Assembly: GCA_013215565.1 (NCBI GenBank)
Contig: JABSQV010000009.1
Span: 16,743 to 80,742 of the forward strand
Direction: 5' to 3'
Source of the DNA: Myxococcales bacterium
GTDB taxonomy: Bacteria > Myxococcota_A > UBA9160 > SZUA-336
Length of the DNA stretch: 64,000 bases
Under the pieces are notes generated by a model. The model saw only the letters and a list, made by a program, of their open reading frames with translations. It was not told the DNA's origin and made no database searches. Within the stretch, counting starts at the first letter, position 1, and each line of letters starts with the position of its first letter. Of the stretch, positions 1-64,000 are shown piece after piece. The translations under genes were made by a program, and so were the position numbers.

Positions 1-464
1 ATCGTGCACGCGCTCTGACTGGAGGGGTCGGGCGCGAAGCACAGGCCGAGCGGGGCGACGGCATCTGAAAGGTGCTGATTGACCAGCCCGGGCTCTACGG
101 TCGCAGTGCGGTTCGTCGCATCGATCTCGAGAATCCGCGACATGCGCGAGCACTCGACCAGTACGGATCCCGGGACCGGCGTGGCGCCACCCGAGAGCCC
201 GGTGCCGGCGCCCCGTGGTACGAAGGGAACGCCGTGTCGGTTGCAGCAGCTGACCACGGCCGACACCGCCTCGGTCGTGAGCGGAAATACGACCAGGCCG
301 GCCGACTCTCGTAGCAGCGTGAGCGCGTCGGACTCGTACGGAAAGAGTTCACTCTCCCGCTCCAGAACCTCGGCGACGCCCGAGAGTGAACGCAGTTCCC
401 GCGCCAGCGTCGACGAGATGCCGCGAGCGACCCCGGGCGGGGTGGGAGCAGCCGTCCCGGCCAT
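1..464 (-). CDS. glcD: GlcD-like FAD-linked oxidase, N-terminal part (cut by window edge)
   Basis: This gene runs off the left edge, so only its first 154 codons are visible. It begins with ATG at 464, preceded by a strong AAGGAGG. Residues 83-94 read PRGAGTGLSGGA, the FAD pyrophosphate-binding signature of the FAD_binding_4 (VAO/PCMH) fold, and EIDATNRTATVEPGL follows as in GlcD and D-lactate dehydrogenase family proteins. Family members oxidise 2-hydroxy acids such as glycolate or D-lactate in the cytoplasm, passing electrons to partner subunits or quinone. The exact substrate cannot be told because the C-terminal domain lies outside. It follows the TPR-zincin gene by about 26 bases on the same strand and is probably co-transcribed. 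Confidence 0.85.
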   Translation of the reverse strand, partial: MAGTAAPTPPGVARGISSTLARELRSLSGVAEVLERESELFPYESDALTLLRESAGLVVFPLTTEAVSAVVSCCNRHGVPFVPRGAGTGLSGGATPVPGSVLVECSRMSRILEIDATNRTATVEPGLVNQHLSDAVAPLGLCFAPDPSSQSACT

Positions 465-490
465 GGACCCTCCTTGGGAAAGAGGGTGTA

Positions 491-1528
491 TCAGGCCAGG
501 CCGAGCCGGTCGAGGTCGTCCTCTTCCAGGCCGAGCAGGTGCCCGATCTCGTGCTTGACGGTGATCTGGATCTGCTCGATCAGGTCCGCCCGCGACTGCG
601 CGTAGGTCTCGAGATTCCGCTTGTAGAGCAGAATCCGGTCGGTTTCGAGGCGCGGCGAGGTCCCGAGCGTCGGGCTCGCCCCGGGCTCGGTCACCGGCAT
701 GCCCACGAAGAGCCCCATCGAAAGCGGCGAGATCTCGTGTTCCCGGACCACCTCGGGATCCGGCAGGTCCTCGACCAGGATCGGACAGTTTTCGATGTAG
801 CTCCGAATCGTGGAAGGCAGTTCTGCGACCGCGGCCTCGGCCACGACCCGAAACTCCGAATTCTCCATCCGAACCGGGAGCGGGAAGACATCGGGCGCGA
901 CCCGGGCCGCCTGCTGGAACAGCCCCTCCGCCCGCCTGCGCTGGCCCAGGTGGTCGAGCGCGTGGGCCAGGTAGTAAATGGCGTGGGCGTTGTCGGGCTC
1001 GCAGCCCAGGGCGCGGTCGAGGGACGACCGGGCGGCCTCCAGCCGCCCGAGGTCCAGCAGGATCTGGCCCTCGAAGGCCAAGTACGCGGGCACGTCCGGG
1101 TGGGTCTGAAGCGCCCGGCGCAGCAGGAACAGCGCTGGCTCGATTTCGTCCTCGTAATACAGACCCTTGGCCTTCAGGTAGTAGACCTCGGCCTCCACCG
1201 GGACCTCGAGGGGGCCCTCGAGCATCGCGTCGGCCAGTTCGAACGCCTCGCCGATGTCGTGGAACTCCTCGATCAGAATCTCGATCCGGTCGAGCTGCGC
1301 GTCCCAGAATCCCGGCTCAATCGCCACCGACCGCTCAAACGCGTGAAGCGCCTCCTCCACGCGGCCGCCGTCCCAGAGCACGATGCCGCGCCTCGCGTGC
1401 GCCTCGGCCCCCTGGGGGTTGGCGCGCAGCGCCTGATCCACCCAGCGGAGCGCCTGTTCCAGCCGCCCGGAGGTCCTGGCCTCCTCAGCCTGGTCCAGAC
1501 AATAGGCGTAACGCTCCTGATCCAGCAT
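491..1528 (-). CDS. TPR-repeat protein fused to a minimal zincin metallopeptidase domain
   Basis: The 345-residue product has a tetratricopeptide-rich N-terminal two-thirds (residues about 1-215, repeated A-rich helical pairs such as GRLEQALRWVDQALRANP). The C-terminal domain ends in HEIGHLLGLEEDDL, with H326, E327 and H330 as the likely zinc ligands and base. That motif and the preceding acidic stretch match the small 'possible zinc metallopeptidase' family (PF06262), which is normally a stand-alone protein of about 110-140 residues. The fusion suggests the TPR part recruits partners or substrates. No signal peptide is visible, so it is probably cytoplasmic. The ATG at 1528 follows GAAGGAAGACC. 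Substrate unknown. Confidence 0.75.
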   Translation of the reverse strand: MLDQERYAYCLDQAEEARTSGRLEQALRWVDQALRANPQGAEAHARRGIVLWDGGRVEEALHAFERSVAIEPGFWDAQLDRIEILIEEFHDIGEAFELADAMLEGPLEVPVEAEVYYLKAKGLYYEDEIEPALFLLRRALQTHPDVPAYLAFEGQILLDLGRLEAARSSLDRALGCEPDNAHAIYYLAHALDHLGQRRRAEGLFQQAARVAPDVFPLPVRMENSEFRVVAEAAVAELPSTIRSYIENCPILVEDLPDPEVVREHEISPLSMGLFVGMPVTEPGASPTLGTSPRLETDRILLYKRNLETYAQSRADLIEQIQITVKHEIGHLLGLEEDDLDRLGLA

Positions 1529-1835
1529 GGTCTTCCTTCGCCGTCGGCCCCTGGAGTGGAATAGTTGATCTTAGCAAAGACAGGTCCGGCGACTGGCGCA
1601 GGGGCACCGACGAGAGATATCTATAAATACCTAATATCATTGAATATTTTTCATTCCTCGGGGCCTCTTCCCGCGCCCGGATCTCCGTCGGTCAGGCTTT
1701 CTGGGCACCCGCGAACTGCTCTCGGGCGCCCGCGCTCGAACCGGGAACGCTGAGGCGCTGCCAGTTCTCTGACGCTGCGTGCCGCACGCGCGTCCGACCG
1801 GGGATGCGACCCGCGGGCCCGTGGGAGCGCCGGCC
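1529..1835. other. 307-base gap with an AT-rich island
   Basis: No convincing gene lies here. A 62-codon open frame at 1565-1753 has no recognisable similarity or ribosome-binding site. The notable feature is an AT-rich island at about 1614-1661 (containing TATCTATAAATACC and TGAATATTTTTC), which stands out sharply from the GC-rich surroundings. It lies upstream of the minus-strand TPR-zincin gene and may be its promoter or UP-like region, with a leader of about 90-120 bases. I looked for RNase P RNA, which sometimes neighbours the C4 zinc-ribbon gene, and found no GAGGAAAGTCC-type core on either strand. Confidence 0.5.
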
Positions 1836-2537
1836 TCAGTCCTTGGACTCGACCAGGATGCGCGCGCAGTGGGGACAGACCCGCAGGTCCCCCTGCATCA
1901 GGCGGTTGATGATCTCAAACGGAACATCGAAGTGGCAGGAGCCGCAGCACCCGCGCAGGATCCGGGAGACCGGGTCGGCATGCCGCGTGAGCACCCGGTC
2001 GTAGACCGACCGCGCGTCCGGCGGCAAGCGTCCCACGAGGACCTCGCGCTCGCCCCGGCGAAGCTCCAGGCTGGCTTCGGCCTCGGTGAACTCCCGCTTG
2101 CGGGCATCGATTTCCTTGCCCAGTTCGGTCTCGCCCTGCCGCTCTTCCCGCTCGATCGCTTCGAGTGCGGCGGTCTCGTTCTCGATCCGCTCCATCGCGG
2201 TCAGGATCTTGTCCTCGGTCTCAGCGATGCGCAGCGTGGCGGTCTCGATTTCGGACAGCAGCGCCGTGTACTCGTGGTTGGTCTTCACCAGCGCGGTCTG
2301 GCCCTCGAACTTCTCGCGCTGGCTCTCAAGCTCCTGGAGTTGTCCCTCGCTGGAGCGGCGCTCCTGTTCCGCCTGCTCGAGAGATTCCCGAGCCGTCATC
2401 GTCGCATCACGAAATTGTTCCAGCTTCGCTTCGAGTTCGGCGATGGCGAGCGGAATCGATTCGAGTTGCCGCTCCAGGTCGGCGACGGTCCCGCCGCAGC
2501 TTTCCAGGACGTCCAGATTCCCAAGCAAGTCGGTCAT
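1836..2537 (-). CDS. C4-type zinc-ribbon coiled-coil protein (CdsZ/zf-RING_7 family)
   Basis: The 233-residue protein is a long Glu/Gln/Ala-rich coiled coil (about residues 15-180) ending in a C4 zinc ribbon with Cys198, Cys201, Cys221 and Cys224 (GSCHFDVP and CPHCARIL). This is the architecture of the widespread PF02591 family, thought to bind nucleic acid; members have been called CdsZ. Length and architecture are typical. The ATG at 2537 starts a product beginning MTDLLGNLDVLE. It lies between the Hsp15-like gene upstream and the TPR-zincin gene downstream on the same strand, but with gaps over 100 bases on each side, so it may be transcribed separately. Confidence 0.85.
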   Translation of the reverse strand: MTDLLGNLDVLESCGGTVADLERQLESIPLAIAELEAKLEQFRDATMTARESLEQAEQERRSSEGQLQELESQREKFEGQTALVKTNHEYTALLSEIETATLRIAETEDKILTAMERIENETAALEAIEREERQGETELGKEIDARKREFTEAEASLELRRGEREVLVGRLPPDARSVYDRVLTRHADPVSRILRGCCGSCHFDVPFEIINRLMQGDLRVCPHCARILVESKD

Positions 2538-2671
2538 CTAGCGCAAGCTTTCCGCGAGCGGCCCGCGGGGTCAAGCGCCACGCCATCCAGAATCGCCCAA
2601 CGCCGAGAAAGGAGCGCTGCTGCGGCGGCGCAGCCGAGGGAAACGCACCCGATGGAAGGGCTCGAGCGCAC

Positions 2672-3043
2672 CTAATCGCGACCGACCAGCCGGCGAAGCG
2701 CGCGGCGCTGACGCTTGGTCGGCCGGCCGCTGCCCGGCTCGCGCGCCGGCAGGGGCTGCGCTTGCTCGGGCGGCGGGCGCTCCGGTTCCGGCGAGTGGTC
2801 GAGGTAGAGCTCGCGCGCGGCCTGAGGCGCCAGGCGCTTCTCGGCCAGCGCGAGCACCTCGAGCACCCGGACGCGGCGCGGTGCCACGACCTCGATCCGG
2901 TCCCCGATCCGAACCGGGTGCGGGGGCCTTGCAGGCCGCTCGTTGAGTTCCACCTTGCCGCGGCCACAGGCCGCAGTTGCCCGGGAGCGCGACCGGAAGA
3001 TCCGGGCAGCGGCAAGCCAGCGATCGACCCGGACCGATTCCAT
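2672..3043 (-). CDS. hslR: S4-domain RNA-binding protein, Hsp15-like
   Basis: The 123-residue protein starts VRVDRWLAAARIFRSRSRA and continues with GRGKVELN and IGDRIEV. That is the S4 fold of the Hsp15/HslR family, which binds 50S subunits carrying stalled peptidyl-tRNA and helps rescue them. The C-terminal tail is basic and Pro/Arg-rich (TKRQRRALRRLVGRD), as in other Hsp15 proteins. Family length is about 120-135 residues, so it looks complete. HslR is the best name but a general S4 RNA-binding protein is possible. The downstream gene is the C4 zinc-ribbon protein, 134 bases away. Confidence 0.8.
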   Translation of the reverse strand: MESVRVDRWLAAARIFRSRSRATAACGRGKVELNERPARPPHPVRIGDRIEVVAPRRVRVLEVLALAEKRLAPQAARELYLDHSPEPERPPPEQAQPLPAREPGSGRPTKRQRRALRRLVGRD

Positions 3044-3106
3044 GCACCCGATTCTAGACGGGATCCGCGCCGGGTCGCGAGGCGAGAGCGCCGCTCCCGA
3101 ACGCGG

Positions 3107-4885
3107 TCAGATTTCGTAGGACCCCGGAACCTCGGGCTCCTCGCTGCGGAAGATCTCAGCGCCGGTACGCGGCCGCAGCCGGGCGCGGGTACGCTCGAGC
3201 GCCTTTTCGAAGCCCTCCGAGAGCCGGGGTCCGGCCCGGAGCAGTCCCTCGGGACCCAGCATCGGACCGATCTCCGTGCGTTCGATCAGCCGGGCAATCG
3301 GCTCGGTCAGGCCACAGAGCAGCACCTTCACCCCGCGTTCGTCGAGCTGCGCAACTACCCTGCGCAGCGCCTCGAGCACGGTCGAGTCGAGATAGCGCGC
3401 GCGTTTAAGCCGCAGGATCAGGACCTCGGCTCCCCGCCCCGCAACTTCCAACAGCTGGTCGGCCAGCGCCCCCGCAACTGAAAAGTTCAGGTCGCCTTCG
3501 AGATGGAGCATCACGGCCGGCGTCGCGCCCGTCTTCCCGTCGACCGGAATTTCCCTGAAACTGCGGGGTCCGGCACGCACGATCTCGACCAGTTGCAGCC
3601 GGCCGGACCGGCGCACGAGGAGCACGAGCGACAGGAACAGGCCGGCGTAAATCGCCTGGACCAGGTCGATCCAGAGCGTGGTGCCGATCGTGGTGGCAAC
3701 CACCACCGCGTCCCCGCGCGTCACCGCTGCCCGGCGCAACGAGCGGAGATCGATCAGGTCCAGGCCGGAGAGCACCACCAGGCCGGCCAGCGCAGCGAGC
3801 GGGGTGCCGGCGAGGAGTGGCGCAGCCAGGGGCACGACTGCGAGCATCAACAGGCCGCTGCTGGCCGCGGTGATCCGGCTGCGCCCGCCCGCAGAGCGCG
3901 CGAGAGCGGATCGCGTCAGCGAGCCCGAGCCCGGCAGCGCCCCCACGAGGGAGGCTCCCAGGTTGGCGAGTCCCTGCGCGAAGAGCTCGCGATCGGGATC
4001 GAAGCGCTTCCGCGCTGAGTCGCCGACCTCCGGCGCGACCGCGCGGGCGGACGCGATCGACTGGGTGATCGCCAGCATCGCGATGGCCAGCGCGGTCGGA
4101 ATCAACGCGACGGGATCCTGCAGCTGCGGCAGCGCCAGCTCCGGGAGCCTGGCCGGGATCGACCCGATGGTCGCCAGCGCCCCGGGCCCCTCGAGCCAGC
4201 CGGAGAAGTGAGCCAGGACGGACGCGCCCACGAGTGCCAGCAGCGCGCCCGGAATGCGCGGATCCAGGCGGCGGGCCGCGAGCGCGCCGAGCGGCACCAC
4301 GAGCGCGAGGCCGAGCGACCGGGCATCGGCGGTCGAGATGGCGTCCACGGCCGCGCGAATTGTGGGCCACACGTTCGGGACGAGCGAGTCGGCTCCCCCG
4401 GGCACCGGGTCGAGGCCGGAAATGGACGGGACCTGGCGGAGTGCGATCAGGAGCCCGGCTCCCGCCGCGAATCCTCCGATCACCGAGTCCGACATGAAGC
4501 GGGAGCCCCGGCCGAGACCGAGCAGGCCGAAGGCGGCCAGGATCGCGCCCGCGAGCACCGCGATCGCCAGCACCGTTTCGATCGGGGGGAGCCCGCCCGC
4601 CGCAACCACGGGCCCGACCACCGAAGCGCCGATCACGAGCGAAATCGCGTTGGTCGGGCCCGTCACCAGATGCGGGCTCGATCCGAACAGTGCGCCGAGC
4701 AGAGCCGGAATCGTCGCGGCCCAGAGCCCCATTTCCGGTGGAACCCCCGCGATCAGCGCGTACGCCATTCCCTGAGGAACCGCCAGACAGGCCACCGTCA
4801 TGCCCGCAACCAGGTCCCGCGTGAGCGCCTCGCGCCCCACCCTCTCGAAGCCGGGTGCGAACCTCCGAATCTGATCGCCGAACAC
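3107..4885 (-). CDS. SulP family anion transporter with C-terminal STAS domain
   Basis: The 592-residue membrane protein carries the SulP hallmarks VPQGMAYALIAGVPPEMGLW and SSPHLVTGPTNAISLVIGAS near the N-terminus. Ten or more hydrophobic segments follow, then a cytoplasmic STAS domain from about residue 455 (MLHLEGDLNFSVAG; YLDSTVLEALRR, with the conserved D-S/T pair). SulP proteins move sulfate, bicarbonate or other anions across the inner membrane; the substrate cannot be read from sequence. Translation starts at GTG 4885, 11 bases after the stop of the preceding ferritin-like gene, so the two form an operon. Confidence 0.9.
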   Translation of the reverse strand: MFGDQIRRFAPGFERVGREALTRDLVAGMTVACLAVPQGMAYALIAGVPPEMGLWAATIPALLGALFGSSPHLVTGPTNAISLVIGASVVGPVVAAGGLPPIETVLAIAVLAGAILAAFGLLGLGRGSRFMSDSVIGGFAAGAGLLIALRQVPSISGLDPVPGGADSLVPNVWPTIRAAVDAISTADARSLGLALVVPLGALAARRLDPRIPGALLALVGASVLAHFSGWLEGPGALATIGSIPARLPELALPQLQDPVALIPTALAIAMLAITQSIASARAVAPEVGDSARKRFDPDRELFAQGLANLGASLVGALPGSGSLTRSALARSAGGRSRITAASSGLLMLAVVPLAAPLLAGTPLAALAGLVVLSGLDLIDLRSLRRAAVTRGDAVVVATTIGTTLWIDLVQAIYAGLFLSLVLLVRRSGRLQLVEIVRAGPRSFREIPVDGKTGATPAVMLHLEGDLNFSVAGALADQLLEVAGRGAEVLILRLKRARYLDSTVLEALRRVVAQLDERGVKVLLCGLTEPIARLIERTEIGPMLGPEGLLRAGPRLSEGFEKALERTRARLRPRTGAEIFRSEEPEVPGSYEI

Positions 4886-4896
4886 GCGCCGCCGGA

Positions 4897-5496
4897 TCAG
4901 CTCTGGCCGTTGTGCAATCGCTCGCAGATGTCGCTCAGGAACTCGAGCGTCGAACGCTCATCCTGCGCGATCGTGCGCAGCAGCGACTGAGTCTCGGGAT
5001 CGTGCTCGAGGCGATCGGCCATCGCCAGAATCGGACGCAGCGCGGCGTCGATGTCGGGAAAGCGTTCGACAAACTCGGCGAGCTTTTGAACGTCGCTCCG
5101 GCCGGGATCCGCCTGGCTCCGCATCACCTGCGCGTATACGTCCTCGGGGATCTCGGCCCGGAGCGCGCCACCGAGTTCCTTGATTCGCTGCTCGAGCAAG
5201 CGAGCGTGCATCCCCTCGCGCATCTGTACGGTCCGGAGTCCCCCTCGCACGCCGGCAGAATCGGAAACCGCGATCCAGGCGCCGAGCGAGGCCTCACCCA
5301 GCGCCTCGGCCGCCCTGAACCCGTCCAGGAACTCGATCAACTCGGTCACGGACAGCCTGCGGGCCTCGGCACCGCGCGCGGCCTCCAGACCCTCGACCTT
5401 GTCGGCCAGCCGGGTCAGTTGGGCGCAGATCTCGGCCTGAGCCTCCGCGAGCCGGGTGATCGCATCTTCGATCCGGCTCGGCGCGCGTTCCTGCAT
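4897..5496 (-). CDS. Unknown 199-residue helical protein, possibly ferritin-like
   Basis: I do not recognise this family with confidence. The start was set at ATG 5496, which has GAGGAGGGG five bases upstream; an upstream in-frame extension of 63 codons is Pro/Arg/Ser-rich and looks non-coding. The protein is all-helical. An N-terminal amphipathic segment (residues about 5-45, IEDAITRLAEAQAEICAQLT) is followed by REGMHARLLEQRIKELGG and, near the end, DERSTLEFLSDICERL. The spaced E/H residues resemble diiron ferritin-like helices, but the set of ligands is incomplete, so this is only a hint. It is the first gene of a two-gene unit with the SulP transporter. Confidence 0.6.
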   Translation of the reverse strand: MQERAPSRIEDAITRLAEAQAEICAQLTRLADKVEGLEAARGAEARRLSVTELIEFLDGFRAAEALGEASLGAWIAVSDSAGVRGGLRTVQMREGMHARLLEQRIKELGGALRAEIPEDVYAQVMRSQADPGRSDVQKLAEFVERFPDIDAALRPILAMADRLEHDPETQSLLRTIAQDERSTLEFLSDICERLHNGQS

Positions 5497-5562
5497 GAAC
5501 CCCTCCTCGAGTCTGGATGTCGCAATCCTAGCGCTCCCTCCTCTAGCCGTGGAATTCGGCTC

Positions 5563-5724
5563 GGTGGGGGGCCACCCCGAACCCGGAGAATCCGGAGAAA
5601 GCCGAGCGTAGACAAGTGCTTGGGGCAACCCGCCTGACCCTGTCGGGCGTGTCTCCCAGTGGGCGGGCGCGTGCTGCGGCGCCACCCCGCTGCAGCGGGG
5701 CGGCTTGCCACCCCGCCAACGGGG
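5563..5724. repeat. Three GC hairpins sharing GCCACCCCG upstream of topB
   Basis: The nine-base word GCCACCCCG occurs at 5571-5579, 5681-5689 and 5707-5715. Each copy sits in a small inverted repeat: GGTGG/CCACC with a GGGG loop at 5563-5576, CCCCGC-TGCA-GCGGGG at 5685-5700 (a perfect 16-base palindrome), and CCCCG-CCAA-CGGGG at 5711-5724. They lie in the divergent region between the ferritin-like gene and topB. They may be REP-like elements or a structured leader of topB. No T-tract follows, so they are not classic terminators. Confidence 0.5.
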
Positions 5725-5766
5725 CGTTACTAGGGATCACCTCTCTCGCAAGGAAGGGGAACACAG

Positions 5767-8460
5767 TTGGCCAAGGCGCTGGTGATCACTGAGAAGCCGA
5801 GCGTCGCGCGCGACATCGTCGCCGCGCTCGGCGGCTTCCAGGAGCAGGACGGCTTCTGGGAAGGGGACGAGTACGTCGTCACCTTCTCGGTCGGTCACCT
5901 GCTGGAACTCCTGGGACCCGAGGCGCTCGACCCCAAGTACAAGAGCTGGACGCTGGACACCCTCCCCATCCTTCCGAAGGAGTTCAAGCTCTCGCCCAAG
6001 TCGGGAACCTCGGAACGCGTTCGCACCATCAAGAAGCTGCTGGCGCGCCCCGACGTAGACGGCGTGATCAACGCCTGCGACGCGGGCCGCGAAGGGGAAT
6101 TGATCTTCCGCGAGATCGTCGAGTACCTGGAGAGCCAGAAGCCGATCCGGCGTCTCTGGCTCCAGTCGATGACGAAGAGCGCGATTCGGGCCGCGTTCGA
6201 GGATCTGCAACCCGGGGAGGCCTACGAAGGCCTCCACCACGCGGCGGTCTGCCGCTCACGCTCGGACTGGCTGATCGGAATGAACGCGACCCGCGCACTC
6301 ACGCGGCGGCTTCAGAGCCGCAAAGAGAAGACCGCCTGGTCGGCGGGACGGGTCCAGACTCCAACCCTGGCACTGATGGTCGAACGGGAAATCGAAGTGC
6401 TGGCGCACGTCCCGCGGCCCTTCTGGCGGATCCAGGCGCGTTTCTCGGCCGCTGGGCACGAGTACGCGGGAACCTGGATCGATCCCGGCTTCAAGACGGC
6501 CGAATCCACCCGGGACGAGAAGGAAGACCGGATCTTCGACGAGGCGCGCGCGCTCCAGATCGCGGAGGCGGTCCGCGGACAGGCGGGCACGGCAGACGAG
6601 ACCCGCAAGCCGAGCAAGGAGGCCGCACCGCCTCTCTTCGATCTCACATCGCTCCAGCGGGTCGCGAACCAGCGCTTCTCGTGGTCGGCACGGCGCACGC
6701 TCAACGCCACCCAGCGCTGCTACGAAGCCCACAAGCTGCTGACGTATCCCCGGACCGACTCCCGCTGCCTGCCCGATGACTACCCGGCCGAGGTCGACCG
6801 GATCCTGCAAGCATTCGCCAAAGCCGGGCCCTTCCAGGATCCCGCGGCGTACTTGATCGAGAACGGGCGCGAAAACGAGGCCCGCACCTTCGACAGTTCC
6901 AAGATCTCGGATCACTTCGCCGTGATTCCGACCGGCCATCTGCCCTCGGAACCGCTCACCGGGGACGACGGGCGGCTCTTCGACCTGGTCGCGCGACGCT
7001 TCCTGTCGAACTTCTATCCGCCCGCGCTCTGGAACCGCGTCGAGCGCACGACCCAGGTGGCGGATCAGAGCTTCCGGTCGCGCTCCCGAACGCTCGACGA
7101 GCCGGGCTGGCGGATCGTGATGGGACAGATCGAGCAGGAGGAGCAGGCGCTCCCGGCGCTGGTCGCCGGGGAGAGTGAAGCGTCCGGCGTGGCCGCACAG
7201 ACGCTCGAGGTGGCGTCGGAAGCCGACGAGACCAAGTCACGGCCGCGGATCAGCGAGGCACGACTGCTTTCGATGATGGAGACGGCGGGCAAGGAACTCG
7301 AAGACGAAGAACTGGCCGAGGCCATGAAGTCGACCGGGATCGGCACGCCGGCCACCCGCGCGGACGTAATCGAGAACCTGATCCGCAAGGGGTACGTGCT
7401 GCGGGTCGGCAAGGCGCTGCGGCCAACCGTCAAGGGAATCCGGCTCGTGGATACCCTGAAACGGATCGAGATCGACCGACTGGCCTCTCCCGAGCTGACC
7501 GGAGACATGGAATTCCGGCTGCAGGAGGTGCAGCGCAAGGAGCGCAGCCCCGAGCAGTTCATGAAGGAGGTGACCGAGTACACGCTCCAGATCGTCGACC
7601 GCGCCCGAAGCTTCGATTACGAGGAACTCTACCCGGACGGCCCGGTCGGCACCTGCCCGTGCGAGGAAAAACGCCCGGTCTATGAGCGCGCCTGGTTCTA
7701 CCGCTGCGAGGAACGACCCGGCGTCGAACGCGAAGACGACTGTCCGTTCCGGATCTGGAAGGACAAGTCGGGCCGCTACATGGACCGGACCACCGTGAAG
7801 ACCCTGCTAGAAAAAGGCGAGACGCGCGTCCTCGACGGATTTCTGTATCGCGACGGCCGCACCTACAAGGGCACGCTCCGGATCGAAGACAAGGAACTGA
7901 AGTTGGACCGGATCTCGGATGGAAGTTCCGAACAGGCCAGCAGCCTGCCCGAGTACGAGGTCGCGCCGGAACCGCTCGGCCCCTGTCCCGTCGGATGCGG
8001 AAGCGAAGTCATCGAGACATCGACCCACTACCTCTGCCGAAGCACCGTCGAAGCAGAGCAGGAGCAGGAGCAAACCGAAGAGAAGCCCAAGAAGGGGGAT
8101 CGCTGCAGCTTCATCCTGCCGCGTACGGTATGCAAACGCGAAGTCGTGCGCGACGAGGCCGAGGCCTACGTGCGGGACAGGCGCACGTCGATGCTCGAAG
8201 ATTTCACCTCGCGCTACGGCCGGCCCTTCAGTGCGACGCTCTTCGTCAAAGAGAACGGGCGTCACGGATTCGAATTCGCACCGCGGAAGGCCGGAGCGAA
8301 AAAGACCACGCGCAAAAAGACCACGCGGAAGAAGACCACGCGGAAGAAGAGTACGCGGAAGAAGACCACGGCGAAGAAGGCCGCGGCAAAGCAGACCGCG
8401 GCTAAGAAGTCGCCGCGCAAAAAAGGCGCGGGCGGCGGGAGCGATCCCGCCGACTCCTAG
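5767..8460 (+). CDS. topB: DNA topoisomerase III-type (type IA) with lysine-rich tail
   Basis: The 897-residue enzyme begins with a TOPRIM domain (LVITEKPSVARDIVAAL; acidic NACDAGREGELIF). It has the catalytic tyrosine Y327 in LTYPRTDSRCLP, aligning with Y328 of E. coli topoisomerase III. It relaxes or decatenates DNA by single-strand passage. After the core come two topoisomerase C-terminal (Toprim_Crpt-like) modules (MDRTTVKTLLEKGETRVLDGF and a copy around residues 780-840), then a tail from about residue 845 of repeated KKTTR/KKAAA pentapeptides resembling eukaryotic histone H1 tails. Start is TTG 5767, with AAGGAAGG upstream. This is longer than E. coli TopB (about 650 residues). Confidence 0.9.
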   Translation: MAKALVITEKPSVARDIVAALGGFQEQDGFWEGDEYVVTFSVGHLLELLGPEALDPKYKSWTLDTLPILPKEFKLSPKSGTSERVRTIKKLLARPDVDGVINACDAGREGELIFREIVEYLESQKPIRRLWLQSMTKSAIRAAFEDLQPGEAYEGLHHAAVCRSRSDWLIGMNATRALTRRLQSRKEKTAWSAGRVQTPTLALMVEREIEVLAHVPRPFWRIQARFSAAGHEYAGTWIDPGFKTAESTRDEKEDRIFDEARALQIAEAVRGQAGTADETRKPSKEAAPPLFDLTSLQRVANQRFSWSARRTLNATQRCYEAHKLLTYPRTDSRCLPDDYPAEVDRILQAFAKAGPFQDPAAYLIENGRENEARTFDSSKISDHFAVIPTGHLPSEPLTGDDGRLFDLVARRFLSNFYPPALWNRVERTTQVADQSFRSRSRTLDEPGWRIVMGQIEQEEQALPALVAGESEASGVAAQTLEVASEADETKSRPRISEARLLSMMETAGKELEDEELAEAMKSTGIGTPATRADVIENLIRKGYVLRVGKALRPTVKGIRLVDTLKRIEIDRLASPELTGDMEFRLQEVQRKERSPEQFMKEVTEYTLQIVDRARSFDYEELYPDGPVGTCPCEEKRPVYERAWFYRCEERPGVEREDDCPFRIWKDKSGRYMDRTTVKTLLEKGETRVLDGFLYRDGRTYKGTLRIEDKELKLDRISDGSSEQASSLPEYEVAPEPLGPCPVGCGSEVIETSTHYLCRSTVEAEQEQEQTEEKPKKGDRCSFILPRTVCKREVVRDEAEAYVRDRRTSMLEDFTSRYGRPFSATLFVKENGRHGFEFAPRKAGAKKTTRKKTTRKKTTRKKSTRKKTTAKKAAAKQTAAKKSPRKKGAGGGSDPADS
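8299..8418 (+). repeat. 15-bp tandem repeat encoding the KKTTR tail of TopB
   Basis: Eight consecutive 15-base units lie in frame at the 3' end of topB. The first five are close copies (aa[a/g]aagaccacgcg[c/g]), encoding KKTTR, KKTTR, KKTTR, KKSTR and KKTTA; the last three (KKAAA, KQTAA, KKSPR) are more diverged. The gradient suggests recent slippage expansion at the 5' end of the array, so copy number may vary among strains. Confidence 0.85.
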
Positions 8461-8510
8461 CGGGCTCTCCGGCCGGGTTTTCGGCGGGTGAAGCCCCGGG
8501 CCATTTCGGG

Positions 8511-8526
8511 CAGGGGGGCGCCCCTG
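8511..8526. repeat. CAGGGG-GGCG-CCCCTG hairpin between topB and the LLM gene
   Basis: A perfect six-pair inverted repeat with a four-base loop lies 50 bases after the topB stop and 71 bases before the next start. It could be a transcript-end hairpin for topB, but only GGTT follows it, not a T-run. A TATGAT box overlaps just downstream at 8530-8535 and is a possible -10 element for the next gene. Confidence 0.35.
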
Positions 8527-8597
8527 GGTTATGATGCGCGAGAGGCGGCCCCCGATCTTGCGCGGATCGCACGGATCGCCAGATAGGAGCATTCTGC

Positions 8598-9773
8598 ATG
8601 CCGCGTCTGCGCTTCGGCATCTTCATGGCACCCTTCCATCCCGTTCGGGAAAACCCGACGCTCAGTCTTCGGCGAGACCTGGAACTGATCGACTGGCTCG
8701 ACGAACTCGGCTTCGATGAGGCCTGGATCGGCGAGCACCACTCGGCCGGCTACGAGATCATCGCCAGCCCCGAGGTCTTCATCGCTGCTGCCGCAGAACG
8801 AACCCGCAGGATCCGTCTCGGAACCGGCGTCTCCTCGCTTCCCTACCACCACCCTCTGATGCTCGCGGAGCGCATCAACCAACTCGATCACATGACGCGT
8901 GGGCGCGTGATGTTTGGCGTCGGTCCCGGTGCGCTGCCCTCCGACGCCTTCATGATGGGGATCGACCCACTCAGACAGCGCGACATGATGGAGGAGGCGA
9001 TCGAGGTGCTGCTCCGGCTCTTCCGCGGGGAGACCGTGACGCACAAGAGCGACTGGTTCGAGATGCACAACGCGCGGCTCCATCTCACACCGTACTCGGA
9101 CCCGCACGTCGAGATTGCGGTTGCATCTCAGATCTCGCCCGCCGGAGCGCGCGCCGCAGGCAGCCACGGGCTCTCGCTGCTCTCGATCGGGGCCACCTCG
9201 ACCGGGGGCTTCAACGCGATGGCGACCAACTGGGAGATCTGCGAGGCGAAGGCCGCGGAGCACGCGCAGCAGGTCGACCGGAACGGCTGGCGTCTGGTCG
9301 GTCCGATGCACATCGCCGAAACACGCGAGCAGGCGCGCCAGGACGTCCGCTTCGGGCTCGAGAACTGGATCTACTACTTCCGCGAGATCGCAGCGCTGCC
9401 GCTGGCGCCCGAGGGCGCGATCGACGATGCGGTCGACGCGATGACCAAATCCGGTTTTGCCGTGATCGGAAACGTGGACGACGCCATCGAGCAGATCGAG
9501 CGGCTCGAGAAGCAGTCGGGCGGATTCGGCTGCTACATGAACCTGGCGCACGAGTGGGCCGACCGGGATGCCACCCACAAGAGCTACGAACTGATGGCCC
9601 GCTACGTAATGCCCCACTTCCAGGAACGAAGCGGGGCTCACACGAGCAGCCTGGAATGGGCAAGATCGAATCGCGAGCAGTTCATGGGCGCGCACATGCA
9701 GGCCGTCGGGAACCAGATCCAGAAGCACGTCCAGGAGCAGGCCGCAAAGGCCGACGGCGAAGAGACCGGCTGA
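8598..9773 (+). CDS. LLM class flavin-dependent monooxygenase (LimB-like)
   Basis: The 391-residue protein has the luciferase-like TIM-barrel signature: an N-terminal LRFGIFMAPFHP, then DEAWIGEHHSAGYEIIASPEVFIAAAAERT and LGTGVSSLPYHHPLMLAERI. This order and length fit group C FMN-dependent monooxygenases such as limonene 1,2-monooxygenase of Rhodococcus and alkanal monooxygenase alpha chains. Such enzymes use FMNH2 from a separate reductase to oxygenate small hydrophobic substrates in the cytoplasm; no reductase gene is adjacent. The ATG at 8598 follows AGATAGGAGCATTCTGC. aguB begins 25 bases after its stop, possibly on the same transcript. Confidence 0.85.
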   Translation: MPRLRFGIFMAPFHPVRENPTLSLRRDLELIDWLDELGFDEAWIGEHHSAGYEIIASPEVFIAAAAERTRRIRLGTGVSSLPYHHPLMLAERINQLDHMTRGRVMFGVGPGALPSDAFMMGIDPLRQRDMMEEAIEVLLRLFRGETVTHKSDWFEMHNARLHLTPYSDPHVEIAVASQISPAGARAAGSHGLSLLSIGATSTGGFNAMATNWEICEAKAAEHAQQVDRNGWRLVGPMHIAETREQARQDVRFGLENWIYYFREIAALPLAPEGAIDDAVDAMTKSGFAVIGNVDDAIEQIERLEKQSGGFGCYMNLAHEWADRDATHKSYELMARYVMPHFQERSGAHTSSLEWARSNREQFMGAHMQAVGNQIQKHVQEQAAKADGEETG

Positions 9774-9798
9774 CGGCCGGACCGGGCGGCAACCGAGC

Positions 9799-10656
9799 TT
9801 GAGGATCGCACTCTTCCAGCAGCGGCACGTGGACGATGAGGGCGGAAACCTCCGCGCGGCCGAATCCGCGATCCGGTCCGCGGCCCAGCAGCGCGCAGAG
9901 ATCGTCTGCCTGCAGGAACTCTTTATGGCCGCGTACTTCCCGCGGCGGGAATCAGCCGTCTGTTTCGACCTCGCGGAAGACGTTCCGGGACCCACGACTG
10001 AGTACATGCAAAAGCTCGCGCGGGAACTCTCAATCGTCCTGATCGTTCCGATCTTCGAGCGTCGCGCGCCTGGCATGTATCACAACAGCGCGCTCGTGAT
10101 CGATGCGGACGGCGCCCTGGCCGGACACTACCGAAAAATGCATCTGCCCGACGATCCGGGTTTCTCGGAGAAGTTCTACTTTTCGCCCGGGGACCGTGGC
10201 TTTTTCGCCGTCGACACCGCGGCCGGCCGCATCGCGGTCCTGATCTGCTGGGACCAGTGGTTTCCCGAGGCGGCACGCCTCGTGGCACTCGACGGGGCCG
10301 AGGTCATCTTTTATCCGTCAGCGATTGGCTGGGTGCCCGACGAGAACGAGGCCGAGCGGGCCGCGTCGCGCGACGCCTGGATCACCGTACAGCGCAGCCA
10401 CGCGATCGCGAACGGGACTTACGTCGCAGCAGCAAATCGGGTCGGACGTGAAGGACAGATCGAGTTCTACGGCAGCTCCTTCGTGTGCGACCCGCGCGGG
10501 GTGCTACTCGCCGAGGCTTCTTCCAAAGACCCCGAACTGCTCCTCGCCGACTGTCCGCGGGCCGCGATCGAGCACCAGCGCCGGGGCTGGCCGTTCTTGC
10601 GCGACCGGCGCTTCGAGGCCTACGGCGACCTCGCGCGTCAGTTTCGCCGCCGGTGA
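9799..10656 (+). CDS. aguB: N-carbamoylputrescine amidase
   Basis: The 285-residue nitrilase-superfamily enzyme has the triad E40 (CLQELFMAAYFP), K113 (HYRKMHLPDDPGFSEKFYF) and C150 (LICWDQWFPEAARL). The DDPGFSEKFYF and WDQWFPEAAR segments are specific to the AguB branch, which hydrolyses N-carbamoylputrescine to putrescine, CO2 and ammonia. Length is typical (about 290). Translation starts at TTG 9799; no in-frame ATG or GTG gives an equally complete domain. The stop overlaps the GTG start of aguA (GTGA), so the two are translationally coupled and form a complete agmatine-to-putrescine route. Confidence 0.9.
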   Translation: MRIALFQQRHVDDEGGNLRAAESAIRSAAQQRAEIVCLQELFMAAYFPRRESAVCFDLAEDVPGPTTEYMQKLARELSIVLIVPIFERRAPGMYHNSALVIDADGALAGHYRKMHLPDDPGFSEKFYFSPGDRGFFAVDTAAGRIAVLICWDQWFPEAARLVALDGAEVIFYPSAIGWVPDENEAERAASRDAWITVQRSHAIANGTYVAAANRVGREGQIEFYGSSFVCDPRGVLLAEASSKDPELLLADCPRAAIEHQRRGWPFLRDRRFEAYGDLARQFRRR

Positions 10657-11672
10657 TTCCCCGCGGGCGCCTCCCGGCCGAGTTCGAAGCGCACGCCGCA
10701 ACCTGGCTCGCGTGGCCCCACAACGCCGAGACCTGGCCCGGCTGCCTGGAGCAGGCGGAGGCGGAGTTTTGTGTGCTGGTCGCGCGTCTGGCCGAGAGCG
10801 AGCCAGTCCGGATCCTCGTCAAGGACGAGGCCCACGCCAAGGACGTGCGCACGAAACTCCTCGAGCTTCCAGCCGGAGCGGCCGTGGAGCTTCACTCGGT
10901 TCCGACGGACGACGCCTGGCTGCGCGACACGGGTCCGAGCTTCGTGCGCGACCAGAACGGGGGACTACTCGCCCTCGACTGGAGTTTCAACACCTGGGGC
11001 GGAAAGTATCCTCCGTGGGAACTGGACGACGCGGTCGCAACGCAGGTCGCCCGGATCGCGGGCACGCGCTGCTTTCGGCCCGGCCTGGTTGCAGAAGGCG
11101 GCGCATTCGAGGTCGACGGGGCCGGTACCCTGATCGCGGCCGAGCCGACGCTGATCGATCCGGCGCGAAACCCCGGCATCGGACGAGAAGAACTCGAACG
11201 ACAGCTCGGGGAGTTGCTCGGCGTACGCCGGATCCTCTGGCTCGGCGCCGGGATCGAGGGCGACGATACAGACGGCCACGTAGACGACGTTGCGCGCTTC
11301 GTGGCGCCGGGCCGCGTAGTCTGCGCCCGCGAACCGGATCCGCTGGACCCGAACCACGCGCCGCTCGAAGACTGCCGGGCGCGGCTTGCGGCAGCCCGAG
11401 ACGCGGCCGGAAAGGCGCTCGAGTTGATCGACCTGCCGATGCCGTCCCCGCTCGAGAGCGGGGGCGAGCGGCTCCCTGCGAGCTACGCGAACTTCTTCAT
11501 CGCGAACCGCTCCGTGCTCGTGCCCGTGTTCGGTGTACCCGAGGACCGGCCGGCCCTCGACCTGCTCGGCGCACAGTTTCCGGGACGCGAGATCGTGGCG
11601 ATTCCGGCAGCGACCCTGGTACGCGGCCTCGGCGCCGTCCACTGCCTGACGCAGCAGCAACCCGAGCCCTGA
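10653..11672 (+). CDS. aguA: Agmatine deiminase
   Basis: The 339-residue product starts at GTG 10653, overlapping the aguB stop by four bases. The upstream in-frame extension from 10485 is only the shadow of aguB. Guanidino-modifying (PAD-fold) motifs are present: DDAWLRDTGPSFV, LVAEGGAFEVDG, GDDTDGHVDDVARFV and the catalytic cysteine C331 in GLGAVHCLTQQQP. It converts agmatine to N-carbamoylputrescine and ammonia, the substrate of AguB next door. The usual DDTHGH is DDTDGH here, a substitution in the active-site loop; the following His is kept. Polyamine synthesis from arginine is the likely role, although no arginine decarboxylase is in view. Confidence 0.92.
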   Translation: MIPRGRLPAEFEAHAATWLAWPHNAETWPGCLEQAEAEFCVLVARLAESEPVRILVKDEAHAKDVRTKLLELPAGAAVELHSVPTDDAWLRDTGPSFVRDQNGGLLALDWSFNTWGGKYPPWELDDAVATQVARIAGTRCFRPGLVAEGGAFEVDGAGTLIAAEPTLIDPARNPGIGREELERQLGELLGVRRILWLGAGIEGDDTDGHVDDVARFVAPGRVVCAREPDPLDPNHAPLEDCRARLAAARDAAGKALELIDLPMPSPLESGGERLPASYANFFIANRSVLVPVFGVPEDRPALDLLGAQFPGREIVAIPAATLVRGLGAVHCLTQQQPEP

Positions 11673-11745
11673 CCCGCCGACCGGTAGGGGCTGGCTTCGC
11701 GGCCTCGGGGAACTGCCGGGCCCCAACCCGAGGAGGAGATCTCGC

Positions 11746-12078
11746 ATGGAGTTCGCAGTAAAGGTCGCCATCTCGGCGCTGGTGATCAGCTTCGCATCCT
11801 GGCTCGCGGGTCGCTTCCCGACGATGGCCGGCTTCGTGATCGCGATGCCGATCGCGAGCATGATCGTGATGCCGTTCGTCCAGATCGAATATCAAGACCC
11901 GGCTCGCACCGCGGCGCTCGCAAAGGGGATTCTGGTCGCGATTCCGGTCTCGGTGATGTTCCTGAGTCCGCTCCTGCTGATCGATCGGATCGGGGGCTTC
12001 TGGCCCGCGTACGGGGTCGGCTGCCTGCTGCTGGTGGCGGGCTTCTTCCTCCAGCAGTGGGTCGTGCGACTCCTCTGA
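11746..12078 (+). CDS. Small membrane protein, DUF3147-like
   Basis: The 110-residue protein has about four transmembrane segments (residues 4-20, 27-45, 60-80 and 88-107). Its pattern FAVKVAISALVISFASWLAGRFPTMAG and GFVIAMPIASMIVM resembles DUF3147 membrane proteins of unknown function. The ATG at 11746 has GAGGAGATCTCGC upstream, a good ribosome-binding site. It follows aguA by 73 bases and may be co-transcribed with it, but there is no reason in the sequence to link it to polyamines. It converges on the methyltransferase gene that ends at 12092. Confidence 0.6.
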   Translation: MEFAVKVAISALVISFASWLAGRFPTMAGFVIAMPIASMIVMPFVQIEYQDPARTAALAKGILVAIPVSVMFLSPLLLIDRIGGFWPAYGVGCLLLVAGFFLQQWVVRLL

Positions 12079-12091
12079 GCCGGGTTCCGGA

Positions 12092-12871
12092 CTAGCCGGC
12101 ACTCGCGACGAAGATCATGTCGCCGGTTCCGTCGTACGGGCCCCGCTCGAAGTCGCCGTAGAGTTCGAATGACTCGAACCCCGCGCGCGCGAGCAGGTGT
12201 TCGAGTTCGAAGCGGAAGAAGTAGCGCATCAGGAACGCGACACTCTGGTTATCGACGACCTCGCCGCCCCGCCACCGCTCGTAGCGCATCTGCAGGTGCA
12301 TCAGTTGCTTCTCGTGCTCCCGCGTGACTCCCGTATGACGCACGACCAGGTCTCCGTCGAGCTCGAAGCGAGCATCCTCCCGCTCCGGCTCTTCGGCCAG
12401 CGCAGTCCGCGCCAGACCAGGGGCGAACACGTCGAACGCGAAGCGTCCGCCGGGCGCGAGATGACGACGCACACACGCCAGGAGGCTCAGCTGATCCTGC
12501 ACCGTGTAGAGATGTTGGAACACGCGGAACGCCGAGAAGATCAGACGGAAGCGTTCCGCGCCCAGGTCAAAGTCCTGCATCGGGGCGCGAACCAGCCGAA
12601 GGCTCGCGGGAGGCTCCCGCTCCCGCAGGGCCTCGAGCATGGGCTCGGACAGATCGAGACCCGTACACGGGATCCCGGCCCGCGCGATCGGGAGCAGCAC
12701 CCGACCGGTCCCGCAGCCGAGTTCGAGCACCGGGCCTCCGGATTCGCGCGCCAGCTCCAGATAGAAGTCGGCGTCTCCCGATCCGCCGCGCAATCCTGCG
12801 TAGGCCGCGTCGTAATAGCGCGCAGTCACCTCCCCGTACTCCTCGGACATGCGCTCCAGTTCGCGCCGCAT
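12092..12871 (-). CDS. Class I SAM-dependent methyltransferase
   Basis: The 259-residue protein has SAM motif I (GGPVLELGCGTGRVLLPIA, about residue 48), post-I LDLSEPMLEALRE and the motif around LAPGGRFAFDVFAP, typical of Methyltransf_25/11 proteins. YYDAAY at the N-terminus is common in small-molecule methyltransferases. The start was placed at ATG 12871 (MRRELERMSEEYGE), with AGGGAGAGGG directly upstream; an upstream in-frame ATG at 12916 would add 15 low-complexity residues. Substrate unknown. The gene is divergent from the second methyltransferase at 12955. Confidence 0.8.
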   Translation of the reverse strand: MRRELERMSEEYGEVTARYYDAAYAGLRGGSGDADFYLELARESGGPVLELGCGTGRVLLPIARAGIPCTGLDLSEPMLEALREREPPASLRLVRAPMQDFDLGAERFRLIFSAFRVFQHLYTVQDQLSLLACVRRHLAPGGRFAFDVFAPGLARTALAEEPEREDARFELDGDLVVRHTGVTREHEKQLMHLQMRYERWRGGEVVDNQSVAFLMRYFFRFELEHLLARAGFESFELYGDFERGPYDGTGDMIFVASAG

Positions 12872-12940
12872 CCCTCTCCCTTTCGCACCGCTTTCCGAGG
12901 GAGGGGATCTAAGCACATGCAGGAGCTGCCGGACAGCGGC

Positions 12941-12946
12941 TAGACT
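12941..12946 (+). promoter_or_regulatory. TAGACT -10-like box just before the GTG at 12955
   Basis: TAGACT lies nine bases before the GTG start of the following gene, with no Shine-Dalgarno between. If it is a -10 element, transcription would begin almost at the start codon, giving a leaderless mRNA. No good -35 is seen at 16-18 bases upstream. Similar TAnnnT boxes precede several other genes in the window. Confidence 0.35.
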
Positions 12947-12954
12947 CGGAGCCC

Positions 12955-13791
12955 GTGACCGAGCCTACCCGCACGGAGTCCGACGCGCCGATCGAAGCGG
13001 TCCTACCGTACGCGAGCGGCGAGTTGCGCGTGCGCTTCGACGCGTGGCTCGACGACGCGCTGACGCGGCATACGCATGCGCTCGAATTTCGTGAGATTCG
13101 CCAGGGCGTCCGCGCGCTCTCGTCGCTCTGGCTCGAACGCCGGGCCGGCGGAGAACTCGCGCGCCGCGCGATCGAGGGCCAGGGGAAGCGGGCCGCCCTC
13201 GCGACCTATTTCGCGCCCCTGCACCTGCTGACGCTCCACCACGCCCTCCAGCAGTTCGGCGACGAGACGCTGCTCGGAGTCCGGCGGATCTTCGATCTCG
13301 GTTGCGGAACCGGTGCCTGCGGCGCCGCGGCGGGCGCTGCACTTGCGAGGCCCGGCAGCATCCTGGGCGTGGACCGCTCCGCGTGGGTGCTCGGCGAGGC
13401 GCGCCGCACCTGGTCGCAGTTCGGTCTGCGCCAGCGCACGCGCCGCGCGGAACTGCCCGACGGAATACCCGAAGGATCCGACGGCGACGCGCTGGTTCTT
13501 GGCTGGGTGGTCAACGAACTCGAAGCCCACCCGCGGGACGAACTCCGCGAGCGCCTGCGCGCTGCACTCACTCGGGGTGCCCGGGTGGTCGTCGCGGAGC
13601 CACTCGCGCGCGGCGTGTCTCCCTGGTGGGAGGCCTGGGGCGAGGCGCTCGATGCCCGCTCGGAAACCGTGCGGCTGCGCGTCGAACGCCCGGCCTGGAT
13701 CGAGAAGATGGACCTCGCGTCGGGGCTCGATCACAGCACACTCGGCGCGCGCGTGATGTTCGCCGGGGGACCAGCCCGGCCCGCGAGCTAG
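12955..13791 (+). CDS. SAM-dependent methyltransferase, possibly Rsm22-like
   Basis: The 278-residue product has a helical N-terminal part (FREIRQGVRALSSLWLERR, then AALATYFAPLHLLTLHHAL) before the SAM motif I RIFDLGCGTGACGAA at about residue 110. Later come LVLGWVVNELEAHPRDELRERL and ARVVVAEPLARG. The order, an ALS-type helix plus a helical lead-in before the Rossmann fold, is reminiscent of the Rsm22/mitochondrial small-subunit methyltransferase family, but I am not certain. Translation starts at GTG 12955. Its TAG stop shares the palindrome CTAG with the stop of the opposing aminotransferase fragment. Confidence 0.65.
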   Translation: MTEPTRTESDAPIEAVLPYASGELRVRFDAWLDDALTRHTHALEFREIRQGVRALSSLWLERRAGGELARRAIEGQGKRAALATYFAPLHLLTLHHALQQFGDETLLGVRRIFDLGCGTGACGAAAGAALARPGSILGVDRSAWVLGEARRTWSQFGLRQRTRRAELPDGIPEGSDGDALVLGWVVNELEAHPRDELRERLRAALTRGARVVVAEPLARGVSPWWEAWGEALDARSETVRLRVERPAWIEKMDLASGLDHSTLGARVMFAGGPARPAS

Positions 13792-14147
13792 CGCGGCTTC
13801 CAGACTCCTTCGGCGACCAGTTCATCGGCGATTCCGTCGAGTCCCCGGCCGACCCGGTCGAGCAGTTCGTCGACCTCGGCTTCCGAGATTACGAGTGCGG
13901 GCGAGAACGCGAGAATGTCGCCGAGCGGACGGCAGAGCAACCCGTCTTCCGCGAGGCGAGCAGAGAGCCGGCGCCCCACGTGGAGCTTCGGATCGAACGG
14001 AACCGCGGTCTCCCGGTCCGCGACCAGTTCCACGCCCGCGATCAGGGCGAGGCCGCGGACGTCCCCGACCAGCGGATGGTCCGCAAACTGCTCCCGGAGT
14101 CCGCGTTGCAGGTGCGCGCGATCGATCTGTTCGAGCGTGGAACTCAT
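13788..14147 (-). pseudogene. C-terminal remnant of a class III (omega) aminotransferase
   Basis: Only 119 residues remain. QFADHPLVGDVRGLALIAGVEL, LSARLAEDGLLCRPLGDILAFSPALVISEAEVDELL and the end match the last quarter of PLP-dependent class III aminotransferases, which are normally about 430-460 residues. The PLP-binding lysine and the whole large domain are missing, and no matching N-terminal part lies upstream, where the VOC gene sits. The ATG at 14147 forms an ATGA overlap with the VOC stop, so the fragment is probably translated. It may be decaying debris after a deletion joined it to the VOC gene, or a retained small domain. Confidence 0.8.
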
Positions 14148-15037
14148 CGGGCCTCCCCGGGTTCGATCAATAGCGTGGGCACGCCGCAGGTCCCGGCTCG
14201 CACCGTACACACACGCGTGCCGGGCTTGCGGCCCTCGCGGACCTCGGACAGGTCGAAGCCCGCGGCCTCGAGCCGCGCGTGGGCCCGGGTGAGGTCCGGC
14301 ACCTGGTACGCGAGACCCCCGAAACGGTCGGGCGTGTCCGGTTCGGGTTCGGCATCGAGTCGCGCCCCCACCTCGAGCGTGATGCCCGCGATGCGAAAGA
14401 ACAGAAGGCGTGTCCCGAAGCGCGGGAATTCCTTGTCGAGCGCGAGCCGGAGCCCGAGCGCGTCGCCGTAGAATGCGCGCGTGGCCTCGGGGTCGGCGCT
14501 ATGGATCACCACGTGGTCGAGCGCCGCAACGGCCGACCCGCGCTCCGCCTCGAAGGGGGCCGGGGGCAGGGCCTCGGGGGGCGAGCGGTGTTCGATCAGG
14601 AAGACCACCACGCCCCGGCTCGCCTTGGGCGAAAGACGCAGGTTCGTCCAGCGACGCACCCGTTCGCCCTCGGCCTCGCCCTTGGAACGGGCGTGCACGC
14701 CCTCGCCGGGCTCCGGGTCAGCCGTGTCGACGCCGCGCGCTTCGAGTGCCGGTCGCGCGGCCGCGATGTCATCGGTCGCAAACGCGAGCGCGGCCAGCCC
14801 TTCTCCGTGACCATCGAAATGCCCCTCGAGCCAGCGCGCGCCGAGTCCGGAGGCGGACTCGATCGGCGAGAGCAGTTCCAGGTAGGTGTTCCCGAGCCGG
14901 TAGAGCGTATTGCGGGTGCCGAGATCGGGATGCTCGCCCGCCCAGGAAGGCCCGAGCCCGAGGAGTTCTCCGTACTGGAGGCTCGCTGCCTCGAGGTCGC
15001 GCACCGCGATCACGACGTGGTCGAGCGCGGTCAGCAT
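14144..15037 (-). CDS. Double VOC (glyoxalase-like) domain protein
   Basis: The 297-residue protein contains two vicinal-oxygen-chelate units. One starts LTALDHVVIAVRDLEAASL (residues about 1-130); the other starts VAALDHVVIHSADPEATRAF with YGDALGLRLALDKEFP (about 160-285). The first half resembles the glyoxalase-like PF13468 type. VOC enzymes act as lyases, isomerases or dioxygenases on small molecules, usually with a divalent metal; the chemistry cannot be assigned. The start is ATG 15037, 28 bases after the amidase stop, so it is probably the second gene of an amidase-VOC operon. An upstream ATG at 15124 lies inside the amidase gene and is unlikely. Confidence 0.75.
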   Translation of the reverse strand: MLTALDHVVIAVRDLEAASLQYGELLGLGPSWAGEHPDLGTRNTLYRLGNTYLELLSPIESASGLGARWLEGHFDGHGEGLAALAFATDDIAAARPALEARGVDTADPEPGEGVHARSKGEAEGERVRRWTNLRLSPKASRGVVVFLIEHRSPPEALPPAPFEAERGSAVAALDHVVIHSADPEATRAFYGDALGLRLALDKEFPRFGTRLLFFRIAGITLEVGARLDAEPEPDTPDRFGGLAYQVPDLTRAHARLEAAGFDLSEVREGRKPGTRVCTVRAGTCGVPTLLIEPGEAR

Positions 15038-15065
15038 CCGGGAAGCTCGGCCGAAGACATGCGGC

Positions 15066-16520
15066 TCAGGCGAAGCCAGGCGGGGTCCGGAAACCTCCCA
15101 CCCGCTGTGTGAGTTGCCGCGCAAACTCGATGCAACTGCGATCTTCGAGGTACGGACCGATCACCTGGATGCCAACCGGGAGCCCGGACGGAGTGAGTCC
15201 GATCGGGGCCACCGTGGACGGCAGGTACGCGACAGTTGCGAGCCCCGCCCAGAACACCTGCTGAAGGTACGGGAGCGTTTTGCCATTCACCTCGAGCGTA
15301 CGCGATTCGAACGGGCTGTGGTCGTGTGCAAAGGCCGCAGTCGGCATGATCGGGGCAATCAGAACGTCGAAGCGCTCGAAGAACGCATCCCAGCCTGCGC
15401 GGAGTTGCGCGCGCCGCTCGTGATCGCGCAGCCATTCGCGGTGCGGACGGGCAACCGCACGCACCATCTCGGACGGCAGGCTGTGGTCGTCGGATTGGAG
15501 CGCGGGATACGCGGCGTCGAAGGCTCGCAGCAGCGCGGGCGGAAAGCCGGCACCCATCACCGAGTAGAGCAGCCGTACGTAGGTTCCGAAACTCGCTTCC
15601 GGATCGACGGGTCTCGCCTTGCGATCCACGCTCACGCCCTCGCGCTCGAGGTTCGACACTGCGGACTCGAGCAGTTCGCCCAGGTCGGACGAGACCGGGC
15701 ACTCGGCATCGTCGAGCCAGGCCGCGACGCGGAAATCCCCAAGCCGGGATCGGCGGGGCGGCGGAAGTTCGAGTCGCCAACCCCGTGCGCTGCGCGGATC
15801 GGGGCCCGCGAGCACCTCGAGCGCAATATCGAGATCCGCTGCGCTGCGCGCCAGCGGACCGACGACCGCGAGATCCCCGTCGGCGAGCGTGCCCGGCGGA
15901 CCTGGGATATGACCGCGCATCGGAACGATGCCGTAGCTCGGTTTGTGCCCGTACACGCCACAGAAGTGCGCGGGGTTTCGGATCGAGCCGCCGATGTCGC
16001 TCCCGAGTTCGAGCGGCGTCAGCCCCGCGGCCAGTGCAGCCGCGGCGCCTCCGCTCGAACCGCCGGGAACGCGTTCGGTGTTCCAGGGATTCCCGGTCGT
16101 GCCGTAGACCTCGTTATAGGACTGGAAGTCCCCGGCGTACAGCGGCAGGTTCGTCTTGCCGAAAATCACGGCTCCGGCATCCAGCAAGCGCTGCACGGAG
16201 TCGGCATTTCGTTCTGGCCGGTGATCCTCGAGTTCGGGCGCCCCGCTCGTGGTGGGCATGCCGACCACTTCGAGGGAATCCTTGATCGTCATCGGCAATC
16301 CGTGGAGCGGCCCCCAGCTCTCGCCACGCGCGAGCGCCGCATCGGCCTCTCGGGCGCGCGCGCGTGCGCCCTCGGCATCGAGGGCAACCACCGCGTTGAT
16401 GGACCCATTCAAGCGCTCGACCCGCTCGAGGTAGAACTCGAGCAACTCGAGTGCGCCGACGCGTCGTTCTCGGAGTGCGCGCGTCGCCTCGACGGCCGTG
16501 GTCGGAGCAAGATCTTCCAT
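15066..16520 (-). CDS. Amidase signature family hydrolase
   Basis: The 484-residue enzyme has the Ser-cisSer-Lys triad of the amidase signature family: K80 in LPMTIKDSLEV, S155 in VPGGSSGGAAA and nucleophile S179 in GSDIGGSIRNPAHFCG. Length is typical. It hydrolyses an amide bond in the cytoplasm. It is not GatA-like in context, as no gatB or gatC is nearby, and the substrate is unknown. The ATG at 16520 has GAGGAGG seven bases upstream; a longer reading from 16583 is less likely. It heads a minus-strand unit with the VOC gene and the aminotransferase remnant, divergent from the monooxygenase-hyuBA genes. Confidence 0.88.
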   Translation of the reverse strand: MEDLAPTTAVEATRALRERRVGALELLEFYLERVERLNGSINAVVALDAEGARARAREADAALARGESWGPLHGLPMTIKDSLEVVGMPTTSGAPELEDHRPERNADSVQRLLDAGAVIFGKTNLPLYAGDFQSYNEVYGTTGNPWNTERVPGGSSGGAAAALAAGLTPLELGSDIGGSIRNPAHFCGVYGHKPSYGIVPMRGHIPGPPGTLADGDLAVVGPLARSAADLDIALEVLAGPDPRSARGWRLELPPPRRSRLGDFRVAAWLDDAECPVSSDLGELLESAVSNLEREGVSVDRKARPVDPEASFGTYVRLLYSVMGAGFPPALLRAFDAAYPALQSDDHSLPSEMVRAVARPHREWLRDHERRAQLRAGWDAFFERFDVLIAPIMPTAAFAHDHSPFESRTLEVNGKTLPYLQQVFWAGLATVAYLPSTVAPIGLTPSGLPVGIQVIGPYLEDRSCIEFARQLTQRVGGFRTPPGFA

Positions 16521-16730
16521 GGCAGTGCCTCCTCGAATCGGAACGCCGACCCGCCCGATCATACCTGCTCGGCGATCGCGCATGAAAGGGGCCCGCGCCT
16601 ACCTCGAAGGGGAGAGAACCAGGAACCCGGGCTCGCAGGGCAAGCTGACGCTGTTGACTCCAAAGCCCGCGGTTGCGAGCCTCGGGCACTGGGTTGAACC
16701 GGCAGCCCCCGGCGAGGTGAGAATCAGAAG

Positions 16731-18224
16731 ATGCAGACAGCTCGCGTGCAGCGAAGCCCACGCATTGCCATCATCGGTGCGGGGTTCTCCGGGATCTGCC
16801 TCGGCATCCAGCTCCGCAGAGCCGGCGTCGAGAGCTTTGCGATCTACGAGAAGGCAGACGGGCTCGGCGGAACCTGGCGCGACAACCGCTACCCGGGTGC
16901 GGAGTGCGACATCCAGGCGTTTCAGTACTGCTTTTCGTTCGAGCAGAAGACCGACTGGTCGCAGAAGTGGGTAGGCTGGGCCGAGATCCTCGACTACATG
17001 GCGCACTGCACCGAAAAGTACGGGCTCCGCCGTCACATGCACTTCGGGACCGAGATCGAGAGTGCGCGCTGGAACGAGGCCGAGGGTGTCTGGGAGATTC
17101 GAAGCTCCGACGGGGAGGAGATCGAGGCCGAGGTCCTCGTGAGCGGGGTCGGGCAACTCAACCGGCCGAAGATTCCAGAAATTCCGGGCCTCGGGAGCTT
17201 CGCGGGCGAGTCCTTTCACTCCGCGCGCTGGAACACGGCCTACGACCTCGCCGGAAAGGACGTCGGCGTGATCGGAAACGCCGCGAGCGCGATCCAGTTC
17301 ATCCCCGAGATCGCGAAACAGGTGCAGAACCTGGTGGTCTTCCAGCGCAGCGCCAACTGGATGCTGCCGCGAAACAACCGCGCGTTCACCGAGAAAGAGA
17401 AGCAGCGCTTCACGCGCTTTCCCATCCTCGCCCGCATCTACCGCTCGCTGCTCTGGGCGTTGCAGGAGAGCCAGTTTCCGGCGTTCATCGGCAACTCCTG
17501 GCTCAGCCGGCGTATGGAGCGCCTGGCAACCCGGAAGATGCAGGAACAGATCAGGGATCCGGAACTCGCACGGGCGCTCGTTCCCGACTACCCGATCGGG
17601 GCGCGGCGCATCCTGATCGCAGACGACTACTATCCCGCGCTCGTCCGCGAGAACGTGGAGCTCGTGCTCGATCCGATCGACCGGGTAACACCCGAGGGCA
17701 TCGCGACCCGGGACGGACGAACGAAACGCCTCGATGCCATCATCCTCGCCACCGGCTTCGAAACCACCGCCTTTCTCTCTCCGATGAAGATCGAGGGACG
17801 GGACGGCCTGAGCCTCAACGAGGTCTGGAAAGCGGGCGCCGAAGCCTATCTCGGAATCTCGATCGCGGGCTTTCCCAACTTCTTCCTGATGTACGGGCCC
17901 AACACGAACCTCGGCCACAATTCAATCATCTTCATGATCGAGTGCCAGACCCGCTACATCCAGGACTGCATTCGCCAGCTCCAAAAGCAAAGACTCTGCT
18001 CAATCGACGTGCGCGGCAGCGTGATGGAGGCCTTCAACCGCCGCATCCAGGCCGAACTCGCCCGGAGCGTCTGGGCCGCGACCGACCACAGTTGGTACAA
18101 GCAGGCGGACGGCCGGATCACCAACAACTGGTCGGGTTCCACCATCCGCTACTGGTGGAACACCCGCCACGCGGACCTGATGCTGTACGATCGGCGCAGC
18201 AGCCCGGGGCAGAGCGACTTCTGA
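16731..18224 (+). CDS. Flavin monooxygenase, Baeyer-Villiger type
   Basis: The 497-residue protein has an N-terminal FAD Rossmann motif (RIAIIGAGFSG, residues 11-21), GLGGTWRDNRYPGAECD, and a second nucleotide-binding motif (DVGVIGNAASAIQFIPEIA, about 177-195) for NADPH. FAGESFHSARWN at residues 157-168 matches the Baeyer-Villiger fingerprint FxGxxxHxxxW(P/D), except for N in the last position. Such enzymes insert oxygen next to a ketone carbonyl. LATGFETTAF and FPNFFLMYGPNTNLGHNS are also typical. The ATG at 16731 lies in the stretch AGAAGATG, a weak ribosome site. hyuB starts 50 bases after its stop, suggesting one catabolic operon. Confidence 0.85.
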   Translation: MQTARVQRSPRIAIIGAGFSGICLGIQLRRAGVESFAIYEKADGLGGTWRDNRYPGAECDIQAFQYCFSFEQKTDWSQKWVGWAEILDYMAHCTEKYGLRRHMHFGTEIESARWNEAEGVWEIRSSDGEEIEAEVLVSGVGQLNRPKIPEIPGLGSFAGESFHSARWNTAYDLAGKDVGVIGNAASAIQFIPEIAKQVQNLVVFQRSANWMLPRNNRAFTEKEKQRFTRFPILARIYRSLLWALQESQFPAFIGNSWLSRRMERLATRKMQEQIRDPELARALVPDYPIGARRILIADDYYPALVRENVELVLDPIDRVTPEGIATRDGRTKRLDAIILATGFETTAFLSPMKIEGRDGLSLNEVWKAGAEAYLGISIAGFPNFFLMYGPNTNLGHNSIIFMIECQTRYIQDCIRQLQKQRLCSIDVRGSVMEAFNRRIQAELARSVWAATDHSWYKQADGRITNNWSGSTIRYWWNTRHADLMLYDRRSSPGQSDF

Positions 18225-18274
18225 TCAGACCCCGCAGGGGACCCGGGGAAGCGAAACGAGCAAGGGAGTAGCCC

Positions 18275-20098
18275 GTGTCCGAGGAAATCAACCAGCGACT
18301 CGCCGCCCGCAGGCCGGGACTCGAGAGTTCGGCCGAGATCGATCCCGTCACCGCGGGAATCATCCGGGGCTCCTTCGAGACCATCTGCTTCGAGATGGCC
18401 ACGCACCTCGGACGCGCGGCTTCCTCGGCCATCATCAACCAGTCCAACGAACGCAACGCCAGCATCATCGATGCAAACGGACGCCTCGCGGGTCTTTCGG
18501 TCGGCATCCCGCAGTTGCTCTTCATCTCGCCCATGGCGGTTCGCTGGGGACTGGAATTCCAGCAACAGGACGACTGGGGTCCGGGCGACCTCTTCGTCGG
18601 GAACGATCCCGATCACGGCGGCGGGCACCTTCCCGACTACACCGTCTACGCACCCGTCTATACCCCGGAGGGCCGACTACTGCTGATCGCGGCCTTGCAG
18701 GCGCACCAGGGAGACACCGGCGGCAAGGACCCGGGCGGGTTCTCGCCCGACTCGCTCGACATCTTTCACGAGGGGCTCGCGATCCCGGGAATCAAACTCG
18801 TTCACCGCGGAGAGAAACGGCGCGATATCCTGGACCTGCTGATTCGCAACAATCGGCTCCCCTCCTTCTCGGGAGACATCGCGGCCATGATCGGTGCCTG
18901 CGAACTCGGAGGGAGACGGCTCGAGGAACTGTTCGCGCGCTACGGGTCCGAGAGCGTCGCTGCGGCCGTCAATTTCAACATCGACGAGACCGAGCGGCGC
19001 TTCCGTGCAGAAGTCGCAGAGTGGCCGGACGGTGCCTACGAGGCCGACGTCTGGATCGACCACGACACCGTGGGCAACCGCGACGTTCGCGTTCACGTGA
19101 CCTGCAGCATCGAGGGCGATCAGCTCACGGTCGACATGACCGGAAGCGATGACCGGCCGGAACTGATCAACGTCTGGAACACCTTCTCGAACAGTCGCGG
19201 CTACGCCATGGCCCAGCTTGCCTCGATGGTGGATCCCGGAATCGTCAAGAACGAGGGACTCTTCAACGCGGTCGAGATGATCATCCCCTACGGGACCATC
19301 GTGCAGCCGCCTCCGAACAAGCCCGCGGCGCTCGGGGCATTCCACCCGGCCTGCGAGATCGGCGAGGCGATCTGCATCGCGCTCTCCGAGATCCTGCCGG
19401 AGCGCGCGTCGCCCCAGGTCTACAAGCTCGGCATGCCGAACGCCGTGATCGGCTTCGACGAGCAGGGCCAGATGTGGATGGATCAGGGCGTCGACGTGCG
19501 CGCCTCCGACGCCTCGGCCACGCAGGACATCGACGGCTGGGGCAGCATGTGCAGCGGGCTCGGCAACCTGATGCTCGCGACCGCCGAGGATGCGGAGAGC
19601 CGCTTTCCGGTGATCAACCTCGGGCGGGAACTCACGATCGACACGGGCGGGCCCGGGCGCTGGCGGGGTCAACCCGGGACACTCAACGTCAAGAAGATTC
19701 TCGAGCCGACCACGGCCATCGCCTGGATGGTCTCGGTCGAGCACCCGCTACGGGGGCTTCGAGGGGGAGACGACGCGGGTCCCTACGGGAACCGCTTCAA
19801 CGTCGGAACTCCCGAGGAGTACGAGGTCGAGGGCTCGGTCCGGGCTCAGCTCCCGAAGGACGCTGTGATCGCCTACCAGTACGGAGGCGGGGCCGGCTTC
19901 GAAGACGCGCTTCTGCGGGACCCGCAGGCGGTCTGCGAGGACGTGCTCGACGAGTACGTGAGCCTCGAAGCGGCTCGCGAGCGTTACGGGGTCGTGCTCA
20001 CGGGTGTGGTGGTCGATGGCGATCTCGCTGTCGACATCGGGGCCACCGCGAAACTCCGGAAAGAACTCGGCGCCGCGAAGGCAGAGCGCGAAAGATGA
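18275..20098 (+). CDS. hyuB: Hydantoinase B / oxoprolinase-type subunit
   Basis: The 607-residue product matches the HydB family: DPVTAGIIRGSFETICFEMATHLGRAASSAIINQSNE at the N-terminus, GDLFVGNDPDHGGGHLPDYTV and HAFHQGD-like LQAHQGDTGGKDPGGFSP. These proteins partner with HyuA in ATP-dependent ring opening of hydantoins or 5-oxoproline, or in ATP-dependent ketone carboxylation such as that by acetone or acetophenone carboxylase. Translation starts at GTG 18275 (AAGGGAGTAGCCC upstream). The stop overlaps the hyuA start (ATGA), so the two subunits are translationally coupled. Confidence 0.88.
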   Translation: MSEEINQRLAARRPGLESSAEIDPVTAGIIRGSFETICFEMATHLGRAASSAIINQSNERNASIIDANGRLAGLSVGIPQLLFISPMAVRWGLEFQQQDDWGPGDLFVGNDPDHGGGHLPDYTVYAPVYTPEGRLLLIAALQAHQGDTGGKDPGGFSPDSLDIFHEGLAIPGIKLVHRGEKRRDILDLLIRNNRLPSFSGDIAAMIGACELGGRRLEELFARYGSESVAAAVNFNIDETERRFRAEVAEWPDGAYEADVWIDHDTVGNRDVRVHVTCSIEGDQLTVDMTGSDDRPELINVWNTFSNSRGYAMAQLASMVDPGIVKNEGLFNAVEMIIPYGTIVQPPPNKPAALGAFHPACEIGEAICIALSEILPERASPQVYKLGMPNAVIGFDEQGQMWMDQGVDVRASDASATQDIDGWGSMCSGLGNLMLATAEDAESRFPVINLGRELTIDTGGPGRWRGQPGTLNVKKILEPTTAIAWMVSVEHPLRGLRGGDDAGPYGNRFNVGTPEEYEVEGSVRAQLPKDAVIAYQYGGGAGFEDALLRDPQAVCEDVLDEYVSLEAARERYGVVLTGVVVDGDLAVDIGATAKLRKELGAAKAERER

Positions 20099-22179
20099 CC
20101 TGCCGCGTCGGCGTGGACATCGGCGGGACCTTCACCGACTTCGCGCTTCTCAGGGACGGCAAGGTCACGCTCGAGAAGACACTGAGCACTCCACAGGATC
20201 GTTCGCTGGCGGTGATGACGGGTCTCGAGAAGCTGGCGACGCGCGAGGGACAGACGTTGGCGGAGTTTCTCGGAGGCGTCGAGGAGATCATCCACGGGAC
20301 CACGGTCGCAGACAACACCCTGATCGAAATGACGGGCGCGCTCACGGGGCTTCTGACCACCGAGGGATTTCGTGACGAGATCGAACTCCGTCGCGGCTAC
20401 AAGGAGGACATCTGGGACGTGCGGCTCGAGCCGCCTCCCCAGATCGTCCCACGCCGACGCCGGCTGACGGTTCCCGAACGCGTTCTCTTCGACGGCTCGA
20501 TCTACCGGGCGCTCGACGAGGACGCTGCGCGCGCAGCGATCCGCCGGCTCGCGAAGCAGGGCGTCGAGTCGGTCGCGATCTCGCTGCTTTTCTCCTTCAC
20601 CAACCCGGTCCACGAGCGGCGCCTCGCCGAACTCGTCGCGGAGGAGATTCCCGAGGCCGAGATCTCGCTCTCACACGAAGTGCTACCCCGCGCGCCCGAG
20701 TTCGAGAGAACCAGCACGACGGTCGTGAACGCCTACGTCGGTCCGCGCGTCAGCCGCTATCTGGACCGCCTCAGCGAGCGGCTGCACCAGGCCGGCTTTC
20801 AGCGCGAACTGCTGGTGATGCAGTCGAGCGGCGGCGTGATGACCCGCGAGTACCTGAGACAGAGTCCGATCCGCGTGCTCGCGTCGGGTCCCGCCGGCGG
20901 CGTCGTAGGCGGCGCCCATCTCGGCAGCGCCAAGGACGCGCCCGACCTGCTGTGCGTCGACATGGGCGGCACCAGCTACGACGTCTCGGTCGTGCAGTCC
21001 GGCGCGGCCCCCGCCAGGTCCGGCTGGAACTGGCACCACCGCTACCTGGTGGCGGTTCCCATGGTCGCGGTCGAAACGCTCGGCGCGGGGGGCGGCTCGA
21101 TCTGCCGCGTCCAGAACCGCGCGCTCCAGGTCGGCCCCGAGAGCGCGGGCGCGGACCCGGGCCCGGTCTGCTACGGACGCGGAGGCGAGCTCCCCACCGT
21201 GACCGATGCAAACCTGGTGATGGGCCTGCTCTCGGAGCGTTCCGAATTCGCGGGTGGTTCTTTCCAACTGACGCGCAGAGGCGTCGATCAGGCGTTCGAG
21301 CGCCACGTCGCAAAGTCGCTCGGCTGCAGTGTCGAGGAGGCTGCTTTCGACGCCTGGCGCGTGGTCAATGCCAACATGACGCAGGCGGTCCAGCGAAGCA
21401 CTGCGGGCAGGGGCATCGACCCGCGAGATCTCACGCTGCTGGCCTACGGCGGGAACGGCCCGGTCTTCGCGGCGATCCAGGCTCAGGAACTCGGGATCGG
21501 GCGAGTCCTCGTACCCAGGAGTTCGCCCACCTTCTCGGCGCTCGGCGCGCTCGCCGCGCGCCCGACCATCGACGAGGAGCGCTCGTACATCGTCGCCGCC
21601 CGGAACGCGGATCTGGAGCAGCTGCGAAGGCTCTGGCGGGAACTCAGCGAGCGCGCGGCCCGGTACCTGAAAGACGCTGGCTTCGCGTCGGCCGAGGTAT
21701 CAGCGCTCCACCAGCTCAATCTCCGCTACCCGGGCCAGAACTGGTCGCTGACTGTCGAGGTGGCCGAACGACTCGGGAACAACGACATCGACTTCGTCAG
21801 TGCGGAAATGCGCGACACTGCAATCGAGCGCTTTCATCGACAACACGAACGGGAATACGGACACCTCCGCGCTGAAGAAGAACCCGAGATCACCGGCGTG
21901 CGGCTGATCAGCTCGGTGGCCGTTCCACAGCCCCCGTTCCGGGGAGGCTTCAGTGCACCCGTGCGCGAGGCCTCGCCCACCGGGACCCGACGCGCGAATC
22001 TTGGGAACGGGTTCGAGCCCGCTCAGATCTTTCACGGGCCGGAGCTCGAGCCCGGTCACCGGATGAAGAGCCCCGCGATCATCGAAGAGACCTTCACGAC
22101 GATCGTTCTGTATCCCGGATGGGAGGCCCGCGTCGATGACGCGGGCGACTACATCCTCGAGGCAAACGGCTCGGACTAG
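20095..22179 (+). CDS. hyuA: Hydantoinase A / oxoprolinase-type subunit
   Basis: The 694-residue protein starts MTCRVGVDIGGTFTDFALL, the ASKHA-fold phosphate-binding loop of HydA proteins. It continues with VEEIIHGTTVADNTLIE, VMQSSGGVMTREYLRQSPIRVLASGPAGGV, CVDMGGTSYDVSVV and LLAYGGNGPVFA. It supplies the ATP-dependent activation step to the HyuB partner. Length matches the family (about 680-720). The ATG at 20095 overlaps the hyuB stop by four bases; a longer in-frame reading from 19474 is only a shadow of hyuB. Its TAG stop shares CTAG with the stop of the opposing kinase gene. Confidence 0.9.
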   Translation: MTCRVGVDIGGTFTDFALLRDGKVTLEKTLSTPQDRSLAVMTGLEKLATREGQTLAEFLGGVEEIIHGTTVADNTLIEMTGALTGLLTTEGFRDEIELRRGYKEDIWDVRLEPPPQIVPRRRRLTVPERVLFDGSIYRALDEDAARAAIRRLAKQGVESVAISLLFSFTNPVHERRLAELVAEEIPEAEISLSHEVLPRAPEFERTSTTVVNAYVGPRVSRYLDRLSERLHQAGFQRELLVMQSSGGVMTREYLRQSPIRVLASGPAGGVVGGAHLGSAKDAPDLLCVDMGGTSYDVSVVQSGAAPARSGWNWHHRYLVAVPMVAVETLGAGGGSICRVQNRALQVGPESAGADPGPVCYGRGGELPTVTDANLVMGLLSERSEFAGGSFQLTRRGVDQAFERHVAKSLGCSVEEAAFDAWRVVNANMTQAVQRSTAGRGIDPRDLTLLAYGGNGPVFAAIQAQELGIGRVLVPRSSPTFSALGALAARPTIDEERSYIVAARNADLEQLRRLWRELSERAARYLKDAGFASAEVSALHQLNLRYPGQNWSLTVEVAERLGNNDIDFVSAEMRDTAIERFHRQHEREYGHLRAEEEPEITGVRLISSVAVPQPPFRGGFSAPVREASPTGTRRANLGNGFEPAQIFHGPELEPGHRMKSPAIIEETFTTIVLYPGWEARVDDAGDYILEANGSD

Positions 22180-23267
22180 ATCCCACCCTCGCGCGCAACC
22201 GCGTCTGCGATCTCGACCAGCACCGGGATGCGTTTCTCGAGCAGCTGAAAACGCGGATCGCTGGTCTGGCCACGTACGAAGCGGATGTAGATTTGCTGGA
22301 CCACCACGGCGGTCTTCCAGATCGCGAAGCTCTCGTACCAGGGGATCGTGTCCAGTGGAATCCGCCTGCGTTCCGCATACCGCTGCGCAATTTCGGCCCG
22401 GGTCGGAAAGCCCGGCTGCGCGGTCACGGAGAGCGCCGCGCCGCGCTCGGGCGGGTCGTCGCCCTGCACCCAGTAACCGAGCAGCGTACCCAGGTCGACC
22501 AGTGGGTCGCCGAGCGTGGTCATGTCCCAGTCCAGGAAGGTCACGATCCTGCCCGGATCCCGGGGGTCGAGCATCGCGTTGTCGAGCTTGAGGTCGTTGT
22601 GCACCAGGCCGGCGCCGGGTGCGGACGGAAGCTTCGCGAGCAACCGCGTGTGCAGTTCGTCGAAGAGCCGATTCTCGGCGTGCTTCGCCCGGTCGAAGCG
22701 TCCTTTCCAGCCGTTCACCTGGCGCTCCGCGAAACCCTCGGGCTTCCCGAGATCCTCGAGACCGGCCTCGCGGTAATCGACCTCGTGTAGCTCCGCCATC
22801 GCGTCGACCAGGGCGAAGCTCATGCGCCGCCGCGCATCCGGGTACCGGTCGAGTTCGGCCGGCACCTGGCTCCGAACCACGATCCCGCGCATGCGTTCCA
22901 TGATCAGGAACACGGCGCCGATCACGGAGAGGTCTTCGCAGAGCAGCCAGGCCCGCGGTTTCCGGTCGAAGTGCCCCTCGAGGCCCGAGAGCACCTTGTA
23001 CTCGCGCGCCATGTCGTGCGAGCGCGGAGCGACCGGGCCGAGCGGCGGCCTGCGCAGTACGAGTTCACGCTCGCCGAAGCGCAGCAGATAGGTGAGGTTG
23101 GCGTGCCCGCCCGGGAACTGGAGCACCTCGAGCGGCTGCGCGCCCGCGAGTTCCGGGAGCCGCGCACGCAAGTAGCTGTCGACCGCGACCTCGTCGAACC
23201 GCTCGCCCGCCCGGACCGGGGCAACTTCGGGGGCTTCGGGCGGCCTGTGCGCAAACGCTTCCGACAT
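22176..23267 (-). CDS. APH-family phosphotransferase (acyl-CoA dehydrogenase-associated type)
   Basis: The 363-residue protein has a kinase-like fold. The ATP-binding lobe contains QFPGGHANLTYLLRFGERELVLRRPP, the catalytic loop is LVHNDLKLDNAMLD and the metal-binding segment FLDWDMTTLGDPLVDLG. This subfamily resembles the kinase domain fused to or found beside acyl-CoA dehydrogenases (ACAD10/11-like), thought to phosphorylate hydroxyacyl substrates, rather than antibiotic resistance enzymes. The start is ATG 23267 (MSEAFAHRPPEAPE); the reading from 23381 would run through the divergent intergenic region. It faces the CMD-family gene. Confidence 0.8.
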   Translation of the reverse strand: MSEAFAHRPPEAPEVAPVRAGERFDEVAVDSYLRARLPELAGAQPLEVLQFPGGHANLTYLLRFGERELVLRRPPLGPVAPRSHDMAREYKVLSGLEGHFDRKPRAWLLCEDLSVIGAVFLIMERMRGIVVRSQVPAELDRYPDARRRMSFALVDAMAELHEVDYREAGLEDLGKPEGFAERQVNGWKGRFDRAKHAENRLFDELHTRLLAKLPSAPGAGLVHNDLKLDNAMLDPRDPGRIVTFLDWDMTTLGDPLVDLGTLLGYWVQGDDPPERGAALSVTAQPGFPTRAEIAQRYAERRRIPLDTIPWYESFAIWKTAVVVQQIYIRFVRGQTSDPRFQLLEKRIPVLVEIADAVAREGGI

Positions 23268-23344
23268 GTTGCGAAGCCTAGCACCGGAGCATTGCTCCCG
23301 GAGACGGGCCCTGTCATGCTGACCCGGAATCCGAGGAGATCCTG

Positions 23345-23890
23345 ATGCCCCGAATCCCCCCCATCGACGCCGAGGCGGCACCCGACGCCGTCCGAAAACT
23401 GCTCGAGCTTCAGCCTGGCCACGCCCGGGTGCTGGGCACCATCGCCCACGCGGAGACGCTGCTCGAGCCCTTCATGCGAATGGCCGGCGCGTTCCTGCAG
23501 GAACTCGAACTCGCGCACGAACTTCGCGAACTCGTGATTCTGCGCGTGGCCCACATGCTGGGGGCCAAGTACGAGTGGGCCCAGCACCTTCCGATCGCGC
23601 GCAGCCTGGGCTTCTCGGAGGAACGCATCGAGGCCGTGCGCCGCGGGCCCGATTCCGGGCTGTTCGACGACGTCGAGTCCGCCGTGCTGCGCTTCACCGA
23701 CGATGCGCTGCGCAACACGGGTGCTTCGGACGCAACCTTCGACGCGGTCGAGAAGCACCTGGGTCACCGGGCCCTGGTCGAGATTACGCTCGCGATCGGG
23801 TTCTACCAGATGCTCGCGCGCCTGCTCGAAACCGCCGAGGTCGAAATCGAAGAGCCGACGGACAGCTTCGTCCGCGACGTCACGCGCTAG
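23345..23890 (+). CDS. Carboxymuconolactone decarboxylase (CMD/AhpD-like) family protein
   Basis: The 181-residue helical protein follows the CMD pattern: ELRELVILRVAHMLGAKYEWAQHLPIARSLGFSEERIEAV, and later VEITLAIGFYQMLARLLE. The EWAQHLPIA segment supplies the acid and His of the family core. The CxxC pair of AhpD peroxidase adaptors is absent, so a disulfide reductase role is unlikely and a decarboxylase, isomerase or hydrolase role is more plausible. The ATG at 23345 has GAGGAGATCCTG upstream. The gene is divergent from the APH-type kinase 77 bases away, and the two may share a regulatory region. Confidence 0.8.
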   Translation: MPRIPPIDAEAAPDAVRKLLELQPGHARVLGTIAHAETLLEPFMRMAGAFLQELELAHELRELVILRVAHMLGAKYEWAQHLPIARSLGFSEERIEAVRRGPDSGLFDDVESAVLRFTDDALRNTGASDATFDAVEKHLGHRALVEITLAIGFYQMLARLLETAEVEIEEPTDSFVRDVTR

Positions 23891-23939
23891 CTCCGCATAA
23901 GGGGCGCCCGCCCCCCCGGCCGGGTCAGGCCAGGTCTGC

Positions 23940-25568
23940 TCAGAGCGCGACCGCGGCGCCGTCGGCGCGCGGGTCGGAGCCTGCCCAGAGGACTCCGGTC
24001 TCGGGGTCGCGGAGAATGACCTGGCCCCGCCCGAAGACCCCGGTCCGGGCGAGGTCGCCGAAGACCCGGATCCGGTGGCCGCGCTCGGCGAGGCCCCGCT
24101 GCGCCTCGGCCGAGATCGCGTCCTCGAGAAAGACCTCTCCGCGCGGGGGATCGCTCCAAATCGAAAACCTCGGAGCGTCGAGCGCGTTCTGCGGATCCAT
24201 GCCGTGCTCGACCAGGTTCAAAAATACCTGCACGTGTCCCTGCGGCTGCACGAATCCGCCCATGACCCCGAAGGCAGCGTGGAGCTCCCCGTTCGCACGC
24301 GTACTCAGCGCTGGGATGATCGTGTGATAGGGCCGCTTACGCGGCTCGAGCCGATTCGGGTGGCCCGGCTCGAGACGGAAGCCCGCGCCGCGGTTCTGGA
24401 GTGTGAAGCCGCAGCCGGCGGGAACGATGCCGGTGCCGAAGCCGGCGTAGTTGCTGTTGATGAAGCTGCAGGCATTCCCGTCCGAGTCGGCGGCGCACAG
24501 ATAGACGGTGTCGGACTGGCTCACGGGGGCGCCGTGCACGGGATCGACGCTCGCCTTCGACGGATCGATCAGGCGGCGCCGCTCCGCCGCGTAGGCCTTG
24601 GAAAGCAGCGCCTCGACCGGAACCGGGCTGAACGCGGGATCGGCCACGTACCAGCGCGTGTCCGCAAAGGCCAGGCGCAGTGATTCGATCAAGAGATGCT
24701 GGTAGGCGGCGCCCCGGCGCTCGTGCGCACTGAGATCGAATCCCTCCAGCAGGTTGAGCGCGAGCAGCGCCGTCAGTCCCTGCCCGTTCGGCGCACACTC
24801 GTAGACCGTGTAGTCCCGGTAGTTCGTCGAGATCGGAGCTTCGAAGCTCGAGCGATGCGCGGCGAGATCGCCGGCCGCCAGCAGTCCCTCCAGGGATTCG
24901 ACCACGTCCAGCATCGCGCGGCCGGCCCGGCCGCGGTAGAAAGCCTCAGGGCCGCCCGCTGCGAGTTCGGTGAAGACCCCGGCCAGTCCCGGGTTTCGCC
25001 AGATCTCGCCGGCCCTGGGCGCGCGCCCCTCGAACAGTAGCTCGTCCCCGTGGGGGCTGGCCTGCTGGAGCAGTCCCTCGCTGCCGCGCCACGCCTGGGC
25101 CACGATCGGGGCCACGGCGTGTCCTTCGGTCGCGATCCGGATCGCGGGCGCCAGCACCTCCGAGAGCGAGCGCCGGCCGTGCCGGCTCAGCGTATCGGCC
25201 CACCCGGCCGCGGCCCCGGGCACCGTCACCGTGTGCACGCCGAGTCGCGGCATTTCGCGCGTGAACCCGCGCGCTTCGAGCACCTCCACCGAAAGCGCGG
25301 CGGGCGCGCGGCCGCTGCCGTTGACCGCGTGTACGCGACGCGTCGACCCCTCATAGAACAGCGCAAAGCAGTCGCCCCCGATGCCGGTCGAGGTCGGCTC
25401 GACCACGTTGAGGGCGGCCGCGGTCGCCACCGCCGCGTCGGCCGCGTTTCCGCCCGCGCGCAGGAGTTCGAGCCCCGCCTGTGCGGCGAGCGGATGACTG
25501 GTCGCGACACAGCCCGCGGTCGAAAGCAGCGGCGAGCGCCGCGACTCGAATACGACCCGGTGCCGCAC
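23940..25568 (-). CDS. ggt: Gamma-glutamyltransferase family (Ntn) hydrolase
   Basis: The 542-residue protein has the family N-terminus (ATSHPLAAQAGLELLRAGGNAADAAVATAAALNVVEP and GIGGDCFALFY) and the autocleavage site SDTVYLCAADSDGNACSFINS, with T as the Ntn nucleophile. FGVMGGFVQPQGHVQVFLN is also typical. GGTs transfer or hydrolyse gamma-glutamyl groups; some homologues are cephalosporin or other acylases. No clear signal peptide is seen, so it may be cytoplasmic. I chose GTG 25568, which has AGGAG seven bases upstream; a TTG at 25592 overlapping the preceding gene lacks a ribosome site. It is coupled to the MmgE/PrpD gene upstream. Confidence 0.85.
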   Translation of the reverse strand: MRHRVVFESRRSPLLSTAGCVATSHPLAAQAGLELLRAGGNAADAAVATAAALNVVEPTSTGIGGDCFALFYEGSTRRVHAVNGSGRAPAALSVEVLEARGFTREMPRLGVHTVTVPGAAAGWADTLSRHGRRSLSEVLAPAIRIATEGHAVAPIVAQAWRGSEGLLQQASPHGDELLFEGRAPRAGEIWRNPGLAGVFTELAAGGPEAFYRGRAGRAMLDVVESLEGLLAAGDLAAHRSSFEAPISTNYRDYTVYECAPNGQGLTALLALNLLEGFDLSAHERRGAAYQHLLIESLRLAFADTRWYVADPAFSPVPVEALLSKAYAAERRRLIDPSKASVDPVHGAPVSQSDTVYLCAADSDGNACSFINSNYAGFGTGIVPAGCGFTLQNRGAGFRLEPGHPNRLEPRKRPYHTIIPALSTRANGELHAAFGVMGGFVQPQGHVQVFLNLVEHGMDPQNALDAPRFSIWSDPPRGEVFLEDAISAEAQRGLAERGHRIRVFGDLARTGVFGRGQVILRDPETGVLWAGSDPRADGAAVAL

Positions 25569-25584
25569 GCGCTCGCTCCTGCCC

Positions 25585-26916
25585 TCAGTCAATTTCGGAG
25601 GGCGCGAGCAAGGCGACGAATTCGCTCAGCTCAGGCAGCCCGTCGAGGCCCTCGACCGCCGCAATCAAGGCCTGGCTTCTCCCGGCGCCGAGCGCGGGCT
25701 CGATCAGGCCGCGGACCTTTCGAAAGCGCTCCGCATCGGAAAGCGGAATCTCCGGCGTTCCGCGAGCGTGATGGACGGTCTCGCTGTCGCGCGCGCCATT
25801 CTCGAAGACCGCGGTCACGCACTCCCGTACGTCTTTCGAGTCGCATACGCTCACCCGGCCGAGCAGGGACCGGAGCTCCGGGCGCGACAGGTTTGCGTCC
25901 GAAAACGAACGCAGCTCCGGCCAGCCGTCGAGCCAGCCGATGGCCGCGCAGTAAGGAAGACTGAACTTCGCCTCGAGCCCGGTCCGGGGCTCGGGATAGA
26001 TCAGGATCTTCTGCGCGAAGGGATCGACCTCGCACTCGAGCGCCACGAGTTCGGCGCCCGGGTTGCGTTCCCGCAGCGCCAGCACCGCGTCGATGATCCG
26101 GTGCGTGAAACGGCAGCACGGATACGGCTTGAGTTCGAGGCCCGGATCCTCGAGTGCGAACGGGCGTCCGAGCGGCGGCAGTTCGAGCGGCCGGACCCCG
26201 TGGTAGAGGTCGGCAAGCCCCATCTCGGCCTCCAGCCCATCCTCGCGCGCGGTCAACCCGCGAAGCGCCAGGCGCGCCGCCACGACGCCAGTCTCGGCCG
26301 CGAACCCCGCGTGCAGCGGCTTGGTGTCGGTCCCAAAGTTCATGCGGCTTCCGGCCGCGCGCGAACACGCGATCCCGATCGCCCGCCGGAGCGCGCCCGC
26401 GCCGAGACCGAACAGGCGGCCCGCAGCGACCGTCGCCCCGATCGCTCCCAGGGTCGCGGTCGGGTGCCAGCCGCGCTCGTAGTGGCCGAGGCCGAGCGCC
26501 TCGCCCAGCCGGGCCTCGACCTCGAAGCCGGCCACGAACGCGAGCAAGGTCGCTTCTCCCGACGCACCCGAGACCTCGGCGGCCGCGAGCACAGCCGGCA
26601 GCAACGGGACGCTCGGGTGTCCCTGGAGCGCCCAGTTGACGTCGTCGAAGTCGAGCGCGTGGGCGCTGGCGCCGTTCACAAGCGCGGCCCGCGCCGGCGA
26701 ACTCCGCTCCCGCGAGCCCCAGATCGCGGCTGCGGGGCGCGCGCCCTCGGCCACGACCTCTTCGCGCAGCGCGCGGGCGACGCGTTCGTCCCGGCCCCCG
26801 ATCCCGCACGCGAGCGTGTCGAGGATGGCGGCCCCGGCAATGCTTCGAACCCGTTCGGGAAGGTCGCGGGAGTTCAATTCGAGCGCAAACGCCGCCACTC
26901 GCCCAGTCACGCTCAT
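25585..26916 (-). CDS. MmgE/PrpD family protein
   Basis: The 443-residue protein belongs to the MmgE/PrpD fold: an N-terminal helical domain with RVRSIAGAAILDTLACGIGG, ARAALVNGASAHALDFDDV and GHPSVPLLPAVLAAAEVSG, then a lid domain with LELKPYPCCRFTHRIIDAVLAL. Family members include 2-methylcitrate dehydratase, iminodisuccinate epimerase and cis-aconitate decarboxylase. Without prpB or prpC nearby, methylcitrate metabolism is not supported. Translation starts at ATG 26916 with GGAGGAGG upstream. The GGT gene follows by 16 bases, so the pair probably works in one catabolic step series, substrate unknown. Confidence 0.85.
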   Translation of the reverse strand: MSVTGRVAAFALELNSRDLPERVRSIAGAAILDTLACGIGGRDERVARALREEVVAEGARPAAAIWGSRERSSPARAALVNGASAHALDFDDVNWALQGHPSVPLLPAVLAAAEVSGASGEATLLAFVAGFEVEARLGEALGLGHYERGWHPTATLGAIGATVAAGRLFGLGAGALRRAIGIACSRAAGSRMNFGTDTKPLHAGFAAETGVVAARLALRGLTAREDGLEAEMGLADLYHGVRPLELPPLGRPFALEDPGLELKPYPCCRFTHRIIDAVLALRERNPGAELVALECEVDPFAQKILIYPEPRTGLEAKFSLPYCAAIGWLDGWPELRSFSDANLSRPELRSLLGRVSVCDSKDVRECVTAVFENGARDSETVHHARGTPEIPLSDAERFRKVRGLIEPALGAGRSQALIAAVEGLDGLPELSEFVALLAPSEID

Positions 26917-26981
26917 CCCGCCTCCTCCGAAGCTCCGAGCCGACATCATACCGACCCGCCGGAGGGCCGGGCGCGCCCGGG

Positions 26982-27653
26982 CTAGCGCCTTCCGAGCACC
27001 ACCGGCGCGATCTCGCGTGGGTGATCGATCAGGAAGTCGGGCCCCGCGGCACGAAGCTCATCGCGTCCGCGCAGGCCCCAGCTACACCCGACCGTGCGGG
27101 CGGCCACGGCCCGTCCTGTCCGGATGTCCACGCCGGAGTCTCCCACCATCCAGAGTTCGTCCGGCTCGAAGCCCGCGCGCGAACGCAAATGCTCGAGGAC
27201 CCGGCGGTCGGGCTTGCGGACCCCGGGCAGTGCGTCGCCGCCCATCACCACGCGGAAACGCCCCTTGAGGCCGAGGCCCTCCACGATCCGGTCCAGAAAG
27301 CGCGCCGGCTTGTTGCTGCAGATCGCCAGGCCCTCTCCGGCCAGCTCGTCGAGCGCCGACTCGACGCCGGGGTAGAGTTCCGTGGTCTCCAGACAGCAGC
27401 GGTCGTAGTGCTCGCTGAAGCCCGCGTAGAGCGCGTCGATCTCCGCATCGCTGCGCAGGTCGGGTGGGAGCGCCCGCTCGAGCAACTTGCGCGCGCCGTC
27501 CCCAATCATGCTGCGCACCTCGGGACCCCGGGCCTCGGGCAGCTTCACTTCTGCGAGCGCCCGGTTCAGAGCCGTGGCGATATCGCGCCAGGTGTCGGCG
27601 AGCGTCCCATCGAAGTCGAAGACGACCAGGCGCGCGGGACTCTGCGAATTCAT
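26982..27653 (-). CDS. gph: HAD-superfamily hydrolase, phosphoglycolate phosphatase-like
   Basis: The 223-residue protein has the HAD motif I VVFDFDGTLADT (D13 nucleophile, D15), motif II in LAICSNKPARFL, the conserved K in GVRKPDRRVL, and motif IV WMVGDSGVDIRTG. Residues between give a four-helix cap as in Gph, which dephosphorylates 2-phosphoglycolate. The start is ATG 27653; a longer frame up to 28061 runs back through the tRNA gene and is not real. A second, more distant phosphatase of this type is at 47549-48292, so one of the two may have another substrate. Confidence 0.85.
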   Translation of the reverse strand: MNSQSPARLVVFDFDGTLADTWRDIATALNRALAEVKLPEARGPEVRSMIGDGARKLLERALPPDLRSDAEIDALYAGFSEHYDRCCLETTELYPGVESALDELAGEGLAICSNKPARFLDRIVEGLGLKGRFRVVMGGDALPGVRKPDRRVLEHLRSRAGFEPDELWMVGDSGVDIRTGRAVAARTVGCSWGLRGRDELRAAGPDFLIDHPREIAPVVLGRR

Positions 27654-27731
27654 ACGCCCAAGAGTAGGCCCCGGTACAGTTGTCGGGCAAGCTTGTCGAT
27701 GCCGAAAAGGATCTCTAGACTCCGACCTGCT

Positions 27732-27807
27732 TCCTCGGTAGCTCAGTTGGTAGAGCGGGTGGCTGTTAACCACTAGGTCGGCGGTTCGAGCCCGTCCCGG
27801 GGAGCCA
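27732..27807 (+). tRNA. tRNA-Asn (anticodon GTT), CCA encoded
   Basis: A complete 76-base cloverleaf is visible. The acceptor stem is TCCTCGG with CCGGGGA (one T-G pair). The D-arm is GCTC/GAGC with loop AGTTGGTA. The anticodon stem GGTGG/CCACT closes the loop CTGTTAA, with GTT at 27765-27767. The T-arm GGCGG/CCGTC holds the loop TTCGAGC. The discriminator is G and the CCA is at 27805-27807. It stands alone between the Gph-like gene and an LLM gene, with no integrase nearby. Confidence 0.97.
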
Positions 27808-27823
27808 GCCGCGCCGGGAGACC

Positions 27824-27841
27824 GCGCCCGGCGCCGGGCGC
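27824..27841. terminator. Perfect 18-base GC palindrome downstream of tRNA-Asn
   Basis: GCGCCCGGCGCCGGGCGC is a perfect palindrome that can fold as a seven-pair stem with a GCGC loop, 17 bases after the tRNA CCA end. It is a plausible transcript-end or processing hairpin for the tRNA. No T-run follows, so factor-independent termination is not certain. Confidence 0.4.
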
Positions 27842-27943
27842 TGCAAGCGGATCCGGAGTTCACGGGTTCTCCCTCACCAGAGTTCCGAAGGGCCCGGGCC
27901 ACGAGCGGTGGGCCCCTAAGGCTCATCGGCCGGACGGGCCGCT

Positions 27944-27971
27944 TTGTTGCGGCCGGACCAGCAGGTAGACT
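27944..27971 (+). promoter_or_regulatory. Candidate promoter of the second LLM gene
   Basis: TTGTTG (27944-27949), a 16-base spacer and TAGACT (27966-27971) resemble a weak sigma-70 promoter. The start codon at 27988 is 17 bases further on, leaving room for the GAGGGAGG ribosome site. Confidence 0.35.
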
Positions 27972-27987
27972 GGCGAGGGAGGCGCGC

Positions 27988-28938
27988 ATGGGCAGATCTC
28001 GTCCCGTCCGTTTCGGTGTGACCCTTCCCCAGATCAAGCGGAGTTGGGAAGAGGTACGCACGAGCGCACTCGAGTTCGACGCGCTCCGCTTCGACTCTGT
28101 CTGGGTCTGCGATCACCTCTACGGCGTCCCGAACCCGACCCTGCCGATCTTCGAGGCCTGGACCGAACTGGCCGCGGTCGCCGCAGTCACCGAGCACGTG
28201 GAGCTCGGGACTCTGGTCACCCCGCCCTTCTTCCGGAACCCGGCCCTGCTCGCCAAGCAGGTCGCGACCCTCGACCACATCTCGGGCGGGCGCGCGATCG
28301 TGGGACTCGGGGCGGGCTGGTTCCAGCCCGAGTTCGAGGGCACCGGGTCGCGCTTTCCGGCACTCGGCGAGCGCATGCGAGCGCTCGAAGAAACCGCATT
28401 GATTCTGAAGGGCGCGTTCACCGAGGAGCGCATGAGCTTCGACGGCGAGCACTTCCAGGTGCGGGATCTCATCAGCGAGCCGAAGCCGCTCCGCATGCCT
28501 CCGATCCTGATCGGAGGCGGAGGCGAGCGTGTACTGATGGGCATTGCCGCCCGGGTAGCAGACATCTGGAACAATCTCGCCATTTTCCAGCCCCAGCTGG
28601 CAACCAAGATCGAGGCGCTGCGGCGTCGCTGCGACGAAATCGGGCGCGACCCGGACTCGATCGAGATCTCGCAGCAGTGCGTGGTCGTGATCGGCTCCGA
28701 CGAAGTCGCCGCAAAGTCCGCCCTCGAAAAGGCGCAGCGGATCTACGGGGGACACATGGGAGCCGGCCTCGAGGAACACGGGATCTGGGGAACACCCGAC
28801 CGGGTCATCGAGTGCATCGAGCGCCACCGGAAGCTGGGCTGCACGACTTTTCTCATCGAGTTCTTCGGCCGCGACACACGCGAGCCCGCGCGGCTGTTCG
28901 CCGAGAAGGTGCTCCCGGCATTCCGGAGCGGGAGTTAG
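27988..28938 (+). CDS. LLM class (F420-type) oxidoreductase
   Basis: The 316-residue protein has the luciferase-like barrel signature VRFGVTLPQ, FDSVWVCDHLYG, VELGTLVTPPFFRNPALLAKQVATLDHISGGRAIVGLGAGWFQPEF and PPILIGGGGERVLMGIAAR. This pattern, with GAGW and the C-terminal GTPDRVIECIERHRKLGC, is that of F420-dependent LLM oxidoreductases, although FMN cannot be excluded. The substrate is unknown. The ATG at 27988 has GAGGGAGGCGCGC upstream. Its TAG stop overlaps the TAA stop of the opposing amidohydrolase (TTAG). Confidence 0.85.
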   Translation: MGRSRPVRFGVTLPQIKRSWEEVRTSALEFDALRFDSVWVCDHLYGVPNPTLPIFEAWTELAAVAAVTEHVELGTLVTPPFFRNPALLAKQVATLDHISGGRAIVGLGAGWFQPEFEGTGSRFPALGERMRALEETALILKGAFTEERMSFDGEHFQVRDLISEPKPLRMPPILIGGGGERVLMGIAARVADIWNNLAIFQPQLATKIEALRRRCDEIGRDPDSIEISQQCVVVIGSDEVAAKSALEKAQRIYGGHMGAGLEEHGIWGTPDRVIECIERHRKLGCTTFLIEFFGRDTREPARLFAEKVLPAFRSGS

Positions 28939-30122
28939 GCCGGCTCGAACACCCGTCCGCGCGCAACCACCAGGCGCGGCCGCTCAAGCGCCGAGAGATC
29001 GCGGAGCGGATCTCCCTCGACCACGAGCAGATCGGCCTCGAGCCCGGGCAGCAACTGCCCGGTCCGGTCTTCCAGCCCGAGCGCGCGCGCCGCGTTCGAG
29101 GTCGCGGCGAAAAGCACCTCGACGGGCTCGAGTTCCGCGATCTCCGCAAACACCGCCAGGGCCGCGGGCAGCCGGTGGTGCACGACGTTGGGGATTCCGG
29201 CATCCGTCGACGCGATCAGGCCGACTCCGGCCGAGCGCAGCCCCGCGAAACAGCCGCGCATGCGCGTGGCTCGCTCGGTGGGCCTGCCCCCGGCGCCGGT
29301 CAGGAAGCGCTTCCAACCCGCGTTGATCGTCGGAGACACGAAGCTCCCGGCGTTCGCGAGGCGCTCGGCCACGGCGGGATCGAAGCCGCTCCCGAAACCG
29401 GCTTCGCCAACCCAGGAGCAGTGCTCGATGGTCCGTACGCCGGCCTCGGCCGCGAGCGCGATCCCGGAGGTTCCGTGACAGTGCGCGGCGACCTCGCGGC
29501 CCCGCGCGCGGGCCGCCGCCACGACCGCCCGGAGTCCGTCCAGATCGAACTGGGCTTCGCGCACCCGGGTTCCGCGCGTGAACATCCCGCCGGTCGCCAT
29601 CACCTTGATCCAGTCCGCCCCGTGATCGACTTGGCGCTTCACAACCCGCTCGATCTCGCGCTGCGAGCGCGCCTCGCCGCCCCAGAAGAAGCAGTGGCCG
29701 CCGGGTGTGGTCACGGGCTGTCCGGCGCAGAGCAGCCGCGGGCCCGGAAGCTCCCCGCGCGCGATGCGGTCGCGAAGCGCGATCTCGAGCCAGGCGCCCC
29801 CGCCGAGATCGCGCGCGGTCGTGATCCCGGCCCGGACCATCGCGAGCGCCCGCGCCTCCATCTGCTCCAGGAGTCGGTCGTGCGGGATCCGCAACTGCTC
29901 GCCGGGCGAGCCCAGCTCGGGATCGAGGGTCATGTGCACGTGCGCATCGATCAGGCCCGGAATCGCCGTGCACCCGGCCAGATCGAAGCCCTCTCCGCCT
30001 CGCCCGCTCGCGGCGCGGACGCTCGTGATCCGGTCGGCTTCGATCTCGATCGTCGCCGGCTCTCGCGAGGTCTCCCGCGCCCGCCCATCCCAGATCCGGG
30101 CTCCCCGAAGCTCGATCGACAG
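28935..30122 (-). CDS. Amidohydrolase family protein (imidazolonepropionase-like), probable CTG start
   Basis: The roughly 395-residue metal-dependent hydrolase has IPGLIDAHVHMT (HxH metal ligands), ITTARDLGGG, ADWIKVMATGGMFT, EVAAHCHGTSGIALAAEAGVRTIEHCSW (two more His) and ASTDAGIPN with the catalytic Asp. It fits the amidohydrolase_1 / prolidase-like group acting on cyclic amides or peptides. The start is unusual: CTG at 30122 lies five bases after AGGAGG and begins exactly at the beta-sandwich strand SIELRGARIWDG. The only other frame start is TTG 30233, without a ribosome site and overlapping the divergent SDR gene. Confidence 0.82.
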   Translation of the reverse strand: MSIELRGARIWDGRARETSREPATIEIEADRITSVRAASGRGGEGFDLAGCTAIPGLIDAHVHMTLDPELGSPGEQLRIPHDRLLEQMEARALAMVRAGITTARDLGGGAWLEIALRDRIARGELPGPRLLCAGQPVTTPGGHCFFWGGEARSQREIERVVKRQVDHGADWIKVMATGGMFTRGTRVREAQFDLDGLRAVVAAARARGREVAAHCHGTSGIALAAEAGVRTIEHCSWVGEAGFGSGFDPAVAERLANAGSFVSPTINAGWKRFLTGAGGRPTERATRMRGCFAGLRSAGVGLIASTDAGIPNVVHHRLPAALAVFAEIAELEPVEVLFAATSNAARALGLEDRTGQLLPGLEADLLVVEGDPLRDLSALERPRLVVARGRVFEPA

Positions 30123-30223
30123 CGTTCCCTCCTGGCGAGCCTGCAGTCTACAATTGCCAGGCCGTCGTGGTGGAGGTTCCCGCGAAGCCCCGGGGCGATG
30201 CGGGTTGAAGCGAGTACGAGCGG

Positions 30224-31078
30224 GTGGAGACAACCGGGACGCAGCGGGTCTGCATGATCACGGGCGCGAGTTCGGGAATCGGGCGCGAGACCGCGTTCGA
30301 ACTCGCGGCACGCGGGTACGAACTGATCCTGGTCTGCCGGGATCTGCTTCGGGGCGAGGCGACCGTTCGCGAGATCGTCCGCCGGACCCGGAACGCCTCG
30401 GTCGACCTCCGAATCGCCGACCTCTCTTCACCCCGGGCGATCCGGAATCTCTCACACGAGTTCCTGCTCGAGGCACGGCCGCTCCACGTTCTCGTCAACA
30501 ACGCCGGCATTCTGAACACGCGCCGGAGAGAGACCGGGGAAGGCATCGAAGAAGTCTGGGCCGTGAACCACCTCGCCTATTTCCACCTGACCCTGCTGCT
30601 GCTCGAACGGATCCGGGAAAGCGCACCCGCGCGGGTTGTGAACGTGTCCTCGGACGCCCACCGAATGGCCCGAATCGACCTGGACGACCCGGGCTTCTCG
30701 CAAAGGCCCTACCGCGGGCTCGCGGTCTACGCGCAGTCGAAACTCGCCAACCTGCTTTTCAGCTACGAACTGGCACGCCGTCTCTCGGGTACGGGGGTGA
30801 CCGTAAACTGCTTGCATCCGGGCACGGTCGCCACGGGCCTCGGGCGCAACAACCCGGGCGCGTGGCCATGGTTGACGCGCCTGATCTCGCCGCTCTTGTG
30901 GAGAGCCCGCCGCGGGGCGCGCACTTCCGTGTGGCTCGCGAGCGCCCCCGAGATCGAACACACGACGGGACGCTATTTTCAGAACTGCCGGGAACGGCGT
31001 TCGGCGCGCCTCTCCTACGATCGCTCCCTGCAGCGCCGGCTCTGGGAACTGAGCCTCAAACAGGTCGGGCTGGGCTGA
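30224..31078 (+). CDS. Short-chain dehydrogenase/reductase, retinol dehydrogenase-like
   Basis: The 284-residue SDR has the NAD(P)-binding motif CMITGASSGIGRETAFELA, NNAG in HVLVNNAGILNTRRR, and the active-site YAQSKLANLLFSYEL with S at VVNVSSDAH. LHPGTVATGLGRN follows. The overall order resembles retinol dehydrogenase 11-14-like SDRs found in many bacteria. These act on lipophilic alcohols or aldehydes; the substrate is unknown. GTG 30224 is the likely start, with only a weak ribosome site, 101 bases from the probable amidohydrolase CTG on the opposite strand. Confidence 0.85.
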   Translation: METTGTQRVCMITGASSGIGRETAFELAARGYELILVCRDLLRGEATVREIVRRTRNASVDLRIADLSSPRAIRNLSHEFLLEARPLHVLVNNAGILNTRRRETGEGIEEVWAVNHLAYFHLTLLLLERIRESAPARVVNVSSDAHRMARIDLDDPGFSQRPYRGLAVYAQSKLANLLFSYELARRLSGTGVTVNCLHPGTVATGLGRNNPGAWPWLTRLISPLLWRARRGARTSVWLASAPEIEHTTGRYFQNCRERRSARLSYDRSLQRRLWELSLKQVGLG

Positions 31079-31087
31079 GATATCCCG

Positions 31088-31801
31088 TCAGGGGAGCCGG
31101 ATCGAGCCGCTCACGCGCACCGCGATAGTGCTGGTGCCGGCCTCGACCGCGGCCGGGGCGGCCTGGAGCGCCGTCACGCGCATGCCACCACCCCGCATCG
31201 GAACCGGAGGCGGCGCACCCGCGGTGTGAATCGTGAGTGTGCCGAGGTCGTAGCTCCCGGCATCGAGGTTTCGACGCACGATCTCGGCCCGCTGCTTGAA
31301 CCGATCGAGGGCCACGTCGATCAGCTGATTCTCGACCTTCCGCCGGGTTTCAGTCGAAACCGCAAGCGCCATTGATTTGACTGCGAGTCGCGTCTGCAAC
31401 TCGCCCACCAGCGCGCTCAGGCGATCCGTGTCGCGGCTCTCGAGTTGGAGGTCCTGGCGCGCACGCCAGTGCAGCAACTTACCCTTCTGGTGAACCGGAA
31501 AGGTCTGGTAGCCGCCACTCCGAATCTCGACTCCGTCCACGCCGCGTGCCCGCTCGACCGCCCACTGCATCGAGGTGTTGATCTGCTGTGCGAGCCGGGC
31601 CGGATCCCGGTTTTCCGATTCCACCGCAAGCGTCACCCGCATCAGGTCGTTCGGGACCTCTCGCTCCGCGGCGGCCGAAAGCTGGATCTCGGGACGCGGG
31701 TCGCTGGTCGCGGGGTCGGCGGCAAGCACGCTCGAAGCAGCACCCGCGAGGCCCGCTACGAACAGCCACGCAAGGGCGGGACGCTTCGGGCGCACGCTCA
31801 C
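31088..31801 (-). CDS. SIMPL (DUF541) domain protein with signal peptide
   Basis: The 237-residue product begins VSVRPKRPALAWLFVAGLAGAASSVLAADP, a Sec signal peptide cleaved near VLAA. It continues with EIQLSAAAEREVPNDLMRVTLAVESENRDPARLAQQIN, the start of the SIMPL/OmpL-like DUF541 fold. It ends in the usual strand TIAVRVSGSIRLP. These periplasmic proteins (BP26, YggE type) have no settled biochemical role; YggE is linked to oxidative stress. Translation starts at GTG 31801, overlapping the EpsI stop (GTGA). It is the last gene of the exosortase-EpsI-SIMPL operon. Confidence 0.85.
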   Translation of the reverse strand: MSVRPKRPALAWLFVAGLAGAASSVLAADPATSDPRPEIQLSAAAEREVPNDLMRVTLAVESENRDPARLAQQINTSMQWAVERARGVDGVEIRSGGYQTFPVHQKGKLLHWRARQDLQLESRDTDRLSALVGELQTRLAVKSMALAVSTETRRKVENQLIDVALDRFKQRAEIVRRNLDAGSYDLGTLTIHTAGAPPPVPMRGGGMRVTALQAAPAAVEAGTSTIAVRVSGSIRLP

Positions 31802-32439
31802 GAGGCGCACACGCTGCGATGTCTGCGCCAGGCGTCGATGAGCCAGGATCTGATATGCGCCTCCGTCTCTCCGGGATCGCGTCCGCGGCCACCGTACACG
31901 AAGTAGAGGGTCATGGGTTGCTTCCCCCAAACAAGTTGCGACATCGAAGACCGGAGCTGCGCCCAGTACGGATTCGAGACAGGCTCGCCGTCGTAGACCA
32001 GCAGGTAGGCCGCGACCGGCTTGGACTGCGTCACCAGCAGCTTTTCGTACTCGACCGTCTGAATCGGCAGCCTGCGGTCGCCGGTCTCGAGCCACTCCCA
32101 CCTCGTCCCCTTCGCAACGACACCCTTGAGCAGGCGCTGTTCCGGGCGGTGGTAGAGCCGCTTCGGGTCCCAGGATCGCAGCACCAGGTAGTCGAGGCCC
32201 GTCGTGCGTCCGTCCCGAGTCACCGATCCCTCGGCGAACTCGCTCATGTGCATTACGGAGCGCAGGAACTCGGCCCGCGCCGGGCTCGGCTCGGGTGCAT
32301 CGAATCCGGCGAGCAGGGTCTTGGGGTCGGCGCAGGTCTCGCTGGCGAGCCCGATCACCGAGTGCGCGATCACGGGGACCGACGCGAGCGCGAGCAGCAG
32401 ACCCACGGGGCGCACATAGCGAAACGAGACCGGGATCAC
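31798..32439 (-). CDS. Exosortase-associated protein EpsI-like
   Basis: The 213-residue protein has one N-terminal membrane anchor (VGLLLALASVPVIAHSVIGLA). Its soluble domain, with SWDPKRLYHRPEQRLLKGVVAKGTRWEW, LPIQTVEYEKLLVTQSKPVAAYLLVYDG and PVSNPYWAQLRSSMSQLVWGKQPMTLYFVYG, matches the DUF3485/EpsI family that accompanies exosortases. EpsI is often fused to or adjacent to the exosortase and acts on the periplasmic side in exopolysaccharide-linked protein sorting; its biochemical role is not settled. Translation starts at GTG 32439 inside a GTGA overlap with the exosortase stop. Confidence 0.8.
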   Translation of the reverse strand: MIPVSFRYVRPVGLLLALASVPVIAHSVIGLASETCADPKTLLAGFDAPEPSPARAEFLRSVMHMSEFAEGSVTRDGRTTGLDYLVLRSWDPKRLYHRPEQRLLKGVVAKGTRWEWLETGDRRLPIQTVEYEKLLVTQSKPVAAYLLVYDGEPVSNPYWAQLRSSMSQLVWGKQPMTLYFVYGGRGRDPGETEAHIRSWLIDAWRRHRSVCAS

Positions 32440-33284
32440 GCGGTCCCCCGGTCCCGCACGGGAAAGCGGGCGACCACGACCATGGCCGCGAACGCGAGTA
32501 CGAACGAGAGCAACCCCGAGATCTCGTGCACGGGCGTGGTCAGAATCTCCATGTCACTCCACTCTGCCAGCAGGATCAGGGCCGCTACGCGCAGGATGTT
32601 GCTCGCGACCGACAGGATGGGCGCCAGCACCAGCAGGGCAACCCGGCGGCCAACGGAGGGTTCCCGATGACACAGGATCAGGGCGACGGTGACGATGCCG
32701 AACAACGCCGAGAAACCACTGCACGCGTCCGACACGATGAGGGCCCCGGCGGGTACGTAGAAGACCGTGCCGTCCCGGAGCAGCGGGACTTCAGTCAGCC
32801 GGACCAGGGCCTCCGCACCCACCGAACTCAGGAAACGAAGCACGAGGTAGAGGGGTGTGGCGAACGCCGCCGGAATCGGCACGGCCAGACAGGAAAGCGC
32901 GAGAGGGAAGCGCAGTTTGAAGGTATAGGCGCTGCCGAAGAGCAAGAGGGACAGGCCCGGCAGCATCAGGATCAACGCCAGGACCGACATCAGCCGTGTT
33001 TCAATCGCGGTGTCGGCGATCAGCAGTAGCAGCGCTGGAGCGACGAAAGCAAAGCCCCAGGCCGAGGCGCGCGCTTCGCGCGGCGGATCCTGTTTGAGGC
33101 TCTCCCAGACCAGATAGCCCACGATCAGCGGGACGAGGCCCGGGCCGAGGTTCCAGACACTGTCGGTCCAGCGCCCCACGAGCCAGACCAGCGTCGGTCC
33201 GAATGCGACACACAGCGGAATCAACCAGACCCAGTGCGCGTACTGGATCGGATGGGACTCGTCCCGATCGCCGGCGGCCATCAT
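32436..33284 (-). CDS. Exosortase
   Basis: The 282-residue integral membrane protein has about eight hydrophobic segments. Its predicted catalytic Cys188 is in IVSDACSGFSALFG, Arg232 in VASNILRVAALILLAEW and His253 in TTPVHEISGLLSF, the Cys-Arg-His triad of exosortase/archaeosortase transpeptidases. Exosortases cleave PEP-CTERM tails of exported proteins and help attach them to the surface. No PEP-CTERM protein or EPS glycosyltransferase is visible in this window, so its clients must be elsewhere. Either of two adjacent ATGs (33284, 33281) may start it, and a TAGGAT box about 16 bases upstream could be a -10 element. Confidence 0.9.
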   Translation of the reverse strand: MMAAGDRDESHPIQYAHWVWLIPLCVAFGPTLVWLVGRWTDSVWNLGPGLVPLIVGYLVWESLKQDPPREARASAWGFAFVAPALLLLIADTAIETRLMSVLALILMLPGLSLLLFGSAYTFKLRFPLALSCLAVPIPAAFATPLYLVLRFLSSVGAEALVRLTEVPLLRDGTVFYVPAGALIVSDACSGFSALFGIVTVALILCHREPSVGRRVALLVLAPILSVASNILRVAALILLAEWSDMEILTTPVHEISGLLSFVLAFAAMVVVARFPVRDRGTA

Positions 33285-33415
33285 CCGCAGCTCATCCTAC
33301 TGTTTGCACTGGGAGAAAGCCGCTCGGCGAATCCGCATCGGGCGCGGGCCGGCCGAAGCAACTGCGAGACGAAAGGTCGGCACACATGCTTGCGACGCGC
33401 CCCGACCCGGGCCGG

Positions 33416-34702
33416 CTACTTCGGCGAGCGCAGCGGCGTCGGTTTTCCGAAGAGCCAGCCCTGGCCGAAGGGAATCCCGAGCTTCCCGAGGGTCCTGAGT
33501 TCCTCGAGGGTATCCAGACCCTCGCCGACCAAGCGCGCGCCGATCCGGTCCGCGATCGACTGAAACCCGTACAGGATCGCTCGCTTCGCCGGATCCTCGT
33601 CGATCCCGGCGACGAGCGCGCGGTCCACCTTCACGAATTCGGGCGTCAATTCCAACAGTGTCTGAAAACTCGCATACCCGGTCCCGGTGTCGTCGAGCGC
33701 GAACTCGAAGCCAAGCCGGCCGTAGTCGTCGCGCATGCCGCGGAACAGCGAGAAGTTGTGAATCGATTCCTGTTCCGAGATCTCGAACACCACGTCGCGC
33801 GGAGTCAGTCGGCAGCGGGCGAGCGTCTCGCAGATCGCGTCGGGCTGAAAGCTCGGATCGTGGAAGGAGGAGGGGCGGATGTTGAGGAAGAGCTTTGCTC
33901 CCTCGGGAAACTCGATCGCGCCCTCGAGCGCCTGCTTGCGGCACAGGCAGTCGAGGTCGAAGGTCAGGTCTTCTAGCTCGGCCAGCCGAAACAGGTTGGT
34001 CGGCGACTCGAGTCCGCTTCCCGCCGGACCCCGGGCCAGGGCCTCGTACCCAAATGCGGTCAGGCTCTCGGTATCAACGATCGGCTCGTAGACGCAGTGG
34101 ACCCGCTCGTCGATCACGATCTCGAGCAGCTCCTGACGCCGCTTGCGGGCAGCCAGCCCGGCGGCGAGTTCCGCGTCCGAGCGAGCTTCCTCGATCGCGC
34201 GCCGCAACTGGGTCGAGGTCCCGAGCCGCGGGTTTCGCAGCGCGGTGCCCGAACCCAGCGCTACCGGAGATGCGCAACGCAGCCAGGGGTAGAAGAGCGG
34301 GCCACTCCTGCGCTCAAAGCCCTCCCGGATCGCGGTCAGGAGGCCGGGCACGCCGACGCGGAAGAACTCGCCGTCCCGGCGCGAACGAAATAGCAGGACC
34401 AGCAGTTCCGCGCGCCCCGACTCTCCCGCGAGCACGAGATCGCCCGGCTCGAGTACAGGCGCCGCGGCCCGCTCGACGAGCTCCGCGAGTTCCTGAAAAC
34501 AGCAGAGCGCGGCCTCGCGGCCGTCACGGATTTCGATCTGCGCCAGATCGGGACTCTGGATCAGCACGAGGGCCGCCGCCCCGGCCTCCACGAAACGCAA
34601 CTCGATCTCGGCCGTGGCTTCGCCCAGGCTCCGAAGCGGCCCCGGAGCCGGCTCGGCCGAAGCCGAGGGCGAGCCCTGCTCGGGCCTGGCAAGATCGCGC
34701 AC
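33416..34702 (-). CDS. EAL-domain c-di-GMP phosphodiesterase-like protein
   Basis: The 428-residue protein has an N-terminal region of about 170 residues, probably a degenerate GGDEF or sensory domain (ALVLIQSPDLAQIEIRDGREAA). An EAL domain follows from about residue 190: VHCVYEPIVD, YEALARGP (EALxR), LFLNIRPSSF, FEISEQES, FALDDTGTGYASF (DDxGTG), EFVKVDRAL and FGQGWLFGKP. The key acidic and Lys residues for Mg-dependent hydrolysis of c-di-GMP look present. It lacks an obvious membrane segment. It starts at GTG 34702 and is divergent from metH. Confidence 0.87.
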   Translation of the reverse strand: MRDLARPEQGSPSASAEPAPGPLRSLGEATAEIELRFVEAGAAALVLIQSPDLAQIEIRDGREAALCCFQELAELVERAAAPVLEPGDLVLAGESGRAELLVLLFRSRRDGEFFRVGVPGLLTAIREGFERRSGPLFYPWLRCASPVALGSGTALRNPRLGTSTQLRRAIEEARSDAELAAGLAARKRRQELLEIVIDERVHCVYEPIVDTESLTAFGYEALARGPAGSGLESPTNLFRLAELEDLTFDLDCLCRKQALEGAIEFPEGAKLFLNIRPSSFHDPSFQPDAICETLARCRLTPRDVVFEISEQESIHNFSLFRGMRDDYGRLGFEFALDDTGTGYASFQTLLELTPEFVKVDRALVAGIDEDPAKRAILYGFQSIADRIGARLVGEGLDTLEELRTLGKLGIPFGQGWLFGKPTPLRSPK

Positions 34703-34772
34703 GAGTTCTAGGATCGGAGTCTGGGCCGAATCGATTGAGGAGCTTCCGGCACCCGGCCCGCGGCCTCCCGGG

Positions 34773-34781
34773 TGCTATCTT
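34773..34781 (+). promoter_or_regulatory. metH: Candidate -10 of metH (TATCTT)
   Basis: GGTGCTATCTT at 34771-34781 has the form TG-C-TATCTT, an extended -10-like element with no recognisable -35 at the usual spacing. A transcript starting near 34788 would have a leader of about 60 bases containing repeats of CGGCTCCCGCCG. I searched this leader for cobalamin, SAM and SAH riboswitch signatures and saw none. Confidence 0.35.
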
Positions 34782-34846
34782 GCGGGGCCTGACCGCGGCT
34801 CCCGCCGCGGCTCCCGCCGCGAGCCACACGACTCGAGGATCTCGTC

Positions 34847-37800
34847 TTGCGTGTCCCCAGTGTCCGAGAACAGCTAGAAGCTCTGCTGAAGCGTCGAATC
34901 CTGCTCTTCGATGGGGCCATCGGGACCCAGATCCAGGCCAAGGGCTTCGAGGAAGCGGACTACCGAGGCGAGCGATTTCGGGATCACCCCAAGGACGTGA
35001 AGGGCGACGGAGACCTGCTCTGTCTCACGCAGCCCGAGGCAGTCGCAGGCGTGCACCAGAGCTACCTGGAGGCGGGCGCCGACCTGATCACCACGAATAC
35101 CTTCACGGCCAGCTCGATTTCCCAGGCCGACTACGGTCTCGAGGGTCTGGCGTACGAGATGACCCGGGCCGGTGCCGAACTCGCGAAGCGTGCCTGCGAG
35201 GAGTGGTCACGCAAGACCCCGGAGCGACCGCGCTTCGTGTGCGGGTCGCTGGGCCCGCTGAACCGGACCCTGTCGATTTCGCCCGACGTCAACGACCCCT
35301 CCTATCGAGCCGTGAGCTTCGACCAGGTCCGGGATTCCTACGGCGAGCAGGTGCGGGCCCTGATCGAGGGTGGCGCCGACATCCTGCTGATCGAGACGGT
35401 CTTCGACACACTCAACGCCAAGGCTGCCATCGTCGCGGCGCTCGAAGTGTTCGAGCAGAGTGGCCGTACGCTGCCGATGGTGCTTTCGCTCGCGATCTCC
35501 GACCTCTCGGGACGGGTTCTCTCGGGCCAGACGATCGACGCCTTCTGGACTTCGGTCGAACACGCGGACCCGCTCATGGTGGGCGTGAACTGCTCGCTGG
35601 GAGCCAGCGAGATGCGTCCCTTCCTGACCGATCTCGCAGAGATCGCGACCGTACCCGTGAGTTGTTACCCGAACGCCGGGCTGCCGAATGCGTTCGGCGA
35701 ATTCGACGAGCTGCCCGAGACGACGGCCGGCCTGCTCGCAGAGTTCGCCGAGGCCGGTCTGGTGAATGCCGTCGGCGGTTGCTGCGGCACGACGCCCGAA
35801 CACCTGCTGGCGATTCGCGAAGCGGTCGAAGGGATCGAGCCGCGTCGCGTCGGCAGCCCTTCGGAGGCCGCGGCGAACTTCAGCGGCCTGGAAAGGCTCT
35901 CGATCCGGCCCGATTCGAACTTCATCCTGATCGGCGAACGGACCAACGTGACGGGTTCGCGAAAGTTCGCCCGGCTGATCAAGGATGGGGACTACAGCAG
36001 CGCGGTCGAGGTGGCTCTCGAGCAGGTCCAGGGGGGTGCGAACCTGCTGGACGTCAACGTCGACGAGGGCATGCTCGACTCCGAGCGAGAGATGACCACC
36101 TTCCTGAACCTCCTCGCGACCGAGCCCGACGTGGCGCGGGTTCCCTTCCTGATCGACTCCTCGAAGTGGTCGGTGATCGAGGCCGGGCTGCGCTGCGTCC
36201 AGGGCAAGGGGATCGTCAACTCGATCAGCCTCAAGGAAGGACCCGAAGACTTCCTCGAAAAGGCCAAGACAATCAGGCGCTACGGTTTCGGCGTGATCGT
36301 CATGGCCTTCGACGAGGTCGGACAGGCCGAGACGGTCGAGCGCAAGCTTTCGATCTGCGAGCGTGCCTACAAGCTGTTGATCGATGAAGCCGGCTTCCAC
36401 GCGAGCGACATCGTCTTCGACCCGAACATCCTCCCGGTCGCGACGGGCATCGAGGAGCACTCCCGCTTTGCGCTGAACTTCATCGAGGCGATACGTCTGA
36501 TCAAGGAGCGCTGTCCGGGCACACGGGTCTCGGGTGGGGTGAGCAATCTCTCCTTCTCGTTCCGGGGAAACGACGTGATTCGAGAGGCCATGCACGCCGC
36601 CTTTCTCTATCACGCGATCGCGGCCGGAATGGACATGGGGATCGTGAACGCCGGCCAACTGGCCGTCTACGAGGAAGTCCCCAAGGACCTGCTCGAGCAC
36701 GTCGAAGACGTACTCTTCGATCGCCGGCCCGACGCGACGGAGCGGTTGGTCGATTTTGCGCAGAGCGTCCGCGGACCCGGGAAGCAGCGCGAAGTGGATC
36801 TTTCGTGGCGCGAGGCCCCCGTCGAGGAGCGGCTTTCGCACGCGCTGGTCTCCGGAATCGTCGAGTGGATCGAGGCCGACACCGAAGAGGCCCGGCAGAA
36901 ACTCGAGCGACCGATCCTCGTGATCGAGGGCCCCCTCATGGACGGCATGAAGATCGTGGGAGACCTGTTCGGAGCCGGGAAGATGTTTCTGCCCCAGGTC
37001 GTCAAGAGCGCCCGGGTCATGAAGCGCGCAGTCGCCTACCTGACCCCATTCCTGGAAGCCGAGAAGGAGGCCCTCGGCGAGAAACTCTCGCAGGGCCGGA
37101 TCGTCGTCGCGACCGTCAAGGGGGATGTTCACGACATCGGGAAGAACATCGTTGCGGTGGTGCTTCGCTGCAACAACTACGACGTGATCGACCTCGGGGT
37201 GATGGTCCCGTGTGAGAAGATCCTGCAGACCGCGATCGACGAGAACTGTGACCTGGTCGGGATTTCGGGCCTGATCACGCCATCGTTGGAGGAGATGGTT
37301 CGCGTCGCGAGCGAAATGGAGCGCCGCAAGATCGAGTTGCCGCTTCTGATCGGCGGCGCGACGACGAGCCGCCAGCATACGGCCGTCAAGATCGCGCCGA
37401 AGTTCTCAGATACCACGATTCACGTACTCGACGCCTCTCGTGCAGTCGGCGTCGTTGCAGGGCTGCTCGACGCGGAGCAGCGGCCCCGCCTCGACCAGGA
37501 AAATCGCGCTAAGCAGGCGCAACTCAGAGCGATCCACGAATCGAGACAGGAGAAACCGCTGACTCCGCTCGCCGAAGCCCGGGCTCGCCCGTTTGCGATC
37601 GACTGGAGGGGCGACGACATCGCGGTCCCCGATTTCACGGGCGTGCGAGTGATCGATGATCTTCCGCTCTCTGAACTCGTGCCCCACATCGACTGGACCT
37701 TCTTCTTTACTGCCTGGGAGCTCAAGGGGAGCTTTCCGAAGATCCTCAAAAGTGCGAAGTACGGGGAGGCGGCACGCGACCTCTACGCGAACGGGCGCGA

Positions 37801-38539
37801 ACTGCTCGAGCAGATCGTCGAGGCCGGGACGCTTCGCGCGCGCGGGAGCTACGGCTTCTGGCCCGCGAATGCGGATGGGGACGATCTGGTGCTGTTTGCG
37901 GACGAGGCGCGCCGAAAGGAATTGCTGCGCTTCAGCATGCTCCGGCAGCAGAGTGAGCGCGGCGTAGCGGGAGCGTACCTTTCGCTCGCGGATTTCGTCG
38001 CGCCCGAACGGACGGGCCTCGACGACTTCGTGGGTGCGTTCGCGGTCACGACCGGCATCGGCTGCGATGAACTGGTTCAGGGCTTCGAGGCCGAGCACGA
38101 TGACTATCGCGCGATCATGACCAAAGCGCTGGCCGACCGCCTGGCTGAGGCCTTCGCCGAGTACCTGCACGCGCGGGCCCGCAGCGACTGGGGCTACGGC
38201 CGCGACGAGAATTTGTCGAACGAGGACCTGATCGCCGAGCGCTACCGCGGAATCCGGCCAGCCTTCGGCTACCCGGCCTGCCCCGATCACAGCGAGAAGG
38301 GAAAACTCTTCGACCTACTACGCGCACCCGAGATCGGCATCGAGTTGACCGAAAGCTACGCGATGACACCGGCGGCAAGCGTGAGCGGAATCTACCTGGC
38401 GCACCCGAAGGCCCGCTACTTCACACTGGGACGGATCGATCGCGACCAGGTACGCGACTACGCCGCGCGCAGGCGACTCGATCCTGCCGAGGTCGAACGC
38501 TGGATCGCGCCCAATCTCGGTTACGATCCCGAGGCCTGA
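34847..38539 (+). CDS. metH: Cobalamin-dependent methionine synthase
   Basis: The 1230-residue enzyme is full length. Domains in order are homocysteine-binding ([14 protein letters not shown]; zinc Cys in VGVNCSLG and [10 protein letters not shown]), methyltetrahydrofolate-binding ([19 protein letters not shown]), cobalamin-binding ([17 protein letters not shown], with H762 as lower ligand of the Co, equivalent to E. coli H759) and the SAM-binding reactivation domain ([24 protein letters not shown]). It transfers a methyl group from methyltetrahydrofolate to homocysteine. Start is TTG 34847, with GAGGAT eight bases upstream. A membrane-anchored MBL protein gene follows 15 bases after its stop. 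Confidence 0.95.
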
Positions 38540-38554
38540 GAAGCAGGAGGACAC

Positions 38555-39529
38555 ATGCGCGCACTCCGGATCCTGGCGATCGTACTGATCGTACTGGGCC
38601 TCGGTATCTTCGGGCTCAAGTCGTGGTTCCTGGACTCGTCCGCGGCGCCGGAGACCTCGGACTTCGAACTCGACATCGAGCGGGTCCGCCAGCTCGCGAC
38701 GGCCGTGCGCAAGCCGCGGCCGACGGCCATCAACGTGGCGCGCGTTGGGGAAAGCGCACTTCCGAGCACCCTCGTCATCGCGGGCAGCGGCTTCGAGCCG
38801 CGCCGAATGATCTTTACCGCCTATCAGCTCCTGTATCCAGACGGAGAAATCATCGTCGACTCCGCCCTGGATCAGGAACTCGCGCGGGAGTTCGCCGAGG
38901 ACGCACCCTTTTCGGAAGACGCGTATGCATCACTGCAGCGCGCCATGCTCCGCGCCGATGCGATCGTGATCACACACGAGCATCTGGACCACATCGGCGG
39001 AATCGCGCGCGCGGAGTCCTTCGACGACCTGGAACCGCGCCTGCTGCTCTCGCGCGATCAACTCGAGAACGCCCAGGAACTCACCCGGTCGGGCTTTCCC
39101 GAGAGAAAAGCGGCCATGATGCAGCCGCTCGACTATCAGAAGTACCACATCGTGGCGCCCGGGGTCGTGCTGATCAAGGCTCCCGGCCATACGCCGGGCT
39201 CGCAGCTCGTCTACGTGCAGCTCGAAGACGGCCGTGAATTCTTGTTTGTGGGCGATGTGGCCTGGCACATGGACAACGTGCGCGAGTTGACCGGTCGGCC
39301 GCGCCTGATCAGCGATTTCGTCCTCGGGGAAGATCGCGAGGTGGTGCTGGGACAATTGCGGACCCTGCACGACCTGATGGGCTCGGAGAAGATTCACCTG
39401 GTGGTCTCACACGACGCCGAACAACTCGACGAGTACATCGAACAGGGCCTGCTGGGCGCGGGTTTCGAGGAGCGCGAACCCCGGGCGGAGCCCGAGCCGG
39501 AAGAGGAATCCAGTCCGGAGCCCACGTGA
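38555..39529 (+). CDS. Membrane-anchored MBL-fold hydrolase
   Basis: The 324-residue protein has an N-terminal hydrophobic anchor (ILAIVLIVLGLGIFGLKSWFL) and then a metallo-beta-lactamase fold. VITHEHLDHIGGIARAES carries the HxHxDH metal site (about residue 140), APGHTPGSQLVYV the next His, and FLFVGDVAWHM the bridging Asp. LVVSHDAEQL supplies the last His. The C-terminus is a Glu/Pro-rich tail. The substrate is unknown; esterases, lactonases and ribonucleases share this fold. It follows metH by 15 bases with AGGAGGACAC upstream, so it is probably co-transcribed, though no functional link to methionine is obvious. Confidence 0.8.
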   Translation: MRALRILAIVLIVLGLGIFGLKSWFLDSSAAPETSDFELDIERVRQLATAVRKPRPTAINVARVGESALPSTLVIAGSGFEPRRMIFTAYQLLYPDGEIIVDSALDQELAREFAEDAPFSEDAYASLQRAMLRADAIVITHEHLDHIGGIARAESFDDLEPRLLLSRDQLENAQELTRSGFPERKAAMMQPLDYQKYHIVAPGVVLIKAPGHTPGSQLVYVQLEDGREFLFVGDVAWHMDNVRELTGRPRLISDFVLGEDREVVLGQLRTLHDLMGSEKIHLVVSHDAEQLDEYIEQGLLGAGFEEREPRAEPEPEEESSPEPT

Positions 39530-39575
39530 AACACGCCGGGCAGAGCCTGGGAGCCCGCCCGTCCGAGTCCGCCCG

Positions 39576-41282
39576 GTGACAGCACCGGCCCCGCCCTGCC
39601 GCCCTGCCCGCGCCACGCGCGGCGGGCGTGGCGGGGCTGCACGCCAGGCACTTCTGGCCCTGGCGCTGGGATCCGCAGTCGGCCTCTCGCCGTCTCGTGG
39701 GCTGAGCGCTGAGACGCCGCCGGCAGACCGAGCCGACGCACACACCCCGGGGGCCGACGCCGGTTTGCCGGGGCTGCACCTCGCGCCCAACGTACGCGAT
39801 ACGGACGGCACCCCGGCCTATGTCCACTTCTCGGAGCGGGACCTCCCGCTTGTGGTCGAACTTCCGCTCCCCGCGCTTCCGGCGCGCGACAGTACCCCGG
39901 AAGAAACCCGCGAAGCGGTCGCCTCGGCATTTCGAGCCTGGGAGCGCGCACTCCAGCTGATCCAGCCCGAGTTTCGACTCGCGTTCACGGAAAGTCACGC
40001 GAATCCCGACCTGCGTGCAGTCTGGACGAAGCGGCCTCCCGCCTCCCTCCCGGCCCAGGGCAGCATCGACTACCAGGTCACACAGGAAGCGGGCCAGCCA
40101 GTGCTTCGTGTCTCGGCTGCGATCACGCTCTCGACACAACCCCTTCCCGGCGCGCGGCATCGGGTTTCCCTCGGTGAACTCCGCGCTTATGCGCTGCACG
40201 CGTTCGGCTCGGCTCTGGGACTCGCCGACTGCCGCGCGTGCGACTCGATCATGAGCGATGACTGGAGGCGCCGCCGCAAAAAGGAGGTCACGGATCTCGA
40301 CCTGTTGACCTACGAGGCCCTGATCGGGCTTCCCAACGGCATCCGCCGCGATGGGCGCCGACTGCGCGCACTCGAAGGGGACACGGCAGTCGTAGGCGCC
40401 CGAGTACAGGAGCAGGGCGTACTCGCAGATCTTCCCTTCATCAACACCGGCCGCGGGGGCACGCCCTACATCGACCTCGCTGCTCCGGGCAAGCGCTCCT
40501 TTACGCTCGCACTCGATACCGGAGCAGCAGACACGATCCTGACCGACGCCTACGCGCGCGCCCTCGGCATCTCGGTTCGGGCAACCAAGCAGGATCGCTA
40601 CCGGCGCTCTACGATCACGGGTCGCTCGCTCGAATTCTGGTGCATGGGTCAGCGGGTCGTCGGAGGGGGCCGGGGCCCCACCCACTTCGACTACGCGCTG
40701 CTCGGCGGCCGCTTTCTCGAGAACTTCGTGGTTGGGATCGACTTCGGGGCTCGCCGCGTTCGCTTTCTCGACCCCGGTGTACACCGGGTGGGTGACGAGG
40801 GCAGTGGGAACTCAGAGGAGCGCGTGATCGACCTGCGGATCAGCGAGGCACGACCTTACGCGGAACTCCGGGTCGGCGAAGAATCGGTCTGGGCCCTCGT
40901 CGATACAGGTGCGGACGCGACCCTGATCCTGAGCGAAGAGGCCGCACGCAAGCTCAAAATCGCGATCGACCCGGACGCGGAGCGAGTGCGAATGCGAAAC
41001 GTGCTCGGGACCCAGGTCACGCTGCGACAGCGTCTGGCGCGGGCGCAACTCGGGCCGTTCGAACTGGAAAACATCGAACTTCAAATTTCGCTCGCGGACG
41101 AGTCGAGCGTGCGGGTCGAACGCTGGCTTCAAGGCGAGGCGATCATCGGCGTTCAGTTGCTCGAGAAGTTTCGGGTGCGCATCGACTACCCACGCGCAAA
41201 GCTCGGACTGAGCCCGACGCGACCAGCCCGTCCGCCCGCCGAACCGGAGCGCGACGCCGTTCCCGACGTTCCAGGCGCCTGA
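39576..41282 (+). CDS. Retropepsin-like protein with N-terminal degenerate matrixin-like domain
   Basis: The 568-residue protein starts at GTG 39576 with a likely signal peptide (LLALALGSAVGLSPSRGLSA). Residues about 60-230 look like a matrixin: REAVASAFRAWERAL, then YALHAFGSALGLADCRACDSIMSDDW, which lines up with HExGHxLGLxH...IM but keeps only the first His (H208), so it is probably not a protease. Two retropepsin-type units follow, each with a DTG aspartate: LALDTGAADTIL (D314) and ALVDTGADATLI (D443), each with a beta-rich surround. Two DTG sites in one chain could form the pseudo-dimeric active site of aspartic proteases. It is probably periplasmic; substrate unknown. Confidence 0.75.
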   Translation: MTAPAPPCRPARATRGGRGGAARQALLALALGSAVGLSPSRGLSAETPPADRADAHTPGADAGLPGLHLAPNVRDTDGTPAYVHFSERDLPLVVELPLPALPARDSTPEETREAVASAFRAWERALQLIQPEFRLAFTESHANPDLRAVWTKRPPASLPAQGSIDYQVTQEAGQPVLRVSAAITLSTQPLPGARHRVSLGELRAYALHAFGSALGLADCRACDSIMSDDWRRRRKKEVTDLDLLTYEALIGLPNGIRRDGRRLRALEGDTAVVGARVQEQGVLADLPFINTGRGGTPYIDLAAPGKRSFTLALDTGAADTILTDAYARALGISVRATKQDRYRRSTITGRSLEFWCMGQRVVGGGRGPTHFDYALLGGRFLENFVVGIDFGARRVRFLDPGVHRVGDEGSGNSEERVIDLRISEARPYAELRVGEESVWALVDTGADATLILSEEAARKLKIAIDPDAERVRMRNVLGTQVTLRQRLARAQLGPFELENIELQISLADESSVRVERWLQGEAIIGVQLLEKFRVRIDYPRAKLGLSPTRPARPPAEPERDAVPDVPGA

Positions 41283-41300
41283 GACAAGACCTGTTGTCTC
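41281..41300. terminator. GAGACAA hairpin at the stop of the retropepsin gene
   Basis: GAGACAA-GACCTG-TTGTCTC is a perfect seven-pair inverted repeat with a six-base loop, beginning one base into the stop codon of the retropepsin-like gene. It may stabilise or end the transcript, but no T-run follows. The rest of the 251-base gap to the next gene shows no further gene. Confidence 0.4.
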
Positions 41301-41510
41301 GAACGCGGACCGAAACTGCCCCGAAAGGGAGCGGTGCGTCTGGCTCGTGTCCCTTCGAACCGATCGACGCAAAGCTGAGAGATCCGCATCCATAAAGCGC
41401 CGAGTCGTGACTAGCATGCCTGCCCAACCGCGTGCAGCCGGTGCGGTACCTTCCCCTCAGCCGGGTGCCCAAGCTCCCGACGTCTGCACCCGGGTGGATG
41501 TTCCTGCGTG

Positions 41511-41516
41511 TATGAT
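41511..41516 (+). promoter_or_regulatory. TATGAT -10-like box before the lipoprotein gene
   Basis: TATGAT lies 18 bases before the GTG start at 41534, with GGAGGG in between as ribosome site. No clear -35 is seen, which is common among the candidate promoters of this window. Confidence 0.35.
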
Positions 41517-41533
41517 CCCGGCGGAGGGTCTGC

Positions 41534-42160
41534 GTGAAACACATCGCCGTTTTCTGTGCCTCGCTGGTGTTTTCAGCCTGTGGAGGAGGCCGCCTCGGCT
41601 CGGCGATTGGCCTTCCCGGGTCCAGTCAACCGATGCAGGTCACGTCGGTCGTCGAACGTTACGTCTACCTCGATGCGGGGCTCGAGACCTCCGACATCGA
41701 AATTCGACTGCTCGTACCACGCAACCAGGCCTGCAGCTCGATCCTGGTTCCGGAGGCGTCGATCAACTACGTATCCTCGGGCATCCTCGGCTCGATTCAG
41801 TCCGCCGGCCAGGTCTGCACGCCGCTCGGCGTCGCGAGCATTCAAGCCTGGCTCGACTTTCAGCAGCTCGCCCAGGCTCGTGGCCCGATCATGGACCAGT
41901 CGACGTTCCGCAGCATTTCGGAGGACCCCGAACTGATCTTCCTGCGCGGCCGCTTCCCGAGCGCGACCCTGCTCCGATTCGGTTACGGAGGCGACATGGT
42001 GGCGCTGATCCCAAATCGAGGAGATTGCGCCGAGATCGCGGGGGCCGGGGTCGCCACGCTGCAGTACAACGGACTCAGCGACCAGCCCTACTCACTGCTC
42101 GCCGGCAGGAAGACCTGCCCGATCACGGGCTTCGCAATCCCGACCGGAAGCTCCGGCTAG
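41534..42160 (+). CDS. Predicted lipoprotein, function unknown
   Basis: I do not recognise this 208-residue protein. It starts at GTG 41534 (GGAGGG six bases upstream) with MKHIAVFCASLVFSACGGG. The SAC lipobox and following GGG mark a lipoprotein whose Cys is residue 16. The mature part is beta-rich with four further Cys (ACSSILVP, GQVCTPLG, GDCAEIAG, KTCPITGF) that could form two disulfides in the periplasm. It stands between the retropepsin-like gene and a carboxylesterase on the same strand, without clear operon spacing. Confidence 0.7.
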   Translation: MKHIAVFCASLVFSACGGGRLGSAIGLPGSSQPMQVTSVVERYVYLDAGLETSDIEIRLLVPRNQACSSILVPEASINYVSSGILGSIQSAGQVCTPLGVASIQAWLDFQQLAQARGPIMDQSTFRSISEDPELIFLRGRFPSATLLRFGYGGDMVALIPNRGDCAEIAGAGVATLQYNGLSDQPYSLLAGRKTCPITGFAIPTGSSG

Positions 42161-42220
42161 CGCGGGGCTCGGCGACTGTGGAGTCGCGGCCCGCGCTGCG
42201 TGTGCGGGTCTGACTGGTGG

Positions 42221-42226
42221 TACCCT
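42221..42226 (+). promoter_or_regulatory. TACCCT -10-like box next to the ATG at 42234
   Basis: TACCCT ends only seven bases before the carboxylesterase ATG, so a transcript begun from it would be leaderless or nearly so. No -35 is evident and no Shine-Dalgarno precedes this ATG, which fits a leaderless start. Confidence 0.3.
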
Positions 42227-42233
42227 GCGCGAC

Positions 42234-43775
42234 ATGAGTACAGTCGTACACACCGCGCAGGGTCAGGTCGAGGGCGTTCGCGAAGGCGAACTCGTGGTTT
42301 TCAAGGGGATTCCGTACGCCGAGCCCCCGATCGGCGAGCGGCGCTGGCTGCCGCCGGAGTCCACCCAGCCATGGCAGGGCGTCCGTCCCGCGAGGCAGTT
42401 CGGTCCGGCCGCACACCAGAACCCGATTCCGCTCGACATCCTGCCGGCCTTCACGGTCGGAGACTCGATGAGCGAAGACTGCCTGTCCTTGAACGTCTGG
42501 ACGCCGGGTCTCGACGACGCGGCTCGCCCGGTCCTGGTCTGGATTCACGGCGGAGCCTTCGTGCTCGGATCGGGCGCACAATCCCTCTACGAGGGATCGG
42601 TACTCGCGCGACGCGGCGACGTCGTCATCGTTACGATCAACTACCGACTCGGTCCGCTCGGTTTCATGAACCTCGACGCCCTGACGGATGGACGGATTCC
42701 GGCCACCGGAAACGAAGGGCTGCTCGACCAAGTCGCGGCACTCCGCTGGGTGCGCGAGAACATCGCCGGCTTCGGAGGGAATCCCGAGAACGTCACCATC
42801 TTCGGCGAGTCCGCGGGCGGGATGAGCATCGGCTGCCTGCTGGGCCTGCCCGAGGCACGCGGACTCTTTCATAAGGCGATCCCGCAGAGCGGGGCCTGTG
42901 GCACGTCGAACTCAGCGGAGCGTGCGCTGCGCGCAGCCGAGCGCGTGCTCGCGGAACTGGGGCTCGCCAGGCGCGACACCGACGCGCTGCGTGCCGCGAC
43001 TCCGGCGCAACTGCTCGAGGTGCAGGCTCGCATGGCGCTGCTGGGACAGGCCGATCCCGAACTCGGCGGGATGCCCTTCCAACCCTGCGTCGACGGCCGG
43101 GTACTGCCGCGCATTCCGATCGACTCCGTGAGGGCCGGCTCGGCGGCCGGGATTCCCGTGCTGGTCGGCTCCACCCTCGAGGAATGGAAGCTCTTCGGCG
43201 CGGCCGATCCCTCGATCTTCAGCCTCGGGGAAGAAGAGCTGGTCACCCGCCTCTCCGAAAATCTCGAGGAGACGGACGCGCGCAGGATCATCCGCTGTTA
43301 CCGAGAGGCTCGAACTTCGCGCAACGACCCGGTCACGCCGACCGAACTCATGCTTGCGATCGAGACCGACCGAATCTTCCGGGTCCCGGCGCTGCAACTG
43401 GCGGAGGCTCAGCACGCGAACCGCACCCCAGCCTACAACTACCTCTACACCTGGAAGTCCCCGTCCATGGGCGGAATGCTCGGGGCGTGCCACGCGATCG
43501 AGCTCGGATTCGTCTTTGGCACCATCGACTCGGCGGGCGCGCGCGAGTTTTCGGGAGCCGGGCCTGCGGCCGACGCGCTCGAGCGCAACACCCAGGACGC
43601 CTGGCTCGCCTTCGCACGCACGGGAGATCCGAGTCACGAGACCCTGGGCAAGTGGCCCGCGTACGGGGAAGCACGCCACACCATGCTCCTGGGCGAGAGC
43701 TGCGGCGTCGAAGAGGCCCCCTTCGAGGCCGAGCGCGCGAGTTGGGACGGCGTCGAGACTGCGGGCAGGCTCTAG
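42234..43775 (+). CDS. Type B carboxylesterase/lipase
   Basis: The 513-residue alpha/beta-hydrolase has the type B pattern: VVFKGIPYAEPPIGERRW, SEDCLSLNVWTP, LVWIHGGAFVLGSG (oxyanion hole), and the nucleophile elbow VTIFGESAGGMSIG with the catalytic Ser near residue 190. The His of the triad is near LGACHAIELGFVFG toward the C-terminus. It hydrolyses carboxylic esters; no signal peptide is visible, so it is probably cytoplasmic. A zinc alcohol dehydrogenase gene follows 59 bases on, which would suit a pathway of ester cleavage followed by alcohol oxidation. Confidence 0.9.
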   Translation: MSTVVHTAQGQVEGVREGELVVFKGIPYAEPPIGERRWLPPESTQPWQGVRPARQFGPAAHQNPIPLDILPAFTVGDSMSEDCLSLNVWTPGLDDAARPVLVWIHGGAFVLGSGAQSLYEGSVLARRGDVVIVTINYRLGPLGFMNLDALTDGRIPATGNEGLLDQVAALRWVRENIAGFGGNPENVTIFGESAGGMSIGCLLGLPEARGLFHKAIPQSGACGTSNSAERALRAAERVLAELGLARRDTDALRAATPAQLLEVQARMALLGQADPELGGMPFQPCVDGRVLPRIPIDSVRAGSAAGIPVLVGSTLEEWKLFGAADPSIFSLGEEELVTRLSENLEETDARRIIRCYREARTSRNDPVTPTELMLAIETDRIFRVPALQLAEAQHANRTPAYNYLYTWKSPSMGGMLGACHAIELGFVFGTIDSAGAREFSGAGPAADALERNTQDAWLAFARTGDPSHETLGKWPAYGEARHTMLLGESCGVEEAPFEAERASWDGVETAGRL

Positions 43776-43834
43776 CCTGAACTCAGCACTCTCGGAGGGC
43801 GTATGATGCTCGCACCGCTTCAGCAGGAGGAGAC

Positions 43835-44914
43835 ATGAAGGCAGCCGTCATGCGCGCGGCCAAGCAGCCGCTCGAGGTCGAAGACATCCAGATCAGCAAG
43901 CCGGGACCCCACGAAGTGCTCCTGCGCACCGAGGCCTGCGGCGTCTGCCACAGCGACCTGCACATGATCGACGGCGCGATTCCGGTGCCGCTCCCGACCG
44001 TACTCGGACACGAACCCGCCGGCATCGTCGAGCAGGTGGGCGATCAGGTGGGCTACGTGAAACCGGGCGACCGTGTGGTCGCGTGCCTTTCGGTCTTCTG
44101 CGGGGCTTGCGAGTTCTGCCTGAGCGGCCGTCCCAACCTCTGCGGTGGAGCTTCGACCGCGCGCGCGCCCGAGGCGCCCCCGCGTCTCTCGAAGGACGGC
44201 GAAACGATCCACCAGTTCACGCACCTCTCCGCCTTCGCGGAACAGATGCTGGTGCACGAAAACGCGGTGGTCAAGATCCAGGACGAGATCCCGCTCGACC
44301 GTGCCTGCCTGATCGGCTGCGGCGTGACGACCGGGGTCGGTGCCGCGCTCAACACCGCCCGGGTAGAGGCGGGCAGCAGCGTCTGCGTGATCGGGTGCGG
44401 GGGCGTCGGGCTCTCGGTGATCCAGGGCGCGTCGATCGCCGGGGCCGGACGCATCATTGCGGTCGACCGCGTGAGTTGGAAGCTCGATCTCGCCGCTTCG
44501 CTCGGCGCCACCGACGGCGTCGACGCCTCCGAGAGCGACCCGGTCATGGCGGTCCGGGAACTGACGGGCGGCGGCGTAGACTACGCGTTCGAAGCGATCG
44601 GACTCAAGGAAACCGGCGAGCAGGCCTTTCATATGATCAAGGCCGGTGGCATGGCGGTGATCATCGGCGTGTACGGGCTCGGCGTGAACATCGAACTGCC
44701 GGGGCTCGCGTTCCTGCAGGGAAAGCGCGTCGTCGGCTCCATGATGGGGTCGAACCGCTTCCGGATCGACATTCCCCGCTACGCCGACTTCTACCTCGAC
44801 GGCCGGCTGAAGCTCGACGAGATGATCTCGGCCCGTCGCAAGCTCGGTGAGATCAACGACGCATTCGACGCCATGCGCAAGGTCGAGGTCGCCCGGAGCG
44901 TGATCACCTTCTGA
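43835..44914 (+). CDS. Zinc-dependent alcohol dehydrogenase
   Basis: The 359-residue MDR-family enzyme has catalytic-zinc residues in ACGVCHSDLHMIDG and TVLGHEPAGIVEQVG, and a structural zinc site CGACEFCLSGRPNLC. The nucleotide motif is SVCVIGCGGVGLSVIQGASIAGAGRIIAVD. The pattern is like class III and mycothiol-dependent-type dehydrogenases. It oxidises primary alcohols or reduces aldehydes with NAD(P). The ATG at 43835 follows AGGAGGAGAC. It is downstream of the carboxylesterase and may use the released alcohol. It converges on the methyltransferase gene at 44919. Confidence 0.9.
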   Translation: MKAAVMRAAKQPLEVEDIQISKPGPHEVLLRTEACGVCHSDLHMIDGAIPVPLPTVLGHEPAGIVEQVGDQVGYVKPGDRVVACLSVFCGACEFCLSGRPNLCGGASTARAPEAPPRLSKDGETIHQFTHLSAFAEQMLVHENAVVKIQDEIPLDRACLIGCGVTTGVGAALNTARVEAGSSVCVIGCGGVGLSVIQGASIAGAGRIIAVDRVSWKLDLAASLGATDGVDASESDPVMAVRELTGGGVDYAFEAIGLKETGEQAFHMIKAGGMAVIIGVYGLGVNIELPGLAFLQGKRVVGSMMGSNRFRIDIPRYADFYLDGRLKLDEMISARRKLGEINDAFDAMRKVEVARSVITF

Positions 44915-44918
44915 GCGC

Positions 44919-45716
44919 TCAGGGCGCCGCGCCCGTAACCAGAAACTGCGGCAGCAGCAGCAGGAGCGTGCCGGCCTCGGCCGCGTCCCGCGCGTCCTCT
45001 AGGATTCTGTCGATCCGGGAATCCTGCATGCGGCCGCTCGCGCGCGCGTAGCTCGCCATGTTGGACAGGATCGGCAGCATCCGGCCGTGTGTGTCGGCTC
45101 CCGCGAGGACCCGAACCGTCACCTCGCAGAATCCGGCCGCGCGGAAGAGACCGTAAAGCCGGCGTCCGATCAGCGGCGTCCGGTAGGCGGGTCGCGCCGC
45201 CTCGAAGAGTTCCGCGATCGGCTCCGGGCCGAGCGGCTCGACGGTCAGCAGGCCCCAGTCGCTGTCGATCGTGTGTGCGAGGCCCCCGGAGCGGAGTCCG
45301 CGCCGGAACTCGGCCAGCGTCGCGGCCGGGTCATCCACGTACTCCAGCACGTTCTTGCACACCACCCGGTCGGCGGCGGCATCCGGCAGCGGCAGTCCGT
45401 CCCTGTCGATCCGGTGAATCGTGACACGGTCCCCCAGGCCCTGCCCGGCCAGCCGGCGCCGTGCCCGCTCGACGAAGCTGGTGTTGATGTCCACGCCGTG
45501 GACGTGTCCGTCCGGGCCCACGCGCCGCGCGAGTTCGAGCGTGAGCAGGCCGGGCCCGCATCCGTAGTCCACCACGGTCTGGCCGGGCCGGAGATCTGCC
45601 GGCTCGAGCAGGGGCGCCATCCGCGGATGCCACTCGAACATCTTCTCGTAGGCCTCGAGCCGTTCCGGCTCGACCACGAGCCAGTGGTCCCGATAGTAGG
45701 TCTCTGGATTCGACAT
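44919..45716 (-). CDS. SAM-dependent methyltransferase
   Basis: The 265-residue protein has SAM motif I TVVDYGCGPGLLTLELA, HGVDINTSFVERARRRLAG and VCKNVLEYVDDPAATLAEF, typical of Methyltransf_25/31 small-molecule methyltransferases. The start is ATG 45716 (MSNPETYYRDHWLV), with GAGGAGGAG about ten bases upstream; the in-frame reading from 45788 would overlap the neighbouring gene. The NagB-like gene lies 34 bases upstream on the same strand, so the two may be co-transcribed. The substrate is unknown. Confidence 0.8.
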   Translation of the reverse strand: MSNPETYYRDHWLVVEPERLEAYEKMFEWHPRMAPLLEPADLRPGQTVVDYGCGPGLLTLELARRVGPDGHVHGVDINTSFVERARRRLAGQGLGDRVTIHRIDRDGLPLPDAAADRVVCKNVLEYVDDPAATLAEFRRGLRSGGLAHTIDSDWGLLTVEPLGPEPIAELFEAARPAYRTPLIGRRLYGLFRAAGFCEVTVRVLAGADTHGRMLPILSNMASYARASGRMQDSRIDRILEDARDAAEAGTLLLLLPQFLVTGAAP

Positions 45717-45750
45717 GCCCGGGTACTCCTCCTCATCCCCGTAGGAGATT

Positions 45751-46440
45751 CTAGACCCGCCGGGCAGCCTCCCCGACCACGAGCACACGGCAGTCCGGAT
45801 GCCGCCGCAGAAACGACGCCGGCAGGTCGCTCCCCTCGGGGCCCTCGATCACGCGCTCGAGCGCGCGCCGCTTACCGGCGCCATCCACGACCAGCACGAT
45901 CCGCTCGGCCGATAGCAGGCTCGCCAACCCCAGGGTGAGCGCGTGCGTCGCGGGCGCGACCTCGCCGAGCCGGTCTAGATTCTCCGGAAGAATCTCGACC
46001 AGTCGGGTCCGCGTCTCCGGCCCGCTCCCGGGTTGATTGAAGGCGACGTGTCCGTCCGGGCCGAGCCCGAGCACGCAGACCGCGAGTCCGGCAGCTTCGA
46101 CGCAGTTCTCGAGCCGCCGCGATGCCCGCGCCGGGTCCTGTACTGCGATCTCGTGCACGAAGTCGCTGAGTTCCGCAGGCAACGCCCTTCGGAGCCGTCC
46201 CGAAAACGAATTCCGCGGGGACGCGGGCGCCGGAACGAGTTCGTCCACGGGAAGAAAGAGCTTGTCCTGGAGTCCGGCAGCATTCGGGTCCAGGCCTGCG
46301 TAGTGCGGGAGCGTGGATCGCCCGACCGCGAGCGCGATCAGCCGGCGCTCGGCCGCAGAGCCCTTCTCGATCTCGGCGCAGAGCTGATCCCCGAGCAGAT
46401 GGGCTGAGGGAAAGAACTGAAGGCTGGGTCCCGGCGGCAT
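45751..46440 (-). CDS. NagB/glucosamine-6-phosphate isomerase-like protein lacking a catalytic Glu
   Basis: The 229-residue protein follows the NagB/6-phosphogluconolactonase fold: RLIALAVGRSTLPHYAGL, LFLPVDELVPA (D66) and VCVLGLGPDGHVAFNQPGSG with D129 and H131. In glucosamine-6-phosphate deaminase the last segment reads DGHIAFNEP and the Glu (E. coli E148) works in ring opening; here it is Gln136. The rest of the site looks kept. It might be a deaminase with altered activity or another sugar-phosphate enzyme. It is slightly shorter than NagB (about 260) and lies upstream of the methyltransferase gene. Confidence 0.75.
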   Translation of the reverse strand: MPPGPSLQFFPSAHLLGDQLCAEIEKGSAAERRLIALAVGRSTLPHYAGLDPNAAGLQDKLFLPVDELVPAPASPRNSFSGRLRRALPAELSDFVHEIAVQDPARASRRLENCVEAAGLAVCVLGLGPDGHVAFNQPGSGPETRTRLVEILPENLDRLGEVAPATHALTLGLASLLSAERIVLVVDGAGKRRALERVIEGPEGSDLPASFLRRHPDCRVLVVGEAARRV

Positions 46441-46515
46441 CGCGCCCCGAGACTAGCGCCCGATCCACGGCCCGGCGTAGGCTCGGCAGGAATCTACACG
46501 ACAGGGGGACGGAGA

Positions 46516-47313
46516 ATGACGAAAGACGACCTCAGCGACGTTTCCTACGAGGTCGATCGGAGCCTGGCCTGGATCACGATCGAGCGGCCCGAACGCTACA
46601 ACGCCTTCACCGGACACACGGTCGATGAATTGATCTTCTGCTTCAAGGCGGCCTGGGCAGATCGCAGCGTCGGCGTGATCGCCCTGACCGGGGCCGGGGA
46701 CCGCGCCTTCTGCGCGGGCGGGGACCAGAAGCAGCGCGCGGAAAGCGGAGACTACGGCCCCACGGCGAGCGGCCTCTTCGAAATCGAGAACCTGCACCGC
46801 GTGATTCGCGACGTGCCAAAGCCCGTGATCGCGGCCGTGAACGGGGTCGCGATCGGTGGCGGCCACGTGCTGCAGGTGATCTGCGACCTGACCATCGCGG
46901 CCGAGCACGCGCGCTTCGGTCAGGCGGGGCCGCGAGTCGGCTCGTTCGATGCGGGCTTCGGCAGCGCCTACCTGGCCAGGATCCTGGGCGACAAGCGCGC
47001 GCGCGAAGTCTGGTATCTGTGTCGGCAGTACGACGCAGCGACGATGGAGCGCTGGGGACTCGTGAACCGCGTGGTACCGGGCTCCGAACTTCGCGCCGAA
47101 GTCCGCCACTGGGCGGATGAGATGCTCGAGAAGAGTCCGACCGCGCTTCGCGTCCTGAAGCACTCGTTCAACGCGGACAGCGACTCGATCGGCGGGATCG
47201 GGAGCCTGGCATTCGCGAGCCTCGACCTATTTCTCGAGAGTCCCGAGGCGGCCGAGGGAGTCGAAGCTTTCAGCGAGAAGCGAAGCCCGGACTTCTCGAA
47301 GTTCCGCCGCTAG
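46516..47313 (+). CDS. Enoyl-CoA hydratase/isomerase family, MenB/BadI subgroup
   Basis: The 265-residue crotonase has RAFCAGGDQKQRAESGDYG (oxyanion-hole loop), NGVAIGGGHVLQVICDLTIAAEHARFGQAGPRVGSFDAGFGSAYLARILG and the C-terminal SEKRSPDFSKFRR. These match 1,4-dihydroxy-2-naphthoyl-CoA synthase (MenB) and its relative 2-ketocyclohexanecarboxyl-CoA hydrolase (BadI). DVPKPVIAAVNG and the C-terminal end look somewhat nearer BadI. No other menaquinone or benzoate genes are in view, so the substrate is uncertain. The ATG at 46516 has GGGGGACGGAGA upstream, and TAGGCT at 46478-46483 is a possible -10. Confidence 0.85.
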   Translation: MTKDDLSDVSYEVDRSLAWITIERPERYNAFTGHTVDELIFCFKAAWADRSVGVIALTGAGDRAFCAGGDQKQRAESGDYGPTASGLFEIENLHRVIRDVPKPVIAAVNGVAIGGGHVLQVICDLTIAAEHARFGQAGPRVGSFDAGFGSAYLARILGDKRAREVWYLCRQYDAATMERWGLVNRVVPGSELRAEVRHWADEMLEKSPTALRVLKHSFNADSDSIGGIGSLAFASLDLFLESPEAAEGVEAFSEKRSPDFSKFRR

Positions 47314-47333
47314 ACCGGTATCGGAAGGAAGCC

Positions 47334-47549
47334 ATGCAACCCCTCTCAGGTTCCGGACCGAATTGGATCGGCGCCTGCGGCGTCAGCCGGCTGGGGGTCG
47401 CCTTCGTCCTGAATCTGTTCGGGATCCTGCCCCGCGGGTCCCGGAGCGATCAGTCGCTAAACGCTGCGGGCGCGAGCCTCGCCGGGTACGCCGCGGTCGC
47501 CCTGGTCGCGCGCTTGCGGGGCGTCCGCCCCTATACTGCGGAGCCGTGA
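47334..47549 (+). CDS. Small membrane protein, CBU_0592-like
   Basis: The 71-residue protein matches, by pattern, the CBU_0592-like small membrane domain. WIGACGVSRLGVAFVLNLFGILPRGS is a first segment and SLNAAGASLAGYAAVALVARLRG, with the Q-x-LN-GA core, a second transmembrane segment. The function of this family is unknown. The ATG at 47334 has GGAAGGAAGCC upstream. The stop overlaps the ATG of the following HAD gene (TGATG), so the two are translationally coupled. Confidence 0.6.
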   Translation: MQPLSGSGPNWIGACGVSRLGVAFVLNLFGILPRGSRSDQSLNAAGASLAGYAAVALVARLRGVRPYTAEP

Positions 47550-48292
47550 TGAAAGAACCCCGCACCGGGAAGCGAGCCGCGACGGACGGAGCCGTGACGT
47601 CCCCGAACCCGGCACTCTCCGCGGCGCTGTTCGACCTCGACGGAACGCTCTCCGATCCCGCCGTGGGAATCACGCTCTCGATCCAGCACGCGCTGCAAGA
47701 ACTCGGCCACGAGAGCCCGCCGGCCGAGTCGCTGTTTCGCTTCATCGGACCTCCGCTGCGGGAGACCTTTGCCACGCTCCTGGCACCGGGAGATCCTGCC
47801 ACGATCGAGAGGGCCGTCGCGCTGTATCGCAAACGCTTCGGGGAGGTCGGCCTGTTCGAGAACCGCATCTACCCGGGAATCCGGGAACTCCTCATCGGGC
47901 TCGAAAAACTCGACTACCGAATCCTGATCGCAACCTCGAAGCCGATCGTCTACACCGAGCGGATTCTGCGGCACTTCGCGATCGCCGACCACTTCGAGGC
48001 CGTCTACGGCCCCGAACTCGACGGCCGAAACGACGACAAGGCGGAGCTGGTGCGCTTTCTGCTGCGCGAGGAACGCCTGGATCCGGACACGACCGCGCTC
48101 GTCGGAGACCGTCGCCGCGACATGGAAGCGGCGCGGCAGAACGGGCTGTTTGCGATCGGGGTTGCGTACGGCTTCGGAACCGAGGCGGAGCTCGCGTCTG
48201 CGGGGGCCGATCGCGTGGTGCGCGACCCCACAGCGCTGCTCGAGCTGCTGGAACGCGCGCGGGCGGACGCTGGCGCGCTGCGCGCGGAGTAG
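47549..48292 (+). CDS. HAD-superfamily hydrolase, phosphoglycolate phosphatase-like
   Basis: The 247-residue protein has HAD motif I AALFDLDGTLSDPAVG, motif II RILIATSKPIVY, a K in NDDKAELVRF and motif IV TALVGDRRRDMEAARQNG, with a helical cap between. It resembles Gph but with a different substrate loop (FRFIGPPLRETFATLLAPG). This pattern is close to HAD proteins often annotated as 5'-nucleotidase or phosphoglycolate phosphatase. The start is ATG 47549, overlapping the stop of the small membrane protein. It converges with the RND exporter gene. Confidence 0.85.
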   Translation: MKEPRTGKRAATDGAVTSPNPALSAALFDLDGTLSDPAVGITLSIQHALQELGHESPPAESLFRFIGPPLRETFATLLAPGDPATIERAVALYRKRFGEVGLFENRIYPGIRELLIGLEKLDYRILIATSKPIVYTERILRHFAIADHFEAVYGPELDGRNDDKAELVRFLLREERLDPDTTALVGDRRRDMEAARQNGLFAIGVAYGFGTEAELASAGADRVVRDPTALLELLERARADAGALRAE

Positions 48293-48316
48293 AGTCCCTC
48301 CGAACTCGCCTCCGCG

Positions 48317-50722
48317 TCAGCTCAGAGGCGATGTAAAACTTCGCGTCTTCTCCGGAGCGGCCCCGGGGTGTGCGGCCCGCGCGCGCCTGGCTTGCCACTG
48401 CCCGACGCGATCTCCGATCACCAGGACGGCCGGCAGCAGAAACAATTCGGAGATCACGGCGAGTATGACCGCGAGCGCCGAGAGAATGCCCAGATACGCC
48501 AGGCTCTGGAAGTTCGAGAAGCCGAGCAGCGAGAATCCGGCCGCCAGGATCAGGGTCGAGAAGATCGCGGCGTTTCCGCTGAATCCGAACGAGAAGCGAA
48601 CCGCACGCGAAACGTCCGCGCCTTCCCTCCGGGCGTTCCGGTAGTGCAACAAGAAGTAGACTGTGTCGTCGACCGAGATCCCGATCAGGACCGTGGCGAC
48701 CATCGCGGTTCCGATGTCGAGCAGGATCCCCCAGTACCCCATCAGGCCGAGTAGCACTGCGATGGGCAGCATGTTCGGAATCATGCCGAGCAGCGCCAGC
48801 CGCAGCGAACCCACCAGCAGCGCGAGCACGATCAGGATCGTGACGAAGGCGCCGCTGAAGCTGGACACCTGTGTCCGGAGCACCAGGTCGGACAGCAGCG
48901 CGTTCAGATCGGAGATGCCCGTGGTCGATACCGACCAGCCGGGGGCGGCCTCAGCAACGGCTCGCTCGAGCTTTCGACCCTCGACCAGGTTCGTGCTGGA
49001 GTCCAGGATCGGCCAGGGAACCGAGAGTCGAACCATCCGCAGGTCGATGCTCACGAGCGACTCGAGCCACTCAGGAGCCGCGGACTGGAGCAGAAACACA
49101 AGCTCCTCGATCTCCCCGCTGGAACCCGGAAGCGCCCCCGCACCCGGGTCCGAATCTCCGAGCAGGGCGTCGACCCGTCGCAACAGCGCGAGCACGGAGT
49201 CCACCCGCCGCACGTAGGGGCTCTCGAGCAACGCCCGCTCGGCGTTGGCCAGTTCTCTGAACGCGCCGGCATCGCTGAGCGAGACCCCCGGGGGCGCCTC
49301 GAGAATGATCTCGCGCGTCCTGGTATGACGCAGTTGATCCGACACGAAGGTCTCGGAACGGAAGATGTAATCCGACTCGTCCAGGATCTGAAACAGATCA
49401 TTCTGCACGTGAATCCGACTCATCCCGACAACGGCCGCTGCCAGCGTCACGACCGAAAGACCGAGCAGGAGTCCTGCGCGCCGCGTGCTGAAGGCGTGGA
49501 TGCCGTCCAGGATGCGGTCCCCGAGTTCGAGGTTGGGCCTGCGGCGAATGCGTGGGGGAAACAGGAGGACGAGCACCGGCAGCAGCGTGAAGGTCGCCAC
49601 GAAGGCGCCCGCGATCCCGACCGCGGCCATCGCACCGAATTCGCCCAGGTGCGTGAGCGGCGCCAGCAAAAAAGATAGCAACCCGAGCGAGCTCGTGAGC
49701 GCGGTCATCAGGCTCGGAACTCCGAGTTCCCGGGCCGCTCGCTCGAGCGACGCCCGATTCGCGAGGCCGAGATCGCGGTGCTGAAAGTAGCGCGTCATCA
49801 GGTGCATCGCGTCGGTGACCCCGATCACAACGATCAGGATCGGAAGAATCGAGCTCACGACCGTGATCGGAATGCCGAGATGCCCCATCAGACCGAAGGC
49901 CAGCAGGGTCGCGGCCGCCACGCAGATCAGGGGCACGAACGCGGCGACCAGGGAGCGGAACACGCGGTAGAAGGCCACTGCGACGACCAGGAACATGAGC
50001 GGGATCAGGAGCGCCAGATCGTCCCGTGTGTTCTGGTTGCTGAGCGTCGAAGCGATCGGCTGCCCGACCGCGAAGGCCACGAGCCCCGTTTTGCGCTCGA
50101 AGTCCTCTAGAACCGAAAGGAGTTCCGTGACGAGCACGCGTCGTTCGGATTCCGAGAACGTCCGGGAAGGAAACTGCACCACGAGCCCGGCGGTGTCGGC
50201 ATCCGCCGAAACGAAGGCGCCCACGAACGATGGGTCTCCGAGCACGCGCGTTGCGAGATCCCGGATCTCGGCTTCTTGCCCCGTCGCGAGGTCCCCGAGA
50301 CGCCGGACGAGAAGACTGCGTCCCTCCGCGTCCAGATACGGCGCGCTCGTGAGCCCCAGAACGCGATCCACCCCATTCAGGTTCCAGAGCTCTTCCTCGA
50401 GGGCGCCGAGTTGCTCGAGTACACGCGGTTCGAACACCCGGCTACAGCGCTCGCTGCGGGCACAGCTCACGGCCACCAGGATGAGCTCGTCGCTCGCGAA
50501 CTCGTCCAAAAAGCGGTCGTAGCGAACAACGGCAGGACTATCCCGGGGCAGGAAGCCCAGCAGCGAGGAAAGCTGCTCCAACCGGGCTACCCCGAGCGCG
50601 AGCCAGGCACACAGCGCGCCGGTCAGCACGAGCGTGAGCGCCGGGTGTCGGAGCGCCGCCGAGGTCGAGACCGCGATGAAGTTCGCGAGCCGGCCGATGG
50701 CGGCTTCGAGCAATCGGGGCAT
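48317..50722 (-). CDS. RND-superfamily (MMPL-type) exporter
   Basis: The 801-residue protein is built of two repeats, each with one leading transmembrane helix, a large periplasmic loop and about five more helices. The transmembrane segments FLVVAVAFYRVFRSLVAAFVPLICVAAATLLAF and LGMIPNMLPIAVLLGLMGYWGILLDIGTAMVATVLIGISVDDTVYFLLHYR hold the conserved GxxxDD/GISVDDT motif of RND/MMPL pumps. It resembles the hydrophobe/sterol/hopanoid-type predicted exporters rather than AcrB, and no membrane-fusion protein or TolC gene is nearby. Cargo is unknown, perhaps lipids. It is divergent from the MATE gene across a 311-base region. Confidence 0.87.
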   Translation of the reverse strand: MPRLLEAAIGRLANFIAVSTSAALRHPALTLVLTGALCAWLALGVARLEQLSSLLGFLPRDSPAVVRYDRFLDEFASDELILVAVSCARSERCSRVFEPRVLEQLGALEEELWNLNGVDRVLGLTSAPYLDAEGRSLLVRRLGDLATGQEAEIRDLATRVLGDPSFVGAFVSADADTAGLVVQFPSRTFSESERRVLVTELLSVLEDFERKTGLVAFAVGQPIASTLSNQNTRDDLALLIPLMFLVVAVAFYRVFRSLVAAFVPLICVAAATLLAFGLMGHLGIPITVVSSILPILIVVIGVTDAMHLMTRYFQHRDLGLANRASLERAARELGVPSLMTALTSSLGLLSFLLAPLTHLGEFGAMAAVGIAGAFVATFTLLPVLVLLFPPRIRRRPNLELGDRILDGIHAFSTRRAGLLLGLSVVTLAAAVVGMSRIHVQNDLFQILDESDYIFRSETFVSDQLRHTRTREIILEAPPGVSLSDAGAFRELANAERALLESPYVRRVDSVLALLRRVDALLGDSDPGAGALPGSSGEIEELVFLLQSAAPEWLESLVSIDLRMVRLSVPWPILDSSTNLVEGRKLERAVAEAAPGWSVSTTGISDLNALLSDLVLRTQVSSFSGAFVTILIVLALLVGSLRLALLGMIPNMLPIAVLLGLMGYWGILLDIGTAMVATVLIGISVDDTVYFLLHYRNARREGADVSRAVRFSFGFSGNAAIFSTLILAAGFSLLGFSNFQSLAYLGILSALAVILAVISELFLLPAVLVIGDRVGQWQARRARAAHPGAAPEKTRSFTSPLS

Positions 50723-51033
50723 GCCCCTGACGCTACCGGAGAAGTCGCCGAGATCCGGAAAATTGGCCGATCTTGGCCACCCTCCGAAGCCGCTTTCGCG
50801 GCCTGCTTGCGCAGCGCGGCAGGCGGTGATAACCAGTGCGGCCAGAAGAGCTGGTGAGCCCGATGAAACGCTCCAACCCAGGCAATCCGCGCACCTCGGC
50901 CAATTTCCCCGCGGTTGGGGAGGAGAGGACCTGACGCGCGTCCGCCACGGACGAACCCGCGCCCCGGAAGGGGCCGCCGAAGGCCGCGGACGCGAAAGCG
51001 ATCGCGGCCTTCGACGTTTCCGGAACCGTTTTC
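50723..51033 (+). other. 311-base structured leader region upstream of the MATE gene
   Basis: This gap has no gene but many inverted repeats on the plus strand. Upstream are GCCGC-TTTC-GCGGC (50789-50802), GCCTGC/GCAGGC (50801-50806 with 50819-50824) and ACCAG/CTGGT (50832-50836 with 50851-50855). Near the MATE start are CGTCCG-CCA-CGGACG (50939-50953), GCCCC-GGAA-GGGGC (50961-50974), a long-range CGCGTCCGC/GCGGACGCG (50937-50945 with 50986-50994) and an 11-pair CGAAGGCCGCG/CGCGGCCTTCG (50978-50988 with 51003-51013) enclosing CGC-GAAA-GCG. The last two exclude each other, as a riboswitch or attenuator would. I matched it to no known riboswitch consensus. Confidence 0.5.
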
Positions 51034-52404
51034 ATGAGTACTCCGACCGAACTCGTCACACCCATCAACCCGGCGCTTCCGCGCGGCGGCATGCGCGAGA
51101 TGGGGCTGCTCGCCTACCCGGTCATCCTGACCCAGATGTCGATGACCGCGATGCAGTTCGTCGACACCGCGATGGTCGGCCGGCTCGGCGCGGTCGAACT
51201 CGGCGCCGTGGGCTTTGGCGGAATCTGGCTCTGGACGCTGCTGTGTGTGTTCCTCGGCACCGCGACCGGTGTGCAGACCTTCGTGTCCCAGGAAGATGGC
51301 GCCGGAAATCCGAGCCGTTGCGCCCCCTGGGTCTGGCAGGCGCTGTATGTACTGGTCCCCGGGACCCTGCTCATGTCCGCCGTGCTCTGGTTCGCACTGG
51401 AGCCCTTCCTGGGATTGCTCGGGCCCTCGCCGGAACTCCAGGAGACGGCCGGGAGTTACCTACGTCCGCGGGTTCTCGGCGCGGTCGGGCTCTCGATGGC
51501 CATGATCCTCTCGTCGTTCTTCCGCGGCACCGGCGACACGCGGACCCCGCTCTACGCGACCCTGGTCGCGAACGGCGTCAACGTCGTGCTCGACTACGGG
51601 CTGATCTTCGGGAAGCTGGGCCTGCCCGAGTGGGGGGTCGTTGGCGCGGGCACAGCCACGGCCATCGCGGAGTGGGTGTACGCGGGCTACATGTGGATCG
51701 CGTTCAGTCGATCCCGGATCCGCCGAAAGTACTCGGGGTCACCCGTCTCGCTCGAGTTGGAAAAGGTTCGGCGCTTCGTGCGCACCGGCCTCCCGATCGG
51801 GGGCCAGTGGGTGCTCGACATGCTCGCGTTCGCGGTGTTCTCGACGCTGATCGCGCGCATGGGAAACGCCGAGATGGCAGCGAGCCAGGCCTTCGTAGTG
51901 CTGCTCTCGCTCTCGTTCATGCAGGCGATCGGAATCTCGGTGGCTTCCTCGACGCTGGTAGGTCGCTACATCGGGGCCGGCGATATCGCCGCCGCTCGGC
52001 AGAGCTTCCGATCTTCCCAGAAGTTCGCGGCACTCCTCGCTTGCCTGATCGCGATCCCGCTCCTGGCGCTACCCGAACAGCTGCTCGGAATCTTTTCCGA
52101 TGACCCGGAGGTGCTTCGGCTCGGGCGGCCGCTCGTGATGCTGGGGGCCCTGTTCCAGTTACTGGACTCGTTCGGGATCGTCGCGAGCGGGGCACTGCGC
52201 GGCGCCGGTGACACGCGCTGGCCGCTGATCGTGCAGACGGCCCTGGCCTGGGGCGTGTTCCTGCCGCTGGGGTGGCTGCTTGGAATCCACCTCGGCGGCG
52301 GACCCACGGGCGCGTGGATCGGCGGTTCGATCTACGTGTCGCTGCTGGCGCTCGCGCTGGTCTGGCGCTTCCGCTCGGGGGCCTGGGAGAAGATCCGGAT
52401 CTGA
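51034..52404 (+). CDS. MATE-family multidrug/toxin efflux transporter
   Basis: The 456-residue membrane protein has twelve predicted segments in two six-helix halves and MATE signatures: LLAYPVILTQMSMTAMQFVDTAMVGRLGAVELGAVGFGG, SSFFRGTGDTRTPLYATLVANGVNVVLDYGLIFG, and in the second half FMQAIGISVASSTLVGRYIGAGD. It exports organic cations using a Na+ or H+ gradient. NorM-like; cargo unknown. It begins at ATG 51034, with a weak ribosome site (GGAACCGTTTTC) just after an 11-pair hairpin, so translation may be controlled by that leader. A crotonase gene follows 57 bases after its stop. Confidence 0.9.
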   Translation: MSTPTELVTPINPALPRGGMREMGLLAYPVILTQMSMTAMQFVDTAMVGRLGAVELGAVGFGGIWLWTLLCVFLGTATGVQTFVSQEDGAGNPSRCAPWVWQALYVLVPGTLLMSAVLWFALEPFLGLLGPSPELQETAGSYLRPRVLGAVGLSMAMILSSFFRGTGDTRTPLYATLVANGVNVVLDYGLIFGKLGLPEWGVVGAGTATAIAEWVYAGYMWIAFSRSRIRRKYSGSPVSLELEKVRRFVRTGLPIGGQWVLDMLAFAVFSTLIARMGNAEMAASQAFVVLLSLSFMQAIGISVASSTLVGRYIGAGDIAAARQSFRSSQKFAALLACLIAIPLLALPEQLLGIFSDDPEVLRLGRPLVMLGALFQLLDSFGIVASGALRGAGDTRWPLIVQTALAWGVFLPLGWLLGIHLGGGPTGAWIGGSIYVSLLALALVWRFRSGAWEKIRI

Positions 52405-52460
52405 TCGACGGAACTGCCCGGATCTGGGAGAATCGCCTCCGCGAAGAAGGAGAGGCCCTC

Positions 52461-53279
52461 ATGTCCGACCGGGTCGTAGTCGAAGTTCACGACGGCATCG
52501 CGGATGCGAGACTCAACCGCCCCGAGAAAATGAACGCGATCGACTCCGAGATGTTCCAGGAGCTCGCGCAGGCCGCGGATGAAATCGCGCAGGATTCGGG
52601 CGTTCGAGTCGTGGTGCTCTCCGGGGAGGGACGTTGCTTCTGCGCGGGTCTCGACATGACGAGCTTCGCAGCCATGGCCGGAAAGGGCGAGGCCAACGCC
52701 GACCGTCCTTCCGGCCTGCTGGCAAGCTCCAAGGTCGAGAGCCCCGCGAACTTCGCGCAGCGCGCGGCCTGGGCGTGGCAGGAACTGCCGGTCCCCGTGA
52801 TCGCGGCCGTGCACGGCGTGGCCTATGGCGGCGGGATCCAGATCGCGCTCGCCGCCGACATCCGCATCGTCGCCCCGGACGCACGGCTCTCGGTGATGGA
52901 AATCAAGTGGGGGCTCATCCCCGACATGTCGGGAACGCAGACGCTCCGCCACCTGGTCCGTCTCGACGTCGCGAAGGAACTCGTCTTCTCGGGGCGCGTC
53001 GTCTCGGGGACGGAGGCCGTCGAACTCGGACTCGCGACCCGGGTGGCAGACGACCCGAGGGCAGCGGCCCTGGAACTCGCGCGCGAGATCGCGTCGAAGT
53101 CGCCCGACGCGATCCGGGCCGGCAAGCAATTGCTCAACCAGAGTGTGCAGTCAACTCTGTCTGAAGGACTCGAGCGAGAGGCGCGGCTGCAGGCCGCCCT
53201 GATCGGATCACCCAACCAGATCGAGGCCGTGACATCGAACCTGGAGCGGCGCGAGCCGAAGTTCAGCGACCCCAAGTAG
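52461..53279 (+). CDS. Enoyl-CoA hydratase/isomerase (crotonase) family protein
   Basis: The 272-residue crotonase has NRPEKMNAIDSEMFQEL, GRCFCAGLDMTSF (first oxyanion-hole loop), HGVAYGGGIQIALAADIRIVAP (second) and LSVMEIKWGLIPDMSGTQTLRHLV. A Glu (MEIKWG) aligns with the first catalytic Glu of enoyl-CoA hydratase while the second is Asp (IPDMSG), so it may be an isomerase or hydratase of a particular acyl-CoA. The ATG at 52461 has AAGGAGAGGCCCTC upstream; the in-frame reading from 52272 overlaps the MATE gene. Length is typical. Confidence 0.88.
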   Translation: MSDRVVVEVHDGIADARLNRPEKMNAIDSEMFQELAQAADEIAQDSGVRVVVLSGEGRCFCAGLDMTSFAAMAGKGEANADRPSGLLASSKVESPANFAQRAAWAWQELPVPVIAAVHGVAYGGGIQIALAADIRIVAPDARLSVMEIKWGLIPDMSGTQTLRHLVRLDVAKELVFSGRVVSGTEAVELGLATRVADDPRAAALELAREIASKSPDAIRAGKQLLNQSVQSTLSEGLEREARLQAALIGSPNQIEAVTSNLERREPKFSDPK

Positions 53280-53335
53280 CCGCGCCACGAAGCTGACTGC
53301 CGAAGCACGCGCCGTGCCGTCCGACACTGCGCTCG

Positions 53336-54826
53336 CTAGGATCCGTCCTCGCGCTTCCAGTCTGGCTCGTAAGGCTCGACGATCGCGATCTTGATTCGCT
53401 GACCGGCCCGGAGCTTCGCAGTCTGGCGCAGTTCGTTCATGACCGCCGTCTCCGCGATCTCCCAGCCGTTCCCGGTACGTTCCGAGAGTTCGGCGATCGT
53501 CTCGCCCCGCTCGGCAACCGCGATCCGGAGCCGCCGCATCTCGAAGGCCGCCAGTTCCTCCTGCGTCAGAGGCCGGAAGCTCCGGGTCGTCTTGTCGAAG
53601 AGCGGCAGGTAGTAGGAGAGCAACTCCATCGGGGTCGTTCCGGTCAGGCGAAAGATGCGGCCGCGGTGCGCGATCCAGGTGATGTGCAGGCCCGCGAAGC
53701 CCTCGCGGGTTCCGCCCGAGCCGACTACACGGTAGGCGCGCAGGCCGCCGATCCGACGCATACCGAAACTTCGGACCTGGATCCGGTTCTCTGCGGTGAA
53801 CGCATCGGCGGCCCGCCGCGGATCCGTATCGGATTCCTGCAGCTCCAGCGTAAAGCGGGCCGCCTCGTTCTTCGATACGCTCGCGACCACGGGTCCGGTG
53901 TTCCGGGTCGCCCAGCCCGACGGGAAACGCAGGAACAGGTCGAGGTCCGGGTGGCGAAAGCGATTCTCCTCGAGGATACCCGCAGCGGGGTCCTCTCCGA
54001 GCAGGACGCCGCCGATCCGGGCCAGATACTCCCGGCGTGTCGGCGCGATCGGCAGCGCGAGACCCTGGGCGAGCATCCGCGCGCGCGACTTCGTACTGCC
54101 GACCCGTTCCGGTGTACTCGGGTGGGTGTCAAAGAAACCGGGACGAGATCCCGGCCCCTGCTGGAGCCGGTTGGCGCGCGCGAGCGACTGCAGGAAGCGC
54201 GGCATCGCGGCGGGATCCCAGCCCGCCCGCGCAGCCAGATCCTGCCCGACACGGTCCGCCTCGCGTTCCTGGTCGCGGCTGTACGCTGCGATCATCCCGG
54301 CGCCGGCGGCGCCCCCGACCTGGGCGGCGACCAGCGCGGCATCGGACCCGCCGAAAGCCCCGGCCGCAATCATCCCGAGCACCGACACGATCCCGGTCCC
54401 GACTGCGCGCGAGTGCCGCTGGGCCGCATGCCGCGCGGCCACGTGCGCCAGTTCGTGAGCCATCACGTTCGCGAGTTCGTCCTCGGAGTTCGCGAGCACC
54501 AGCAGGCCACGGGAGATGTACACGTAACCACCCGGCAACGCGAAAGCATTCACCTCAGGCAGGTTGACGATCCGGAACTGGTAGGTAACCCCGGCCCGCG
54601 GCGAGAGCCGCGCCAGGCGTCCCCCAATCTCCTGCACGTAGGCACTGAGCGAATCCGCTGGCAGCAGCCCCAGCTCGAGCTGGATCTGCTCCGCGGCTTC
54701 CCGCCCGACCTCCCGCTCGTCCTCCTCGGACATCAGCACGACTTCGCGCCGGCCACTCACGGGATTCGTCGTGCAGCCAGCCACCAGCAGCATCGAGATC
54801 AGGAGGGATTGCAGACGGCGAGCCAT
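53336..54826 (-). CDS. M48-family metalloprotease lipoprotein with LysM-like end
   Basis: The 496-residue protein starts MARRLQSLLISMLLVAGCTTNP, a lipoprotein signal with Cys18. The M48 domain has NVMAHELAHVAARHAAQ (H124, E125 and H128) and SRDQEREADRVGQ with the third zinc-ligand Glu near residue 190. A hydrophobic loop in between (TGIVSVLGMIAAGAFGG) and FFDTHPSTPERV are as in BepA/YfgC and Loi-type proteases. A C-terminal half of about 230 residues ends in a LysM-like motif, RIAVAERGETIAELSERTGN. It probably acts in periplasmic quality control of outer-membrane proteins. It is divergent from pcm. Confidence 0.88.
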   Translation of the reverse strand: MARRLQSLLISMLLVAGCTTNPVSGRREVVLMSEEDEREVGREAAEQIQLELGLLPADSLSAYVQEIGGRLARLSPRAGVTYQFRIVNLPEVNAFALPGGYVYISRGLLVLANSEDELANVMAHELAHVAARHAAQRHSRAVGTGIVSVLGMIAAGAFGGSDAALVAAQVGGAAGAGMIAAYSRDQEREADRVGQDLAARAGWDPAAMPRFLQSLARANRLQQGPGSRPGFFDTHPSTPERVGSTKSRARMLAQGLALPIAPTRREYLARIGGVLLGEDPAAGILEENRFRHPDLDLFLRFPSGWATRNTGPVVASVSKNEAARFTLELQESDTDPRRAADAFTAENRIQVRSFGMRRIGGLRAYRVVGSGGTREGFAGLHITWIAHRGRIFRLTGTTPMELLSYYLPLFDKTTRSFRPLTQEELAAFEMRRLRIAVAERGETIAELSERTGNGWEIAETAVMNELRQTAKLRAGQRIKIAIVEPYEPDWKREDGS

Positions 54827-54906
54827 GACGGACCCCAGCTTGGCAGATTCGCAGCCGGTTCGCCGAGCCCTGCTAGCATCGCTAGCTCTTCGAAGGAGAG
54901 CGGGGA

Positions 54907-55557
54907 TTGAACGACGAGGCGACCTATGCCGAGCAGCGCCTGGAGATGGTGCACACCCAGATCGAGGCGCGAGGCATTCGCGACCCGCGCGTACTCGCTG
55001 CGGCGCGCCGCGTCGCGCGTCACCAGTTCGTCCCTGGTGCGCTGCGCGAACACGCCTACGCGGACCGTTCGCTGCGGCTCGGCGAGGGGCAGTCCATCAG
55101 CCAGCCCTACGTCGTCGCGCTGATGACCGAGTTGGTCCAGAACGGCGGGGCGCGCGCCCTCGACGTGGGCTCGGGGTCCGGCTACCAGACCGCGCTGCTG
55201 GCCGAGACGTTCGCGCAGGTCTGGTCGATCGAGATCGACCCCGAACTGCTCGAGACCGCGCGCGCGCGGCTCTGCGGACTGGGGTACGCACAGATCGAGT
55301 TCCAGCGCGGCGACGGGAGCGGAGGCTGGCCCGAAGCCGCGCCCTTCGACGCGATCGTGGTCGCGTGCGCGGCTGCGGAGGTGCCGGAGCCGCTCGTCGC
55401 GCAGCTGGCGCCGGGCGGCCGGCTGGTGATGCCGATCGGTGCGCGGCACCAGGAACTCGTCGTCGTCGAGAAGCTCCCGGACGGCAGCACTCGGCGCCGC
55501 TCCGAGGGCGCAGTCGCGTTCGTACCGATGCTGACGAAACGCGCCGGCACCGAGTGA
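54907..55557 (+). CDS. pcm: Protein-L-isoaspartate O-methyltransferase
   Basis: The 216-residue enzyme matches Pcm: RLEMVHTQIEARGIRDPRVLAAARRVARHQFVPGALREHAYADRSLRLGEGQSISQPYVVA, then SAM motif I ALDVGSGSGYQTALLAE, ARLCGLGYAQIEFQRGDGS and FDAIVVACAAAEVPEPLVAQLAPGGRLVMPIG. It methylates isoaspartyl residues in damaged proteins, allowing repair. Translation starts at TTG 54907, with AAGGAGAG ahead. Pcm often lies near surE, nlpD and rpoS; none is here. Length is normal. Confidence 0.92.
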   Translation: MNDEATYAEQRLEMVHTQIEARGIRDPRVLAAARRVARHQFVPGALREHAYADRSLRLGEGQSISQPYVVALMTELVQNGGARALDVGSGSGYQTALLAETFAQVWSIEIDPELLETARARLCGLGYAQIEFQRGDGSGGWPEAAPFDAIVVACAAAEVPEPLVAQLAPGGRLVMPIGARHQELVVVEKLPDGSTRRRSEGAVAFVPMLTKRAGTE

Positions 55558-55636
55558 GACCACCCGCAGCCGGAGGCCGCGGGGAGTGCTGAACGAGATC
55601 GCGACCGGCCGCGCGGTCCGTTAGGCTGCGGACTCC

Positions 55637-55834
55637 GTGAAACAGACCGCGATCGAAGCCCTGCTCGCTCTGACCCGGGATCCGGAGCCCGCGACCCGGA
55701 GCCGGGCCTCGCGCGAGCCCACGGTCGTGGCCGCAGTCGAGGCGCTGCAACAGGATCCCGACGGGCGACTGCGTCGTCGGGCTCGGGGCGTGATGGCCGC
55801 CTACCGGCGAACCGGCAAGATCAACCAGTCCTAG
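55637..55834 (+). CDS. Small HEAT-repeat-like protein
   Basis: The 65-residue product, starting at GTG 55637, reads as two short amphipathic helical pairs (IEALLALTRDPEPATRSRAS and VVAAVEALQQDPDGRLRRRARGVMAAYRR). That is the pattern of HEAT repeats (helix, DxxxxVR, helix). It may be a stand-alone small protein or a fragment; nothing in the neighbours links it to a role. A TAGGCT box at 55622-55627 lies nine bases before the start and may be its -10 element, suggesting a leaderless message. Confidence 0.45.
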   Translation: MKQTAIEALLALTRDPEPATRSRASREPTVVAAVEALQQDPDGRLRRRARGVMAAYRRTGKINQS

Positions 55835-55969
55835 CCCACGGCGCCGAATCCCGGCCCGCCGGCCCCGGATACACCGATTCGGGTCCCGGTCCGACCGAGG
55901 CCGGGCAGCTTCCGGGAGTGGCCGGCGGCCGCCCGCCGACCCGCGCGCGTTCACGGCTCCTGGCTGGGG

Positions 55970-55975
55970 TAGGCT
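55970..55975 (+). promoter_or_regulatory. TAGGCT -10-like box before the third LLM gene
   Basis: TAGGCT lies 23 bases before the ATG at 55999, with GGGAGGGATCC as ribosome site between. A -35 is not clear; the nearest is TTCACG with a too-short spacer of 14. Confidence 0.3.
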
Positions 55976-55998
55976 GCCGGTGCACACGGGAGGGATCC

Positions 55999-57078
55999 AT
56001 GCAACTCGGGGTCTGTGTCGCTTCGCACATCGGAGACGTCGACTACGTGGTACGCGCCGAGGCACTGGGCTACACGCACGCGTGGCTGGCCGACAGCCAG
56101 ATGCTCTGGTCGGACTGTTACGCCACGCTGGCACTCGTGGCGGACCGCACCTCGCGGATCCGGATCGGAACCGGGGTCGCCGTCTCGGGCACGCGACCGG
56201 CGCCGGTCACGGCCGCCGCGATCGCGAGCATCAACGTGCTGGCGCCCGGCCGGACCTTTCTCGGGGTCGGTGCCGGAAATACCGCGATGCGGATCATGGG
56301 CCAGCCGCCACAACGGATCGCGGCGTTCGATCGCTACCTCGAAGCGCTGCGTCCGCTGCTTCGCGGCGAGGAGTCGCTCCTCCACGAGGGCGAGAACACC
56401 ATTCCGATTCGGCACGTCATGCCCGACCGGGGGTTCGTGAACTTTCGGGATCCGATCCCGCTCTACGTCTCGGGCTTCGGGCCGCGCTCGCTGGGCCTGG
56501 CCGGAACCCACGGCGACGGCGCGGTACTCGCTCTGCCGCCGCATCCGGCCGTGATGGAACACTGGTGGAGTCAGATCGAGGCCGGCGCGCGCAAGGTCGG
56601 ACGAAGCCTGGATCGAGACGCCTACGCCACCACCGCGCTGAGCACGATCGCGGTTCTGGATCCCGGGGAGTCCTCGGATTCTCCACGCGTACGCCACGAG
56701 TGCGGGGCCTTCGCGATGGCGACCGTCCACTACGCCTATGACCAGTGGCGCCAGTTCGGCCAGGATCCGCCCGGATTCCTGGCCGATCTCTGGGACGACT
56801 ACTGCGCGATGCTCGCAGCGATTCCGGCCAGACGCCTGCACCAGCGCATCCACGCCGGCCACAACTGCTGGGTGGTCCCCGAAGAGGAACGCTTCCTCAC
56901 GCACGAGTTGCTCCAGGCGACCTGCATGATCGGAACGCCCGAACAGTTGATTGAGCGCCTGTGGGCCCTCGAGGAGGCGGGACTCGATCAAGTGATGATC
57001 CTGCCAGCTTTCGAGCCGCGCTACGAGGTGCTCGAGCGCGTCGCACGCGAGGTGCTGCCGAAGCTTCGCACTTCCTGA
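55999..57078 (+). CDS. LLM class oxidoreductase (F420-dependent reductase type)
   Basis: The 359-residue protein begins MQLGVCVASHIGDVDYVVRAEALGYTHAWLADSQMLWSDCYATLALVADRT, the barrel start of the LLM superfamily. It has IRIGTGVAVSGTRPAPVTAAAIASINVLAPGRTFLGVGAGNTA and LYVSGFGPRSLGLAG. It is most like the 5,10-methylenetetrahydromethanopterin reductase (Mer)-type F420 enzymes, but such proteins do many things in bacteria. The start is ATG 55999 with GGGAGGGATCC upstream; an in-frame reading from 55918 extends into the gap. It is the gene upstream of the bufferin operon; a relationship is unknown. Confidence 0.85.
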   Translation: MQLGVCVASHIGDVDYVVRAEALGYTHAWLADSQMLWSDCYATLALVADRTSRIRIGTGVAVSGTRPAPVTAAAIASINVLAPGRTFLGVGAGNTAMRIMGQPPQRIAAFDRYLEALRPLLRGEESLLHEGENTIPIRHVMPDRGFVNFRDPIPLYVSGFGPRSLGLAGTHGDGAVLALPPHPAVMEHWWSQIEAGARKVGRSLDRDAYATTALSTIAVLDPGESSDSPRVRHECGAFAMATVHYAYDQWRQFGQDPPGFLADLWDDYCAMLAAIPARRLHQRIHAGHNCWVVPEEERFLTHELLQATCMIGTPEQLIERLWALEEAGLDQVMILPAFEPRYEVLERVAREVLPKLRTS

Positions 57079-57099
57079 CGGGTCGCCGACCGCGTGATT

Positions 57100-57128
57100 T
57101 TGCCACCCAAGGGCATTCTTCCTAAGCT
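57100..57128 (+). promoter_or_regulatory. bufA: Candidate promoter of the bufABC operon
   Basis: TTGCCA (57100-57105), a 17-base spacer and TAAGCT (57123-57128) give the best sigma-70-like promoter in the window. Transcription would start near 57135, inside GAATATTC (57134-57141), a perfect eight-base palindrome that could be an operator. No ECF sigma (GTAAC/CGAA type) or obvious CopY/CueR-like site is recognised. Confidence 0.45.
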
Positions 57129-57180
57129 ACCGGGAATATTCGGGCGCGGCCGCGAGTCGCGTCCCGACGACGGAGGTAGC

Positions 57181-57471
57181 ATGCGCAGGAGCGATCTGGT
57201 CAGAAGGGCGTTGATGGGCTTGCTCGTCGCGGGTGTGAGCGGCTCGGCGGGCACGGGATGGGCGGCGCCACACTGGGCCGAACCCGGAGACGAACTCGAA
57301 AAGTGTGCGGGCCTCGTCAAGACGGGCGAGAACGATTGCGGTGCAAAGGGGCACATCTGCAGCGGCAGGGCGGCCAAGGACAACGATCCCGAAGAGTGGG
57401 TCTTCATGCCGAAGGGCATCTGCGAAAAGCTCGCCAGCGGGAAGGTCGTGGGCACCATGACAGTGAAGTGA
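57181..57471 (+). CDS. bufA: Bufferin-type RiPP precursor (DUF2282)
   Basis: The 96-residue precursor has a Sec signal peptide (MRRSDLVRRALMGLLVAGVS, cleaved near GWA-AP at residue 28) and a core with four Cys: C42 (LEKCAGLVKTGENDC), C53, C60 (GAKGHICSGRAAKD) and C81 (WVFMPKGICEKLASGKV). This is the DUF2282 pattern of bufferin precursors, in which Cys are converted to thiooxazoles or disulfides by the partner enzyme and the product binds copper in the periplasm. The ATG at 57181 has GGAGGTAGC upstream. Its TGA overlaps the bufB GTG (GTGA), coupling the two. The family name is inferred from pattern; no modification has been seen. Confidence 0.8.
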   Translation: MRRSDLVRRALMGLLVAGVSGSAGTGWAAPHWAEPGDELEKCAGLVKTGENDCGAKGHICSGRAAKDNDPEEWVFMPKGICEKLASGKVVGTMTVK

Positions 57472-58313
57472 GCCCGGCAGGCCGGACACGCGTTTCCGGT
57501 GCCGGACTCGGCCTCCGAGACGAACACCTCGGCGAACTTCTCAAAGCACCCGGGACCGAGGTCGGGTGGCTCGAGGTGGTCACCGAGAACCTGTTTTCGG
57601 CACCGCCGAGGTTCATCGACGGGCTGAGCGAGCTGGCCGAACGCTACCCCCTGGTGCTTCACGGGGTCGGGCTCAATCTCGGATCCAGCGATCCCCTGGA
57701 CCTGCGATACCTCGACCGGGCCGCCGCATGGGCCGAGCGTCTCGGTGCACACTGGCTGAGTGACCACCTGTGCTGGTCGGCGGTCGGGGGCCGCCATTCT
57801 CACGATCTGATTCCGCTCCCGGCCTGCCGCGAGGTGATCGATCACTGCATCCGCCGAATCGAGCAGGTCCAGAAGCACTGGGGACGAACGCTGGTGATCG
57901 AGAACGTATCGGCCTACCTCAGACCTCGAGGCGGCGACCTTCCGGAGTGGGAGTTCCTGAGCGAGATCGTCGAAGGCTCGGGCTGCGAGATCCTGCTCGA
58001 CCTCAACAACCTCTGGGTGAATGCAAAGAACTTCGGCTTCGACCCGCTCGTGTACCTGGAAGCGCTTCCGCTCGACCGCGTGCGGCAGGTACACCTCGCG
58101 GGTCACGAAGTCTGGGATGGGATCCGGGTCGACACGCACAGCCGGCCGGTCTGCGCCGAAGTCTGGGACCTGTATCGGGACTTCGTTGCACTCGCCGACC
58201 CGGTCCCGACCTCGATCGAGTGGGATCGGGAAATTCCGGCACTCGAGGTACTGCTCCAAGAGGCTCGGGCGATCGACGCGATCCTGCAAGGCGCAAGCGA
58301 TGCAGTTGGCTGA
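57468..58313 (+). CDS. bufB: MNIO-family (DUF692) RiPP-modifying enzyme
   Basis: The 281-residue protein is of the multinuclear non-haem iron-dependent oxidative enzyme family, as in MbnB. Motifs in order: WLEVVTENLFS, LVLHGVGLNLGSSDPLD, LSDHLCWSA, LVIENVSAYLRP, LLDLNNLWVNAKNFGFDP, RQVHLAGHEVWDG, DTHSRPVCAEVW and TSIEWDREIPALEVLLQEA. The His, Glu, Asp and Asn in these motifs are the expected iron ligands. It probably oxidises BufA Cys residues before export. Translation begins at GTG 57468 inside a GTGA overlap with bufA. It needs the DUF2063 partner encoded next. Confidence 0.88.
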   Translation: MSPAGRTRVSGAGLGLRDEHLGELLKAPGTEVGWLEVVTENLFSAPPRFIDGLSELAERYPLVLHGVGLNLGSSDPLDLRYLDRAAAWAERLGAHWLSDHLCWSAVGGRHSHDLIPLPACREVIDHCIRRIEQVQKHWGRTLVIENVSAYLRPRGGDLPEWEFLSEIVEGSGCEILLDLNNLWVNAKNFGFDPLVYLEALPLDRVRQVHLAGHEVWDGIRVDTHSRPVCAEVWDLYRDFVALADPVPTSIEWDREIPALEVLLQEARAIDAILQGASDAVG

Positions 58314-59079
58314 ATTTCAGAAGAGATTTCTGGCCGGGCTCTACGCCCCGAAGCTCGCGTGGGAATCGCTCGAGCCGCTGATCGATTCCGGCGGGCGCGC
58401 GGGCCTCGAAATCTACCGGCGCAACCTGATCTTCGCCCTGGTCGGCGCACTCGAAGAGACCTACCGCGCCACGGCCGGGGTGCTAGGACGAGAGAACTTC
58501 CGCTTCCTGGGAAAACGCTACCTGCACGCACACCCCTCGACGGATGTGGACCTGACTCGGTTCGGCGCTCGCTTTCCGGATTTTCTCGCGACGTGTGCGG
58601 AAGTCGACGCGCACCCCTGGCTTCGCGACCTCGCACGACTCGAGCAGGCCTGGAGCCGGACCGCTCGCAGCGAACCCGGGGACGCGATCTCGCGGAAGCG
58701 GATCGAGCCGCTGCTTACCACGGACCCGAGCGCCTGCGTGGCCCGGCTCGAGAGGTCGGTCCGCGTCCTGCGCCTCGAATTCGACGTGCTCGCGTGCTGG
58801 CGGGAATTCGGCGAGTCCGGCCAGGTCTCGAACGCGCCGACCCGGCGCACGAACTGGATCCTCACCTGCCTGAAAGGGCGCGCGCCGCGGGCCTCCGAGT
58901 TGGAGCCGGTGCTGGGCCAGGTCCTGGTCGGCCTCGCCGCGGGAAACACGCTCGGCCAGCTCGCGAACCAGCCGCCGGTCCGGGACAATCCGGCCGTGCT
59001 GCGCGACGCGCTCGGCAGCGCGATCGACGCGGGCTGGATCGCCGGCCTCGGGCCACCCGCGAACCCCGACTCCGCCTGA
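58300..59079 (+). CDS. bufC: DUF2063 partner protein
   Basis: The 259-residue protein begins MQLAEFQKRFLAGLYAP. It continues with GLEIYRRNLIFALVGALEETYRATAGVLGRENFRFLGKRYLHAHP and FGARFPDFLATC, the DUF2063 pattern (HvfC/BufC) found beside DUF692 enzymes. Its N-terminal domain is thought to present the precursor to the MNIO enzyme. The C-terminal half is less conserved. The ATG at 58300 overlaps the end of bufB by 14 bases, so the three genes form a tight translationally coupled operon. No DoxX-like bufD follows; the next gene is convergent. Confidence 0.85.
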   Translation: MQLAEFQKRFLAGLYAPKLAWESLEPLIDSGGRAGLEIYRRNLIFALVGALEETYRATAGVLGRENFRFLGKRYLHAHPSTDVDLTRFGARFPDFLATCAEVDAHPWLRDLARLEQAWSRTARSEPGDAISRKRIEPLLTTDPSACVARLERSVRVLRLEFDVLACWREFGESGQVSNAPTRRTNWILTCLKGRAPRASELEPVLGQVLVGLAAGNTLGQLANQPPVRDNPAVLRDALGSAIDAGWIAGLGPPANPDSA

Positions 59080-59122
59080 GCGCGTCCGCCCCGCCGGACG
59101 CGCGGACGCCTCCGGACCTGAT

Positions 59123-60466
59123 TCAGTCCGCGTCCGGAATCCAGCTCCCGTGGAATCCGACGGGCACGCGCTGGGGAAGCTTCACCCGCGCGATCGGGCC
59201 GCTCGCGAAGTTCGAGGCGTCCGCAATCACGAACTCGCTCCGGTTCGTGGGCGCGTCGAAGACGAAGCTCAACAGGTAGCCGTCGTCGCTATCGGCTTCC
59301 GCTCCCGGTGCCGGAACGAAGACCGGTTCCCCCGGGCTCCGGCCGGGCCCCGCAGCAGAATACTCGGACGCGCCCGTCTGGAGATCGAACTTGTAATAGC
59401 CCGCCATCGCGGGGGCCTCTCCCTCGCCCTCGCCGAAGGCCAGCGTGTAGCCGAAACGATTCTTCTGTCCCACGCGCGCAGCCGCCACGCGGGGGAATTC
59501 CATCGGGCGGTCGTCCAGGGTCTCTTCCTTCACGACGCCCGAAGCGAGGTCGAAGCTGAAGCGGTGCAGCGTGATCTGACCATCGCCGGCCTGCATCTCG
59601 CCCGCCTCGCGCCAGATCTCGCTCATGCGGCAGACGTCGTAGACGACGCGGTCGCCCTCGTCCCAGGCGTTCATGCCGTGAAAGACGTAACAGGGCTCGA
59701 TCTCGAACCACACGACGTCGGCATTCGTTCCCGTGCGCGGCATGATGCCGATGCGGGCCCCGTAATCATCGCTCCACTTGAACGGCATCGTGCCCGCCAT
59801 CGCGGCCTCGAGGTCGAAGACGACAGGCAGGTCCATGAACAGCGCGCGCCTCTCGGTGATCATGAAGTCGTGCATCATCGTCGGCCCCGGAACCTCGATC
59901 TCCTCGGCCTGCACCAGTTTTCCATCGGGGCTGACGCGAAGGTAGGTCAGATAGGGCGGGAACTGACCGTAGCCGAAGCTCAGCAGTTCACCCGTCACCG
60001 GGCAGATCTTGGGATGCGCCGAGAAGGCCGTCGTAAGCCGGCCCTCGAAGTCGGTACAGCCGAGCGTATTGAGTTCTCGGTCCACCAGGTAGGGAAACGA
60101 GCCCTCTTCGAGCGCCAGAATCTTTCCCGAGTGTCCGATCACGTGCGTGTTCGCGACCGACGCCGTGCGATCGATCTGGCCCGTATCCGAAACCCGTTGA
60201 AGCTCCGGGTTCTCCAGGTACGGGGTCCGCACGTAGCGGTTCCGGTAGCTCGTAGCCCGGCCGCCCGAGAGCTGCACGCCGTGCAGCATGCCCTGGCCCA
60301 GGAACCAGTGCTCCGAAAATCCGCTCGGCGGGTTGGCCCCGTTTCGGACGTAGAGGCCCTCGAGTTCCGGCGGGATCGCCCCCTCGACCTCGAGATCGTG
60401 CGCCGTGATCTCGTCTTTGACCGGGGCAAAATTCCCCTGCAGATGAAAGGGCTTCTCAACGGCCAT
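59123..60466 (-). CDS. Carotenoid (RPE65-like) oxygenase
   Basis: The 447-residue protein follows the carotenoid cleavage oxygenase fold, a seven-bladed propeller with four His iron ligands: TTAFSAHPKICP, TMMHDFMITERRALFMDLP, YVFHGMNAWDEGD and VGFHGSWIPD. EGLYVRNGANPP and GQGMLHGV are family hallmarks near the N-terminus. It cleaves a carotenoid, apocarotenoid or stilbene double bond with O2 and Fe(II); substrate unknown, and no carotenoid synthesis genes are in view. Translation starts at ATG 60466 with GAGGAGGATCCC upstream; an earlier TTG in the same ribosome site is unlikely. Confidence 0.9.
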   Translation of the reverse strand: MAVEKPFHLQGNFAPVKDEITAHDLEVEGAIPPELEGLYVRNGANPPSGFSEHWFLGQGMLHGVQLSGGRATSYRNRYVRTPYLENPELQRVSDTGQIDRTASVANTHVIGHSGKILALEEGSFPYLVDRELNTLGCTDFEGRLTTAFSAHPKICPVTGELLSFGYGQFPPYLTYLRVSPDGKLVQAEEIEVPGPTMMHDFMITERRALFMDLPVVFDLEAAMAGTMPFKWSDDYGARIGIMPRTGTNADVVWFEIEPCYVFHGMNAWDEGDRVVYDVCRMSEIWREAGEMQAGDGQITLHRFSFDLASGVVKEETLDDRPMEFPRVAAARVGQKNRFGYTLAFGEGEGEAPAMAGYYKFDLQTGASEYSAAGPGRSPGEPVFVPAPGAEADSDDGYLLSFVFDAPTNRSEFVIADASNFASGPIARVKLPQRVPVGFHGSWIPDAD

Positions 60467-60600
60467 GGGATCCTCCTCGGGCAACGGCCGTCGACTCTAG
60501 CACGTCGAGAACCGCTCTCTACTGCGGTCCGTGTACGGATCCGGCGCTTCTTCGGGGGCGGCGCCGCCGTGGCGAATTCCATCCGACGCGAGCGTGCGGA

Positions 60601-61215
60601 TCAGTCCGGCGATGCCGCGGGGGTCGGTGGCCGCTCGCGGCGCAGCACACGCCGCGTCACCAACGCCGTAGCGATCCAGAGCAGATGTCCGAGGTTTTCC
60701 ATCATCTCCTCGGCCCCGAGACGGATGCTCTGCTCGTAGGGCAGGATTCTGAGCGCGCGACGGTCCAGCAACTGCGAAAGCAGGTAGGTAAACAGTGCTC
60801 CGTAGACGAGGCTGCGCGTACCCGGGCGCAGAAACGGCGCGACGAGGCGATACCGCCAGCGCCAGATCCAGATCGCGGCCAGGACGAGCGCCACATAGGT
60901 CGGCGGGTTGTAATCGTAGAGGTGGATCTCGCGCATCAGGAATACTGCGGAGAGGCCGGTCAGCACCTGCTGCAACGGATCTCGGGTCTCGAACGCCGTC
61001 CACGCGAAGAGCAGCAGCGCGATCGGCGTAAGCACCAGCGCAATCAGCTCGTGCAGTCCCTTCGACTGCACCCAATCCCACCCGAGGTAGTAGGCGAGAT
61101 ATACGAACAGGATCAGGAGCGGCCCGAGCAACAAACTCCACAGTTCGCCGAGACGGGGGATGATCGCGGCACGAACTGTGCCCGTCCGAGGTGCACCGGG
61201 GGCCGCCGCGCTCAC
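60601..61215 (-). CDS. Unknown membrane protein
   Basis: I do not recognise this 204-residue protein. It has about five hydrophobic segments (LLLGPLLILFVYLAYYLGW, LIALVLTPIALLLFAWTAF, VLTGLSAVFLMREIHLY, TYVALVLAAIWIWRW and SLVYGALFTYLLSQLL), then an amphipathic end with YEQSIRLGAEEMMENLGHLLW. The charged pairs in the loops (MREIHLYDYN) recall sensor or channel-like proteins, but no family is certain. It starts at GTG 61215, overlapping the stop of the YjiK-like lipoprotein gene (GTGA), so the two are coupled and probably work together. Confidence 0.7.
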   Translation of the reverse strand: MSAAAPGAPRTGTVRAAIIPRLGELWSLLLGPLLILFVYLAYYLGWDWVQSKGLHELIALVLTPIALLLFAWTAFETRDPLQQVLTGLSAVFLMREIHLYDYNPPTYVALVLAAIWIWRWRYRLVAPFLRPGTRSLVYGALFTYLLSQLLDRRALRILPYEQSIRLGAEEMMENLGHLLWIATALVTRRVLRRERPPTPAASPD

Positions 61216-62174
61216 TGGATCGGGCCTTCCTCTACGCGCTCCGCATCGCGGCCGCGATTCGAGCGCTCGCCGGCCCCCGTGTACTCGTAGATCAGGGCCC
61301 GGCTTGCACGCTGGAAGAGGGCCGACTCGCTCACCAGGAACAACTTACCGCCTGGCCCCAGCGTGATTCCCTCGTACTGCACGGCACCTCGCCGGAGCAC
61401 GCCCGGGAGCCTCAGCACCCGCACGACCTCGCCCTCGGTCGAGACGTCCACGAGTACCGAACTCAGGTGGCTCAACACCAGCAGGCGTCCGCTGCGCGGA
61501 TCGTAGGCACAGCCGGAGAGATCCTCGGCGATCCCCGAGAAGACTTCTTCGGCATCGAAGGGCTCCTGGACGCGCAGGCTCCCGTCCGCAACGCTCGCAT
61601 TGGCGCCGTCCGCGGGCCGGTCGAAGCGGTAGATGCGGCGCGGCGAACTCTCCTGAACCGCGTAGAAGGTTCCGCCGCCCGCATTCCCGGCCGCGTCGTA
61701 GCAGAGCCCTTCCAGACCCCGGTTGCGCTTCGCGCGCGTCGGCAGCACCAGTTCCTGAACCTCGGGATCGTTCGGGTCGACGCTGAGTTCCGTATCCGCG
61801 TCTGCGGCCGGGATCGTAACGATGACGACGCGGTTCTGTTCGTGAGCCAGCGCGAGCTTCGAGTTCCCGAGTACCGCCACCGCTTCGAAGTCCCGGCTGG
61901 GCCCGCCGACGAGCCGAAACTTCCGAAGCTGCGACCTGAGATCCGAGCTGTACTCGTAGAGGTTCCCGGCCCCGTTCTCGACCAGGAAATGCGTCCCGGA
62001 CTCCGGGCTGTAACTGATCCCGGAGAGATCGTTCGGGATCTCGGCCAGCGCAAACGCAGAACCTGCTCTCCGGTAGTCATCCAGCAGCGAAGGGCCGCCC
62101 CGCGGAGCCGGACCAAGCGCACACGCGCTGAGCCACGCGGCCGCGCCGATCGCCACCCCGCGCAAGAGCCTCAT
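61212..62174 (-). CDS. YjiK/SdiA-regulated-like beta-propeller lipoprotein
   Basis: The 320-residue protein starts MRLLRGVAIGAAAWLSACALGP, with a lipobox Cys. A repeat-rich beta-propeller follows: NDLSGISYSPESGTHFLVENG, RDFEAVAVLGNSKLALAHEQNRVVI, GLEGLCYDAAGNA and GIAEDLSGCAYDPRSGRLLVLSHLSSVLVDV. This matches the SdiA-regulated (YjiK) family of periplasmic proteins of unknown biochemical role. It heads a two-gene unit with the membrane protein that overlaps its stop. It probably binds a ligand or a protein partner at the outer membrane or the periplasmic side. Confidence 0.8.
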   Translation of the reverse strand: MRLLRGVAIGAAAWLSACALGPAPRGGPSLLDDYRRAGSAFALAEIPNDLSGISYSPESGTHFLVENGAGNLYEYSSDLRSQLRKFRLVGGPSRDFEAVAVLGNSKLALAHEQNRVVIVTIPAADADTELSVDPNDPEVQELVLPTRAKRNRGLEGLCYDAAGNAGGGTFYAVQESSPRRIYRFDRPADGANASVADGSLRVQEPFDAEEVFSGIAEDLSGCAYDPRSGRLLVLSHLSSVLVDVSTEGEVVRVLRLPGVLRRGAVQYEGITLGPGGKLFLVSESALFQRASRALIYEYTGAGERSNRGRDAERVEEGPIQ

Positions 62175-62213
62175 CGGCTTCCCAGAATAGCGGCTCCCCT
62201 GTCGTTCGCTTCG

Positions 62214-62933
62214 TCAGGCAGCGTCTCCGAGCTTTTCGGAAAAGAAGCGCTCGAGCTGGTTCCAGGCATCCACTGCAGCTTCCGCGTGGTAGGAGGCACG
62301 CTCGTCACAGAAGAACCCGTGATCGGCGCCCGGGTAGGCGCGCAGCCGATAGTCGACCCCGAGCACACGCAGACGCTCGTCGATCTCCCGGACCTCGACC
62401 ATCGGAATGAACGGATCCTGCTCGCCGAAGAAGAGCAGGAGCGGGACCTGGATCCGGTCCGCGAGTTCGAGATGGCCCGCGATGCCGCCCCCGTAAAACG
62501 GCGCGGCCGCCGCGATCTCGTTCGGAAGAGCGCACGCCGTCAAGAACGCGAGCCGCCCCCCCATACAGAAGCCGGTGACACCGAGTTTCTCGCCATTCAC
62601 GTTCGGGCGGCTGCGCAGGAACGCGAGGGCCGCCCGCATGTCCTCGGTGAACTTCCCGTCATCGAGCTTTTGCATCAGGGCGATCGCCCGGTCGATCTGG
62701 TCGTACGACACGCGGTTGTCGGGAAGCTCCCGGTAGTAGAAGTCGGGGGCCAGCGCCACGTAGCCCACGCCCGCGAGTCGCGCAGCGACCTGCTCGATGT
62801 GAGGGAGCAGGCCAAAGGCCTCCATGATCACGACCACGGCCGGGAAGGGGCCGTCGCCCTCGGGTTCGATCAGGACTGCGGGCATGGGGCCGTCGCCCGC
62901 TCCAATCTCGACCGCACGCTTTCGAACCCCCAT
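62214..62933 (-). CDS. Dienelactone hydrolase family protein
   Basis: The 239-residue alpha/beta hydrolase has the DLH triad: Cys in LGVTGFCMGGRLAFL, Asp in LFFGEQDPFIPM and His in YPGADHGFFCDER. The N-terminal PAVVVIMEAFGLLPHIEQVAARLA is typical. It may hydrolyse a lactone or ester; the Cys nucleophile is as in genuine dienelactone hydrolases. I chose ATG 62933 (MGVRKRAVEIG), eight bases after GGAGG; an earlier ATG and a GTG lie inside the ribosome site. It is divergent from the flavoprotein gene. Confidence 0.85.
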   Translation of the reverse strand: MGVRKRAVEIGAGDGPMPAVLIEPEGDGPFPAVVVIMEAFGLLPHIEQVAARLAGVGYVALAPDFYYRELPDNRVSYDQIDRAIALMQKLDDGKFTEDMRAALAFLRSRPNVNGEKLGVTGFCMGGRLAFLTACALPNEIAAAAPFYGGGIAGHLELADRIQVPLLLFFGEQDPFIPMVEVREIDERLRVLGVDYRLRAYPGADHGFFCDERASYHAEAAVDAWNQLERFFSEKLGDAA

Positions 62934-62997
62934 GCGCATTTCCTCCTCCACTTCCGCCGGGCGGGCGGCTCATCCTACCGCGTCCGACCGACCGGGC

Positions 62998-63003
62998 TAC
63001 GCT
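62998..63003 (+). promoter_or_regulatory. TACGCT -10-like box at the edge of the GGR-like gene
   Basis: TACGCT ends six bases before the ATG at 63010. No ribosome site precedes the start, so a leaderless transcript is plausible. Confidence 0.3.
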
Positions 63004-63009
63004 CTCGAA

Positions 63010-64000
63010 ATGGACGTCGCTGTGGTCGGTGCGGGGCCCGCGGGCTCGTTCGCGGCGGAGCGGCTCGCGCGAGCCGGAAACGCGGTCACGCTCTACGATC
63101 CGTCGCACCCGCGCGAGAAGCCCTGCGGGGGCGGGGTCACGCCCGGCGTGTTTCGGCGCTACCCCGATTTGCGCGGACTCCGGGCTCGCAGCCGAGCCGC
63201 ACACGCCGTTCGCCTGCGCGGTCCCGGCGCCGAGGGCCTGCGCGTCGAACTCCCTCAGCCGATCGAGGTCTTCTCGCGCGCCACATTCGACGCAGCCCTG
63301 CTCGAGCGCGCCCTGCGGGCCGGGGCGGAACTGGTCGCGGCCCGGGTTCGCTCGGTCCGGGTCGACGGCGATTCGGCCCAGCTGGAACTCGACGCTGCGA
63401 CGACCCGCCACGACTTCGTGATCGGGGCCGACGGAGCCTCGAGCGTGGTCCGCCGCTCGCTGCTCGGCGAACGGCCGGGGCTGGCCCGGGGGATGGCGAC
63501 CGCGGGATTCTTCGTCGAGGGGCTTCCGGAAGCCGAGCTCTACGTAGAGTTCGTCCGGGACTGGCCGGGCTATCTCTGGGTATTTCCGCGGCCGGACCAC
63601 GCCTCGGCCGGAATCTGCGCGCCGATCGGAATCGAGAACGGTGTGCGCTTGCGGGCGCGCGTGCTGGCAATGCTGGAAGCCCGCTACCCGGGCTGTCTGT
63701 CGCTGCCGCGCCGCCCCTACGCTGCGAGCATCCCCTGTCCCGGACGCAGAAACCGGGTGGCCGGACCGCGCTTCGCGCTCGTGGGCGATGCCGCCAATGC
63801 GGTCGACACGATTACAGGAGAGGGCATTCAACATGCGATCGACGGGGCCGCACTGCTGGCTGAAACGCTCACCAGCTCGGGCCCGCTCGAAGCCCCCTCG
63901 ATTTACGCCAGACGCTGGAACCACGGCAACGGCCGCGAGCTCCGCTGGTCGTCAAGCCTCGGGGCCCGCGCCTACCGACCCGCGACCGTCGGGCTGGCCC
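63010..64000 (+). CDS. Geranylgeranyl-reductase-family FAD oxidoreductase (cut by window edge)
   Basis: The gene runs off the right edge; 330 codons are visible. The product starts MDVAVVGAGPAGSFAAERLARAG, the FAD dinucleotide motif, and has EKPCGGGVTPGVF (the PCGGG signature of geranylgeranyl reductases), VIGADGASSVVRR and FALVGDAANAVDTITGEGIQHAIDGA. The family reduces isoprenoid double bonds or oxidises aromatic rings. No chlorophyll or archaeal-lipid genes are nearby, so a menaquinone, carotenoid or hydroxylase-type substrate is as likely. It starts at ATG 63010. Confidence 0.85.
   Translation, partial: MDVAVVGAGPAGSFAAERLARAGNAVTLYDPSHPREKPCGGGVTPGVFRRYPDLRGLRARSRAAHAVRLRGPGAEGLRVELPQPIEVFSRATFDAALLERALRAGAELVAARVRSVRVDGDSAQLELDAATTRHDFVIGADGASSVVRRSLLGERPGLARGMATAGFFVEGLPEAELYVEFVRDWPGYLWVFPRPDHASAGICAPIGIENGVRLRARVLAMLEARYPGCLSLPRRPYAASIPCPGRRNRVAGPRFALVGDAANAVDTITGEGIQHAIDGAALLAETLTSSGPLEAPSIYARRWNHGNGRELRWSSSLGARAYRPATVGLA

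Follow-up and report, generated by a model that had tools for sequence, protein, structure and literature searches.

The window analysed in this study, a stretch of DNA 64,000 nucleotides in length, contains three genes, bufA, bufB and bufC, that lie in this order on the + strand and form a tight operon at positions 57181-59079. The first gene, bufA (57181..57471, ATG start at 57181), encodes a Buf1 (DUF2282) precursor of 96 aa and follows a Shine-Dalgarno-like GGAGG (57172..57176, +) identified by direct reading of the sequence. It is followed by bufB (57468..58313, GTG start at 57468), encoding a 281-aa MNIO (DUF692) bufferin maturase, and by bufC (58300..59079, ATG start at 58300), encoding a DUF2063 partner (PME type 1) of 259 aa. 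The stop codon of bufA and the start codon of bufB share a GTGA at 57468-57471, and the end of bufB overlaps the start of bufC by 14 bases (58300-58313); the places, same-strand order and overlaps of the three genes are as an earlier note on this DNA had described them. In Pfam, bufA matched the DUF2282 profile on which that note had made its reading depend (PF10048; 1.6e-18, 66.8 bits vs. a cut-off of 22.4), bufB matched MbnB_TglH_ChrH/MNIO (PF05114; 1.2e-93, 313.6 bits, cut-off 25) and bufC matched DUF2063 (PF09836; 4e-16, 59.5 bits, cut-off 27.2). DUF2282 and MNIO are each represented by a single gene in the whole genome, both of them at this locus. Upstream of bufA, a luciferase-like gene (55999-57078) is separated from it by 102 bases; co-transcription of this gene with bufABC was considered and rejected, given the gap and given that the gene does not lie directly beside bufA in relatives. 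Between bufC and a convergent carotenoid-oxygenase-like gene there is a G+C-rich hairpin of 9 bp (59080..59103, no strand assigned) that is a possible terminator lacking a T run, folding of 59 nt giving -26.5 kcal/mol at a z of -2.0. No canonical terminator was found after bufC, and no gene for mercury or another metal was seen next to the operon.

The top NCBIfam match of BufB was NF050167 MNIO_BufB, at 305.6 bits just under the cut-off of 310, and its profile matched the 3BWW and MbnB structures. The protein keeps H65, H100, E145, N146, D178, N180, N181, H209, D222, H224, E251 and D253, which are invariant in the 14 BufB proteins aligned. From knowledge of the family and the match to solved MNIO structures, we infer that the invariant His, Asp, Glu and Asn residues serve as iron-site ligands. 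In the BufB tree, the protein occupies a long branch outside the well-supported groups.

BufC is divergent as well, with 20-29% identity to its relatives and a score of 21.9 against the NCBIfam HvfC equivalog, below the cut-off of 142. Sequence and profile searches found no relative of BufC in the PDB, and matches came from a fold search alone. Using an AlphaFold2 model with a mean pLDDT of 87, this search retrieved the TglHI holoenzyme, matched at its chain A with an E-value of 4.5e-7, and, at 3.8e-4, 3DEE, a partner protein of BufC's type (PMC12668002). As modelled, BufC is folded like these known MNIO partners. A weak RRE match to TbiB1 (E 0.55) is no proof alone, yet it agrees with the published partner architecture of DUF2063 plus RRE (PMC12452194), and BufC probably carries an RRE-like C-terminal domain.

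The N-terminus of BufA comprises an RR-rich n-region, a hydrophobic stretch at residues 9-20 and a possible GWA/A site, as judged by hydropathy and reading, and a putative signal peptide would span about residues 1-28. The twin arginines (VRRALM) in the n-region of bufA (57181-57264) are faintly Tat-motif-like, as are NRKAFQL-like stretches in the BufA of relatives with the gene order bufB-bufC-bufA (bufBCA); a Tat-like RRALM signal is a conceivable alternative to Sec. The cysteines of BufA lie at positions 42, 53, 60 and 81, as previously noted, with a spacing of 11-7-21. It had been proposed that this spacing, together with the ICSGR and VFMPKGIC contexts, may define a variant core. Alignment refuted this proposal, since the spacing is found exactly in 10 of 12 relatives of the same class, the other two having 11-9-21, and the cysteine contexts are family-wide. 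Across 21 aligned precursors, drawn from the source's phylum, Proteobacteria plasmids and one alphaproteobacterial bin, eleven positions do not vary (K41, C42, G44, N51, D52, C53, C60, P77, G79, C81 and K83) and two more, E40 and H58, hardly do, which gives a family motif of K-C, G, N-D-C, C and P-x-G-x-C-x-K. Given these positions, ICSGR and VFMPKGIC are simply how this precursor spells a motif common to the family. Buf1 precursors have four conserved cysteines, of which the central two are modified and the outer two are disulfide-bonded (PMC12452194), and judging by its sequence, BufA would fit this published scheme unchanged.

Buf1 bufferin-type biosynthesis at this locus, which the earlier note had called a bufferin-type operon, is well supported by the DUF2282, MNIO and DUF2063 matches, the MNIO residues kept in BufB and the partner fold of BufC. 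Our favored reading, with a probability of roughly 0.88, is that the locus is a standard Buf1 bufferin operon that makes an exported copper-binding peptide by the chemistry already described. What was observed here are the three genes, their motifs and the fold of the partner, while chemistry, export and copper role are carried over from characterised Buf1 members, for which the roles of the central and outer cysteines and a function in copper binding have been reported (PMC12452194). By this analogy, BufC would present the BufA precursor to BufB, which would oxidise C53 and C60 to thiooxazoles in the cytoplasm before export. The modified BufA would be exported by Sec and its signal peptide then removed, a disulfide between C42 and C81 would form after export, and the product would bind or buffer excess copper in the periplasm. 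Counted against the standard reading are the score of BufB under its curated cut-off, its long branch, the divergence of BufC and the lack of a visible metal neighbour.

Several known systems resemble this operon. Buf1 bufferins such as Caulobacter vibrioides bufferin 1 have the same four-cysteine precursor with a signal peptide, an MNIO and a DUF2063 partner in the order ABC, but often occur as bufABCD with sigma/NrsF genes, whereas the present set lacks DoxX and sigma/anti-sigma genes and is diverged in sequence. A similar arrangement is the plasmid-borne bufABC of Rhodanobacter denitrificans (NZ_CP088981.1), likewise three genes in the same order with a bufB/bufC overlap and no DoxX; it differs in sitting in a mercury-resistance locus, and its BufB is about 45% identical. 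The GIG operons of Cupriavidus metallidurans and Legionella pneumophila share the three core families (PMC5413113) but carry a DoxX gene and are gold- and copper-induced. Oxazolin/fontiphorin (EGKCG) captophorins and methanobactins likewise use an MNIO and a partner to convert cysteines into copper-binding heterocycles, but from other precursor families, and methanobactins differ further in using MbnC, lacking a Sec signal and forming oxazolone thioamides. These comparisons also bear on the metal. The same Buf1 operon could make a peptide whose main target is a different soft metal (mercury, gold) or a stress other than copper, as suggested by plasmids of Rhodanobacter and Paraburkholderia on which Buf1 operons sit within or next to mercury-resistance loci (L039, L041) and by the response of the Legionella GIG set to gold as well as copper (PMC5413113). 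We regard this as rather unlikely, since no such gene accompanies bufABC here and copper is the metal bound by characterised Buf1 (PMC12452194).

The published core of bufferin operons consists of precursor, MNIO, DUF2063 and DoxX genes, with several organisations reported (PMC12452194). Next to bufABC there is no gene for DoxX (bufD), NrsF or an ECF sigma, and the earlier statement that bufD and a sigma factor are missing from the operon held on a whole-genome test: the two DoxX genes of the genome are both on other contigs, NrsF had no match in the genome, whose completeness is 91%, and the closest Sigma70_r4_2 gene is about 67 kb from bufABC on the same contig. Control by this distant ECF sigma was rejected, given its distance and the failure to find NrsF. 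The Legionella GIG set, which is of bufABCD type, is copper- or metal-induced, with an influence of RpoS (PMC5413113). The 12 class relatives having bufA show neither DoxX nor NrsF near it, and the bufABC of Rhodanobacter is also without DoxX, whereas DoxX is present in the sets of Paraburkholderia, E. coli and Thiothrix. Because bufD and sigma/anti-sigma genes are usually missing in the class, and also in Rhodanobacter, the "different regulatory regime" formerly deduced for this operon is plausible but ordinary, besides being an argument from absence, and their lack here hence does not define a new variant.

The earlier note had also credited the operon with its own promoter. The sequence TTGCCA-17-TAAGCT is indeed present (57100..57128, +) as a possible sigma-70 promoter, but it is weak, with 8 of 12 consensus matches and a -10 box of 3/6, and it fails our rule for calling a promoter, which demands at least 9 of 12. 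By chance, an equally good site is expected in about 3% of same-length window stretches and in 5% of gap shuffles, and no counterpart was found at the same place upstream of relatives; a strong promoter for bufABC was rejected on these grounds. That the operon makes a bufferin variant, under a promoter of its own and with a distinct core chemistry, is therefore highly improbable: although BufB is divergent and the ICSGR and VFMPKGIC spellings are local, the cysteine spacing and the motif around it are standard for the family, the promoter is both weak and unconserved, and in the class it is common for bufABC to have neither bufD nor sigma. The weak promoter, together with the sole MNIO and sole DUF2282 copies in the genome, might instead mark a decayed or silent operon retained by chance. 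This too is very doubtful, considering that none of the three frames is broken, that their starts and stops overlap and that residues invariant across relatives are retained.

Given that the search for NrsF gave no match and that ECF sigma genes are absent from the vicinity, control of this standard Buf1 operon by housekeeping transcription or an unlinked regulator is most likely. A GAATATTC dyad (window 57134-57141) that closely follows the possible -10 box on its downstream side is a candidate operator; the relatives did not show the complete site. We tentatively entertain, at less than even odds, that this minimal bufABC is governed in a manner unlike ECF sigma/NrsF, being either constitutive or subject to a repressor at the dyad. 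If true, such regulation would represent a separate control route for Buf1 peptides.

Other arrangements were encountered among the relatives. Although the order bufABC was reported to be strictly conserved (PMC12452194), seven class relatives (G018, G027, G031, G056, G359, G055 and G051) run contrary to it, with the order bufBCA (L023 6316-10702, L024 5467-9938, L025 6420-10782, L022 9892-12600, and also L017, L021 and L033). No other clear Cys-rich exported precursor was found before bufB in the six such loci checked, and the BufBs of these relatives, six of which are in the tree, form one supported group (97/98). In genus g17, a TonB-dependent receptor gene follows bufA on the same strand in the four loci read, and the receptor might take up metal-loaded peptide. 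Two genomes, G028 and G011 (99% and 94% complete), contain bufA by itself, without any match to MNIO. These genes (L015 7143-8112, L016 7927-8211) have a Cys spacing of 11-9-21 and both adjoin a pair resembling gluconate 2-dehydrogenase subunit 3 and GMC oxidoreductase; in G028, bufA overlaps a HupE/UreJ gene. A BufB-BufC fusion, with MNIO and DUF2063 in one reading frame, is convergent with a bufA gene at L031 1739-3151 (G162:C232). A second MNIO locus in a same-family genome (G006:C114:2285-5329) has DoxX and a weak NrsF match nearby; therefore, the DoxX type coexists with minimal bufABC in the family.

The locus is a further bufferin set, divergent and of three genes, from a lineage that is uncultured, and as such provides useful context rather than surprise. 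Its neighbourhood suggests that this lineage can dispense with DoxX and ECF sigma genes next to bufABC. The related loci matter more, in particular the clade whose gene order departs from the fixed bufABC reported and the TonB receptor gene in one genus; the bufBCA and lone-bufA loci go beyond the present finding and merit a study of their own.
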